64,000 nt of DNA from Prorocentrum cordatum (taxonomy: Eukaryota; Sar; Dinophyceae; Prorocentrales; Prorocentraceae): positions 1-64,000 of the forward strand of contig CAUYUJ010016064.1 in NCBI GenBank assembly GCA_963575745.1. Direction: 5' to 3'. The first letter of the stretch is position 1, and each line of letters opens with the position of its first letter. A model generated the notes under the pieces. The model was not told where the DNA came from. It did not search any database and worked only from the letters and a program-made list of their open reading frames with translations. Positions 1 to 64,000 of this stretch are shown piece after piece. The position numbers and the translations under genes are program-made.

Positions 1-160
1 AGTCTCCTCCTCCTCCTACTCATCCTCTCCACCACTCCTCGCCCCCACCCCCCCCCCCCTCCTCCTCCTCCTCCCGCCTTCACCTTCTCCCTCTTCTCCC
101 CCCCCTCCCCTTTCCTTCTTATCCCCCCCCTCCCCCCCTCCTCCGCTGCGCCGCCGGCCG
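1..160. repeat. CCT/C-rich pyrimidine tract, left edge of unit A
   Basis: Nearly pure C and T on the plus strand with CCT triplets. It matches 34,930-35,085, which shows that the duplicated unit continues to the left of the window. No gene is visible from here to 361. Confidence 0.9.
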
Positions 161-361
161 TCAGCATGGGGGTAGGTACCGCAATTCCACCGATTGCTAC
201 CCAATCTGTCGCAACCGTTGCGTTGCTATGTTCCAGGCGGAGCGCGCGCATAGAGGTCTACAAAAGATGGTGGTTCATACGTGCGCGCACGCATCGCACC
301 GACTGCCATCGGCTACGACTGCGTCGCGCATCACGCGCGCTCGCACGGCGCGGCCGCCTCC

Positions 362-2848
362 TCAGTCAGCCTCGCCGCGGCGCGCCGTCGCCGACTCAGA
401 GGGCGCCCCCCCCTCGTCAAGCACGCGCGCGAGCTCTGCCGACAGACCGTCGCCATCCTCGACGTCGATCGTTTCACCGTGGGCCGAGGCGGCAATGGAA
501 GCGAAGATCGCCCTCTGCTCATCGGCATCCACGGGTGACAACGGACCGCCGCAGCCCATCATGAGCCCCCTCGCCCTCTTCACTGGCAGAGGCGAGGACA
601 AGTCCTCGAACGCACCGTGGTGCGCCTTGGCGAGGCTCTTGAAAATCGCGAGCTGCTCGCCCTGGTCCTCCTAGGTGAGCTCGCCGCAACGCCCAGCGAT
701 GTTGGGCTGCGCGGAGCTGGCGGCGCGCGAGCTGTCTTCTGGCGGTTCGCCCCTTCCGCCGCCGAAGCCGAACGCGGCCTCCTCCTGGGACAACTCGGTT
801 GGCGGCTGGGGAAACGCCGAAGCGGCCGCGGCGGCTGGCGGAGCGCTGGCCGCGCCTGGATCGAACCCTGAAACGTTGCCGACAGCGGAGACAACGCGCG
901 CAGGGCCATCGCCGAAGATAGGAGCAACATGGACAGTCGCAATAGTGGGCACGTCAAGGCCCGCGACCACATTGCTCATGCACCCAATCGACCAAGCCAT
1001 CTTTTCGGCGTAGTCTGAGGGGAGCGGGCGGATGGCTGGCGACGTCGTGTCCCGCACTTCGCTGACGAAGAGGTCGGGGCTCCTGGGGTTGGGCCACGGC
1101 ATGAACTCTGCACCATCCTGCAGGTTGGCGGATGCCACGCGCCAATGCACGCCGAGGTCCGTCACCACGATCACGTGCGCCCTGGCGAGGACGGCGTGGA
1201 AGTCCTCCTCTGTCCTGACATCCCCCAGAGACGGCGCGATGATACGCTTGAGCAGGTCGAGGCCGTACTCGTTTAGCGTCGCGGCGTCCAGCGCCGCCTT
1301 CTCCGCGTCGCGGTCGTAGGGGTTCGCGACGGCCTGTCTGCACGGCCCTTGCTCGAAAGCGCAGCCGCCCCACCGAGCCCACAGCAGAGCGTGCTCTCCC
1401 TTGGGGTTCAAGAAAGCCTTGAGCACATCAGCGGATACCTTCAAGCGGCCAAGCATTCGCCCGATCACCAACGCCACCGCGACTTCCACTTGGGAAGGCG
1501 ATGCGGCGGGAAGAACCGCAGTCTCCCTGGAAGCCGCGGGCGGCAATTGCGCGGGCCACGCCAGGCCGCCGAACCTTCTGAAGCAGGCCGTCGTCGAAAA
1601 TGCCAGGGAGGATCTCCGTCGTTGGCTCGCACCTGAAGAAATCCACGTGCTTCACCGTCAGGAAAGCGATCTCATCGGCGGCGCCCTTCTTCTGTATGCT
1701 GCGCGCCGAATGAACCCAAGCAAGCGTTTTCGAACCGTTGCTCTTGCCAACTCTGGACTTCCCGACCCACGGCACCCCGTGCATGCGGAGTGTGCCAATC
1801 ATCAGGCGGAGGACGCCATTGAGGAACCAGCCAGAGAAGCCCTTTAGCGTCAAACTCCAGCGCGAGATCGGTTTGGCATTCGTCCTGCCCCTCTGGCAGT
1901 TGCGCAGCGCAGTCTCCACCTTGGACGCAGGCCATCCGAATATCTTCGAACCCTCCCTGCTGACCTCTGTGCCAACCCATTCCATGAACTGGTTCCTGTT
2001 ATTGCTGCGGGGATGCGGATGAACGTGTAATCCTGCGCGCGCTCGTCCTCCTCTAGCGGCTGCTTCCGCTCGCGCTGCGGCTCGATCGTGAAGCACCTTG
2101 CGGTGGAGGCGCTGGATAGGCATACATTCGGCGAGAAGCCCAGGGGGGCCCGATCGCTGGGTCGCCACAGACAGGGCGCTCAACTCGTTTTGAAACACGG
2201 GGTGGGGGGAAATGCGCCTGAGCTGGGGCGGGCAGGAGGGGGGTCCTTATCCGAGCGCGCCCACCGTATTTGATAGCCCTCGAGCTTCCCCAGCATGAAC
2301 TGGAACGCAATCGACCCCGTCCGAAAGTTTTGGCCGTAGTCGATGTTGTGGGCCTCTCCGCGAGCACACTTGAGGATGGTCGCAGAATCGGCTCTGTTTT
2401 TCTCGAAAGAAAAGACCTTGAGGATGCGGTATGCCGAACACTCGCTGTCCTCTGGCTTCTGGCGAACGATGAAGATCTGCATCGTGCACGGGACGACGGG
2501 CTCCTGCTTGAGCGACAGCGGCTCCTGCAAGTCCTTGAACTTACCCTGTGCGTACAACTCGTGCACCTTGTCGAAGTCAATCGGGCCCTCGTAGTTGGAT
2601 ACCACGTCGGCGAAAGCGACCAACTTCGCGGCACTCGAATTCGCGATCGGTAGCAGAGGAAGGTCGAAGATAGAAAGGCCACCAGCGAAAGCCAACCTGC
2701 CTTTCTTGACGCACTTCGAGGGGTGGTAGTCTAACTTGCTACCGCTGACCATCAACGACGCCTCCTCAAAGGCGAGCTCGCCGCCCCCCTCGGCGTCGCA
2801 CGCAACCTGCCCCAGCGACTGCACCTGGTCAGCAGGGGCGCTCGCCAT
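362..2848 (-). pseudogene. P-loop NTPase-like protein of a dinoflagellate multicopy family, broken (unit A)
   Basis: Read on the minus strand from the ATG at 2848. The middle part carries a Walker A motif, GVPWVGKS (GxxxxGKS), at about 1,760-1,785. This is followed by a stretch ending in FDDG that could be a Walker B region, then a C-terminal part with the phrases VANPYD and WPNPRSPDL. From memory, this order (GKS/T, FFR-E-P, FDDG, NPYD, WPNPR-PDL) recurs in many unnamed dinoflagellate proteins; I know of no assigned function. The frame is not intact. There is a TGA at 2180-2182 where unit B has Trp, and a TAG at 671-673 where unit B has Lys. Frame changes near 2,035 and 1,570 are shared by both units. 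The shared breaks could be introns with unusual borders; the private stops look like decay. A mobile-element replication protein is possible but unproven. Confidence 0.5.
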
Positions 2849-3111
2849 GATCCGCGGCGAGAGAAAGGCGGGTCGGGCGGTGGCCTCGGATGACGGGCAA
2901 CAGCGCGCAAGCGTTGATCACAGACGGCAGCGGATGCCAGCTGAGCACCTGGGGAGGGAGCGACGACGACGAACGATGCACACTGAAGATGGAAGTAAGA
3001 AGTAAGAGGGCGTGGGCACGACGACGATGAGTCAAAGATGCGGCACGGCTGCGGCGGGGGCAATCAACGCGACGTCAATCACGCGCACTCGGGAACACAT
3101 GCGCGCTGTAT

Positions 3112-3175
3112 AAAAACACACCCCTCGACATCGGCACTCCGCAATAAAAAAACACACCCCTCGACATCGGCACTC
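3112..3175. repeat. Pair of 28-bp direct repeats in the spacer between the P-loop gene and the transposase
   Basis: The same 28 bases occur at 3112-3139 and 3148-3175, 36 bp apart; both end in ACATCGGCACTC. The second copy runs into the stop codon of the transposase gene (3174-3176). The rest of the spacer 2,849-3,111 shows nothing recognisable. The same pair is present in unit B, with one A fewer between the copies. Confidence 0.75.
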
Positions 3176-4409
3176 AGCACGCCGCGCCCGCGACCTCCCA
3201 GATGGCATCCGCGGTGGCCGCCCACATATCCTCGCCCTTGTTCCAGCACTCGAACTGGACCGAGCGAACCGAAGCCGCGAGACGCCTGCTGCCTGGGAGG
3301 TCCGCGCGCGTGCCAATGAGGGTTTTGAAAAACCTCCAGGCGCGGTCGATGATCTGCGCCCCTGCCTTTACCCTGATCTTGGAGACGCCGGGCAACTTGC
3401 GGGTGACAACCTTCGAGTAGACTGGCCTCAACCAAGCCCACTTCCTGTCGATCTTCTTCCGCTTCTCGCAGTGCACGACGTGGTCGCGCACGAGCCCCGA
3501 CGCGCGCATCTTGTAGCTGCGGGCCCCGTCAGAGCGCAAGATGACCTCACTGTTCTCTAAGCGGCTTTTTAGGGACGGCGCCCAATCCATATTCTTGATG
3601 GCGCCTAAGCCTGGCGCGTTGGCCTCGGCGCCGCCTGACTGGGTCTTCCACAGAACGAGGCCATCAGGGCGCCCGCGCTCGACGACGCCCGCCCACTGTT
3701 CCCACGTCCTGGAACGACCGTCGTCGGACAGCTGGGCGCGGAAGACCGACTCATCCGCCTCCACGTCGAACCAGCGCCGCTGGGCTTCGTCGCCGAAGAC
3801 AACGTTGGGTTCGTTCTTTTCCACGTAGATCTCCCACACGGTTGCCGCGGCCGCGCTCATGCCCTCGATCATCTTGCGGTTGGCACCTGCCAGCAAGTGC
3901 ATCTGGGCGGTGGTCACGCCGAGCGCGAGGCAGGAGAGGACCTCGGCCTTCGTCGACAAACTCGACGATTGGCAACCCCCGCCAGACTTGAAGACGGGGC
4001 GGGCGGTGCACGGGTCGACGGTCTTGCCGCGCAGCCTACCGCCGTTGCATCGCCAATGCGGGCCGCGATTGTCACCCTGCACCCGCGCGCCGCAGGTTCC
4101 CACGCCGCAGTGAGGGCAGGCGCGGCCTTCCCAGTCAAGCAGGACGCCATCCTCGAGGAGCAGGTCTACCATCTGGTCCGCAGTTTCCCCGTGAAAGCTG
4201 TCGTAGTTGCGGCGCCAGGTTTCGCGCTCCCTGCGGGATTTCACGGTCCTCTTCCCGTGGCGCACGTACTCGACCTTCTCCGCTTGCTTCCTGCGCTGGC
4301 CCATCCTGTCCTCGCCCCTCTTGCGCAAGGGGAGCGGCCTGAAAGCACTCGCCGGCCGCTTCTTCGGCGCGGAGGCGGCAGCAGGGCGTTTGATAGCACG
4401 CTTTCCCAT
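3174..4409 (-). CDS. ISXO2-like (IS1595/Merlin-type) DDE transposase, intact in unit A
   Basis: A 411-residue protein from the ATG at 4409. The upstream in-frame stretch has no ATG, so this start is the best choice. Residues 1-65 are rich in Lys and Arg and could act in nuclear import or DNA binding. A zinc-ribbon-like part follows, with Cys98, Cys101, Cys106, Cys121 and Cys134. The catalytic half shows VEADES (Asp219), then TWEQWAGVVERG, then SDGARSY (Asp294), and a C-terminal region with IIDRAWRFFK; the third acidic residue could be Asp355 or Glu387. In the IS1595 family this fold cuts and joins transposon ends. No terminal inverted repeats were found, so this may be a resident gene rather than a mobile copy. 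Unit B has a nonsense change at Lys281. A DinoSL-like string lies about 50 bp upstream of the ATG. Confidence 0.7.
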   Translation of the reverse strand: MGKRAIKRPAAASAPKKRPASAFRPLPLRKRGEDRMGQRRKQAEKVEYVRHGKRTVKSRRERETWRRNYDSFHGETADQMVDLLLEDGVLLDWEGRACPHCGVGTCGARVQGDNRGPHWRCNGGRLRGKTVDPCTARPVFKSGGGCQSSSLSTKAEVLSCLALGVTTAQMHLLAGANRKMIEGMSAAAATVWEIYVEKNEPNVVFGDEAQRRWFDVEADESVFRAQLSDDGRSRTWEQWAGVVERGRPDGLVLWKTQSGGAEANAPGLGAIKNMDWAPSLKSRLENSEVILRSDGARSYKMRASGLVRDHVVHCEKRKKIDRKWAWLRPVYSKVVTRKLPGVSKIRVKAGAQIIDRAWRFFKTLIGTRADLPGSRRLAASVRSVQFECWNKGEDMWAATADAIWEVAGAAC

Positions 4410-4458
4410 CGCCGACGGTGGCAGAACGGTGGCCCAGACGGTCGGTCGAGAAAAACGC

Positions 4459-4480
4459 ACTGAGCCAAAATGCGCCGCGG
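4459..4480 (-). other. Possible degenerate spliced-leader relic upstream of the transposase
   Basis: Read on the minus strand, the core CATTTTGGCTCA (4461-4472) matches 12 consecutive bases of the DinoSL, and a CCG sits at about the right distance 5' of it. The flanks are diverged. It lies about 50 nt 5' of the transposase ATG, where a leader would be expected. It is identical in unit B (39,383-39,404). The match is short, so chance is not excluded. Confidence 0.35.
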
Positions 4481-4544
4481 GTGGGATCGGGGCCCTCGTT
4501 GTCTGGAGGTTCGTCGGCTTCCTCTGGTCGTGGCGGTGGCGCTG

Positions 4545-4650
4545 TCGGTAGTTATGGTAGGAGTGGTTGTAGTAGCAACAGTAGTAGCGGTGGTAGTAGT
4601 GCTAGTCGTCGTAGAGCTGATAGGAATGGCAGTGGTAGTCGTAGTAGAAG
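4545..4650. repeat. GTA/GTG trinucleotide-like tract
   Basis: Imperfect GTAGTAG/GTGGTAG repeats between the transposase 5' end and the 170-bp satellite. Confidence 0.7.
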
Positions 4651-4661
4651 AACAAAATCCC

Positions 4662-5185
4662 TACGACGCCCGTATCAGAGAGGGCATCCTAAAATCAGGA
4701 TGCCCTTTTCGTGCAGCGATGCGCCTGTTCACGTTAGACTGAACATGCTTGTCGGCGGCTCCATCGTCGCCTGCTTTTCTGGGTGGGTGGTTCGTCTCGT
4801 TGTCTTCATGTCATCATTGCACCGCGTGTCCTACGACGCCCGTACCGGAGAGGACATCCTAAAACCAGGATACCATTTTGCGCAGCAGTGCGCCTGTTCA
4901 CGTTAGACTGCACTTGCTTAACGGCGGCTCCATCGTCGCCTGCTTTTCCGGGTGGGCGGTTCGTCTCGCTGTCTCGATGCCATCATTGCACAGCTTTTCC
5001 TACGACGCCCGTATCAGAGAGGGCATCCTAGAATCAGGATGCCCTTTATGCGCAGCAATGCGCCTGTTCACGTTAGACTGAACATGCTTGTCGGCGGCTC
5101 CATCGTCGCCTGCTTTTCTGGGCGGGTGGTTCGTCCCGTTGTCTTGATGTCGCCATTGCACCGCTTTTCCTGCGCGGCATCCTGC
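4662..5185. repeat. 170-bp tandem satellite with an internal hairpin (3+ units)
   Basis: Units start with TACGACGCCCGTA at 4662, 4832 and 5001 (periods 170 and 169), and a partial fourth begins near 5170. Units 1 and 3 contain GGGCATCCT, a six-base loop and AGGATGCCC (4682-4705 and 5021-5044), a perfect 9-bp stem followed by T-rich sequence. In unit 2 the stem is mutated. Many short frames are open here but only because the repeat lacks stops. Confidence 0.9.
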
Positions 5186-5219
5186 CGATGCCGTTGCGCA
5201 GCCCCCCCTGCCTGGCAGA

Positions 5220-5345
5220 AGCGCGTTCCGCCCTCCATTTCCCCCTGTCCGCCTCCTCCTCCTCCTCCCCCTCCCCCTCCTCCTCGGCCGGCCCCCTGCT
5301 GCGCCTCTGGTCGTGCCCCCCGCCGCGCCGTGCCTCTCTCTTCCC
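5220..5345. repeat. CCT-rich tract
   Basis: Runs of CCTCCTCC and CCCTCC, with no gene signal. Confidence 0.6.
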
Positions 5346-5396
5346 GTTAGCGAGCGAAGCGTTCTTTGGCCTCGCGGCGGGCTCCTAGAGCTTTGC

Positions 5397-6252
5397 CTAG
5401 TTGTCCTGGGAAAAGCGAAGGATGGCCCTCAAGTGAGTGACCCTCCAAGTCGCCCAGCCCCTCAGAAGCTTCGTCGCCGTCGGCGGCAGCTCCTGGTCGC
5501 ACACGCGCGAGAAAGCCTCGAACCGGGACTTCCAGGCCCTGAGGGCCTTCGCGTCTGCAGCTCCCTTCGCCTGTGCGTTCTCCTTGGCCGCGCTGCTCTC
5601 GGCCAGCTCCCCCGTCAGTTTCCGCGCTCGCGCCTGCGCGGGCGAGGCAGCAAGGCACCCGAACAGACGGGGGGGATTTCGGCGGCGTGGGCTCGCTGGA
5701 GTTGCGTTTGCTTCGTGTTTGGTGCTCTTTGCCGGCGTCGCTGTTGTTGCGGTTGCGGACGTTGCGGTTGCGGCCGTTGCGGTTGCGGTCGTTGCGGTTG
5801 CTGCCGTTGCGGTTCTTCTATGCGCAGTTGCTTCGTGCGTCTGCGTCCTGCTCGGCTGCCCTTGCGTCGTTGCTGAGTCGCCCTTGCTGCGTGTGGTGTG
5901 TTTGCCGTCGTTGCGACGTTCCTCGGTGCCGTTCCGTCTTTTGCGGTTGCGGGCAGGGTGGTGGCGGTGGAATTTCAAAACATCGTGTCCCGAAGCTGCT
6001 CGTTGGACCACGCACGCTGCTCGGCGAGCTCCCAGTTGTCCGCCGCCTCGCCCTGGCACCACTCAACCTGAGCACGAGCAGGCGGGACAATGCGTTTATA
6101 TGTTTGGAGATGTTTGAAGCGCAAAGAGGAGGATAGATCGCACTCTGCCCTTCCAGGTCCGCGATATTCTTCAACAGCGGCCTCTGGAATCGCATCTTGA
6201 GCTCGTGCTTCGCCGCGTTGGCCCTGTCCTTTTTTACTATTGCCTTGTACAC
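5397..6252 (-). pseudogene. Uncharacterised minus-strand coding block, frame-broken (unit A)
   Basis: Three pieces look like real protein but lie in different frames. Near 6,250-6,120 there is a charged helical piece (KKDRANAAKHELKMRFQRPL). Near 6,060-5,990 there is one reading QVEWCQGEAADNWELAEQRA. Near 5,640-5,400 there is one reading AWKSRFEAFSRVCDQELPP followed by ATWRVTHLRAILRFSQDN. They are joined by low-complexity Ala/Thr codons. I do not recognise the family. Either introns separate the pieces or the gene has decayed. Confidence 0.3.
5735..5818. repeat. 18-bp minisatellite (GTTGCGGTTGCGG phrase)
   Basis: Tandem copies of about 18 bp built on GTTGCGGTTGCGG. In the minus-strand frame they give an Ala/Thr-rich segment. 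Confidence 0.8.
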
Positions 6253-6394
6253 GCGGTTGTTCTCGAGCTTGCGTTCGACTGTTCCGCGCCGTGTTCAGGG
6301 TCGCCCATGGTTTCCCAGCGGGGCGCTGGCTAAGCGAAGCAACGGCCTTGAACACGCGCGTGCTGCACGAAATAAAAAATGAGAAGGAGAACGA

Positions 6395-6560
6395 GTGAAG
6401 GAGGAGGAAGAGGAGGAGAAAAAGGAGGGGGAGGAGGACAACGGGGAGGAGGAAGAGGAGGAGGAGGAGGAGGAGGACGACGAGGAGGAGGAGGAGGAAA
6501 AAGAGGAGGAGGATGAGAAGGGGGAAGAGGATGAGGAGGAGGAGAGAGAGGGACATCAGG
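6395..6560. repeat. GGA/GAA purine tract
   Basis: Almost pure purine on the plus strand. The matching tract in unit B (41,340-41,640) is about twice as long. Confidence 0.9.
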
Positions 6561-6834
6561 AACATGAGGAGGACGCAGAAATTGGATGCAGAGGTTGATG
6601 AATAGAAATGGGTTGCAACCGATTGTAACGCGGTCGCTTGGATTGAAATGCGCCGCGAAAGACGGAGCTGATCCCTAAGCTTGCAATCCATTGAACTGCA
6701 TCCGTTTGGACTGCAATCGAATGGGTTTCGACTGCCAGCGCATCAACACATCATGAAGAAGAGCATGATGAGGGAAAGGCGAGGAACACTGGAGAGATGA
6801 AAGGAGAATGTGTATGATCATGGGGGGGGCGAGC
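6561..6834. other. Single-copy spacer, nothing recognised
   Basis: Mixed-composition sequence between the purine and TA tracts with no convincing gene or RNA. It is well conserved in unit B. Confidence 0.5.
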
Positions 6835-6865
<31 letters not shown>

Positions 6866-6894
6866 ATAATATATTACATATATTTATATATATT

Positions 6895-6941
<47 letters not shown>
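6835..6941. repeat. (TA)n microsatellite, expanded in unit A
   Basis: About 105 bp of TA/TATT. Unit B has only about 26 bp at 41,926-41,951. Confidence 0.95.
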
Positions 6942-6944
<3 letters not shown>

Positions 6945-7169
6945 TACGTATATCTATGTATACACCCAAGTTGTTGTTTATCTGGTTTGATTTAAATCCG
7001 CCGGCCACCAGGCTGTAGACAGGGATTGTGCTGCTCCCTGTACCAGTTGCACCTTCCAGTTTCCACTGTTACAGTTTTGCTTATTGCTGCTTACTGTTCC
7101 TTGTTGATGAACGCGCGAGGGGGGAGGAGCCCAAACCAGCAGAACTACCACGCCTTCAGAAGGTTCTCA

Positions 7170-7700
7170 GAATTTCTGGGGGGTAAAAATTAACACCCTT
7201 CACGCAGATCCGCAAGGTCAGGATCAAAAAACACAGGATTTGACACATGTCTGAAAATCTGTTACACCCCTCACGCAGATCCGTAGGGTCAGGGTCCAAA
7301 AACACAAAGGATTTGCCACATTTCTGAAATTCGGTGGCACCCCTCACACAGATCGGCGGGGTCAGGGTCCAAAAACACAGGGGATTCGCTACAATTCTTA
7401 AATCCGGTGGCACCCCTCACACAAATCCGTAGGGTCAGGGTCCAAAAACACACAGGATTTGCCACATTTCTGAAATTCGGTGGCACCCTCCACGCAGATC
7501 CGCAATGTGAGGGTCCAAAAACAAAAAGGATTTGCAACATTTCTACAAGGGTCAGGGTCCAAAAACAAAAAGAATTTGCCACATTTCGGAAATCCGGTGG
7601 CACCCCGCAGATCCGCAGGGTCAGGGTCTAAAAACACTAGGGATTTGCCAAATGTCCAAAAATCGGTGGCACACCTCACGCAGATCCGCAGGGTCACGAC
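7170..7700. repeat. 73-bp minisatellite, about 7 units
   Basis: The phrase CACGCAGATCCG (or a close variant) starts at 7201, 7272, 7345, 7418 and 7491, a 73-bp period after the first interval; later units are partly deleted. Each unit also contains AGGGTCCAAAAACA. Open frames here are repeat artefacts. Confidence 0.9.
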
Positions 7701-7903
7701 GTCTTACCAACCGCCAACTGTGGTAACCCCTCTGGTGATCAAGTGGTTTTGCTCATCACGAGTCGGCCACGCATGAAGTTCCGATACTGCTTCACGACAG
7801 CGCCAAAGCCTCATGACGTAGCTCTTGCATAGCGCATTATCCGAGAGAGGGCCGGCGGCAGGGGGCGAAGCCCTTACGGATAAAAAAACAAAAAAAAATG
7901 TCG

Positions 7904-7946
<43 letters not shown>

Positions 7947-8149
7947 AATAAACATAGACATGGACATAGCCATAGGCATGCCTCCACAATCGCGAGTGCA
8001 TCTGCATATCTATATATCGGAGGTGAGTAGGTGAGATCGAAGTGGAACGGGAAACCCCCTACCGGGAAATCGGTTTCGGTTTCGTGTTCGTGCGCGCCGT
8101 GCGTGCGGGCGAGGCGAAACTGCGTGGGCGGGCGAGAACAAAGTCTCCT
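7701..8149. other. Spacer with a short (TA)n tract
   Basis: A (TA)n run lies at about 7,908-7,941, flanked by mixed sequence without a gene signal. A short stem GGGC-GAA-GCCC sits near 7,863. Confidence 0.5.
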
Positions 8150-8309
8150 CTGGCTGAGGCGCGGCCGGACCAAATGATTTTTTTTCCGGGGGCCGGTGGC
8201 CCGCGGTGTCCCGCCGGTATCCCGACTCCGGCTGAGGCGCGGCCAGACCAAATGATTATTTTCCGGGGGCCCGCGGTGTCCCGCTGGTGTCCCGCCGGTG
8301 TCCCGTCGG
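8150..8309. repeat. 78-bp direct repeat ending in GGTGTCCCG copies
   Basis: GGCTGAGGCGCGGCC followed by ACCAAATGATT occurs at 8152 and 8230. The block ends with three GGTGTCCCG phrases (about 8,275-8,305). The same phrase recurs inside the GAT array that follows. Confidence 0.8.
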
Positions 8310-8736
8310 GTTGGTTTAGTTGGGTTTTGTTATTGTGTTGTTTTGTAGTTGTTGTTGTTGTGATTGAATTTGATTTTTGACTTTTATTGTTTTGTGTGAT
8401 TTTTTGTATTACCCCCTAACCCCCCCCCCCCCCCCCCCCCCCCTCCCCCTTCTTTTTTGTTGTTTGTTTTGTGTTGTGTCTTGTTTTTGTCTGTGTTGGG
8501 TGTTTTGTTCTTGTGGATGTGTTGGCTCTTGTGGATGTGTTGGGGTTGTGTGTTTAGTTGTTGGTTGTTGTGATGTTGGTTGGTTTTTTGTTTGGTTGAT
8601 TAGTTTTTTTTTTGTGTATATTGGTTGTGTTTTGTTGTATGTTTTAGGTTTTTGTATATGTGTGTTTGTTGTTGTTTGTTTGTTTGTTTTTTCTAGTTGT
8701 TGTGGTGTTGTGTCCGTTTGATTGTCTGGTTTGTTA
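8310..8736. other. 427-bp G/T-rich insertion present only in unit A
   Basis: Unit B passes directly from the GGTGTCCCG repeat to the GAT array at 43,350. Unit A has 427 extra bases here, nearly devoid of A and C on the plus strand except for a long C run near 8,417-8,443. No terminal repeats or coding signal are visible. Confidence 0.7.
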
Positions 8737-8739
8737 GTT

Positions 8740-9625
8740 CCGATGATGCTGATGATGATGATGATGATGATAATGCTGATGATGATAATGATGTCGGTGA
8801 TGTTGATGATGGTACTGGTGATGGTGATGGTGGTGATGATGGTGTCGCGATGACGATGATGATGATGATGACGATGTTTATGATGATGATGGTGATGGTG
8901 GTGATGATGATGGTGTCCCGATGATGATGTTGATGATGACGATGTTGATGATGGTGGTGTCCCGTTGATAATGATGATGATGTTGATGACCCTGGCTACG
9001 TCGATGATGATAATATGATAATGATATGATGCTGATGAAAAAAGTTGATGATGATGGTGTCCCGATGATGATGGTGATGAGGTTGATGATGATGATGATG
9101 TTGATGATGATGGTGATGATGATGGTGTCCCGATGATGATAATGATGTAAAAATTGGTGTCTTGATGATGATGATGTTGATGATGAGGACGAGGATGAGA
9201 TGCTGATGATGATTTTGATACTCGTGGACCGATGACAGTGATGATGATGATGCTGATGTTGATGATGATGACGGTGCCCCGATGATGATGGTGATGACGA
9301 CGATGGTGATGATGATGATATCGATGATGATGGTGTGCCGGTGATGACGATGATGAGGATGATGATATTGCTGATGATGCTGGTGCCCCGATGATGATGA
9401 TGTTGAAGATGTTGTTCATGATGATGATGAGATGAAGATGGCGGTGTTCCGAATATGATGATGAAGGTTTCCCCATGATGATGATAATGTTCATGATGAT
9501 GATGGTGACGATGATGGTGTCCCGATGACGATGACGGAGGTGATGATGATAATGGTGTCCCGATGATGATGATGATGATGATGATGCCGCTGATGACGGT
9601 GATGATGGTGATGATAATGATGACG
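8740..9625. repeat. GAT/ATG trinucleotide array punctuated by GGTGTCCCG
   Basis: Imperfect GAT repeats over nearly 900 bp. The non-repeat phrase GGTGTCCCG interrupts it at 8912, 8956, 9056, 9124, 9516 and 9554, with GGTGCCCCG variants near 9274 and 9388. Long Ser/His/Ile-rich open frames on the minus strand are a consequence of the repeat. Confidence 0.95.
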
Positions 9626-9875
9626 TTGATTGTGAGATCGATTGTGGTATCGATTGCGCGACCGGTAGCGAGACCGAATGTGAGATCGATTGCGAAATCG
9701 ATAGCGAGATCGATAGTGACATCGATTGCGAGGTCCATGGTCAGAACGATTGCGAGACCCATCAAATGAAATAGATCGAGTGGGATCGATTGTGAGACCG
9801 ATCGAATGAGATTGATCGAGCGAGACCGATAGTGAGATCGATATTGATATCAATTGCGAGATCGATCGGGTGAGA
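9626..9875. repeat. ATCGAT-rich degenerate repeat
   Basis: Short phrases such as GAGATCGATTGCGAG and GATCGATAGTGAG recur about every 12-24 bp, giving many ATCGAT palindromes. A C-rich run (9,881-9,955) and a CACCC-GAA-GGGTG stem follow. Confidence 0.85.
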
Positions 9876-10210
9876 CGCTGCCCCCCCCCCCCCGCCCCAC
9901 ACCCCCCACCCCGGCACAGCCTCTCCCCCCGCCACCCCACACCCCGAACCCCCTTTATCACCCGAAGGGTGGTCGTATAGGTGCATATATATGTACATAC
10001 ATATATACATTGATGTATGCGTAGTTAACTAACTTCACACATGCACGCATACGCATGCCAGCGAGTGAACAAACCTGCATGCATATACGCACCTGTGGCT
10101 TTGCGAAATCATGCAGGTCTTGCCTGCCGCCATGATAATAGCGGAACGCCGAATTGCGATACTGCCACGAAGTAGGTTTTTGAAATTTACCATGACCAAT
10201 ACTTCGGAAA

Positions 10211-10990
10211 CTATGCGCAGGCAAGACTGGACTCTGTTATCTCCAGGTCGCTATGGGCATCCATGAATAAATTGCCTGCCCCTGATCGCATCATCAGCAC
10301 GGCATGACAGCCCGACACGGAGCTCGTTCGGGATGTTGACCCATTTGGCACCACGGATAAATAGCAAGGCGCCCCTGGCGATGTCAAATCGGCCACCCTT
10401 TTGCACAGGGACCCAGGGCGCTTTATGCCAGGGCTGCTACGCCCATTGCTTGGGCGCAGGAAATACGTCGGACGGGACCCGCTTGCGCATTTGGGCTTCT
10501 TTACCTGGAGGCTGTACTTGCGCATGCCTGAACGGCCGATCACGTCGACAAGGTCCAGCACCGACAGCGCCTGATAGGCCCAGCGGCGGCCACGAGGGCC
10601 CCCCTGGACAGTTCTCAGGTGGCGATTATGCCAGTCATAGTAGCCTTCGGGCGGCCAATTGTTGAGCAAGTCCGCGAGCTCCACCTAGCCGTCGCACCCG
10701 TCCAAGGGCGCGACCGATTTAACGCGCCCATCAGAAATATGGTCGCGATGAAACGGCTTGCGGCGAATAGCGGCGGCGAGCCATTCCGAACACTCACGCT
10801 TTTCATGTTCGTTTAGTTTTACTACAAGGACCCCCGCTTCCTTGAGGACCCCCTTCAGGCACTTTTTCTCGGAGCCATTGCTAAGGCAGGTTCCTTCCGC
10901 GAGACGTTGCGGACAACCTGGCGAGCGCGAGCTGCATCGCCAACATGCACGGCAGCACATCGGGCGTCGCACTGCACCGCAACGCATCGG
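10211..10990 (-). pseudogene. Uncharacterised coding block a, broken (unit A)
   Basis: Read leftwards, the segment contains KLNEHEKRECSEWLAAAIRR, then a piece reading ELADLLNNWPPEGYYDWHNR, then in another frame RFDIARGALLFIRGAKWVN. The last frame has a TAG near 10,435 in both units. A private TAG at about 10,685-10,687 replaces the Trp seen in unit B. I do not recognise the protein. The pieces look like former coding sequence, possibly of the same element as the gag gene upstream. Confidence 0.3.
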
Positions 10991-11424
10991 TCAGACCCGT
11001 CGTTGGTGAAGGGCCTGCACGCCGGGTTGATATTCATTCGGTTGGCAGTGCCCAGCTGCCCCCAATAAAGCCTGCATTCTTCTAGCATTTCGATGGCAAC
11101 AGCGGGTTGCCCCGCAGGAGCAATGGCCGGCTCGCCACGCAGCCTCACTGGCTCAGACACTGCAGGCGCTGCCGGCGCTGCCGATGAGCTAGCGCCCCCA
11201 GATGCCCCGGGAATTCGGGAATCACGAATGTCGAAGAACGTGCGAGGCCAATTTCTATACACCACCACCGCCCGCAACAATGAATCACCGCAAAAAGGGT
11301 CAGGGGCAAGGCCATGCCAGACGACGCTGAGACGCCACGGCGAAAAGGAGCGCGGCGCAGCTCGCAGGCTCCGCTGCACGGGGAGTTCCTGGAGCAGAAA
11401 CATCACTTCTTGGTGGTGGCGCAT
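10855..11424 (-). pseudogene. Uncharacterised coding block b (unit A)
   Basis: An open frame of about 189 codons with phrases such as YRNWPRTFFDIRDSRIPGAS and Cys-rich segments near its end. It includes one of the GCGGG-type palindromes (11,102-11,115), read as AGQPA. No family is recognised, and no clear boundary separates it from blocks a and c. Confidence 0.25.
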
Positions 11425-11593
11425 AAAAATCGCTCCCCTTAGTAACCAGAATTTTATACACCACCACCGCGCGTGCTTCGATGAATCCTGCTTCGGCCCT
11501 TAAGAGAGAGGCGGCAGCCAGTTTGCCGTTGGCGGCGGGAGGTGGGCAGCGGGCTTCTCACCATAGCAAAACTGCACCAAATCGCATCGTATA

Positions 11594-12200
11594 TTATTCT
11601 CGATCTTGGTGGTGGTAGTCATATTCTGCGCTCGGAGAACGGGCATCCACTGATCTTGGGAGCCGCTCCTGATGCCTTCGAAATAGTTTCCAACATCTTC
11701 TGCTTAGCACCGCCCTTTGATGAAGAGGCATCCTTGGATGATCCTCCCAGTGATGGCGCCCAGCACGTCCTGCGAGTCCTGCCAAGTGTCGGGCCGCGTC
11801 GACATACCGGATCTTCTGGAGTAGGCGTACTGTCGCCCTGGAACACTGCTGCTGCGGCAGCCACTGCTGGTCCTCTGGAGCGATGTCTCTCAGCGGGTTC
11901 CCCCGCAGGACGCTTAGACTTGATGTTGCCAAGATGGGGATCATCTGGATTGTTTCTCTTCTTCTGCTTAGGCGGTGGCGCAAGCTGATCGGGTTCGAGC
12001 GACGTGCGCTGGCTTGAAAAGTACAAAGATGGGGATATACATGTTTCCTTAGTTGGCTTCAATTTGGGAGGAGGTCCCGGCGGCTTTGCCGCTGCGGTTG
12101 CTCCCGCTGAAGAGCGCCTGGCCTTGCCCCCGCCATTAGGGACATCCGGCTCACAAGGCTTCCCGAGTGCAATGTTGTTGGTCTTGACCTTCTCCTGCAA
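11594..12200 (-). pseudogene. Uncharacterised coding block c (unit A)
   Basis: A Pro/Lys-rich frame with PPPKQKKRNNPDDPHLGN is followed by segments in other frames, for example DVLGAITGRIIQGCLFIKGR ending in a shared stop. This suggests lost frame or introns. A palindrome at 11,893-11,906 is read as AGEPA here and as AGQPA in unit B. No recognised function. Confidence 0.25.
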
Positions 12201-12237
12201 CCCAAATCATACCTATCAACTGCAATCTGTTTTACAT

Positions 12238-13002
12238 TCAGGGTTTGATCCAACCCACCCCTGGACCGTGGGAGGCGACTATCCTGCCAGGAGCGAGATT
12301 CAAATCTCCTGTAACCCTGTCACAAGCATCTATCATTGCATCGGCGTCGCGGGCGCAGTCCGCGGCAGAGGCGCAGGCCGCGCCGACGCAGTCCGAGTCA
12401 GACCCTGAAGGAGCAGCCTCGGCGGGGCCCACTGCCCTGGCAAGGACCAGGTCACCAGCCCCTTCATCGCCTTCTGGCTGGTCGGCGCCTTCTTGCGCGG
12501 ACGAAGCGGGCTGCCCCGCATGACACTCTCGATTGTATACCATAAGGCAGCGATTTGGAGCAAGGTTCCCCCATTCCTCGGCGCGAACTCTCTCATGCTC
12601 ATCAACCGGCTGGCAGTCATCTTCCGCCAGCTGTTCCGCTGGCGGATGATTGGTCGCATCTACAGCGTGACCACGGCCATCACCACGGGACCAGACCCAT
12701 GGCGTTCCTCTGAAGTTAGGGCTTCTTGACGGACGCCTCATCGAGCAACCAGGTCTGCGGTCGGCATAATAGAAGCAAGTACAGACAGAACCCCGACACT
12801 CCTCCCAGTCATTGATGACGGCCCTCTTGAGGCCCCGCCCCCGAAGGGCGCCCTGCGTCTCGGCGCCCGCGCCTCTGTTGGAGCGGGCGGCGATGCCTCT
12901 GTCATCCCGCCCAATTCTATAGAAAGAGAATACCAGCGACGGACGTCGTGCTCGGCCCGGCCTTGGTCGAGCCAATACCCCACTGCATTGGGACGTATAC
13001 AC
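12238..13002 (-). pseudogene. Uncharacterised coding block d (unit A)
   Basis: An open frame of 254 codons in unit A with a Cys-rich part (CRGSVCTCFYYADRRPGC) and an acidic C-terminal part. In unit B a one-base change in length near 47,102 shifts the frame. A palindrome at 12,506-12,519 reads AGQPA. A longer stem, CCGCCAGC with GCTGGCGG (12,624-12,645), also lies in it. No recognised function. Confidence 0.3.
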
Positions 13003-13023
13003 TGGCGAGTTAAGCCATTATCA

Positions 13024-13369
13024 TCATAGCTGACACGGCGTTGCGCGCCCCCTGCCTGGGACGTGGCTAGACGGTCTTCCCTCTGAGGCGGGTTTCCCCG
13101 CAGGCGCCCCCTCCTCGGCGGGGCCCTGGGCACGGGGCCCTTGGGGCCCTCGCATCGGGGGGGCGAGGGCGCCGGCTGCCGCCGGAGCGAGCACCGCTGG
13201 AGCGCGCGCGCGAATGTCCGCGCGAGTAGCTGCGGGCGCGACCGCGACGCTGCATGCGCCGGCCCTCAGCTTCCCTTTCGTCTTCGCCATCATCTAAGCG
13301 ATTCGCCCGCCCCCATACTTGGCGGCCATTTGATCGCCCCCGGCGGCTCGGAGACCGCCACATAGCCAC
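13024..13369 (-). pseudogene. Arg/Ser/Gly-rich coding block e (unit A)
   Basis: An Arg-Ser-rich stretch (RGRARSYSRGHSRARSSGAR) of low complexity. It contains the palindrome 13,088-13,101 and the 19-nt stem-loop 13,106-13,124 that is duplicated in unit B. It may be the tail of the gag-side protein or a separate RNA-binding-like region. Confidence 0.25.
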
Positions 13370-13614
13370 GAACGCAAAATGATCTTCATCATGTCCGAGT
13401 TCGCACTGGATGCGCTCTGAAAGGTCGCCAGTATCTCGCGGGCCCCCCCGCAGATAATGATCGCCATATGATTACATGTTTGTCGGATTGTCAATGACCT
13501 GAGGATGAAGCACGTTGCGCATTTCCTCTTCCGTCGCTGGAATTGTGGCTTCAGAATCCGCAGGCGCCCCCGCCATATCTTGATCTACATCAGCGGGCAC
13601 ATGGAAATCCTCAA

Positions 13615-15357
13615 TCAATTCGATCTGCGCAGGTTGCCCGCGATGGGCATGCCTGACCAGTCTGCCAGGTTGATCCCATTATGGTCAACGCATATCTCCT
13701 CGAAGAGCTCGCCGGCGCAATTCTCGAGGGACATACTGGCACATAGATATCTGGCAGCCATGAAGTTGACAACTGCAGCTGGATTGTCGGCAAGGTCGGT
13801 CAGTAACGATTCCAAATCGACATACTGTACGTCCGAATCGGTTTGCGCCAAATGCATCGACGGACCTCTGCCCCCCCCATCGCCTCGGGGGCATTCACGG
13901 CGGGGGTGCTGCGTGCCATGGCAAATGTCACATTCCATCGTTTTACCGTTAGCGTCTTTCGGGTTGCCCCGACATCCCTCGCCCTTTCCTGATGTGCACC
14001 TACGACCCCTGCCTGCACTCAGTAATGCTTCTTCATATTGTGGTTCAGTAAGGGATGCCAGGAACGCTAACATACCTCTGCCATGCAATCGCCGTCGTTT
14101 GACCTTACCCTTGCCTCGACCCTCACCCTTCCCCCTGAGTGCCCGTCGGATAGTGCGTCGTACCTTGCGAATTGGCTTCTTCCTAAACCGTCCCCATCTG
14201 AGTTTATGCTTCTGATATCCTAGAAACAGCCATTGAGCCCGTTGGTCTTCCGTAAGATACGCGGGCATGTCGGAGTAGTCTCGGGCATTCGCTTTGTCGT
14301 CTGATGACGCGTCGGCGTCGATTCCAGAGTCGAAGTCAGACTCAGCGGGTTGCCCCGTCGAACCTAGAAGGGCAGCGGCTCGCGCAAAGGCCGCCCTTGC
14401 CGACGGCCCCTGGCATATGGCCCTGGAATCTTGCGGCACCGCAGCCGGGCCACCATTTTGAGCTAATAGCGCGGTGGCCCCCTTTGGCTGCGGATCGCCA
14501 TCCCGGACGTCTGTCGCAGGTTGCTTCGCATTGGCTTCAGCATGCAAAGTCTCGGCGCGGAGACCGCGGCTGAAAATACCACCAATATTGCCGGGGGCTC
14601 GCTGAGCGATATGAGCATATGACCTCGGGCGCTCAAGCAGAGAATCCAATGGCCGTTAATTCCTCGGCATCTGGAGGTTGAGCGGCTGTAGGAGTTGTCT
14701 TGCGCGCGACGCCCCCGCCCCTATGGCTCTGAACAGATTAACTGTCAGGGATTGGAAGTTGGGGATGTTAAAGCCCGCCGCAACAGCCTCGTAGCGGGCT
14801 ATCTCGATGCGCGCCGATGTCTGGTCGATCCGCTCCCCCGGATGGACTCGAAAGTCGATGGGGGCCGTTCCCGAGTTAAGTTGGCGTTCCTCCTCTGAGT
14901 TCTCAAACTTCGCGCTAAGGAGGAACACGATGTGGGTGGCACCATCGGTAAGACGGCTACCAATGTCAACGCCAATTTTGGCGACTGCGGGGGGAACTCT
15001 CATGGCCATGGTCCGTGCAAGACCTCGCAGACCACGCTGCAGTGCTGCAGCTTGTTGGAAGGGCATCACATTACCTGCGGCCACGTTGATCCAGGCATGT
15101 ACCCCTCGAACGAATTCGCGGAAAGGTACTTGAGAAGCTGGGCCCCAATGGGGGCCGGTTGGTATTGCGTCGTCTCCGCCGCGCACGTGTCCCACAGCAC
15201 ACCCGATGGCGACCCATATAAGACACAAGGTTGTAATGCCAATCCAATGGCCCCGTAGGTCGTGGTCGGATGTTGGTGGCTGGGGTCTGTGGCGTTTTGT
15301 TGTAAGCCTGCGTGGGGGTGGAGACGACGCAATATCGCACCGCATGTGGCCATGCAT
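13615..15357 (-). pseudogene. Copia-like retrotransposon gag, interrupted (unit A)
   Basis: The frame starts at the ATG at 15357. The first 233 codons end with LLQPLNLQMPRN and a TAA (14656-14658); the same frame then continues for about 344 codons to 13615. The second part has a basic stretch (GKGEGRGKGKVKRRRLHGRG) and a CX2CX4HX4C zinc knuckle, CDICHGTQHPRREC. These are features of a nucleocapsid-type gag that packages RNA. The phrases match copia-type polyproteins I associate with dinoflagellates. The TAA is shared by both units, so it is old or is read through. Unit A also has one C fewer at 13637-13639 than unit B, which shifts the frame and removes about 60 C-terminal codons. No protease, integrase or reverse transcriptase motif was seen downstream. 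Confidence 0.55.
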
Positions 15358-15476
15358 GGTATCATCAAAAAAAATCCAATTGGAATAGGTGGGTGGACCT
15401 CAGGAGTGTAATAGCGCAGAGATGTAGGACTCGAGTAATAGGCCTCCGCAAGAGCAGAGGTAGCTCTGCAAATGTC

Positions 15477-15806
15477 CTAGCGGCTGTGCGTAGTTATGTA
15501 CATTCCTCCGCGCAGACCCACTGCACCCTGATGTTCCACCATGTCAGTAGCCCACCAGATAGTGCCGTGGATGGTGAGGAGTAGAGCGAGAGCTGACCAC
15601 CATAGGCCAGCTCCGCTACCAAATTTGAAGGGGGCCAGTGGGCCCGTCCAGAAGTTTCGCCTTAGGCGAAGCGCAGCTCCAGCTCTGATGTACCGTAGTA
15701 ACGATAATTTCAGTCGGAGGAGGTCATCGCCGGAACGACGGGCCATCTCAAGCGAAGGATGTATTCGGTCCCGATGGCAAGTAGTATGCCTCACAATGAG
15801 GCGCAA
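15477..15806 (-). CDS. Small membrane-segment ORF upstream of gag (weak)
   Basis: An open frame of 109 codons with a hydrophobic segment (LWWSALALLLTIHGTIWWA), conserved at 50,303-50,632 in unit B with few changes. It has no recognised family and could be the 5' part of the gag element or chance. No clear ATG context supports it. Confidence 0.2.
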   Translation of the reverse strand: MRLIVRHTTCHRDRIHPSLEMARRSGDDLLRLKLSLLRYIRAGAALRLRRNFWTGPLAPFKFGSGAGLWWSALALLLTIHGTIWWATDMVEHQGAVGLRGGMYITTHSR

Positions 15807-15846
15807 TCATATGTTGGCGGCCGTTCGCTTGAACACAAACGGCCGC
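15654..15846. other. Cluster of three perfect stem-loops
   Basis: TTCGCC-TTA-GGCGAA lies at 15655-15670; in unit B it is extended to an 8-bp stem. GCCTC-ACAAT-GAGGC lies at 15788-15802. GCGGCCGTT pairs with AACGGCCGC across a 12-base loop at 15817-15846. All three are kept in unit B. Confidence 0.7.
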
Positions 15847-15889
15847 GGACAAACGCTCGCTATCTCTCGCCCTTGTCCGAGCTCACTTT

Positions 15890-16205
15890 AGAATTCCAAG
15901 ATCGCCCTCCCATAGGCTCCCAGAAAGCCCCCAACACGGCACAAGAGGCGCCCAAACCGACCCAAAAGGGTTCCAAAACAGCCCCAAGAGGGGCCCGAAA
16001 GGGAGGACCACGAAACCAACATTTCAGCCGTCCGCCCTTAGAGGCTTCCAGGAGGCCAGAAGAGGATCCAAAAAGGCCCCCAGACGCCCCCAAAAGGCCC
16101 CAAAGAGGCCCCGAGAAGCTCCCCAAAGGCCCCCAAGAGGCCCCGAGGGGCCCCAACAGGCCCCCAAGTCGGCTTCGACAGGGGTCGGCGGTGTGGCGTA
16201 AGCCT
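15890..16205. repeat. GGCC-phrase repeat, CCAAGAGGCC orientation
   Basis: Degenerate 9-12-bp phrases of the type GGCCCCAAGAGG and CCCAAAAGG. Stops are rare, so long Pro/Lys/Arg-rich frames appear without being genes. Confidence 0.85.
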
Positions 16206-16419
16206 AAGAATCCACGTCCGGAAGTGACGTGCTGGGCGGCAGCGTTTTCCGCGGATGCCGTAATGCAGTGGATCCAATGTGTCCAATGTTTGCATAATTC
16301 CCACATACTGTATTGTGTTACATTAATATGTTTCCCCCCATAACCCCCCCTGCAGTCGCGCCACATGAACGGACCAAGATGTCCCCCCCCCCTTCCGGGG
16401 CCATAAAAACCGACAAAAA
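16206..16419. repeat. About 190-bp module between GGCC-phrase blocks, copy 1
   Basis: It starts with CCACGTCCGGAAGTGACGTG and includes a T-rich GTGTTACATTA segment. A diverged copy lies at about 18,498-18,690. It looks like a unit boundary of a larger repeat. Confidence 0.7.
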
Positions 16420-16559
16420 TTATCCCGGCAAAGCAACCTAACAGCGATGTGTAGAAGCATATATGGAAGCATTCCCCTTAAGATTCAGATGAGAATCCAG
16501 TTGTAGAGTTCTGCTGTTCTCGCAGTCGCAGTCGCATTCGCGATGACAGTCGCAGTGGC

Positions 16560-17020
16560 AGCGGCAGTCGCAGTCACAGCCTCAGCCTGCCTCAGTATCA
16601 GCCTGCCTCAGCCTCAGCCTCAGCCTGCCTCAGCCTCAGCCTCAGCCTGCTTCAGCCTCAGCCTCAGTCTGCCTTCAGCCTCAGCCTCTGTGCCTCAGCC
16701 TGCCTCAGCATCAGCCTGCATCCGCCTCAGCCTCAGCCTCAGCCTCAGCCTGCCTCAGCATCAGCCTGCCTCAGCGTCTGCCTCAGCCTGCCTCAGCCTC
16801 AGTCTGCCTTCAGCCTCAGCCTCAGCCTCAGCCTGCCTCAGCATCAGCCTGCCTCAGCCTCAGCCTCAGCCTCAGCCTGCCTCAGCCTCAGCCTGCCTCA
16901 GCGTCTGCCTCAGCCTGCCTTCAGCCTCGGCCTCAGCCTCAGCCTGCCTCAGCCTCATCAGCCTCAGCCTGCCTCAGCCTCAGCCTCAGCATCAGCATCA
17001 CCATTCTCAGCCTCTGCATC
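16560..17020. repeat. CAGCCT/GCCTCA hexamer repeat
   Basis: Imperfect CTCAGCCTGCCTCAG phrases over about 460 bp inside the private insertion. Confidence 0.9.
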
Positions 17021-17029
17021 AGCATCAAA

Positions 17030-17535
17030 ATGCGGCCCGGGAATGGAGTTCTGGGAACTCGAAGAGCACGAAGTGGCCTACAGTTGGCTCCGGGCATTCA
17101 AAATGTGGCCCAGGAATGGAGTTCTGGGCACTCGAAGAGAGCCGACTGTTGCTCCGGGCATTCAAAATGTGGCCCGTGGCCCGGGAATGGACTGGAAATC
17201 GAAGAGCACGAAGTGGCCTACAGTTGGCTCCGGGCATCCAAAATGTGGCCCGGGAATGGAGTTCTGGGAACTCGAAGAGCACGAAGTGTGTGACTGTTGC
17301 ATCCGGCCCTCCAGAATGTGGCCCGGGAATGGAGTTCTGGGAACTCGAAGAGCACGAAGTGTGTGACTGTTGCATCCGGCCCTCCAGAATGTGGCCCGGG
17401 AATGGAGTTCTGGGAACTCGAAGAGCACGAAGTGTGTGACTGTTGCATTCGGCCCTCCAGAATGTGGCCTGGGAATGGAGTTTTGGGAAATCGAAGAGCA
17501 CGAAGTGCGTGACTGTTGGCGAAAAACGAGCCCGG
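17030..17535. repeat. 73-bp minisatellite inside the private insertion
   Basis: AATGTGGCC recurs at 17242, 17315, 17388 and 17461, exactly 73 bp apart. Each unit has GGGAATGGAGTTCTGGGAA and CGAAGAGCACGAAGTG. Earlier units (17,030-17,240) are irregular. Confidence 0.95.
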
Positions 17536-17649
17536 CACCTGCCGCCCGGCAACTCCCAACACCTGCCCGGACCCCCCTGTGGAGTGATCTGTGAGCTCTT
17601 TTGAGTCCACTAGAAACCTATCAGTCTTCGCTGTTAGGTAACATATGAA

Positions 17650-19620
17650 AAATCAACAAATTCGACCTCTTGGGCATCTTGGGGCTCCAAGAAGGCCTCA
17701 AGATGGCCCAAGATGGCCCCAAGACGGCCCAAGACGGCCCAAGATATTCCCAACGGGGGCCCATGAGGCCCCCAAGAGGGCCCAGAAAACCCCAAGGACG
17801 GCCCAAGAGGGCCCCAAGAGCGCCCACAACTGCGCCTCCAGAGGCCGAAATCATAGATTCCCCTATGGTTTTTGCACTAGTTTAGCGTTCTCGTCTTTTT
17901 CGGCTTTCACAAGTCCATGACGGCCCAAGCAGCTTCCAGAATCGCCCCAGAACAAACCAAAAAGCCCCCAAGAGGGTTCCAAGACGGCCCAGGACGGCCC
18001 CAAAACGGCCCAAAGAGGCCCCCAAGACGGCCCAAGAGGCCGCGAAGACGGCCCTAGAGGACCCCAAGGGGGCTCCAATGCAGCCGCGAGAGGCCCCCAG
18101 GACAGCCTCCGAGGGAGCGAAACGGCGCAAAAGCGCCAAGACGGCCGAAGACGCCCCCAAGAGGCCCCCAAGAAGCCTCCAAGAAGCCCCCCAGAAGCCT
18201 CCAAAAGGCCCCCAAAAAGCCCCCCAAAGGCCACACAGCGACTGGAGTGTAATGTCATTTTCCCCCTCTGGGCGAACTGCGGCGCAGCGCCAGCCAGGTG
18301 GAAGTTGGTCGCTGCGGCGCCCATGATTAGAGCCGGCGCTGGAAGGGAAAATGGGGAGGGTGTATGAAAAGGAAAGGGGGAAGGCCCCAAAGAAGCTCCC
18401 AGGAGGCCTCCAGGAGGCCCCCAAGAGGCTCCCAAGAGGCCCCGCGACGACGTGACTGTACGTGCTCCTGACGTGCACCCCGCGAAGCGAGAGGAATCCA
18501 CGTCCGGAAGTGACGTGCTGAGCGGCAGCGTTTTTCGGCGAACGCCTTAATCGGCGAACGCCTTAATGCAACGTATCCAATGTATCCAATGATTGCAGAA
18601 TTGCCACATCTTGCAATGTGTTACATTATTATGTCTCCCCCCTAACCCCCCTAGGAGCCGCGCCACAGGAACGGACCAAAATGATCGGCCCTCCTTCTGG
18701 GGTCCCACACCTACAAAAACCGATGACAGATCAACAAGTTCGGCCTCTTGGGCCTCTGGAGACTCCAAGAGGGCCTCAAGATGGCCCAAGATGGCCCCAA
18801 GACGGCGCAAGACGGCCCCAAGACGGCCCAAGATATTCCCAGCGGGGGCCCATGAGGCCCCCAAGCCGGCCCCAAGAGGGCCCGGAAAGCCCCAAGGACG
18901 GCCCAAGAGGGCCCCGAGAGCGCCCACAACTGCGCCTCCAGAAGCCGAAATTATTGATTTTCCTATGGTATTTGCAATAGTTTAGCGTTCTCGCCTTTTT
19001 CGGCTCTCAAAAATGCATGACGGCCCAAGCAGCTTCCAGAATCGCCCCAGAACAGCCCAAGAAGCCCCCAAGAGGGCCCCAAGACGGCCCAGGACGGCCC
19101 CAAAACGGCCCAAAGAGGCCCCCAAGACGGTCCAAGAGGCCGCGAAGACGACCCAAGAGGACCCCAAGAGGGCTCCAACGCGGCCGCGAGAGGCCCCCAA
19201 GACAGCCTCCGAGGGGGCGAAACGATGCAAAAGCGCCCCAAGACGGCCGAAGACGCCCCCAAGAGGCCCCGAGAGGCCCCCAAGAAGCCTCCAAGAAGTC
19301 CCCCAGAAGCCTCCAAAAGGGCCCCAAAAAGCCCCCCAAAGGCCACACAGCGACTGGAGTGTAATGTTATTTCCCCCCCTCTGGGCGAACTGCGGCGCAA
19401 CGCCAGCCAGGTGGAAGTTGGTCACTGCGGCGCCCATGATTAGAGCCGGCGCTGGAAGGGAAGATTGGGAGGGTGTATGGAAAGGAAGGAAAGGCCCCAA
19501 AGAAGTCCCAAGAGACCAAAAGAAACTCCCAGGAGGCCTCCAGGAGGCCCTCCCAAGAGACCCCGCGACGACGTGACTGTACGTGCTCCGGACGTGCACC
19601 CCGCGAAGCGAGAGTAATCA
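17650..19620. repeat. GGCC-phrase block, two tandem units of about 1.08 kb
   Basis: The segment beginning ATCAACAAATTCGACCTCTT (17,651) recurs diverged at about 18,730, each followed by phrases such as GCCCAAGACGGCCC. Both units end with a segment containing GACGACGTGACTGTACGTGC and GTGCACCCCGCGAAGCGAGA. The phrase orientation is CCAAGAGG on the plus strand throughout. Confidence 0.85.
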
Positions 19621-20860
19621 TGTTCCCGGAGAGGCTTCCGGGAAGATGATTTCGCACGAGGCCCTCTTGGGCCTCCCTGAGGCCGTCGTGGGGGCCTCCT
19701 GGGCCAGCTTCGGGGCCTCTTGGGCCGTCTTGAAGTTCCGTGAGCCCCAAAGAAAGACCCTTGTTTGTGCCGCCTTGGGCCCTCTTGGGTCTCTCTTGGG
19801 CTGTCTTGGGGTTCCTCGGGGGCGTCTGGGGCACTGTGAAGACGAAGCAAGCGAGTATGCTAAAAATGCACGTTTTACTAAGGGAATGCATATTGAAGGC
19901 CCTCTTGGAGCCCTCCTCGGCCATCTTCAACCCATCTCGGGGCCTCTTGGGCCTCGCTGAGGCTGTCTTGTGGGCCTCTTGGGCGTCCTGGGAACCCGGA
20001 AATCCTGTTCCCGGAGAGGCTTCCGGGAAGATGATTTCGAACGAGGCCCTCTTGGGCCTCCCTGAGGCCGTCGTGGGGGCCTCCTGGGCCAGCTTCGGGG
20101 CCTCTTGGGCCGTCTCGGGGGGGCTCGTGAGCCCCAAAGAAAGACCCTTTTTTGTGCCGCCTTGGGCCCTCTTGGGTCTCTCTTGGGCTGTCTGAAGGCT
20201 CCTCGGGGGCGTCTGGGGCACTGTGAAGACGAAGCAAGCGAGTATGCTGGAAATGCACGTTTTACTAAGGGAATGGGCCGATGTTTGCATCTTGAAGGCC
20301 CTCTTGGAGCCCTCTTCGGCCATCTTCAAGCCATCTCGGGCCCTCTTGGGCCTCGCTGAGGCTGTCTTGTGGGCCTCTTGGGCGTCCTGGGAACCCGGAA
20401 ATCCTGTTCCCGGAGAGGCTTCCGGGAAGATGATTTCGCACGAGGCCCTCTTGGGCCTCCCTGAGGCCGTCTGGGGGGCCTCCTGGGCCAACTTCGGGGC
20501 CTCTTGGGCCGTCTTGGGGGGGTCCGTGAGCCCCACAGCACGACCCTTTTGGGCCGTTTTGGGCCCTCTTGGGTCTCTCTTGGGCTGTCTTGGGGCTCCT
20601 CGGGGGCGTCTGGGGCACTGTGAAGACGAAGCAAGCGAGTATGCTGAAAATGCACGTTTTACTAAAAGGATGGGCCGATGTTGCCTCTCGAAGGCTCTCT
20701 TTGGGCCCTCTTCGGTCATCTTCAAGCCATCTCGGGCCCTCTTGGGGCGCTCTTGGGCGACTTGGGGCCCTCTTGGGCCTCGCCGAGGCTGTCCTGTGGG
20801 CCTCTTGGGCTGTCTTTGAGCCTCTTGGGCCGTCTTGGGCGGGTTCGTGGACCCCACAGG
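19621..20860. repeat. GGCC-phrase block in opposite orientation, three units of 385-399 bp
   Basis: TGTTCCCGGAGAGGCTTCCG starts units at 19621, 20006 and 20405. Phrases now read CCTCTTGGGCC, the reverse of the block to the left. Each unit holds a CCCGGA/TCCGGG stem and AAATGCACGTTTTACTAA. A 496-codon open frame on the minus strand spans the array but only mirrors the repeat. Confidence 0.85.
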
Positions 20861-20924
20861 ACGCCCAGGGCGACCATGCCAACCAGTGGCACCACCTCAC
20901 CCCCGCCCCCGGGCCGATATATAT

Positions 20925-20975
20925 ATATATATATATATATACATACATACATACATACATACATACATACATACA

Positions 20976-21007
<32 letters not shown>

Positions 21008-21109
21008 CATATATACATATTTATATATATATGTATATATGTATGTATGTGCATACATACATACATACATACATACATACATACACAAATACATGCATAC
21101 ATACATCAC
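20925..21109. repeat. (TA)n and (CATA)n microsatellites
   Basis: A TA run is followed by CATACATA repeats. Confidence 0.95.
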
Positions 21110-21296
21110 CTTACACTACATTACATTACAATACATTACATTACATTACATTGCAGTACATTACATTACATTACATTACATTACATTACATTACATTACC
21201 TTATATTACCCTACATTACAATACATTACATTACACTACCTTACATTACATTACATTGCATTACACTACATTACATCACATTACATTACAATAAAT
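21110..21296. repeat. (TTACA)n pentanucleotide array
   Basis: Imperfect TTACA repeats of about 185 bp; unit B has about 230 bp at 54,455-54,690. Confidence 0.95.
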
Positions 21297-21850
21297 ACAT
21301 ACATACATGCATACATACATTGCATACATGTATGCGTACATACATACATACATGCATACATACATGCATGCATACATACATACATGTATACACATATACA
21401 TATATGCATACATACCTACATACATGCATGCATGCATACATGCATGCATACATACATACATATGTGCATACATACATACATACATGCATACATATAAATT
21501 TATGCATATGCACACACATGGATTGGCATAAACACAATCATATGCATTAGTGGTATACACATGTAGTGGCATAAACACAATCATATGCATTACTGACACG
21601 CACACATGCATACAGCTGCACATGCACATACACGTATACGTATACATACGCATACAACACGATCTGGCACCTACACCGATATACACATACATAGATATAC
21701 ACATGTCTGTATGAATGCCTGCATACACATGCGAACCTAGACAAACACATAAAAATATACATAACCATATATATGCACGATTGAACATCGGCATGCGCAG
21801 AAACATAGAACTACCTACATATATGTACTTAACATGTGTGTGTGTGTGTG
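21297..21850. repeat. Degenerate CATA/CATG repeat and a short TG run
   Basis: CATACATG-type repeats decay rightwards, with a duplicated phrase around ACACAATCATATGCATTA (about 21,530 and 21,577) and a (TG)n run near 21,836. Confidence 0.85.
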
Positions 21851-21904
21851 CCCCAAACAGCGCTTGTACTTAGAACGTCTTACGTGTCTTCTCAGGAAAT
21901 TGGC

Positions 21905-22090
21905 TCGTTTGTCGGGTCAACCGCCTTGCTGCTGCCGTCGCTGCCCCGTCGCCGCCTCGTCGCAACCCGTCGTCTGGGCTCTTTCGCCGGGTCCGCCGCC
22001 TTGTTGCCGCCGTCGCCGTCCCGTCGCCGCCTCGTCGCCTCCTGTCGTCTGGGTTCGTTTCTGGGATCCGCCGCATTGTTGCCAAGGACG
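21905..22090. repeat. 75-bp minisatellite, three units
   Basis: GGGTCAACCGCC-like starts at 21914, 21989 and 22063 (periods 75 and 74), rich in CGCCGTCGC. It lies 3' of the secreted-protein gene. Confidence 0.85.
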
Positions 22091-22251
22091 AAGCCGGGAT
22101 GGAGAGCTCCAAGGACACACAGAAAGCGGAAGCAAGCCGCACGATCATTGCTGACCGAACACAGAAAGCGGATGCAAACCGCACGATCCTTGCGGACCGT
22201 CCTCATCGCGTCTAAATGGAATCCGACATGAATGCTGCACACTGGCGAGGC

Positions 22252-23781
22252 TCAAAGGGAAAGGTGCCGGAAGCACTCCGCCGGCCGCATTGACGCCTGC
22301 GTGTGATCATCTTCTCCCAACAACCCTCCGATTGCAAACCCAGCGCGGTCGAGGTGCTTGACGTAGAAATTCAGATACTGGGTGCCCTGCTGTGTGCGAC
22401 CACGGGCGATCTTTATCTCTACCACCCCAAACTTTGTCCATTTCATCCCTTGACCCTGAACGCTGAAACGAAGACCGCCAGCCTGCCTCGCCTCCGCCCA
22501 CGTCCCTGTGAGATTTACTTCTTGAAAGTACATGTCTGCGCAATGTCCACCCAAATTATGCGCCAAGGCCTCTACATGAAGCATCGTCATCTCGGCACGC
22601 TCTCCCTGCGGAATCTGTATCAAAACGTGCTTGCCGGGCTGCATCAAGTCGAACCGCTCACCAAAAATGTTCTGCAAATGCGGATCGCCAGTGGCAGCCA
22701 CCGATCCGCCGGCTCCACCCGCCATGGGAGCTCCAGCAGGAAACGTCGGGTGTGGCGTCGGCCAACCTGGAGGATACGTCGGGCTGGGCGTCGGGCTGGG
22801 CGTCGGGAAGGCCGTCGGGTAGGCCGTGGGGTAGGGCGTCGGGTAGGGCGTGGGGTAGGGCGTCGGGAAAGCCGTGGGAAAGGGCGTCGGGCTGGGCGTC
22901 GGGTAGGGCGTCGGGTAGGGCGTGGGGTAGAGCGTCGGGCTGGGCGTTGGATAGGGAGTCGGGAAGGGCGTGGGGTAGGGCGTCGGGCTGGGCGTCGGGC
23001 TGGGCGTCGGGTAGGGCGTCGGGTAGGGCGTGGGGTAGGGCGTCGGGCTGGGCGTCGGGCTGGGCGTCGGGTAGGGCGTCGGGTAGGGCGTCGGGTAGGG
23101 CGTCGGGTAGGGCGTCGGGCTGGGCGTCGCCTCCGAGCAGGTGCATCCGCCACACGTCGGGCTGCTTTTGCCGAAGGTAATCTGGAAGTAAGCGCCCCTG
23201 TGGAACAGACCGTCGAGAGAATCAACCTCTACCCTGATTGTGTGCGGCCCAGCTGAAAGCGAGAATGTCTGCGAGGGCATGTTGACATCGCACATGATGC
23301 AGGTGCTGACCTGGCATGCGCTGCCCCCGTGGCCGTTTGAAGCTTGCACCGTGGTGCGCAGGACGTTGTCCACGTACAGTTCAAACTTTTCGAAGTTGGC
23401 CTCAGCGACGCCTGTCATCGCAAGGGTCAGGTCGATGGGCGAAGCGTCGTTCAAGGTGAGAACTGCGCTCCCGTGTTGCCTGGAATTCGCCACGCCACCG
23501 CAGATCGTATCGTCGTGGAAGTCGAAGCGGATGAACGCGGTGGTGCTGGACCAAGTGCCATGCACCCCATGAGAAGCGAAGGTCCACGCAGACGCGGTGT
23601 TTCCCAGTGGCGTGCAGCAGCCTTGACCCACCTGCCAGGTGCTGCACTCCGCGCGCGTGAACCGCGCGGACGTCGCGTTCTGCGCCACGTTCTCGAGCCA
23701 GCCGCTCGTTGCCAGCTGCATGCCAGACGCGCCTGATAGCCCGAGAAACACAAGAGACCAGATCATGCCAGTCGCCACCAT
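22252..23781 (-). CDS. Secreted PTP-repeat protein with vWD-like C-terminal domain (unit A)
   Basis: A 509-residue protein from the ATG at 23781, chosen because it opens with a signal peptide ([20 protein letters not shown]). An in-frame ATG at 23871 would add 30 residues before it. Residues about 24-216 form a Cys-containing, probably beta-rich domain that I cannot name. Residues about 217-350 are a linker of PTP tetrapeptides (YPTP, SPTP). From about residue 360 a domain opens with ATGDPHLQN and [10 protein letters not shown], like the start of a von Willebrand factor D domain, and it ends with [19 protein letters not shown]. Such proteins are likely secreted or on the cell surface; I recall related multicopy proteins in dinoflagellates. 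The frame is intact in both units. Unit A has four more PTP tetrapeptides than unit B. Confidence 0.7.
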
Positions 23782-24234
23782 CCCGTCTGACCGAGCGAGA
23801 AAACTCTTCTCCGCGATCCACGACTTGCTGAGTGTGCAATGTCGGCTATTGAGCCTGCATGGCCACGGCATCTTGGCACTGGCACTGGTCCCGCGCAGGG
23901 TGGTGCGAACAGGAGCACCCCTTGTCAGAAACAACATGATCGACCCACGAACCCAGAAAGGGACATGGAAATGTGAGGCATGGCAACGTTTTCAAGACAC
24001 CTGATTGGGCGACGGGCAATTGCAATGCGGAGTGTATCGATCTTGGAGTAACGTGCCCAGGGCTGTGCTGTGTGCTGTGCGGTGCTGACTTGCGATATGC
24101 CATGCTGCGAGTGTGCTCTCTATAGCGTTGTGGATCGAGTCGTCCTTTGCATCCGAGTCTAAGACCGAACTGATCTGGATCTTAAGCTCGAGCTCGAGCC
24201 CACGGTCGGACAAGCGTTTCGCTCGAGACATCCT
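23782..24234. other. 5' flank of the secreted-protein gene, nothing recognised
   Basis: Mixed-composition sequence. The gene's upstream region diverges from unit B near 23,871-23,885, where B has about 140 extra bases. No spliced-leader relic was found. Confidence 0.4.
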
Positions 24235-24840
24235 CAACGAATCCTCATGTTAGACATCCGCCTGGACGACCTGGACACGTCAAAAAAAACGTTTCGCTCG
24301 AGGCATTCTCAACACATCCTCATGTTACACATCCGCATGGGCGACCTGGACACATGAAACCAAGCGTCTTGCTCGACACGTTTCCAACACCTCCTCATGC
24401 TAGACATCCACCTCGGCGACCTGGACGCGTGAATACAAGCATTTCGCTCGAGGCATCCTGCCCACATCCTCATGTTACACATTCGCCTGGGCGACCTGGA
24501 CACCTGAAAACAAGCGATTCGCTCGACACATCCTCAACACATCCTCATGCTAGACATCCGCCTGGGCGACCTGGACACGTGAACACAAGCGGTTCGCCCG
24601 AGACATCCTCAACACGTCTTCATTTTAGACATTCGTCTGAGCGACCTGGGCACGTGAAAACAAACGTGTCGCTCGAGGCCATCTCGACACCTCCTCATGC
24701 TGGACATCCGCCTGGTCGACCTGGACACGTGAAAGCAAGCGTCTCGCTCGGAACATCTCTAACGCATCTTCATGTTAGACATCTGCCTGGGCGACCTGGA
24801 CACGTGAAAACAAGCGTTTCGCTGAAGACCATCTCAACCC
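24235..24840. repeat. 75-bp minisatellite, eight units
   Basis: TCCTCATG recurs at 24242, 24317, 24392, 24467 and 24542 (75-bp period). Each unit contains GCGACCTGGACACGTGAAA and CGCTCGA. Confidence 0.95.
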
Positions 24841-24974
24841 ACTAGACCTCTGGGCTGGAATGAGTTTGAGCGTTTCCTTATGTAGTTTTCTGATCCCACC
24901 AGCCCTCTGGGCGTAGGTGCTTGGAGCAGCTAGCTCTTGGCCCTCTGGGCTTCAATGGTATAGAGTCTAGAGAG

Positions 24975-25002
24975 ATCGCTCTCTCTCTCTCTCTCTCTCT
25001 CC
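24975..25002. repeat. (CT)n microsatellite
   Basis: A short CT run. Just after, CCCC-TTCG-GGGG forms a small stem near 25,069-25,080. Confidence 0.9.
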
Positions 25003-25249
25003 CGAGAATCCCACCAGCCCTCTGGGCGGAGGTGCTTTAGCGAGCTTCTTCTTCCAGCTTGCCTCATCCCCTTCGGGGAAGGGTGTACCCCTCCCCCTAC
25101 CCACCCCCTTGGCCTGGAAGGAGGTTCGCGAGGGGTTGAAGCGTCCATGACGGCCTCAGCGAGAAGGCAAAAAACCATGCAAGGTTTTGCGTCAAGTCTG
25201 GCCTCTTTGGGGCCAAGGTTGAGTAAGCCCCCCCCATTCTTCAATCGAA

Positions 25250-25560
25250 CTCCTGCTAGGTGGCCCCAAGATGGCCCCCAAGGTTCGCAGAAGGGCCCCA
25301 CGAGGGCTCTAAAAGGCGCCCGGGAGGCCCCAAGAGGCCCGCAAGGGGTCCCCGAGAGGCTCCCCAGAGACCCCGACGAGGCCCCGGGGGGCCTGTGCTT
25401 CGCTGCGTTTGCATTGGCTTGCCGAGTTCTTCTCTGTTGTCCTTGTGTTCCGTGCCCAGGTGGGCCCTGGGCAGCCCTTGGAAGCCCCCGGGGGAGCCCT
25501 GTCAGGCCATGGGCGGCGCCCCAAGGCCCCCCAGGGCCACGGAAAACCAGGAAAACGAGG
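25250..25560. repeat. GGCC-phrase block
   Basis: GGCCCCAAGATGGCCCC phrases with the same character as the block at 15.9-19.6 kb. Confidence 0.75.
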
Positions 25561-26479
25561 AAAGCCCCCCAAAAAACAGTGCAAGCAAGGCGTGGAACCA
25601 AGAGAAACAACAATACCATATGCTAGCACAGCGAAGAACAATGAAAAGCAGATACACCGATGATTGCACATCAAAAGCCAATGAATCCGTGATGTGTCCT
25701 TATTGTTTCGTATGGTTGTTTCCTTGTTTGTCATTGCTTGGCATTGCTTTCCTTGTTGTTCCGCGCCTGTGGGCACCAAACTATTGGCCGACGGTGAGAT
25801 GGGGAGGTCACCTGCGCAGAAAGCATTCCATGTGGAAGGCAACCAACCGAAGGGTTGGAACGAGGGAGGGGAGCTTCACTTCGAACACAAATTCGACCAG
25901 TTTCTTCTCTGGCTGATTTACTACGTTGGGGAAACGAACAGAAGCCCCACCAGAGGGGAGGAGGAAGGAGAGGGCATGGGAGGGGGAGGGACGGGGAGGC
26001 GGGGAAGGTCGAAGACGGAGGGGGAGGAGAGGGAGGAGGGGAGGGGAGGGGAAGCTACTGACGGAGGCGTCCTGGGGCGCCGACCGCGCCATGACGCTCG
26101 CTGGCGGCATTGCGCATGCTCGTCGGAGGAGGGATGCGGAGGAGAGGTGGGGAGGAGGGCTTCGAAGCCAGAGCACGTCCGCTGCTGAAGGCGCGACTCC
26201 GGTCTCGGGCCAGGGCAGGGGGTGTGCCCACTCAGATATACATTCCGGTGTGAGCATACATGATCCAGGGTCGAGGGTTCCCACGAGTCCCCACCCCCAG
26301 AGAACGCGCTTCTTTATTCGCGGCGATAACGGGCGTTAGCAAGCGCCAGCAGGCTACAGCTATCGTGGACCGCAGCAGCTCAACAGGCTGGGGGATGAGA
26401 ACCCGCACAGCCGCCTCAACAGAGTGAGGCTGTCAGGGAGAAGCAGGAGCGTTGGGAATAGACAGTTGGGGCTTCTGCC
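25561..26479. other. Spacer left of the retrogene, nothing recognised
   Basis: It includes a G-rich GGGAGGGG stretch (about 25,960-26,055). An open frame of 164 codons on the plus strand starts with a hydrophobic stretch but has no family match and no homologous constraint that I can judge. Confidence 0.4.
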
Positions 26480-26928
26480 TATTCGTCATCCTCCGTCGTT
26501 TTTTTGTTTTCTTCCTCGTGTCTTCTCCCTGTTATCAATCAACATGGTTTGGGCAACGCTGTCGCGGGCCGAGCTTCCTGCTCACGCGCGAGACTGGGCG
26601 AGAGCCTCTAACCCACCAGCCCGACAACGAGCTTTACAGCACAACAACAAAACTGTCCCGAGTGACCGCTCCACGCAAAACAGTTGCCTGCACGTCCTCA
26701 TGGCCAATCAACCGAGCTCGACTAACGCCCCAGCTTGGTTAGCGCCAAGGCGCGCATCTCCTGCTGAAGGATGTTTGGAGAAAAATGAAGTGCAGGTGAC
26801 GATGTCCCACTGACATATAAGTTTGGGTTCTAGAGGGTGCGGTTCCACCTCCGGTTCTGGTTGCACAGGTTGTGTAACTTAGACCGCTTCGACATGCGGC
26901 AGCACCAGGCTTTCGAGTGTTCATCGTC

Positions 26929-27624
26929 TCACTGCGATGCCAAAGGAGGCTTGTATGCCGCATCCCAGGCAACGCCCTTCGAAATTACAGCCGCTGCTGG
27001 CTTTGAGCCGACCAGGAGGAGCATCAGGGTCGTGACACCAGAGAGGAACACAACAAGTGGAACAAGTAATGGCGAAATGTTTGTCAAGTCCGTGTGAAAG
27101 TCCGAGGCCTTGGCGCATTTGTAGACGATTGCCCAAAACAGATAGAATATGATAGCGAAATTGACCTGACAGGGAATTTCGACCATGTTATTAAACTTGC
27201 CATATAAGCCATAGCATACCGGGTAGAGGTATCGCATAACCACGTAGATCCACCCGAGCACTGCAGAAGTGCTGGGATTTACGAACAACGCATGCAACCA
27301 CAGCACCAGGAAGAACGGGATACATTGCTCTATCGTATTGATGACACCGCGGTCAGCAATGTTGAGGGCAGTCTGCTTCTGACTCTCATCCATCTCTGCG
27401 AACTTGAACGCAATCTGGTTGCCCAAGAACGTGTACCACATGACGATCCAACCCAAAGTCACGCCGACTACCCCATATAAGTCTTCAGGACCAGGAAACC
27501 CATTCACGGCCCCACCTGGGCCAACACCGATCAGTGCGCCACCAACCAGGACAGTTGAGATGAGCAAGCAAACTGGGAGCACCGACACCGTGAAGTTTTC
27601 ATCACCCCAAGGGTACTTGGCCAT
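26929..27624 (-). CDS. MAPEG-family membrane protein (retrogene)
   Basis: A 231-residue protein from the ATG at 27624, the first ATG in this frame; the open frame extends further upstream without one. Hydrophobic segments lie at about 12-35, 49-73, 101-117, 122-140, 154-170 and 185-206, more than the usual four of the family, so some may not span the membrane. The family mark is RGVINTIE: Arg92, Asn96 and Glu99 in the RxxxNxxE spacing, followed by a Pro and the strongly hydrophobic FFLVLWLHALFV. MAPEG proteins use glutathione as substrate or cofactor in membranes of the endoplasmic reticulum. The frame has no introns or stops, in keeping with its origin from a spliced mRNA. With no promoter carried along, expression depends on local transcription. 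Confidence 0.7.
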   Translation of the reverse strand: MAKYPWGDENFTVSVLPVCLLISTVLVGGALIGVGPGGAVNGFPGPEDLYGVVGVTLGWIVMWYTFLGNQIAFKFAEMDESQKQTALNIADRGVINTIEQCIPFFLVLWLHALFVNPSTSAVLGWIYVVMRYLYPVCYGLYGKFNNMVEIPCQVNFAIIFYLFWAIVYKCAKASDFHTDLTNISPLLVPLVVFLSGVTTLMLLLVGSKPAAAVISKGVAWDAAYKPPLASQ

Positions 27625-27700
27625 ACTGCTTGCTCGTGGGTGTAGCTTTGCGAAGACCCCGCGGGATACCGCTTCAGGCACAGCGACGTGTGCAAGATGG

Positions 27701-27722
27701 CTTGAGCCGAAATGGCTACGGC
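27701..27722 (-). other. Relict dinoflagellate spliced leader
   Basis: Read on the minus strand it begins GCCGTAGCCATTTCGG and ends CTCAAG. It matches the 22-nt DinoSL (first base A, G or T) at all but one position, where T is replaced by C. One base separates it from the target-site duplication. It marks the 5' end of the source mRNA. Confidence 0.9.
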
Positions 27723-27759
27723 ATATTCGTCATCCTCCGTCGTGAGCAGCTTGCGCGGC

Positions 27760-28050
27760 CACCTCCGGGCTGTCTTGGGTCCCAGCCTGCTCGTAAGTGG
27801 TGTCCTCCGGGGGGGCCCTCTTGAAGTCTCCTGGAGCAGTATTGTAGCCCCCTTGGGGGAGTCTTGGAACCTTCTTGGGCCCTCTCGGTCTCGCGCCGTC
27901 CTGGGACCGTCTGGAGCCATTTCGGTCTCCTCCAGGGGACCAGTTTGGCTCACTCGGGATCCTCTTGGGGCAGTGCTGGAACAGATTGGGACCCTCTCGG
28001 GGCGCCCTCTGGCTGCTTCAAGGCCCTCTCGGAGTCATCTTCAATCGAAG
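27760..28050. repeat. GGCC-phrase block, CTCTTGG orientation
   Basis: Phrases such as GGGCCCTCTTGAAG, CCTCTCGG and CCTCTTGGGGC, as in 19.6-20.8 kb. Confidence 0.75.
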
Positions 28051-28590
28051 CTAAAACCACGCGGGCGCTTCGCGCATGCTTAGGTTCTAGTCTAAGGCGG
28101 ATCTCAAGCTCATCCTGTGCCTGCCCTCCATGTGGAAGCCAAGTTCGTCTCATTCCTCCTCGCTCTCCTCACCATCCGTCTCCTCTCCCCGCTAATCCCC
28201 ACTGCCATCCTCCTCACCTGGTTCGTCCTCCTCTCTTGTCTATCTCATGACCTGACACCTGTTGCACGCACAGGCACCGACGGAAGAGGGGGAAGCAGCG
28301 ATGGGGCAGCGGGAAAGGAGGGATGAGGGGAGGAGGCACGAGAGGAGAGAGGAGGCATGGAAGACAGGGAAGGGAACGGAGGCCCCCGCTTCTGCATGCG
28401 CCAATGACCGCCACGGCGGCGACGCCGCTGGCCTGCTGGTACGCTCCAGGAGGATCCCGCCCGGAAGGAAGGGCATGGAGAAGAGACGACCGATCCAGAG
28501 GGGCCCTGGGAGGCCGCCGCGGAGTCCCCGAAAGAACCGAGGCAGTACCCGAAGTCAAGTTGTGCGAGAACCTCCTTGCTCCTGGGAGGG
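28051..28590. other. Spacer, nothing recognised
   Basis: Part pyrimidine-rich (28,140-28,240), part purine-rich (28,280-28,380). A 267-codon plus-strand open frame starting at 28262 runs into the next repeat block and is not supported. Confidence 0.4.
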
Positions 28591-29010
28591 GGGGGGGTGC
28601 TGGGGGGCCTCTTGGGGTCTCCAAGAGGGTCATAAGGGGTGCATGCTGGGAGCCATACCCGCCAGCACAGCTCGCAAGACCCCTCTCGGCCCCCCCCTGG
28701 AATCAATCCCTCTTGGCTTCCTCTCGGAGCTCTCTCGGGGCCTCTTCAGCCGCCTTGAGGGCCCCTTCAACCGCATCGGGGGGCCATCCTGGGCCCGCCT
28801 GGAACGCCTTGGGGCGACCAGGAAGGCCCCATCAGGTCGTCTTCCCGGGAGTGTCCATAAGGCTCTCTTGGGATGTTCTGGGGTCGTGAGGCCATCGAAG
28901 GCCATCTCAGAGCGCTGCAAAACCTTCTTGGGCGGATTTTGGCGGTCTTCCGGGCCTCTTGGTGACTCCGAGAGGCCGTCTAAGGGCGCCTTGGCCAGCC
29001 GAGGGGCCGA
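28591..29010. repeat. GGCC-phrase block, CTCTTGG orientation
   Basis: GGGGCCTCTTGGGGTCTCC, CTCTCGGGGCCTC and related phrases. Confidence 0.75.
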
Positions 29011-29199
29011 AAGGGCGAAAAACACCTGGACGAAATCTGGCCCCAGACCCCGCGGGCTAAACTAGGTTAGAGCGTGCTGCCCCAAGCCCCAGGAGTCCTG
29101 ACACCCGCTGAACACGTATACACACATAGGTTCCTCAAACAGCGCTTGCACTTAGAGGTTCTTACCTGGCTTAACCATCTCGGGGGGGATGGCGGCTTT

Positions 29200-29390
29200 C
29201 GCGGGCGGTGCCGCCCGTCGCCGCCGTCTCCGTCGCCGTCGCCAGCGCTCGGGGCGAGTGGCGGTTTTTGAGGGCGGTGCCGCCCGCCGCCGCCGTCACC
29301 GCCGTCGCCGCCGCCGCCGTCGCCGCCGCTCGGGGCGAGTGGCGGCTTTTTGCGGGCGGTGCCGCCCGTCGCCGCCGTCGCCGTTGTATA
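29200..29390. repeat. GCC-rich minisatellite with a perfect short hairpin
   Basis: Three units each contain GGGCGGTGCCGCCC (starts 29203, 29272 and 29354), a near-continuous stem, followed by CGCCGTCGCC runs and GCTCGGGGCGAGTGGCGG. Confidence 0.85.
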
Positions 29391-29539
29391 GTTTTTACTT
29401 TCTTAAACATATGTTCTACCACCGTCACCCCCTGGATTCTTCCACCCCCCGGGAACCGATGCAAAACATATATGGTTATGACTCAATGTCCATCCGACCT
29501 GTGAATTCACATTATTCTAGCCAACCCGGTATCGCCCCC

Positions 29540-30300
29540 CCCCGCCATCCTCTGCAACAGATATTCGACATGCGCGCACATTCGTTCATCACAAATCATA
29601 AAACCCAGCAATCCCATACAACAAATGGGACGAAGTGCGCACGCGTGCGTCGTCGCGAGCGCATGCCGAAACCCTTCAAAAACCTTCGACGCCAGAAGAA
29701 CTCCAGAGTGGCAAAAACAACATATAAAAACACAAGTTTTCGCAACGCGGATGTTCAACAAAAGCATGCGCGCGCTCTTGCAAATTCTTACAAAAACCAT
29801 GGCCGTCAACAACTTTCAGAAAAAACTACGAAACGGGTTCCGCGCGCGCATGTCAAAATCGTTCGGACGCCCTTGCCCGCGAGTTGCCGCGACACCCCCA
29901 TTACAACGAATGGGACGAAAAGCACACGCGCGCGTCGCCGCGCGCGCATGCCGAAATCCTTCAAAAACCTGCGGTGCCGGAAGGATGTCAAAATCGACTG
30001 TCCGGAAAACGTACAACAACACAAGGTCTCGCAACAAAGATGTTCAACAAGAGCGTGCGCGCGCTCTTGCTAATTTTTGGTGCAGCAAATTGTCAATCTT
30101 TCATAACATACTACCAAACGGACTTCGCGCGCGCGCATGTCGAAATCGTCCGAACGCCCTTGCGCGCGTGCTGGGGTGGCACGATCCGTGTCAAAAAGTA
30201 CCGTGCGAGCCACTCTCGCGCGTCTGCCGCGAGCGCATTTCGAATTCCTTCCAAAACCTGCATCACCGACGCGAAGGCGCCGTCATCGTCGCCAGCGTGA
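29540..30300. repeat. About 290-bp repeat, two and a half units
   Basis: The phrase ACAA(A/C)GAATGGGACGAA recurs about 290 bp apart (about 29,622 and 29,910), followed each time by GCGCGCATGCCGAAA and TTCAAAAACCT. Stop-poor frames exist on both strands but share no family features. Confidence 0.7.
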
Positions 30301-30304
30301 TCGG

Positions 30305-30445
30305 CACCCGCGCCGTCAATCGCCACTATCATCACCACCGCCATCATCATCATCAGCATCATCATCATCACCATCATCATCATCATCCTCATCAGCATCA
30401 TCATCATCATCGTCATCGTCATCATCATCATCATCATCATCATCC

Positions 30446-30488
<43 letters not shown>

Positions 30489-30512
30489 TATCATCATCAT
30501 CATCATCGTGTC
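30305..30512. repeat. CAT/TCA trinucleotide array
   Basis: About 200 bp of CATCAT with CAC/CGT variants. Confidence 0.95.
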
Positions 30513-31199
30513 TACAACGATCGCCACCAACATCGCCACTATCATTGTCATCGTGTCCACAAGTGCCGAAGTCGCCATGATACCGCACCCGACCGAGCCG
30601 CCGACTCGCACTCAAGTTCCCGCTGGGATGTGCCGAACGGTCAACACCACCGCGGCCTCGTCGGTCGCGCCAAACTACATGGCCGCTGCGCGCGCGCATG
30701 CGCGGGCTGGCGCGGCCGCAGAGATGCACCAGCCAGCGCCAAGCACTCATCGCAGTCGCCGCCGCATGAGGTTTGCAAACCAAGTTGCGGGTGGGTGGGT
30801 GGGATGGTTGCGCGAGCAGTGGAGTGGACAATTCACTGCGAACAGAAATTAATTCTCCTTTCTAAAAAGAAAACTAGGTTCTACCACCCTCCACACCCCC
30901 GGATTTAACGATCCCCCCTTTTCGTATGCAAATTCCAAATGATTATGCCCCATCGCCCATCCTAAATATGAATTTACACTATCCCAGGGGCCGGCATCGC
31001 CCCCCCTCGCCACCCTCTGCAATTACCCTGGCGACGCAACCAACCCCTGCGCAATGCGGGGCAGGAGTAGCTTGTGAGCATGTACTTTTGCGAGCGGCAG
31101 TCGGAAGGTTCGCAGATCCCCAACCAAGGGAAAAACGATGAGTAACTAAGTGAACCCCTGAGTCACTGAGGAAAACGCAAGGTCCAAAAGGAGACTGTG
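30513..31199. other. Spacer, nothing recognised
   Basis: Mixed GC-rich sequence with GCGCGCGCATGCGCG near 30,690. The left part has a diverged relative at 33,150-33,430. Confidence 0.4.
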
Positions 31200-32290
31200 G
31201 GCAGGGGACTTGCTTGAAACGTCGGCGGGGCAGCATCAACATGACGTGGCCGCCCAGGGACGGCGAGGTCCTGCTCAGGTCTGCGAAGCGCCTCACTCCG
31301 CTGGACCCACCGGCAGACCTCGAAAGCGGCGAGCCCAACAGCAGCCCGCGAAAGTGGCGACACTTTCGCAGGTAACCCCCCAGGGACGGGGAGGTTTACG
31401 TCGGGCCCGCGCGGTGCTTCACCCCGCTGGACCCACCAGCAGCCTTCGAAAGCAGCGACACTTTCGCAGATCGCAGCTCCCAAGGGACGGCGAGGTCTAC
31501 CTCAGGTCTGCGCGGTGCCTGACTCCGCTGGACCCACCACCAGCCCTCGAAAGTGGCGACTGCTTCGCAGATCGCAGCCCCCCCCCCAGGGACGGCGAGG
31601 TCTACCTCTGATCCGCTGCGCTGGACCCGCCAGCAACCCGCGAAAACGGTGACAGTTTCGCGGATCGCAGCCCCCCAGGGACGGCGAGGTCTACCTCAGG
31701 TCCGCGCGGTGCCTCACTCCGCTGGACTCACCAGCAGCCCACGAAAGCGGCGACAGTTTCGCAGATCGCAGCCCCCAAAGGACGGCGAGGTCTACCTCGG
31801 GCGCGCGCAGTGCCGCACTCCGTTGGGCCCACCAACAGCCCGACAGGTTCGCAGATCGCAGCCCCCCAGGGACGGCGAGGTCTACCTCAGGTCCGCGCGG
31901 TGCCCCACTCGGCTGAACCCACCACCACACAGCGAAAGCGGCGACACATTCGCAGATCGCAGCCCCCAACGGACGGCGAGGTCTACCGCAGGTCCGCGCG
32001 GTGCCTCACACTGCTGGACCCACCAGCAGCCCTCGAAAGCGGCTACATTTTCGCAGATCGCAGCCCCCAAGGGAAGGCGAGGTCGACCTCAGGACCGCGC
32101 GGTGCCTCACTCCGCTGGACCCACCACCAGCCCTCGAAACCGGCGGCAGTTTCGCAGATCGCAGCCCCCCCGGGACGGCGAGGGCTACCTCAGGCCCACG
32201 CGGTGCCTCACCTCGCTGGACCCACTAGCAGCCCCCGAAAGCGGCGACAGTTTCGCAGATCACAGCCCCCCAGCGACGGCGAAGAGAAGG
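31200..32290. repeat. 101-bp satellite, about ten units
   Basis: The phrase TTCGCAGATCGCAGCCCCC recurs near 31,466, 31,567, 31,660, 31,761, 31,851, 31,952 and 32,053. Most intervals are about 101 bp and some are shorter through deletion. Each unit has GGGACGGCGAGGTCTACCTC and CCGCTGGACCCACCA. The same array begins at 63,790 in unit B. Confidence 0.95.
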
Positions 32291-32429
32291 CAGGATCAGG
32301 AAGGAGGCGGGGGGCGGGAGGCGGGAGCAGGGAGACGCGACCCCACCGCTCCATTCAAAACGGATACCCAACCAAGGGGGGGTGGGAAACAATACTACGC
32401 GCGCACACTCGGTTATCACAAATCATAAG

Positions 32430-33430
32430 TTGCCAAAAACTCCGTTGCAAAAAGCGGGTCGAAATACACACGCGCGCGTGGTCGCGCGCGCATGCCGACA
32501 TCAAAAACCTCCAGGTCCAGAAAAAATGCCAAAATCCATTAGCCAAAAAAATGTATAGCTTAGAAATGGTCTCGCAGCACGGGCTTCCCCCCGCACCACC
32601 CCACACCACCCCGACAAAAAAAACGTTCGCGCGCGCTCTTGCGAATCCCGAAGAAAGCCATAGGTTTCCAACATGTCCTAAAATGCTACCAAACAGGCTT
32701 CGCGCGCGCATGCCGAAATCGTTCGGACACCCTTTGCGCGCGTGCCGTCGCGAAACTCCCTGGCAACAAATGGGACCCGTCTTCGGCTTCGGAAAAAATC
32801 GAACGGCCAAAAATATAAACACACAAGGTCCCGCGACACGGGTGACAACGATAAAAGAGAAGAAACAAAAAACGTGCGCGCGCTCTTGCGAATCCTTAAT
32901 ACGGCCATGCGGTGTTCAACATTGTTCCTAGAATGTTACCAAACGAGTTTCGCTCGCGCGCATGTCGAAATTGTTCGAATGCCCTTGCACGCATGATGGA
33001 GTGGCACGACCCGTGTCACAAAATACCATGCGAGCCACTCTCGCGCGTCTGCCGCGCGCGCATGTTGAATTCAACCGAAAACCTGCATCTCCGACGCGAA
33101 GGCGGCGCTTTCGCTGGCTGCCCCGCCGTCGCTCCCCGCATCGTCACCAACATCGCCACGATCGTCATCGTGTCCACAAATGTCGACGTTCCCATGATAC
33201 CGCGCCCGCCCATGCCGCCGACTCGCGCTGAAGTGTCCGCTGGGATGTGCCGAGCGGTCAGCGCCACCGCGTTCGCGTCCGCCGCGCCAAACTAGCTGGC
33301 CGCTGCGCGCGCGAGCATGCGCGGGCTAGCGCGGCCGCAGGGATGCACCAGCCAACACCCAGCACTCATCGCAATCGCCCCCGCATGGGTTTTGCAAACC
33401 AAGTTGCGGGTGGGTGGGTGGGGTGATTGT
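32430..33430. repeat. Older, diverged copy of the 29.6-30.8 kb region
   Basis: Shared phrases include CACTCTCGCGCGTCTGCCGCG (shortened in places), AAAACCTGCATC, GGGATGTGCCGA and GCAAACCAAGTTGCGGGTGG, in the same order as at 30,205-30,800. The CAT array is missing here. The divergence is much higher than between units A and B. Confidence 0.75.
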
Positions 33431-33529
33431 GCGAGCAGTGGATCTGACAACTTGAAGTTCTCCAAGTGAATTGCACCACCTCAACTGCACCGCATAGACT
33501 GCAAGAACCTACTGTTTGGAGCCAACGCT

Positions 33530-33930
33530 GGCTGTGTACGTATACACACATAGATATGTATGTGTGAAAACCTGCACAACCAGAAATGCACACATACATG
33601 CACACATGCATGCGCGCGCGCATACATGCATGCATACACTACGTACGTGCATACATACAGACATGCATAAATACGTGCATGACTGCATACACGCACACAT
33701 ATCCACCACCGTGCCGCTGGGCACCGAATGGGCGCGTCCTCAGGTCGGTTGCTCAATCCCCAAAGCCTCATATACATACGCATACACACACGCATGCGCA
33801 TGCGCAGACGCATACGCATACGCATACGCATACGCACACATGTACGCGTGCACACAAACATGCACATGCACATGCATATGCACATATACACACAGACACA
33901 TGCTCCTACACATACACACATAAGCACCTC
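33530..33930. repeat. CATA/CGCATA microsatellite region
   Basis: CATACA repeats, then CGCATACGCATACG hexamers near 33,778-33,836, then ACACATGC variants. Confidence 0.9.
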
Positions 33931-33989
33931 TCAATTATATAATCATTTACATAAATGGATACCAAAACGTAACACCCCAAATTTGCTGA

Positions 33990-34370
33990 TAAGAGTGCAA
34001 GGGCGGCGACGGGGGGCGAAAGTATGCTCCCGCAAATCACCCCCGCATGCCGCTCCCAAATATTGCCCCCACGCGTTGCCCCCACGCATTGCCCCCCAAA
34101 TATCGCCCACGTGGTCTGCCCCAAAGCTTCGCCCCCAAACATCGCCCCCAAAGTTCGCCCCGCGCCGTGCCCTCGTGGATTGCCCCCACGTGCGACTCAA
34201 AAGAGTCGCCCCCGTAAACTGCCCCCAAGCATTGTGGAATGCCCCCATGGGTTGCCCCCGTGCACCGCCCACATGCATTGCCCACGCGCACTGCCCAAAA
34301 GAATCACCCCAAAGTATCGCCCCGCCCCCGCGCATCGCACCCACGCGTTGCCCCCAAGCATAGCATCCAG
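33990..34370. repeat. Degenerate GCCCCC-phrase repeat
   Basis: Phrases such as TTGCCCCCACGCATTGCCCC and TCGCCCCCAAA recur every 11-14 bp. Confidence 0.8.
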
Positions 34371-34439
34371 GGACAGAGACCTCCATCCAGCCACGCACGC
34401 GAAGAGAGGAAGTAAGACCACCACCCCCGACTCTGGCAA

Positions 34440-34497
34440 GCCGATCCATATGTGCGTATATATCTATATCCATATACATATATACATATGCGGCAGC

Positions 34498-34542
<45 letters not shown>

Positions 34543-34694
34543 CCACATGATCATACATATTCGCCTTCACCGCGGCCGCCGATCGATATCTTCTTTCTCC
34601 GTTCCCTTCTCCTGTCTCTTCCTTTCTCTCCTCCCCCTCCTCCTCTTCCCCCATCCTCCCCCCCCCGTGCTATTCCTTCTCGGAATCATCGAAA

Positions 34695-34753
<59 letters not shown>

Positions 34754-34800
34754 CAGGAAGAAGAAGAAGAAGAAAAAAATGATATATATATATATATATA
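34440..34800. repeat. (TA)n, two (CA)n tracts and a CCT tract
   Basis: TA-rich near 34,455-34,490 and 34,780-34,800; CA runs at 34,499-34,532 and 34,695-34,755; pyrimidine-rich between them. Confidence 0.95.
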
Positions 34801-34897
34801 AGAAAAAACTTCCCAGAGATAATGTTTGTTTTTTGTTGTTTCTGTTTTTTTATGTGTTGAAGGTTTTCTTTGATGTTGGCGATTTCGCAAATCTCGC

Positions 34898-35090
34898 CCC
34901 CCCCCCTCCTCCTCCTCCTCCTCCTCCTCCGTCTCCTCCTCATCCTCCTCCCCCCCTCCTCGCCCACCCCCTCCCCCTCCTCCTCCCCCTCCGCCTCCAC
35001 CTTTCCCTCTTCTCCTCCCCCCCCCCCCCCCCCCTCCTTCTCATCTCCTCCCCCTCTCCCCCTCCTCCGTTGCGCCGCCGGCCGTCAGCA
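34898..35090. repeat. CCT/C-rich tract at the start of unit B
   Basis: Same as the tract at the left window edge, more complete on its left side. Confidence 0.9.
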
Positions 35091-35286
35091 TGGGGGTAGG
35101 TACCGCAATTCCACCGATTGCTACCCAATCTGTCGCAACCGTTGCGCTGCTATGTTTCCAGGCGGAGCGCACGCATCGAGGTCTACAAAAGATGGTGGTT
35201 CATACGTGCGCGCACGCATCGCACCGACTGCCATCGACTACGACTGCGTCGCGCATCATGCGCGCTCGCACGGCGCGGCCGCCTCC

Positions 35287-37773
35287 TCAGTCAGCCTCGC
35301 TGCGGCGCGCCGTCGCCGACTCAGAGGGCGGCCCCCCCTCGTCAAGCACGCGCGCGAGCTCTGCCGACAGACCGTCGCCATCCTCGACGTCGATCGTTTC
35401 ACCGTGGGCCGAGGCGGCAATGGAAGCGAAGATCGCCCTCTGCTCATCGGCATCCACGGGCGACAACGGACCACCGCAGCCCATCATGAGCCCCCTCGCC
35501 CTCTTCACTGGCAGAGGCGAGGACAAGTCCTCGAACGCACCGTGGCGCGCCTTGGCGAGGCTCTTGAAAATCGCGAGCTGCTCGCCCTGGTCCTCCTTAG
35601 TGAGCTCGCCGCAACGCCCAACGATGTTGGGCTGCGCGGAGCTGGCGGCGCGCGAGCTGTCTTCTGGCGGTTCGTCCATTCCGCCGCCGAAGCCGAACGC
35701 GGCCTCCTCCTGGGACAACTCGGTTGGCGGCTGGGAAAACGCCGAAGCGGCCGCGGCGGCTGGCGGAGCGCTGGCCGCGCCTGGATCGAACCCTGAAACG
35801 TTGCCGACAGCGGAGACAACGCGCGCAGGGCCATCGCCGAAGATAGGAGCAACATGGACAGTCGAAATAGTGGGCACGTCAAGGCCCGCGACCACATTGC
35901 TCATGCACCCAATCGACCAAGCCATCTTTTCGGCGTAGTCTGAGGGGAGCGGGCGGATGGCTGGCGACGTCGTGTCCCGCACTTCGCTGACGAAGAGGTC
36001 GGGGCCCCTGGGGTTGGGCCACGGCATGAAATCTGCACCATCCTGCAGGTTGGCGGATGCCACGCGCCAATGCACGCCGAGGTCCGTCACCACGATGACG
36101 CGCGCCCTGGCGAGGATGGCGTGGAAGTCCTCCTCTGTCCTGACATCCCCCAGAGACGGCGCGATGATACGCTTGAGCAGGTCGAGGCCGTGCTTGTTTA
36201 GCGTCGCGGCATCCAGCGCCGCCTTCTCCGCGTCGCGGTCGTAGGGGTTCGCGACGGCCTGTCTGCACGACCCTTGCTCGAAAGCGCAGCCGCCCCACCG
36301 AGCCAACAGCAGAGCGCGCTCTTCCTTGGGGTTCAAGAAAGCCTTGAGCACATCAGCGGATACCCGCAAGCGGCCAAGCATTCGCCCGATCACCAACGCC
36401 ACCGCGACTTCCACTTGGGAAGGCGATGCGGTGGGAAGAACCGCAGTCTCCCTGGAAGCCGCGGGCGGCAATGGCGTGGGCCACGCCAGGCCACCGAACC
36501 TTCTGAAGCAGGCCGTCGTCGAAAATGCCAGGGAGGATCTCCGTCGTCGGCTCGCACTTGAAGAAATCCACGTGCTTCACCGTCAGGAAAGCGATCTCAT
36601 CGGCGGCGCCCTTCTTCTGTATGCTGTGCGCCAAATGAACCCAAGCAAGCGTTTTCGAACCGTTGCTCTTGCCAACTCTGGACTTCCCGACCCACGGCAC
36701 CCCGCGCATGCGGAGTGTGCCAATCATCAGGCGGAGGACGCCATTGAGGAACCAGCCAGAGAAGTCCTTTAGCGTCAAACTCCAGCGCGAGGTCGGTTTG
36801 GCATTCGTCCTGTCCCCCTGGCAGTTGCGCAGCGCAGTCTCCACCTTGGACGCAGGCCATCCGAATATATTCGAACCCTCCCTGTTGACCTCTGTGCCAA
36901 CCCATGTCATGAACTGGTTCCTGTTATTGCTGCGGGGATGCGGATGAACGTGTAATCCTGCGCGCGCTCGCCCTCCTCTAGCGGCTGCTTCCGCTCGCGC
37001 TGCGGCTCGATCGTGAAGCACCTTGCGGTGGAAGCGCTGGATAGGCATACATTCTGTGAGAAGCCCAGGGGGTCCCGATCGCCGGGTCGCCACAGACAGG
37101 GCGCCCAACTCGTTTTGAAACACGGGGCGGGGGAAAATGCGCCTGAGCTGGGGCGGGCAGGAGGGGGGTCCTTGTCCGAGCGCGCCCACCGTATTTGATA
37201 GCCCTCGAGCTTCTCCAGCACGAACTGGAACGCAATCGACCCCGTCCGAAAGTTTTGGCCGTAGTCGATGTTGTGGGCCTCCCCGCGAGCACACTTGAGG
37301 GTGGTCGCAGAATCTGCTGCTTTTTTCTCGAAAGAAAAGACCTTGAGGATGCGGCATGCCGAACACTCGCTGTCCTCTGGCTTCTGGCGAACGATGAAGA
37401 TCTGCATCGTGCACGGGCCGACGGGCTCCTACTTGAGCGACAGCGGCTCCTGCAAGTCCTTGAACTTACCCTGTGCGTACAACTCGTGCACCTTGTCGAA
37501 GACAATCGGGCCCTCGTAGTTGGATACCACGTCGGCGAAAGCGACCAACTTCGCGGCACTCGAATTCGCGATCGGTAGCAGAGGAAGGTCGAAGATAGAA
37601 AGGCCACCAGCGAAAGCCAACCTGCCTTTCTTGACGCACTTCGAGGGGTGGTAGTCTAACTTGCTACCGCTGACCATCAACGACGCCTCCTCAAAGGCGA
37701 GCTCGCCGCCCCCCTCGGCGTCGCACGCAACCTGCCCCAGCGACTGCACCTGGTCAGCAGGGGCGCTCGCCAT
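35287..37773 (-). pseudogene. P-loop NTPase-like protein, broken (unit B)
   Basis: Second copy of the gene at 362-2848. Here Gln is replaced by a TAG stop (37429-37431) after 114 codons, at a site open in unit A. In turn, the two private stops of unit A are sense codons (Trp and Lys) here, so the C-terminal part is open to 35287. The two shared frame changes remain. The Walker A motif is intact. Different stops in the two copies suggest independent loss, or a family tolerated as non-coding. Confidence 0.5.
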
Positions 37774-38097
37774 GATCCGCGGCGAGAGAAAGGCGGGTCG
37801 GGCGGTGGCCTCGGATGACGGGCAACAGCGCGCAAGCGTTGATCACAGACGGCAGCGGATGCCAGCTGAGCACCTGGGGAGGGAGCGACGACGACGAACG
37901 ATGCACACTGAAGATGGAAGTAAGAAGTAAGAGGGCGTGGGCACGACGACGATGAGTCAAAGATGCGGCACGGCTGCGGTGGGGGCAATCAACGCGACGT
38001 CAATCACGCGCACTCGGGAACACATGCGCGCTGTATAAAAACACACCCCTCGACATCGGCACTCCGCAATAAAAAACACACCCCTCGACATCGGCAC

Positions 38098-39333
38098 TCA
38101 GCACGCCGCGCCCGCGACCTCCCAGATGGCATCCGCGGTGGCCGCCCACATATCCTCGCCCTTGTTCCAGCACTCGAACTGGACCGAGCGAACCGAAGCC
38201 GCGAGACGCCTGCTGCCTGGGAGGTCCGCGCGCGTGCCAATGAGGGTTTTGAAAAACCTCCAGGCGCGGTCGATGATCTGCGCCCCTGCCTTTACCCTGA
38301 TCTTGGAGACGCCGGGCAACTTGCGGGTGACAACCTTCGAGTAGACTGGCCTCAACCAAGCCCACTTCCTGTCGATCTTCTTCCGCTTCTCGCAGTGCAC
38401 GACGTGGTCGCGCACGAGCCCCGACGCGCGCATCTTGTAGCTGCGGGCCCCGTCAGAGCGCAAGATGACCTCACTGTTCTCTAAGCGGCTTTATAGGGAC
38501 GGCGCCCAATCCATATTCTTGATGGCGCCTAAGCCTGGCGCGTTGGCCTCGGCGCCGCCTGACTGGGTCTTCCACAGAACGAGGCTATCAGGGCGCCCGC
38601 GCTCGACGACGCCCGCCCACTGTTCCCACGTCCTGGAACGACCGTCGTCGGACAGCTGGGCGCGGAAGACCGACTCATCCGCCTCCACGTCGAACCAGCG
38701 CCGCTGAGCTCCGTCGCCGAAGGCAACGTTGGGTTCGTTCTTTTCCACGTAGATCTGCCACGCGGTTGCCGCGGCCGCGCTCATGTCCTCGATCATCTTG
38801 CGGCTGGCACCTGTCAGCAAGTGCATCTGGGCGGTGGTCATGCCGAGCGCGAGGCAGAAGAGGACCTCGGCCTTCGTCGACAAACTCGACGAATGGCAAC
38901 CCCCGCCAGACTTGAAGACGGGGCGGGCGGTGCACGGGTCGACGGTCTCGGCGCGCAGCCTACCGCCGTTGCGTCGCCAATGCGGGCCGCGACTGCCATC
39001 CTGCACCCGCGCGCCGCAGGTTCCCACGCCGCAGTGAGGGCAGGCGCGGCCTTCCCAGTCAAGCAGGACGCCATCCTCGAGGAGCAGGTCTACCATCTGG
39101 TCCGCAGTTTCCCCGTGGAAGCTGTCGTAATTGCGGCGCCAGGTTTCGCGCTCCCTGCGGGATTTCACGGTCCTCTTCCCGTGGCGCGCGTACTCGACCT
39201 TCTCCGCTTGCTTCCTGCGCTGGCCCATCCTGCCCTTGCCCCTCTTGCGCAAGGGGAACGGCCTGAAAGCACTCGCAGGCCGCTTCTTCGGCGCGGAGGC
39301 GGCAGCAGGGCGTTTGATAGCACGCTTTCCCAT
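38098..39333 (-). pseudogene. ISXO2-like transposase with a nonsense mutation (unit B)
   Basis: Same gene as at 3174-4409. The codon for Lys281 is AAA in unit A and TAA here (38491-38493), removing the second catalytic Asp and everything after it. The 5' half differs from unit A by about 4 percent, while the 3' half is almost identical, so the copy is a mosaic. Confidence 0.7.
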
Positions 39334-39382
39334 CGCCGACGGCGGCGGAACGGTGGCCCAGACGGTCGGTTGAGAAAAACGC

Positions 39383-39404
39383 ACTGAGCCAAAATGCGCC
39401 GCGG
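39383..39404 (-). other. Possible spliced-leader relic (unit B)
   Basis: Identical to the string at 4459-4480, with the core CATTTTGGCTCA on the minus strand, about 50 nt upstream of the transposase ATG. Confidence 0.35.
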
Positions 39405-39601
39405 GTGGGACTGGGGCCCTCCTTGTCTGGAGGTTCGTCGGCTTCCTCTGGTCGTGGCGGCGGCGCTGTCGGTAGTTATGGTAGGAGTGGTTGTAGTAGC
39501 AACAGTAGTAGCGGTGGTAGTAGTGCTAGTCGTCGTAGAGCTGTAGCAGCAGTAGTTGCAATAGGAATGGCAGTGGTAGTCGTAGTAGAAGAACAAAATC
39601 C

Positions 39602-40120
39602 CGACGACGCCCGTATCAGAGAGGGCATCCTAAAATCAGGATACCATTTTGCGCAGCGATGCGCCTGTTCACGTTAGACTGAACATGCTTGTCGGCGGCT
39701 CCATCGTCGCCTGCTTTTCTGGGCGGGTGGTTCGTCTCGCTGTCTTCACGTCGTCATTGCACCGTTTTTCCTACGACGCCCGTATCGGAGAGGACATCCT
39801 AAAATCAGGATACCATTTTGTGCAGCAGTGCGCCTGTTCACGTTAGACTGCACTTGTTTAACGGCGGCTCCATCGTCGCCTGCTTCCCCGGGTGGGCGGT
39901 TCGTCTCGTTGTATTGATGCCATCATTGCACAGCTTTTCCTACGACGCCCGTATCAGAGAGGGCATCCTAGAATCAGGATGCCCTTTTTGTTGCAGCAAT
40001 GCGCCTGTTCACGTTAGACTGAACATGCTTGTCGGCGGCTCCATCGTCGCCTGCTTTTCTGGGTGGGTGGTTCGTCCTGTTGTCTTGATGTCACCATTGC
40101 ACCGCTTTTCCTGCGCGGCA
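39602..40120. repeat. 170-bp satellite (unit B)
   Basis: Units start at 39602, 39772 and 39941. Only the third keeps the perfect GGGCATCCT/AGGATGCCC stem (39961-39984). Confidence 0.9.
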
Positions 40121-40322
40121 TCCTGCCGATGCCGTTGCGCATCCCCTCCTGCCTGGCAGAAGCGCGTTCCGCCCTCCATTTCCCCTGGTCCGCCCCCTCC
40201 TCCTCCTCCTCCCCTTCCTCCTCGGACGGCCCCCTGCTGCGCCTCTGGTCGTGCTCCCCGCCGCGCCGTGCCTCTCTCTTCCCGTTAGCGAGCGAAGCGT
40301 TCTTTGGCCTCGAGGCGGGCTC

Positions 40323-41190
40323 CTAGAGCTTTGCCAAGTTGTCCTGAGAAAAGCGCAGGATGGCCCTCAAGTGGGTGACCCTCCAAGTCGCCCAGCCCCT
40401 CAGAAGCTTCGTCGCCTTCGGCGGCAGCTCCTGGTCGCACACGCGCGAGAAAGCCTCGAACCAGGACTTCCAGGCCCTGAGGGCCTTCGCGTCTGCAGCT
40501 CCCTTCGCCTGCGCGTCCTCCTCGGCCGCGTTGCTCTCGGCCAGCTCCCCCGTCAGTTTCCGCACTCGCGCCTGCGCGGGCGAGGCAGCAAGGCACCCGA
40601 ACAGACGGGTGGGGATTTCGGCGGCGTGGGCTCGCTGGAGTTGCGTTTGCTTCGTGTTTGGTGCTCTTTGCTGGCGTTGCTGTTGTTGCGGTTGCGGTCG
40701 TTGCGGCTGCGGCCGTTGCGGTTGCGGTCGTCGCGGTTGCTGCCGTCGCGGTTCTTCTATGCGCAGTTGCTTCGTGCGTCTGCGTCCTGCTCGGTTGCCC
40801 TTGCGTCGTTGCTGAGTCGCCCTTGCTGCGCGTGGTGCGTTTGCCGTCGTTGCGACGTTCCTCGGTGCCGGTCCGTATTTTGCGGTTGCAGGCAGGGCGG
40901 TGGTGGTGGTGGAATTTCAAGACGTCGTGTCCCGAAGCTGCTCGTTGGACCACGCACGCTGCTCGGCGAGCCCCCAGTTGCCCGCCGCCTCGCCCTGGCA
41001 CCACTCAACCTGAGCACGAGCAGGCGGGACAATGCGTTTATATGTTTGGAGATGTTTGAAGCGCAAAGAGGAGGATAGATCGCACTCTGCCCTTCCAGGT
41101 CCGCGATCTTGTTCAACAGCGGCCTCTGGAATCGCATATTGAGCTCGTGCTTCGCCGCGTTGGTCCTGTCCTTTTTTGTACGATTGCCTT
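40323..41190 (-). pseudogene. Uncharacterised minus-strand coding block (unit B)
   Basis: Matches 5397-6252. The piece with KSWFEAFSRVCDQELPP and ATWRVTHLRAILRFSQDN is open here, and the helical piece reads KKDRTNAAKHELNMRFQRPL. The frames do not join. Confidence 0.3.
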
Positions 41191-41339
41191 GTACACGCGG
41201 TTGTTCTCGAGCTTGCGGTCGTACTGTTCCGCGCCGTGTTCGGGGTTGCCCATGGTTTCCCAGCGGGGCGCTGGCTAAGCGAAGCAACGGCCTTGAACAC
41301 GCGTGCGCTGCACGAAACAAAAAACGAGAAGGAGAACGA

Positions 41340-41640
41340 GTGAAGAAGGAGGAAGAGGAGGAGAAAAAGGAGGGGGAGGAGGACAACGGGGAGGGGGAAG
41401 AGGAGGAGGAGGAGGAGGAGGAGGACGAGGAGGAGGAGGAGGAGGAGGAGGAAGAGGAGGATGAGGAGGGGGAAGAGGAGAAGGAGAAGGGGGAGGAGGA
41501 GGAGGACGAGGAGGAGAAGGAGGAGGAGGGGGAGGGGGGAGGGAGCAGGAGGAGGAGGAGGAGGAGGAGGGGAAGGAAGAGGGGGGGAGGAGGAGGAGGA
41601 GGAGGAAGAGGAGGAGGAGCAGGAGGAGGAGGAGAGAGAG
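41340..41640. repeat. Expanded GGA purine tract (unit B)
   Basis: About 300 bp of nearly pure purine, twice the length seen in unit A. Followed by single-copy spacer and a short TA tract at 41,926-41,951. Confidence 0.9.
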
Positions 41641-42013
41641 GGACATCAGGAACATGAGGAGGACGCAGAAATTAGATGCAGAGGTTGATGAATAGAAATG
41701 GGTTGCAACCGATTGTAACGCGGTCGCTTGGATTGAAATGCGCCGCGAAAGATGGAGCTGATCCCTAAGCTTGCAATCCATTGAACTGCATCCGTTTGGA
41801 CTGCAATCAAATGGGTTTCGACTGCCAGCGCATCAACACATCATGAAGAAGAGCATGATGAGGGAAAGGCGATGAACACTGGAGAGATGAAAGGAGAATG
41901 TGTATGATCATGGGGGGGGCGAGCATATATATATATATATATATATATAGATGAATACGTATATCTATGTATACACCCAAGTTGTTGTTTATCTGGTTTG
42001 ATATAAATCCGCC

Positions 42014-42030
42014 GGCCCCCTTGCGGGGCC
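42014..42030. repeat. 17-nt palindrome present only in unit B
   Basis: GGCCCCC-TTGC-GGGGCC. Unit A has only GGCC at the matching site near 7,003. The extra 13 bases make a stem with a TTGC loop, the loop also seen in the palindromes of 11-14 kb. Confidence 0.8.
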
Positions 42031-42207
42031 ACCAGGCTGTAGACAGGGATTGTGCTGCTCCCTGTACCAGTTGCACCTTCCAGTTTCCACTGTTACAGTT
42101 TTGCTTCTTGCTGCTTACTTTTCCTTGTTGATGAACGCGCGAGGGGGGAGGAGCCCAAACCAGCAGAACTACCACGCCTTCGGAAGGTTCTCAGAATTTC
42201 TGGGGGG

Positions 42208-42760
42208 TAAAAACTAACACCCCTCACGCAGATCCGCAGGGTCAGGATCAAAAAAACACAGGATTTGACACATGTCTGAAAATCTGTTACACCCCTCACG
42301 CAGATCCGTAGGGTCAGGGTCCAAAAACACAAAGGATTTGCTACATTTCTGAAATTCGGTGGCACCCCTCACACAGATCGGCGGGGTCAGGGTCCAAAAA
42401 CACAGGGGATTCGCTACAATTCTTAAATCCGGTGGCACCTCTCACACAAATCCGTAGGGTCAGGGTCCAAAAACACACAAGATTTGCCACATTTCTGAAA
42501 TTCGGTGGCACCCCTCACGCAGATCCGCAGGGTGAGGGTCCAAAAACAAAAAGGATTTGCAACATTTCTACAATCCGGAAGGACCCCTCACGCAGATCCG
42601 CAGGGTCAGGGTCCAAAAACAAAAAGAATTTGCCACATTTCGGAAATCCGGTGGCACCCCTCACGCAAATCCGCAGGGTCAGGGTCTAAAAACACTAGGG
42701 ATTTGCCAAATGTCCAAAAATCGGTGGCACACCTCACGCAGATCCGCAGGGTCACGACGT
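42208..42760. repeat. 73-bp minisatellite (unit B)
   Basis: Same phrases as at 7,170-7,700, with slightly more complete late units. Confidence 0.9.
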
Positions 42761-43199
42761 CTTACCAACCGCCAATTGTGGTAACCCCTCTGGTGATCAA
42801 GTGGTTTTGCTCATCACGAGTCGGCCACGCATGAAGTTCCGATACTGCTTCACGACAGCGCCAAAGCCTCATGACGTAGCTCTCGCATAGCGCACTATCC
42901 GAGAGAGGGCCGGCGGCAGGGGGCGAAGCCCTTACGGATAAAAAAACAACAACAAAAAATGTCGATACATATATAAATATATACAATTATACACATAAAC
43001 ATGGACATAGCCATAGGCATGCCTCCACAATCGCGAGTGCATCTGCATATCTATATATCGGAGGTGAGTAGGTGAGATCGAAGTGGAACGGAAAACCCCC
43101 TACCGGGAAATCGGTTTCGGTTTCGTGTTCGTGCGCGCCGTGCGTGCGGGCGAGGCGAAACTGCGTGGGCGGGCGAGAACAAAGTCTGCTCTGGCTGAG

Positions 43200-44495
43200 G
43201 CGCGGCCGGACCAAATGATTTTTTTTCCGGGGGCCGGTGGCCCGCGGTGTCCCGCCGGTATCCCGACTCCGGCTGAGGCGCGGCCAGACCAAATGATTAT
43301 TTTCCGGGGGCCCGCGGTGTCCCGCTGGTGTCCCGCCGGTGTCCCGTCGGTGTTCCGATGATGATGATGATGTTGATGATGATGATGATGATAATGCTGA
43401 TGTTGATAATGATGTCGGTGATGTTGATGATGGTGATGATGATGGTGATGGTGGTGATGATGGTGTCGCGATGACGATGATGATGATGACGATGTTTATG
43501 CTGATGATGGTGATGGTGGTGATGATGATGGTGTCCCGATGATGATGTTGATGATGACGATGTTGGTGATGGTGGTGTCCCGATGATAAAGATGATGATG
43601 TTGATGATCCTGGCTACGTCGATGATGATAATATGATAATGAGATGATGCGGATGAAAAAAGTTGATGATGATGGTGTCCCGATGATGATGGTGATGAGG
43701 TTGATGATGATGATGTTGATGATGATGGTGATGATGATGGTGTCCCGATGATGATAATGATGTAAAAATTGGTGTCCTGATGATGATGATGTTGATGATG
43801 AGGATGAGGATGAGATGCTGATGATGATTTTGATACTCGTGGACCGACGACAGTGATGATGATGATGATGTTGATGATGCTGACGAGGGTCCCGATGATG
43901 ATGGTGATGACGACGATGGTGATGATGATGATGGTATCGATGATGATGGTGTGCCGGTGATGACGATGATGAGGATGATGATATTGATGATGATGCTGGT
44001 GTCCCGATGATGATGATGTTGATGATGTTGTTCATGATGATGATGAGATGAGGATGGTGGTGTTCCGAATATGATGATGAAGGTTCCCCCATAATGATGA
44101 TAATGTTCATGATGATGATGGTGACGACGATGGTGTCCCGATGACGATGACGGAGGTGATGATGATGATGATGGTGTCCCGATGATGATGATGATGATGA
44201 TGCTGATGCCGCTGATGACGGTGATGATGGTGATGATAATGATGACGTTGATTGTGAGATCGATTGTGGTATCGACTGTGCGACCGGCAGTGAGACCGAA
44301 TGTGAGATCGATTGTGAAATCGATAGCGAGATCGATAGTGGCATCGATTGTGAGGTCCATGGTCAGAACGATTGCGAGACCCATCAAATGAAATAGATCG
44401 AGTGGGATCGATTGTGAGACCGGTCGAGTGAGATTGATCGAGCGAGACCGATAGTGAGATCGATAGTGATATCAATTGCGAGATCGATCGGGTGA
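43200..44495. repeat. 78-bp repeat, GAT array and ATCGAT block (unit B)
   Basis: Matches 8,150-9,875 without the 427-bp insertion. The GGTGTCCCG punctuation is kept. The C-rich run that follows (44,503-44,580) differs in length. Confidence 0.95.
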
Positions 44496-44926
44496 GACGC
44501 TGCCCCCCCCCCCCCCCCCCCACCCCCACCCCCCACCCACCCCACCCACCCCGCCCCGCCCCCCGCCCCCACCCCGCCCCCCGAACCCCCTTATCACCCG
44601 AAGGGTGGTCGTATAGGTGCATATATATGTACATACATATGTATACATTGATGTATTCGTAGTTAACTAACTTTACACATGCACGCATACGCATGCCAGC
44701 GAGTGAACAAACATGCTTGCATATATGCACCTGTGGCTTTGCGGAATCACGCAGTTCTTGCCTGCCGCCATGATAATAGCATTCGCGGAACGCCGAATTG
44801 CGATGCGGTCACGAAGTAGGTTTTTGACATTCACCATAACCAATACTTCGGAATCTATGCGCAGGCAAGACTGGACTCTGTTATCTCCAGGTAGCTATGG
44901 GCACCCATGAATAAATTGCCTGCCCC

Positions 44927-47900
44927 TTACATTGATCGCATCATCAGCACGGCATGACAGCCCGACACGGAGCATGTTCGGGATGTTGACCCGTTTGGTA
45001 CCATGGATAAATAGCAAGGCGCCCCTGGCGATGTCAAATCGGCCACCCTTCTGCACGGGGACCCAGGGCGCTTTATGCCAGGGCTGCTACGCCCATTGCT
45101 TGGGCGCAGGAGATACGTCGGACGGGACCCGCTTGCGCATTTGGGCGTCTTTACCTGGAGGCTGTTCTTGCGCATGCCTGAACGGCCGATCACGTCGACA
45201 AGGCCCAGCACCGCCAGCGCCTGATAGGCCCAATGGCGGCCACGAGGGCCCCCCTGGACAGTTCTCAGGTGGCGATTATGCCAGTCATAATAGCCTTTGA
45301 GCGGCCAATTGTTGAGCAAGTCCGCGAGCTCCATCCAGCCGTCGCACTCGTCCAAAGGCGCGACCGATTTAACGCGCCCATCAGAAAGATGGTCGCGATG
45401 AAACGGCTTGCGGCGAATAGCGGCGGCGAGCCATTCCGAACACTCACGCTTTTCATGTTCGTTTAGTTTTACTACAAGGACCCCGCTTCCTTGAGGACCC
45501 CCTTCAGGCACTTTTTCTCGGAGCCATTGCTAAGGCAGGTTCCTTCCGCGAGACGTCGCGGACAACCTGGCGAGCGCGAGCTGCATCGCCAACATGCACG
45601 GCAGCGCATCGGGCGTCGCACTGCGCCACAACGCATCGGTCAGACCCGTCGTTGGTGAAGGGCCTGTACGCCGGGTTGATATTCATTCGGTTGGCAGTGC
45701 CCAGCTGCCCCCAATATCGCCTGCATTCTTGTAGCGTTTCGAAGGCAACAGCGGGTTGCCCCGCAGGAGCAATGGCCGGCTCGCCACGCAGCCTCACTGG
45801 CTCAGACACTGCAGGCGCTGCCGATGAGCTAGCGCCCCCAGATGCCCCGGGAATTCGGGAATCACGAATGTCGAAGAACGTGCGAGGCCAATTTCTATAC
45901 ACCACCACCGCCCGCAACAATGAATCACCGCAAAAAGGGTTAGGGGCAGGGTCATGCCAGACGACGCTGCGACGCCACGGCGAAAAGGAGCGCGGCGCAG
46001 CTCGCAGGCTCCGCTGCATGGGGAGTTCCTGGAGCAGAAACATCACATCTTGGTGGTGGTGCATAAAAATCGCTCCCCTTAGTAACCAACATTTTATACA
46101 CCACCACCGCGCGTGCTTCGATGAATCCTGCTTCGGCCCTTAAGAGAGAGGCGGCAGCCAGCTTGCCGCTGGCGGCGGGAGGTGGGCAGCGGGCTTCTCA
46201 CCATAGCAAAACTGCACCAAATCGCATCGCGTAGTATTCTCGATCTTGGTGGTGGTAGTCATATTCTGCGCTCGGAGAACGGGCATCCACTGAGCTTGGG
46301 AGCCGCTCCTGATGCCTTCGAAATAGTTTCCAACATCTTCTGCTTAGCACCGCCCTTTGATGAAGCGGCATCCTTGGATGATCCTTCCAGTGATGGCGCC
46401 CAGCACGTCCTGCGAGTCCTGCCAGGTGTCGGGCCGCGTCGACATACAGGATCTTCTGGAGTAGGCGCACTGTCGCCCTGGAACACTGCTGCTGCGGCAG
46501 CCACTGCTGGTCCTCTGGAGCGATGTCTCTCAGCGGGCTGCCCCGCAGGACGCTGAGACTTGATGTTGCCAAGATGGGGGTCATCTCGATTGTTTCTCTT
46601 CTTCTGCTTAGGCGGTGGCGCAAGCTGATCGGGTTCGAGCGACGTGCGCTGGCTTGAAAAGTACAAAGATGGGGATAGACATGTTTCCTTAGTTGGCTTC
46701 AATTTGGGAGGAGGTCCCTGCGGCTTTGCCGCTGCGGTTGCTCCCGCTGAAGAGCGTCTGGCCTTGCTCCCGCCATTAGGGACATCCGGCTCACGAGGCT
46801 TCCCGAGTGCAACGTTGTTGGTCTTGACCTTCTCCTGCAACCCAAATCACACCTATCAGCTGCAATCTGTTCTACATTCAGGGTTTGATCCAACCCACCC
46901 CTGGACCGTGGGAGGCGACTATCCTGCCAGGGGCGAGATTCAAATCTCCTGTAACCCTGTCACAAGCATCTATCATTGCATCGGCGTCGCGGGCGCAGTC
47001 CGCGGCAGAGGCGCAGGCCGCGCCGACACAGTCCGAGTCAGACCCTGAAGGAGCAGCCTCGGCGGGGCCCACTGCCCTGGCAAGGACCAGGTCACCAGCC
47101 CCTTTCATCGCCTTCTGGCTGGTCGGCGCCTTCTTGCGCGGACGAAGCGGGCTGCCCCGCATGACACTCTCGATTGTATACCATAAGGCAGCGATTTGGA
47201 GCAAGGTTCCCCCATTCCTCGGTGCGAACTCTCTCATGCTCATTAACCGGCTGGCAGTCATCTTCCGCCAGCTGTTCAGCTGGCGGATGATTGGTCGCAT
47301 CTACAGCGTGACCGCGGCCATCACCACGGGACCAGACCCATGGCGTTCCTTTGAAGTTAGGGCTTCTTGACGGACGCCTCATCGAGCAACCAGGTCCGCG
47401 GTCGGCATAATAGAAGCAAGTACAGACAGAACCCCGACACTCCTTCCAGTCATTGATGACGGCCCTCTTGAGGCCCCGCCCCCGAAGGGCGCCCTGCGTC
47501 TCGGCGCCCGCGCCTCCGTTGGAACGGACGACAATGCCTCTGTCATCCCGCCCAATTCTATAGAAAGAGCACACCAGCGACGGACGTCGTGCTCGGCCCG
47601 GCCCTGGTCGAGCCAATACCCCACTGCATTGGGACGTACACACTGGCGAGTTAAGCCATTATCATCATAGCTGACACGGCGTTGCACGCCTCCTGCCTGG
47701 GGCGTGGCTAGACGGTCTTCCCTCTGAGGCGGGATTCCCCGCAAGCGCCCCCTCCTCGGCGGGGCCCCGGGCACGCCCCCTCCCCGGCGGGGCCCTTGGG
47801 GCCCTCGCATCGGGAGGGCGAGGGCGCCGGCTGCCGCCGGAGCGAGCACCGCTGGAGCGCGCGCGCAAATGTCCGCGCGAGTAGCTACGGGCGCGACCGC

Positions 47901-48024
47901 GACGCTGCATGCGCCGGCCCTCAGCTTCCCATTCGTCTTCGCCATCATCTAAGCGATGCGCCCGCCCCCATACTTGGCGGCCATTTGATCGCCCCCGGCG
48001 GCTCGGAGACCGCCACATAGCCAC
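44927..48024 (-). pseudogene. Uncharacterised coding blocks a-e (unit B)
   Basis: Matches 10,211-13,369. Block a is more complete here: Trp replaces the unit A stop, giving one frame from KLNEHEKRECSEWLAAAIRR through ELADLLNNWPLKGYYDWHNR. Block d is broken by a length change near 47,102. Block e carries an extra 15 nt (47,775-47,793 region). The residues are not those of reverse transcriptase, integrase or protease. Confidence 0.3.
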
Positions 48025-49014
48025 GAACGCAAAATGATCTTCATCATGTCCGAGTTCGCACTGGATGCGTTCTGAAAGGTCGCCAGTCTCTCGCGGGCCC
48101 CCCCGCAGATAATCATCGCCATATGATCACATGTTTGTCGGATTGTCAATGACCTGAAGATGAAGCATGTTGTGCATTTCCTCTTCCGTCGCTGGAATTG
48201 CGGCTTCAGAATCCGCAGGCGCCCCCGCCATATCTTGATCTACATCAACTGGCACATGGAAATCCTCAATAAATTCGATCTGCGCAGGTTGCCCCGCGAT
48301 GGGCATGCCTGACCAGTCTGCCAGGTTGATCCCATTATGGTCAACGCATATCTCCTCGAAGAGCTCGCCGGCGCAATTCTCGAGGGACATACTGGCACAT
48401 AGATATCTGGCAGCCATGAAGTTGACAACTGCAGCTGGATTGTCGGCAAGGTCGGTCAGTAACGATTCCCAATCGACATAATGTACGTCCGAATCGGTTT
48501 GCGCCAAATGCATCGACGGACCTCTGCCCCCCCCATCGCCTCGGGGGCATTCACGGCGGGGGTGCTGCGTGGCATGGCAAATGTCACATTCCATCGTTTT
48601 ACCGTTAGCGTCTTTCGGGTTGCCCCGACATCCCTCGCCGTTTCCTGATGTGCACCTACGACCCCTGCCTGCACTCAGTAATGCTTCTTCATATTGTGGT
48701 TCAGTAAGGGATGCCAGGAACGCTAACATACCTCTGCCATGCAATCGCCGTCGTTTGACCTTACCCTTGCCTCGACCCTTACCCTTCCCCCTGAGTGCCC
48801 GTCGGATAAAACGTCGTACCTTGCGAATTGGCTTCTTCCTAAACCGTCTCCATCTGAGTTTATGCTTCTGATATCCTAGAAACAGCCATTGAGCCTGTTG
48901 GTCTTCCTTAAGATACGCGGGCATGTCGGAGTAGTCGAGGGCATTCGCTTCGTCGTCTGATGACGCGTCGGCGTCGATTCCAGAGTCGAAGTCAGACTCA
49001 GCGGGTTGCCCCGT
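45751..49014 (-). repeat. Dispersed 14-nt palindromes (unit B)
   Basis: Positions are 45751-45764, 46533-46546 (loop CTGC; TTCC in unit A), 47147-47160, 47729-47742, 48093-48106, 48284-48297 (one stem mismatch), 48615-48628 and 49001-49014. Coding-strand readings are AGQPA, AGNPA, AGGPA and similar. Confidence 0.75.
47747..47793. repeat. Duplicated 19-nt stem-loop (unit B)
   Basis: GCCCCCTCCTCGGCGGGGC at 47747-47765 and GCCCCCTCCCCGGCGGGGC at 47775-47793. Unit A has only the first (13106-13124). The net gain is 15 nt, a multiple of three. Confidence 0.75.
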
Positions 49015-49250
49015 CGAACCTAGAAGGGTAGCGGCTCGCGCAAAGGCCGCCCTTGCCGACGGCCCCTGGCATATGGCCCAGGAATCTTGCGGCGCCGTAG
49101 CCGGGCCACCATTTTGAGCTAATAGCGTGGTGGCCCCCTTTGGTTGCGGATCGCCATTCCGGGCGTCTGTAGCAGGTTGCTTCGCATTGGCTTCAGCATG
49201 CAAAGTCTCGGCGCGGCGACCGCGGCTTATATCTCTCTCTATATATATTT

Positions 49251-49282
<32 letters not shown>

Positions 49283-49327
49283 ATAGTAATAATATATTAT
49301 TTTTTAAAATTAATATATATATATATA

Positions 49328-49408
<81 letters not shown>

Positions 49409-50185
49409 GCCAATATTGCCAGGGGCTCGCTCAGCGATATGAGCATATGACCTCGGGCGTTCAAGCAGAGAATCCAATGGCCGTTAATTCCTCGGCATCT
49501 GGAGGTTGAGCGGCTGTAGAAGTTGTCTTGCGCGCGACGCCCCCGCCCCTAAGGCTCTGAACAGATTGACTGTCAGGGATTGGAAGTTGGGGATGTTAAA
49601 GCCCGCCGGTACAGCCTCGTAGCGGGCTATTTCGATGCGCGCCGATGTCTGGTCGATCCGTTCCCCCGGATGGACTCGAAAGTCGATGGGGGCCGTTCCC
49701 GAGTTAAGTTGGCGTTCCTCCTCTGAGTTCTCAAACTTCGCGCTAATGAGGAACATGATGTGGGTGGCACCATCGGTAAGACGGCTACCAATGTCAACGC
49801 CAAATTTGGCGACTGCGGGGGGAACTCTCATGGCCATGGTCCGTGCAAGACCTCGCAGACCACGCTGCAGTGCTGCAGCTTGCTGGAAGGGCATCACATT
49901 ACCTGCGGTCACGTTGATCCAGGCATGTACCCCTCGAACGAATTCGCGGAAAAGTACTTGAGAAACTGGGCCCCAACGGGGGCCGGTTGGTATTGCGTCG
50001 TCTCCGCCGCGCACGTGTCCCACAGCACACCCGATAGCGACCCATATAAGACACAAGGTTGTAATGCCAATCCAATGGCCCCGTAGGTCGTGGTCGGATG
50101 TTGGTGGCTGGGGTCTGCGGCGTTTTGTTGTAAGCCTGCGTGGGGGTGGAGACGACGCAGCATCGCACCGCATGTGGCCATGCAT
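48127..50185 (-). pseudogene. Copia-like gag, interrupted by a poly(A) tract (unit B)
   Basis: Same gene as at 13615-15357. The ATG is at 50185, and the shared TAA follows MPRN. An AT-rich plus poly(A) segment (49228-49407) breaks the second part. From about 49,203 the frame is open to 48127 and includes the basic stretch, the zinc knuckle (CDICHATQHPRREC) and a C-terminal tail lost in unit A by a one-base deletion. Confidence 0.55.
49228..49407. repeat. AT-rich segment with 77 consecutive A, only in unit B
   Basis: TATA repeats (49,228-49,330) then A at 49331-49407. It replaces about ten bases of gag present in unit A. Confidence 0.85.
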
Positions 50186-50724
50186 GGTATCATCAAAAAA
50201 TCCAAGTGGAATAAGTGGGTGGACCTCAGGAATGTAATAGCGCAGAGATGTAGGACTCGAGTAATAGGCCTCCGCAAGAGCAGAGGTATCTCTGCAAATG
50301 TCCTAGCGGTTGTGCGTAGTTATGTACATTCCTCCGCGCAGACCCACTGCACCCTGATGTTCCACCATGTCAGTAGCCCACCAGATAGTGCCGTGGATGG
50401 TGAGGAGTAGAGCGAGAGCTGACCACCATAGGCCAGCTCCGCTACCAAATTTGAAGGGGGCCAGTGGGCCCGTCCAGAAGCTTCGCCTTAGGCGAAGCGC
50501 AGCTCCAGCTCTGATGTACCGTAGTAACGATAGTCTCAGTCGGAGGAGGTCATCGCGGGAACGACGGGCCATCTCAAGCGAAGGATGGATTCGGTCCCGA
50601 TGGCAAGTAGTATGCCTCGCAATGAGGCGCAATCATATGTTGGCGGCCGTTCGCTTGAACACAAACGGCCGCGGACAAACGCTCGCTATCTCTCGCCCTT
50701 GTCCGAGCTCACTTTAGAATTCCA

Positions 50725-53700
50725 AGATCGCCCTAAGACGGCCCCATAGGCTCCCAGAAAGCCCCCAACACGGCACAAGAGGCGCCCAAACCGACCCAAA
50801 AGGGCTCCAAAACAGCCCCAAGAGGGGCCCGAAAGGGGGGACCACGAAACCAACATTTCAGCCGTCCGCCCCTAGAGAGGCTTCCAGGAGGCCAGAAGAG
50901 GATCCAAAAAGGCCACCAGACGCCCCCAAGAGGCCCCAAAGAGGCCCCGAGAAGCTCCCCAAAGGCCCCCAAGAGGCCCCGAGGGGCCCCAACAGGCCCC
51001 CAAGTCGGCTTCGACAGGGGTCGGCGGTGTGGCGTAAGCCTAAGAATCCACGTCCGGAAGTGACGTGTTGGGCGGCAGCGTTTTCCGCGGATGCCGTAAC
51101 GCAGTGGATCCCATGTGTCCAATGTTTGCATAATTCCCACATACTGTATTGCGTTACATTAGTATGTCTCACCCCATAACCCCCCCTGCAGTCGCGCCAC
51201 ATGAACGGACCAAGATGTCCCCCCCCCCTTCCGGGGCCATAAAAACCGACAAAAACATATGAAAAATCAACAAGTTCGACCTCTTGGGCATCTTGGGGCT
51301 CCAAGAGGGCCTCAAGATGGCCCATGATGGCCCCAAGACGGCCCAAGACGGCCCAAGATATTCCCAACGGGGGCCCATGAGGCCCCCAAGAGGGCCCAGA
51401 AAACCCCAAGGACGGCCCAAGAGGGCCCCAAGAGCGCCCACAACTGCGCCTCCAGAGGCCGAAATCATAGATTTCCCTATGGTTTTTGCACTAGTTTAGC
51501 GTTTTCGTCTTTTTCTGCTTTCACAAATCCATGACGGCCCAAGCAGCTTCCATAATCGCCCCAGAACAAACCAAAAAGCCCCCAAGAGGGCTCCAAGACG
51601 GCCCAGGACGGCCCCAAAACGGCCCAAAGAGGCCCCCAAGACGGTCCAAGAGGCCGCGAAGACGGCCCTAGAGGACCCCAAGGGGGCTCCAATGCACCCG
51701 CGAGAGGCCCCCAGGACAGCCTCCGAGGGAGCGAAACGGCGCAAAAGCGCCAAGACGGCCGAAGACGCCCCGAAGAGGCCCCCAAGAAGCCTCCAAGAAG
51801 CCCCCCAGAAGCCTCCAAAAGGGCCCCAAAAAGCCCCCCAAAGGCCACACAGCGACTGGATTGTAATGTCATTTTCCCCCTCTGGGCGAACTGCGGCGCA
51901 GCGCCAGCCAGGTGGAAGTTGGTCGCTGCGGCGCCCATGATTAGAGCCGGCGCTGGAAGGGAAAATGGGGAGGGTGTATGAAAAGGAAGGGGGGAAGGCC
52001 CCAAGAAAGCTCCCAGGAGGCCTCCAGGAGGCCCCCAAGAGGCTCCCAGGAGGCCCCGCGACGACGTGACTGTACGTGCTCCGGACGTGCACCCCGCGAA
52101 GCGAGAGTAATCATTTTCCCGGAGAGGCTTCCGGGAAGATGATTTCGCACGAGGCCCTCTTGGGCCTCCCTGAGGCCGTCTTGGGGGCCTCCTGGGCCAG
52201 CTTCGGGGCCTCTTGGGCCGTCTTGAAGTTCCGTGAGCCCCAAAGGAAGACCCTTTTTTGTGCCGCCAGGAATCCACGTCCGGAGGTGACGTGCTGAGCG
52301 GCAGCGTTTTTCGGCGAACGCCTTAATCGGCGAACGCCTTAATGCAACGTATCCAATGTATCCAATGATTGCAGAATTGCCACATCTTGCACTGTGTTAC
52401 ATTATTATGTCTCCCCCCTAACCCCCCTAGGAGCCGCGCCACAGGAACGGACCAAAATGATCGGCCCTCCTTCTGGGGCCCCACACCTACAAAAACCGAT
52501 GACAGATCAACAAGTTCGGCCTCTTGGGCCTCTGGAGACTGCAAGAGGGCCTCAAGATGGCCCAAGATGGCCCCAAGACGGCGCAAGACGGCCCCAAGAC
52601 GGCCCAAGATATCCCCAGCGGGGGCCCATGAGGCCCCCAAGCCGGCCCCAAGAGGGCCTGGAAAGCCCCAAGGACGGCCCAAGAGGGCCCCAAGAGCGCC
52701 CACAACTGCGCCTCCAGAGGCCGAAATTATGGATTTTCCTATGGTATTTGCAATAATTTAGCGTTCTCGCCTTTTTCGGCTCTCAAAAATGCATGACGGC
52801 CCAAGCAGCTTCCAGAATCGCCCCAGAACAGCCCAAGAAGCCCCCAAGAGGGCCCCAAGACGGCCCAGGACGGCCCCAAAACGGCCCAAAGAGGCCCCCA
52901 AGACGGTCCAAGAGGCCGCGAAGACGACCCAAGAGGACCCCAAGAGGGCTCCAACGCGGCCGCGAGAGGCCCCCAAGACAGCCTCCGAGGGGGCGAAACG
53001 GTGCAAAAGCGCCCCAAGACGGCCCAAGACGCCCCCAAGAGGCCCCGAGAGGCCCCCAAGAAGCCTCCAAAAAGTCCCCCAGAAGCCTCCAAAAGGGCCC
53101 CAAAAAGCCCCCCAAAGGCCACACAGCGACTGGAGTGTAATGTCATTTTCCCCCCTCTCGGCGAACTGCGGCGCAACGCCAGCCAGGTGGAAGTTGGTCA
53201 CTGCGGCGCCCTTGGTTAGAGCCGGCGCTGGAAGGGAAGATTGGGAGGGTGTATGGAAAGGTAGGAAAGGCCCCACAGAAGTCCCCAAGAGACCAAAAGA
53301 AACTCCCAGGAGGCCTCCAGGAGGCCCTCCCAAGAGACCCCGCGACGACGTGACTGTACGTGCTCCGGACGTGCACCCCGCGAAGCGAGAGTAATCATTT
53401 TCCCGGAAAGGCTTCCGGGAAGATGATTTCGAACGAGGCCCTCTTGGGCCTCCCTGAGGCCGTCTTGGGGGCCTCCTGGGCCAGCTTCGGGGCCTCTTGG
53501 GCCGTCTTGAAGTTCCGTGAGCCCCAAAGGAAGACCCTTTTTTGTGCCGCCTTGGGCCCTCTTGGGTCTCTCTTGGGCTGTCTTGGGGTTCCTCGGGGGC
53601 GTCTGGGGCACTGTGAAGACGAAGCAAGCGAGTATGCTGGAAATGCACGTTTTACTAAGAGAATGGGCCGATGTTTGCATCTTGAAGGCCCTCTTGGAGC

Positions 53701-54240
53701 CCTCTTCGGCCATCTTCAAGCCATCTCGGGCCCTCTTGGGCCTCGCTGAGGCTGTCTTGTGGGCCTCTTGGGCGTCCTGGGAACCCGGAATTCCTGTTCC
53801 CGGAGAGGCTTCCGGGAAGATGATTTCGCACGAGGCCCTCTTGGGCCTCCCTGAGGCCGTCTGGGGGGCCTCCTGGGCCAGCTTCGGGGCCTCTTGGGCC
53901 GTCTTGGGGGGGTCCGTGAGCCCCACAGCACGACCCTTTTGGGCCGTTTTGGGCCCTCTTGGGTCTCTCTTGGGCTGTCTTGGGGCTCCTCGGGAGCGTC
54001 TGGGGCACTGTGAAGACGAAGCAAGCGAGTATGCTGAAAATGCACGTTTTACTAAAAGAATGGGCCGATGTTGCCTCTCGAAGGCTCCTCGGGCCCTCTT
54101 GGGGCGCTCTTGGGCGACTTGGGGCCCTCTTGGGCCTCGCCGAGGCTGTCCTGTGGGCCTCGTGGGCTGTCTTTGAGCCTCTTGGGCCGTCTTGGGCGGG
54201 TTCGTGGACCCCACAGGACGCCCAGGGCGACCATGCCAAC
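50725..54240. repeat. GGCC-phrase region (unit B)
   Basis: Matches 15.9-20.9 kb without the 1.2-kb insertion. The orientation changes at about 53,396. The 385-399-bp array has two units here instead of three, and an extra partial unit sits at about 52,108-52,268, where unit A has none. Confidence 0.85.
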
Positions 54241-54269
54241 CGGTGGCACCACCTCACCCCCGCCCCCGG

Positions 54270-54273
54270 GCCG

Positions 54274-54318
<45 letters not shown>

Positions 54319-55240
54319 CATACATACATACATACAAATATACATACATACATACATACATACATACATACATACATACATACATACATACATACAAATA
54401 TATACATATATATATATGCATACATACATACATACATACATACCTACATACATCACCTTACACTACATTACATTACATTACATTACATTACATTACATTA
54501 CATTACATTACATTACATTACATTACATTACATTACATTGCAGTACATTACATTACATTATATTACATTACATTACATTGAATTACCTTACCTTACCTTA
54601 CCCTACATTACATTACATTACATTACATTACATTACATTACATTACATTACATTACACTGCATTACATTACCTTACATTACATGACATACATACATACAC
54701 GCATACATACATTGCATACATGTATGCGTACATACATACATACATGCATACATACACGCATGCATGCATACATACATACATGTATACATATATACATCTA
54801 TGCATGCATACATACATGTATGCATACATACATGCATGCATACATACATACATATGTACATACATACATACATACATGCATACATATAAATTTATGCATA
54901 TGCACACACATGGATTGGTATAAACACAATCATATGCATTAGTGGTATACACATGTAGTGGCATAAACACAATCATATGCATTACTGACACGCACACATG
55001 CATACAGCTGCACATGCACATACACGTATACGTATACATACGCATACAACACGATCTGGCACCTACACCGATATACACATACATAGATATACACATGTCT
55101 GTATGAATGCCTGCATACACATGCGAACCTAGACAAACACATAAAAATATACATAACTATATATATGCACGATTGAACATCGGCATGCGCAGAAACATAG
55201 AACTACCTACATATATGTACTTAACATGTGTGTGTGTGCC
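54270..55240. repeat. TA, CATA and TTACA microsatellites (unit B)
   Basis: Same order as 20,925-21,850 with different lengths; TTACA is longer here. Confidence 0.95.
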
Positions 55241-55289
55241 CCAAACAGCGCTTGTACTTAGAACGTCTTACGTGTCTTCTCAGGAAATT

Positions 55290-55480
55290 GGCTCGTTTGT
55301 CGGGTCAACCGCCTTGCTGCTGCCGTCGCTGCCCCGTCGCCGCCTCGTCGCAACCCGTCGTCTGGGCTCTTTCGCCGGGTCCGCCGCCTTGTTGCCGCCG
55401 TCGCCGTCCCGTCGCCGCCTCGTCGCCTCCTGTCGTCTGGGTTCGTTTCTGGGATCCGCCGCATTGTTGCCAAGGACGAA
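55290..55480. repeat. 75-bp minisatellite, three units (unit B)
   Basis: Same as 21,905-22,090. Confidence 0.85.
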
Positions 55481-55639
55481 GCTGGGATGGAGAGCTCCAA
55501 GGACACACACAAAGCGGAAGCAAGCCGCACGATCATTGCTGACCGAACACAGAAAGCGGATGCAAACCGCACGATCCTTGCGGACAGTCCTCATCGCGTC
55601 TAAATGGAATCCGACATGAATGCTGCACACTGGCGAGGC

Positions 55640-57121
55640 TCAAAGGGAAAGGTGCCGGAAGCACTCCGCCGGCCGCATTGACGCCTGCGTGTGATCATCT
55701 TCTCCCAACAGCCCTCCGATTGCAAACCCAGCGCGGTCGAGGTGCTTGACGTAGAAATTCAGATACTGGGTGCCCTGCTGTGTGCGACCACGGGCGATCT
55801 TTATCTCTACCACCCCAAACTTTGTCCATTTCATCCCTTCACCCTGAACGCTGAAACGAAGACCGCCAGCCTGCCTCGCCTCCGCCCACGTTCCTGTGAG
55901 ATTTACTTGTTGAAAGTACATGTCTGCGCAATGTCCACCCAAATTATGCGCCAAGGCCTCTACATGAAGCATCGTCATCTCGGCACGCTCTCCCTGCGGA
56001 ATCTGTATCAAAACGTGCTTGCCGGGCTGCATCAAGTCGAACCGCTCACCAAAAATGTTCTGCAAATGCGGATCGCCAGTGGCAGCCACCGATCCGCCGG
56101 CTCCACCCGCCATGGGAGCTCCAGCAGGAAACGTCGGGTGTGGCGTCGGCCAACCTGGAGGATACGTCGGGCTGGGCGTCGGGCTGGGCGTCGGGAAGGC
56201 CGTCGGGTAGGCCGTGGGGTAGGGCGTCGGGTAGGGCGTGGGGTAGGGCGTCGGGAAAGCCGTGGGAAAGGGCGTCGGGCTGGGCGTCGGGTAGGGCGTC
56301 GGGTAGGGCGTGGGGTAGAGCGTCGGGCTGGGCGTTGGATAGGGAGTCGGGTAGGGCGTGGGGTAGGGCGTCGGGCTGGGCGTCGGGTAGGGCGTAGGGT
56401 AGGGCGTCGGGTAGGGCGTCGGGCCGGGCGTTGGGTAGGGCGTCGGGTAGGGCGTCGGGCTGGGCGTCGCCTCCGAGCAGGTGCATCCGCCACACGTCGG
56501 GCTGCTTTTGCCGAAGGTAATCTGGAAGTAAGCGCCCCTGTGGAACAGACCGTCGAGAGAATCAACCTCTACCCTGATTGTGTGCGGCCCAGCTGAAAGC
56601 GAGAATGTCTGCGAGGGCATGTTGACATCGCACATGATGCAGGTGCTGACCTGGCATGCGCTGCCGCCGTGGCCGTTTGAAGCTTGCACCGTGGTGCGCA
56701 GGACGTTGTCCACGTACAGTTCAAACTTTTCGAAGTTGGCCTCAGCGACGCCTGTCATCGCAAGGGTCAGGTCGATGGGCGAAGCGTCGTTCAAGGTGAG
56801 AACTGCGCTCCCGTGTTGCCTGGAATTCGCCACGCCACCGCAGATCGTATCGTCATGGAAGTCGAAGCGGATGAACGCGGTGGTGCTGGACCAAGTGCCA
56901 TGCACCCCATGAGAAGCGAAGGTCCACGCCGACGCGGTGTTTCCCAGTGGCGTGCAGCAGCCTTGACCCACCTGCCAGGTGCTGCACTCCGCGCGCGTGA
57001 ACCGCGCGGACGTCGCGTTCTGCGCCACGTTCTCGAGCCAGCCGCTCGTTGCCAGCTGCATGCCAGACGCGCCTGATAGCCCGAGAAGCACAAGAGACCA
57101 GACCATGCCAGTCGCCACCAT
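55640..57121 (-). CDS. Secreted PTP-repeat protein with vWD-like domain (unit B)
   Basis: 493 residues from the ATG at 57121. The signal peptide, N-terminal Cys-containing domain and GDPH-type C-terminal domain are almost identical to unit A. The PTP linker is 16 residues shorter, and one repeat reads GPTP. The open frame could extend upstream in a different N-terminal sequence because B has about 140 extra bases there (57,212-57,352), which argues for the internal ATG as the true start. Intact frames in both units suggest that this gene is under selection. Confidence 0.7.
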
Positions 57122-57211
57122 CCCGTCTAACCGAGCGAGAAAACTCTTCTCCGCGATCCACGACTTGCTGAGTGTGCAATGTCGGCTATTGAGCCTGCAT
57201 GGCCACGGCAT

Positions 57212-57352
57212 CCGGACGCTGCCCACCCGGCGCTGCTGCGGACCCGAAGTGCCACGCTGCGGGCTCGAAGCGCGACACTCCGCGACGGACCCAAGTCGGC
57301 ATGGGTTTCCGCTCTGCTGGGCGGCGTCAGCCCTGAGCTTTGAGCAATCAGC
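57212..57352. other. About 140-bp segment in the 5' flank, only in unit B
   Basis: Unit A joins GCATCTTGGCACTGG directly; unit B carries extra GC-rich sequence. No repeats at the ends were seen. Confidence 0.6.
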
Positions 57353-57665
57353 CCTTGGCACTGGTTCCGCGCAGGGTGGTGCGAACAGGAGCACCCCTTG
57401 TCAGAAACAACATGATCGACCCACGAACCCGGACCGGGCATGGAAATGTGAGGCATGGCAACGTGTTCAAGACACCTGATTGGGCGACGGGCAATTGCAA
57501 TGCGGAGTGTATCGATGTTGGTGTAACGTGCTCAAGGCTGTGCTGTGCTGTGCGGTGCTGACTTGCGATATGCCATGCTGCGATTGTGCTTTATAGCGTT
57601 GTGGATCGAGTCTTCCTTTGCATCCGAGTCTAAGACCGAACTGATCTGGATATTGAGCTCGAGCT

Positions 57666-57977
57666 GTCTGAGCACACAGTAACTGCCCCAGAGCTAGTTG
57701 AAATGAAAACGTGCGGGACCCTCAATCAACTCGACCTCAAAATCCGACTCAACTCCGAAAAGGAGCGAAAAGACACGGGGCACAGGCTCACGGACGCGCC
57801 ACAGGATGTTCCAGGGGCGCAATAAGGGATGCGTCAGGGGGCGTGTCAGGGGGCGTATCAGGGGACGTGCCCTGGACATGTCAGGGACCTGCCACGGCTG
57901 GGGGACGTGCCAGGGCACGTCACGCCAGAACGTCGCAAGGGACGCGCCAGGAGACGCACCAGCGCACCAGGGGACGC
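57666..57977. other. 312-bp insertion left of the 75-bp array, only in unit B
   Basis: Between GAGCT and CCCACGG, unit A has four bases and unit B about 312. The right part is built of CAGGGGGCGTGTCAGG-like phrases and contains GTGCCAGGGCAC. No coding signal. Confidence 0.65.
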
Positions 57978-58009
57978 CCCACGGACGGGCAAGCGTGTCG
58001 CTCGAGACA

Positions 58010-58620
58010 CCCTCAACGGATCCTCATGTTAGACATCCGCCTGGACGACCTGGACACGTCAAAAAAAAGCGTCTCGCTCGAGGCATTCTCAACACATCCT
58101 CATGCTACACATCCGCATGGGCGACCTGGACACGTGAAACCAAGCGTCTTGCTCGACACGTTCCCAACACCTCCTCATGCTAGACATCCACCTGGGCGAC
58201 CTGGACGCGTGAATACAAGCATTTCGCTCGAGACATTCTGCCCACATCCTCATGTTACACACTCGCCTGGGCGACCTGGACACATGAAAACAAGCGACTC
58301 GTTCGACACATCCTCAACACATCTTCATGCTAGACATCCGCCTGGGCGACCTGGACACGTGAAAACAAGCGGTTCGCCCGAGACATCCTCAACACGTCTT
58401 CATGTTAGACATCTGCCTGAGCGACCTGGGCCCGTGAAAACAAACGTGTCGCTCGAGGCCATCTCGACACCTCCTCATGCTGGACATCCGCCTGGGCGAC
58501 CTGGACACGTGAAAGCAAGCGTCTCGCTCGGAACATCCTCAACACATCTTCATGTTAGACATCTGCCTGGGCGACCTGGACACGTGAAAACAAGCGTTTT
58601 GCTGAAGACAATCTCAATCC
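58010..58620. repeat. 75-bp minisatellite, eight units (unit B)
   Basis: Same phrase set as 24,235-24,840. A CT tract follows at about 58,752-58,790. Confidence 0.95.
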
Positions 58621-59049
58621 ACCAGACACCTGGGCTGGAATGATTTTGAGCGTTTCCTTATGTAGTTTTCTGATCCCACCAGCCCTCTGGGCGTAGGTGT
58701 TTGGAGCAGCTAGCTCTTGGCCCTTTGGGCTTGAATGGTCTAGAGAGATCGCTTTCTCTCTCTCTCTCTCTTTCTCTCTTTCTCTTTCCCAAGACTCCCA
58801 CCAGCCCTCTGTGCGGAGGTGGTTTGGCGAGTTTCTTCTTCCAGCTTGCCTCTTCCCCTTCGGGGAAGGGTGTACCCCTCCCCCTATCCACCCCCCTGGC
58901 CTGGAAGGAGGTTCGGGAGGGGTTGAAGCGTCCATGACGGCCTCAGCGAGAAGGCAAAGACCATGCAAGGTTTTGCTTCAAGTCTGGCCTCCTTGGGGCC
59001 AAGGCTGAGTAAGCCCCCCCATTCTTCAATCGAACTCCTGCTAGTGCTA

Positions 59050-59340
59050 GATGGCCCCAAGATGGCCCCCAAGGCTCGCAGAAGGGCCCCACGAGGGCTC
59101 TAAAAGGCGCCCGGGAGGCCCCAAAAGGCCCGCAAAGGGGTCCCCAAAAGGCTCCCAAGAGACCCCGACGAGGCCCCGGGAGGCCTGTGCTTCGCTGCGT
59201 TTGCATTGGCTTGCCAAGCTCTTCTCTGTTGTCCTTGTGTTCCGTGCCCAGGTGGGCCCTGGGCAGCCCTTGGAAGCCCCCGGGGGAACCCTGTCAGGCC
59301 ATGAGCGGCGCCCCAAGGCCCCCCAGGGCCACGGAAAACG
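59050..59340. repeat. GGCC-phrase block (unit B)
   Basis: Matches 25,250-25,560. Confidence 0.75.
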
Positions 59341-60303
59341 AGGAAAGCGATGAAAGCCCCCCAAAAACAGTGCAAGCAACGCGTAGAACCAAGAGAAGCA
59401 GTAATACCATATGCTAGCACAGCGAAGAACAATGAAAAACAGATAAACCTATGATTGCACATCAAAAACCCATGAATCCGTGATGTGTCCTTATTGTTTC
59501 GTGTGGTTTCCTTGTTTGTCAGTGCTTGGCATTGCTTTCCTTGTTGTTCCGCGCCTGTGGGCACCAAGCTATTGGCCGACGGTGAGATGGGGAGGTCACC
59601 TGCGCAGAAAGCATTCCATGTGGAAGGCAACCAACCGAAGGGTTGGAACGAGGGAGGGGAGCTTCGCTTCGAACACAAATTCGACCAGTTTCTTCTCTGG
59701 CTGATTTACAACGTTGGGGAAACGAACAGAAGCCCCAGCAGAGGGGAGGAGGGAGGAGAGGGCATGGGAGGGGTAGGGACGGGGAGGCGGGGAAGGTCGA
59801 AGACGGAGGGGGAGGAGAGGGAGGAGGGGAGGGGAGCGGAAGCTGCTGACGGAGGCGTCCTGGGGCGCCGACCGCGCCATGACGCTCGCTGGCGACATTG
59901 CGCATGCTCGTCGGAGGAGGGATGCGGAGGAGAGGTGGGGAGGAGGGCTTCGAAGCCAGAGTGCGTCCGTTGCTGAAGGCGCGACTCCGGTCTCGGGCCA
60001 GGGCGAGGGGTGTGCCCAACTAAACTCAGATGTACATTCCGGTGTGAGCATACATGATCCAGGGTCGAGGGTTCCCACGCGTCCCCACCCCCAGAGAACG
60101 CGCTTCTTTATTCGCGGCGATAACGGGCGTTAGCAAGCGCCAGCAAGCTACAGCTATCGTGGACCGCAGCAGCTCAACAGGCTGGGGGATGAGAACCCGC
60201 ACAGCCGCCTCACCAGAGTGAGGCTGTCAGGGAGGAGCAGGAGCGTTGGGAATAGACAGTTGGGGCGTTAATCCTCCTCTTCCCCTTCCACACTTCTTCT
60301 GCC
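59341..60303. other. Spacer left of the empty target site, nothing recognised
   Basis: Matches 25,561-26,479, with 30 extra bases of pyrimidine-rich sequence near 60,269-60,298. Confidence 0.4.
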
Positions 60304-60322
60304 TATTCGTCATCCTCCGTCG
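60304..60322. other. Empty target site of the MAPEG retrogene
   Basis: A single TATTCGTCATCCTCCGTCG flanked by CTGCC and TGAGCAGC, the same outer flanks as the two copies around the insertion in unit A. Confidence 0.9.
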
Positions 60323-60344
60323 TGAGCAGCTTGCGCGGCCACCT

Positions 60345-61580
60345 CCGGGCTGTCTTGGGTCCCAGCCTGCTCGTAAGTGGTGTCCTCCGGGGGGGGCCCT
60401 CTTCAAGTCTCCTGCAGCAGTATTGTAGCCCCCTTGGGGGAGTCTTGGAACCTTCTTGGGCCCTCTCGGTCTCGCGCCGTCCTGGGACCGTCTGGAGCCA
60501 TTTCGGTCTCCTCCAGGGGACCAGTTTGGCCCACTCGGGATCCTCTTGGGGCAGTGCTGGACCAGATTGGGACCCTCTCGGGGCGCCCTCTGGCTGCTTC
60601 AAGGCCCTCTCGGAGTCATCTTCAATCGAAGCTAAAACCACGCGGGCGCTTCGCGCATGCTCAGGTTCTAGTCTAAGGCGGATCTCAAGCTCATCCTGTG
60701 CCTGCCCTCCATGTGGAAGCCAAGTTCGTCTCATTCCTCCTCGCTCTCCTCCTCACCATCTGTCTCCTCTCCCCGCTACTCCCCACTGCCATCCTCCTCA
60801 CCTGGTTCGTCCTCCTCTCTTGTCTATCTCATGACCTGACACCTGTTGCACGCACAGGCACCGACGGAAGAGGGGGAAGCAGCGATGGGGCAGCGGGGAA
60901 GGAGGGATGAGGGGAGGAGGCACGAGAGAAGAGAGGAGGCATGGAAGACAGGGAAGGGAACGGAGGCCCCCGCTTCTGCATGCGCCAATGACCGCCACGG
61001 CGGCGACGCCGCTGGCCTGCTGGTACGCTCCAGGAGGATCCCGCCCGGAGGGAAGGGCATGGAGAAGAGACGACCGATCCAGAGGGGCCCTGGGAGGCCG
61101 CCGCGGAGTCCCCGAAAGAACCGAGGCAGTACCCGAAGTCAAGTTGTGCGAGAACCTCCTTGCTCCTGGGAGGGGGGGGGGTGCTGGGGGGCCTCTTGGG
61201 GTCTCCAAGAGGGTCATAAGGGGTGCATGCTGGGAGCCATACCCGCCAGCACAGCTCGCAAGACCCCTCTCGGCCCCCCCCTGGAATCAATCCCTCTTGG
61301 CTTCCTCTCGGAGCTCTCTCGGGGCCTCTTCAGCCGCCTTGAGGGCCCCTTCAACCGCATCGGGGGGCCATCCTGGGCCCGCCTGGAACGCCTTGGGGCG
61401 ACCAGGAAGGCCCCATCAGGTCGTCTTCCCGGGAGTGTCCATAAGGCTCTCTTGGGATGTTCTGGGGTCGTGAGGCCATCGAAGGCCATCTCAGAGCGCT
61501 GCAAAACCTTCTTGGGCGGATTTTGGCGGTCTTCAGGGCCTCTTGGTGACTGGGAGAGGCCGTCTAAGGGCGCCTTGGCC
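60345..61580. repeat. Two GGCC-phrase blocks with a spacer (unit B)
   Basis: Matches 27,760-29,010. The spacer at about 60,640-61,180 shows nothing recognisable. Divergence from unit A is very low here. Confidence 0.7.
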
Positions 61581-61769
61581 AGCCGAGGGGCCGAAAGGGC
61601 GAAAAACACCTGGACGAAATCTGGCCCCAGACCCCGCGGGCTAAACTATGTTAGAGCGTGCTGCCCCAAGCCCCAGGAGTCCTGACACCCGCTGAACACG
61701 TATACACACATAGGTTCCTCAAACAGCGCTTGCACTTAGAGGTTCTTACCTGGCTTAACCATCTCGGGG

Positions 61770-61965
61770 GGGATGGCGGCTTTCGCGGGCGGTGCCGCCC
61801 GTCGCCGCCGTCTCCGTCGCCGTCGCCAGCGCTCGGGGCGAGTGGCGGTTTTTGAGGGCGGTGCCGCCCGCCGCCGCCGTCACCGCCGTCGCCGCCGCCG
61901 CCGTCGCCGCCGCTCGGGGCGAGTGGCGGTTTTTTGCGGGCGGTGCCGCCCGTCGCCGCCGTCGC
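61770..61965. repeat. GCC minisatellite with hairpin (unit B)
   Basis: Same three GGGCGGTGCCGCCC stems as unit A. Confidence 0.85.
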
Positions 61966-62119
61966 CGTTGTATAGTTTTTACTTTCTTAAACATATGTTC
62001 TACCACCGTCACCCCCTGGATTCTTCCACCCCCCGGGAACCGATGCAAAACATATATGGTTATGACTCAATGTCCATCCGACCTGCGAATTCACACTATT
62101 CCAGCCAAACCGGTATCGC

Positions 62120-63002
62120 CCCCCCCCGCCATCCTCTGCAACAGATATTCGACATGCGCGCACATTCGTTCATCACAAATCATAAAACCCAGCAATCCCA
62201 TACAACAAATGGGACGAAGTGCGCACGCGTGCGTCGTCGCGAGCGCATGCCGAAACCCTTCAAAAACCTTCGACGCCAGAAGAACTCCAGAGTGGCAAAA
62301 ACAACATATAAAAACACAAGTTTTCGCAACGCGGATGTTCAACAAAAGCACGCGCGCGCTCTTGCAAATTCTTACAAAAACCATGGCCGTCAACGACTTT
62401 CAGAAAAAAACTACGAAACGGGCTTCGCGCGCGCATGTCAAAATCGTTCGGACGCCCTTGCCCGCGAGTTGCCGCGACACCCCCATTACAACGAATGGGA
62501 CGAAAAGCACACGCGCGCGTCGCCGAGCGCGCATGCCGAAATCCTTCAAAAACCTGCGGTGCCGGAAAGATGTCAAAATCGACTGTCCGGAAAACGTACA
62601 ACAACACAAGGTATCGCAACAAAGATGTTCAACAAGAGCGTGCGCGCGCTCTTGCTAATTTCTGGTGCAGCAAATTGTCCATCTTTCATAACATACTACC
62701 AAACGGGCTTCGCGCGCGCGCATGTCGAAATCGTCCGAACGCACTTGCGCGCGTGCTGGGGTGGCACGATCCGTGTCAAAAAATACCGTGCGAGCCACTA
62801 TCGCGCGTCTGCCGCGAGCGCATTTCGAATTCCTTCCAAAACCTGCCTCACCGACGCGAAGACGCCGTCATCGTCGCCAGCGTGATCGGCACCCGCGCCG
62901 TCATCGCCACTATCATCATCATCGCCATCATCATCATCAGCATCACCATCACCATCATCATCATGATCATCATCATCATCATCAGCATCATCCTCATCAT
63001 CG

Positions 63003-63074
<72 letters not shown>

Positions 63075-63095
63075 CCATCATCATCATCATCGTGT
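62120..63095. repeat. About 290-bp repeats and CAT array (unit B)
   Basis: Matches 29,540-30,512; the CAT array is at about 62,895-63,092. The stretch from there to 63,790 shows no gene. Confidence 0.8.
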
Positions 63096-63789
63096 CTACA
63101 ACGATCGTCACCAACATCGCCACTATCATTGTCATCGTGTCCACAAGTGCCGAAGTCGCCATGATACCGCACCCGACCGAGCCGCCGACTCGCACTCAAG
63201 TTCCCGCTGGGATGTGCCGAACGGTCAACACCACCGCGGCCTCGTCGGTCGCGCCAAACTACATGGCCGCTGCGCGCGCGCATGCGCTGGCTGGCGCGGC
63301 CGCAGAGATGCACCAGCCAGCGCCAAGCACTCATCGCAGTCGCCGCCGCATGAGGTTTGCAAACCAAGTTGCGGGTGGGTGGGTGGGATGGTTGCGCGAG
63401 CAGTGGAGTGGACAATTCACTGCGAACAGAAATTAATTCTCCTTTCTAAAAAGAAAGCTCGGTTCTACCACCCTCCACACCCCCGGATTTAACGATCCCC
63501 CCTTTCGTATGCAAATTCCAAATGATTATGCCCCATCGCCCATCCTAAATATGAATTTACACTATCCCAGGGGCCGGCATCGCCCCCCCTCGCCACCCTC
63601 TGCAATTACCCTGGCGACGCAACCAACCCCTGCGCAATGCGGGGCAGGAGTAGCTTGTGAGCATGTACTTCTGCGAGCGGCAATCGGAAGGTTCGCAGAT
63701 CCCCAACCAAGGGAAAAACGATGAGTAACTAAGTGAACCCCTGAGTCACTGAGGAAAACGCAAGGTCCAAAAGGAGACTGTGGGCAGGG

Positions 63790-64000
63790 GACTTGCTTGA
63801 AACGTCGGCGGGGCAGCATCAACATGACGTGGCCGCCCAGGGACGGCGAGGTCCTGCTCAGGTCTGCGAAGCGCCTCACTCCGCTGGACCCACCGGCAGA
63901 CCTCGAAAGCGGCGAGCCCAACAGCAGCCCGCGAAAGTGGCGACACTTTCGCAGGTAGCCCCCCAGGGACGGGGAGGTTTACGTCGGGCCCGCGCGGTGC
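63790..64000. repeat. Start of the 101-bp satellite (unit B), cut by the window
   Basis: The first two units match 31,207-31,417. Confidence 0.9.

Follow-up and report, generated by a model that had tools for sequence, protein, structure and literature searches.

Dinoflagellate "recycled" genes, i.e. DinoSL retrogenes, are reportedly the subject of a 2008 study by Slamovits and Keeling. In the papers on such genes, used here to the extent that their text was available, a full leader and one or more truncated relict leaders precede a processed coding sequence, and it is by the leader that these genes are recognised (PMC3229502, PMC6050394, PMC12014239). In two Symbiodinium genomes, the proportion of genes that are retrogenes is 22.3 and 23.2% according to the available part of Song et al. 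2018, who treat the type of the copying element as unknown and lean towards LTR elements (PMC6050394), while Haro et al. 2025, in the text at hand, leave the element type open (PMC12014239). In Symbiodiniaceae and Polarella, LINEs look old and LTR elements young, as described in the accessible part of PMC8045281, and this counts against the LINE-type reading that we give below. By the available sections of a study on endogenous viruses, LINE-mediated retroposition is argued for virus relics in Symbiodiniaceae (PMC10235124). Among the papers listed in full-text searches of the literature, we recognised none that reports target duplications at dinoflagellate retrogenes.

A second kind of system with similar anatomy comprises the L1-mediated mRNA copies of mammals (PMC2912911) and the L1-like copies of dicots (PMC4838847), which, in the accessible portions of these papers, have a long duplication, an A-tail, full-length mRNA and an extra base at the 5' junction, with a nick at TTTT/AA (TTAAAA). 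In human data, L1 nicks at TTTT/AA, the duplications of L1 and Alu measure about 15 bp, those of LTR elements are much shorter, and 12.4% of full-length Alu insertions have extra bases at the 5' junction (PMC2912911, available text).

Here, we describe an insert in Prorocentrum cordatum that belongs to the known dinoflagellate recycled genes. It has their full leader and truncated relict before a processed coding sequence, and adds to these a target duplication, an A-tail and an empty site. The insert also shares the long duplication, the A-tail, the full-length mRNA and the extra 5'-junction base with the L1-mediated and L1-like copies; by contrast, the nick lies at another site, the copied RNA was trans-spliced and the enzyme is one that we infer.

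Results

The window (the whole 64-kb stretch of P. cordatum DNA that was analysed) contains two related units, A and B; unit B runs past the end of the window, and the duplicated unit is visible in part only. In an A/B alignment built from 14,276 chained unique 24-mers, 27,002 columns are identical and 733 are different, i.e. the divergence is 2.6%. An earlier reading made from the sequence alone (the sequence-only reading) had described a 34.9-kb duplication; this figure describes how far A and B are offset at their left end (four pairs with an offset of 34924) but not the offset at the insert, where it is 33.8 or 32.6 kb. The divergence per kb is uneven between 22000 and 31400: it is 0.7-1.7% on the right-hand side of the insert, rises to 2.6-5.1% over the 2.5 kb on the left-hand side, and is 0.8-1.8% over a further 2 kb. 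Gene conversion between the units is a possible cause. The units differ in length by at least 25 bp at 19 places. Flanking repeats were looked for at the 13 differences of more than 80 bp, and a repeat of at least 18 bp was found at five: the insert described here and four others, whose repeats consist of GAGGAG or CAT runs or of a single unit from a tandem repeat of 385 bp, and thus of low-complexity or tandem sequence. For seven ORFs of unit A, no Pfam family was matched at E 0.01, and no Rfam family reached its gathering score within the 64-kb window. The unit A ORF at 2180-2914 (minus strand) had four protein matches, the best of which is 80% identical; the only one of the four that bears a name comes from a Pyramimonas data set, and none is labelled Prorocentrum.

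The insert is a 1,244-bp segment of unit A, placed at 26500-27743 by the A/B alignment and bordering on a 19-bp repeat. It is absent from unit B, which runs on after position 60323 without it. As the sequence-only reading had claimed, the 19-mer is exact at all three places, i.e. at 26480-26498 and 27724-27742 on either side of the insert and, as a single unoccupied copy, at 60304-60322 in unit B, where the 19-mer match and the A/B alignment identify the empty site. With up to three mismatches allowed, the 19-mer has three matches in 64 kb compared with 0.00 expected from 100 shuffles, and a chance repeat was rejected on these grounds. Read in the sense direction on the minus strand, the duplication on the leader side (27724-27742, from the 19-mer match and the A/B alignment) is followed by one extra base (27723; T in sense, A on the plus strand), the DinoSL GCCGTAGCCATTTCGGCTCAAG, a leader region of 76 nt, the ATG at 27624 and 231 codons. 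After the stop codon follow about 420 nt ending in GAAAAC (26506-26928), which by their position would be the 3' untranslated region of the copied mRNA, then seven A, and then the duplication on the A-tail side (26480-26498). The seven A at the end of the insert were noted previously and are confirmed, the plus strand reading seven T at 26499-26505; the window contains 18 A or T runs of at least seven. Because the empty site in unit B reads on through a T, one T (26499) is counted in both the tail and the target, and the duplication is 19 bp or, with this T, 20 bp. Apart from the single extra base, nothing lies between the insert and the target.

At its borders, where LTR sequence would lie, the insert starts one base before the leader and finishes in the A-tail. 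The proposal that both insertion borders are fixed at base level was borne out. A DNA transposon was rejected on anatomy because the borders carry an A-tail and a leader rather than inverted ends, and an SL RNA gene was rejected given the ORF and the relicts downstream of the leader. At a distance of 7 bp from the A-tail-side duplication, unit A is without 30 bp that are present in unit B (60267-60296; A side 26472-26480); this difference may be unrelated or may be part of the insertion event.

The ORF translated from 26929-27624 on the minus strand encodes 231 aa of the MAPEG family (PF01124, E 6e-11, 43 bits compared with a cut-off of 23.4). Thirteen proteins passed E 0.001, and eight of these were aligned with the window ORF. 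Its best relative is a P. cordatum protein (P0001) of equal length and 96% identity; because the alignment to this protein is gapless over all 231 aa, the ORF is intronless, and the alignment to a transcriptome protein named Cerati... (P0002) is likewise gapless. Together with the Pfam match, this upholds the previous description of an intronless MAPEG-like gene on the minus strand. The window copy differs from the P. cordatum protein at nine positions. Of the seven further sequences, which include partial ones, the majority agrees with the P. cordatum protein at seven of these positions and with the window copy at one, with a tie at the remaining one. Judged by these sequences, most of the change lies on the side of the window copy, as in a copy under relaxed constraint. 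The intact ORF is no proof of function because, in 4,000 trials each, it stayed open by chance after 9, 12, 15 and 20 random substitutions in 72, 64, 59 and 49% of the trials, respectively.

The full 22-nt leader at the start of the insert, found by motif search at 27701-27722 on the minus strand, has one mismatch (position 14, T to C), exactly as it had been described, and is the only DinoSL match that the window contains when up to three mismatches are allowed (0.00 expected). Thus, a genome-encoded DinoSL lies upstream of the coding sequence. The 14 nt directly behind it, CCATCTTGCACACG, align with CCATTTTGGCTCAAG in 11 of 15 letters with one gap, and we read them as a relict DinoSL without its first 7 nt (CCATCTTG-CACACG; minus strand, 27687-27700). 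Held to a fixed place, the relict score is reached at about 6e-4 of the window positions and, when the 5' UTR is shuffled, in 9 of 20,000 cases, while anywhere in the 5' UTR it is reached in 30 of 2,000 shuffles; the strength of the match thus lies in its place. A possible second relict, weak with 9 of 15 letters, follows at 27672-27686 (minus strand; background 0.0044, 266 of 20,000 shuffles), and the sum of both relict scores was reached in one of 20,000 shuffles. Published relicts follow the full leader immediately and are truncated after nt 7, where there is an AG acceptor; in Alexandrium, they are also more decayed than the full leader, as the available text has it (PMC3229502; Jaeckisch et al. 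2011). The insert has this published pattern of truncation after nt 7 behind a full leader, which is found in part of such genes.

In other sequence collections, the exact DinoSL was found in one viral contig and in two contigs binned as Dehalococcoidia. The viral contig (IMGVR_UViG_3300045993_001077 from IMG/VR; L001) is AT-rich (22% GC) and giant-virus-like, and has an ORF for a family-41 glycosyltransferase. At about 1780-2766, it contains an island of ~50% GC with the exact DinoSL at its start, an intronless ORF of 254 aa and AAAAAA at its end, as if the virus had captured a trans-spliced mRNA of a dinoflagellate. The only match of this ORF at E 0.001 is itself, and its one Pfam match is below the cut-off. 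The best flanking repeat in this contig, of 12 bp, is AT-rich and lies outside the GC-rich island, and no clear target duplication was found there. A second exact DinoSL at 2876-2913, 147 bp upstream of the first, is followed by GGCG...CGCC able to pair, as judged by eye, and might be a virus-borne spliced-leader RNA gene. The two contigs binned as Dehalococcoidia, with the exact DinoSL at 32-52 (L002; directly behind an ATC repeat) and 4334-4354 (L003), are likely misbinned eukaryotic DNA. In L002, there is no exact flanking repeat of at least 9 bp, with 31 bp only upstream of the leader; in L003, the best flanking repeat is 10 bp and is not behind an A-run.

Discussion

It is close to certain that the insert is a retroposed trans-spliced, polyadenylated mRNA. 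Taken as a whole, we are confident that the locus is best explained as a LINE-type retrocopy of a trans-spliced, polyadenylated mRNA of the MAPEG family. In this model, a LINE-type machinery would nick the plus strand after CGTCG (or CGTCGT), the nicked 3' end would prime on the poly(A) tail, and the mRNA would be copied to its extreme 5' end with the DinoSL included. The cDNA would then be joined, with one extra base added, at a second nick lying 19 to 20 bp off, and repair would double the stretch between the two nicks. The duplication, the leader, the intronless ORF, the A-tail and the empty site are read directly in the DNA, and from there we infer the order of these steps and the LINE-type enzyme. 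The long duplication of 19-20 bp and the short A-tail of seven A that abuts the target are the hallmarks of the process that the sequence-only reading had suggested, in which a trans-spliced mRNA undergoes LINE-like target-primed reverse transcription. The complete 5' end and the extra base at the 5' junction fit this process as well, and the duplication is of a length that fits human L1-type insertions. The site TTTT/AA of the L1 endonuclease is not found here. Because the primer end CGTCG/T or CGTCGT/G is unlike this site, we do not class the insertion as L1-mediated, and a LINE of other site preference, or a pre-existing nick, is indicated instead of an L1-type endonuclease. Against the LINE-type retrocopy, the tail is short, the GAAAAC that precedes it could be encoded, and the locus records a single event. 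A crude motif scan found no reverse-transcriptase motif in the open frames of more than 120 codons within the window.

Insertion by LTR elements gives a duplication of 4-6 bp, and that of 19-20 bp at this locus is outside this range. Because the duplication is long and an A-tail is present, we prefer the LINE-type machinery to an LTR (Ty1/copia-like) enzyme that copied the mRNA, with integrase or break repair inserting the cDNA. The latter is preferred for dinoflagellate retrogenes by Song et al. 2018, in the available text, on the grounds that Ty1/copia is highly expressed (PMC6050394); at this locus, however, we consider it very unlikely, with an A-tail directly on the target, only one extra border base and a duplication well beyond the much shorter ones of LTR elements (PMC2912911, accessible part). 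It is even harder to believe that a cDNA or mRNA contaminant was joined into the contig during assembly. In such a chimaera, one would not expect to find 19 bp of the target on either side of the insert and only once in the sister copy, and the window copy is derived at seven of the nine differences from the P. cordatum protein, which is unexpected for a contaminating parent mRNA.

As for the history of the gene, the source of the LINE-type retrocopy was probably already a retrogene, retroposed once or perhaps twice before, which is the simplest reading of the relict leader behind the full one. The old leader of the earlier retrogene would have provided the trans-splice acceptor and would survive as the truncated relict. 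The sequence-only reading had expected an intron-containing source gene; the relict removes this expectation because the source may already have been a retrogene, and a parent without introns would leave the main claim unharmed. A single round of retroposition would suffice if the relict stemmed from a tandem-SL gene; such genes, and such a reading, have been proposed for Fugacium (PMC6616646, available text), but decay has gone further in the relict here (11 of 15 letters, one gap) than in the leader ahead of it (21 of 22). This would be the case for an older relict and resembles what is described for Alexandrium (PMC3229502, accessible part), and we regard the single-round reading as unlikely. 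The insertion had also been called recent, based on the single leader mismatch, and placed after the unit duplication. The former is not supported because 1 of 22 dates nothing, its 95% interval extending from 0.1 to 23%. The latter is consistent with the empty site, on which it depends, while the protein clock is silent on it: seven amino acid changes on the window copy over about 520 replacement sites (assumed to be three quarters of 693) correspond to 1.35% (interval 0.5 to 2.8%) compared with an A/B divergence per branch of about 1.3% (half of 2.6%), and the insertion and the duplication are, therefore, not separable in time. This lack of separation would equally fit an insertion that is older than the unit duplication, or was segregating at that time, and that unit B lost or never carried; moreover, recombination between two 19-bp repeats in unit B leaves exactly one 19-mer and the same empty site. 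We consider this order of events rather unlikely because it needs a precise deletion of 1,244 bp in unit B besides the insertion, whereas a gain in unit A is one step.

The locus argues against LTR elements for at least one event of retroposition in dinoflagellates. The involvement of LINEs is not new in itself, having been proposed for virus relics in Symbiodiniaceae (PMC10235124, in the text available). We lean slightly towards the idea that the recycling of dinoflagellate genes may more generally be the work of target-primed machinery of the LINE type that prefers to nick at GC-rich, non-L1 sites and was active so recently that both borders and an empty site can still be read, and that the same gene may have passed through it at least twice. 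With both borders at base level, the duplication length, the tail and the nick sequence provide a direct discriminating test of the element type. Thus, the border record makes the question of which element is responsible testable.
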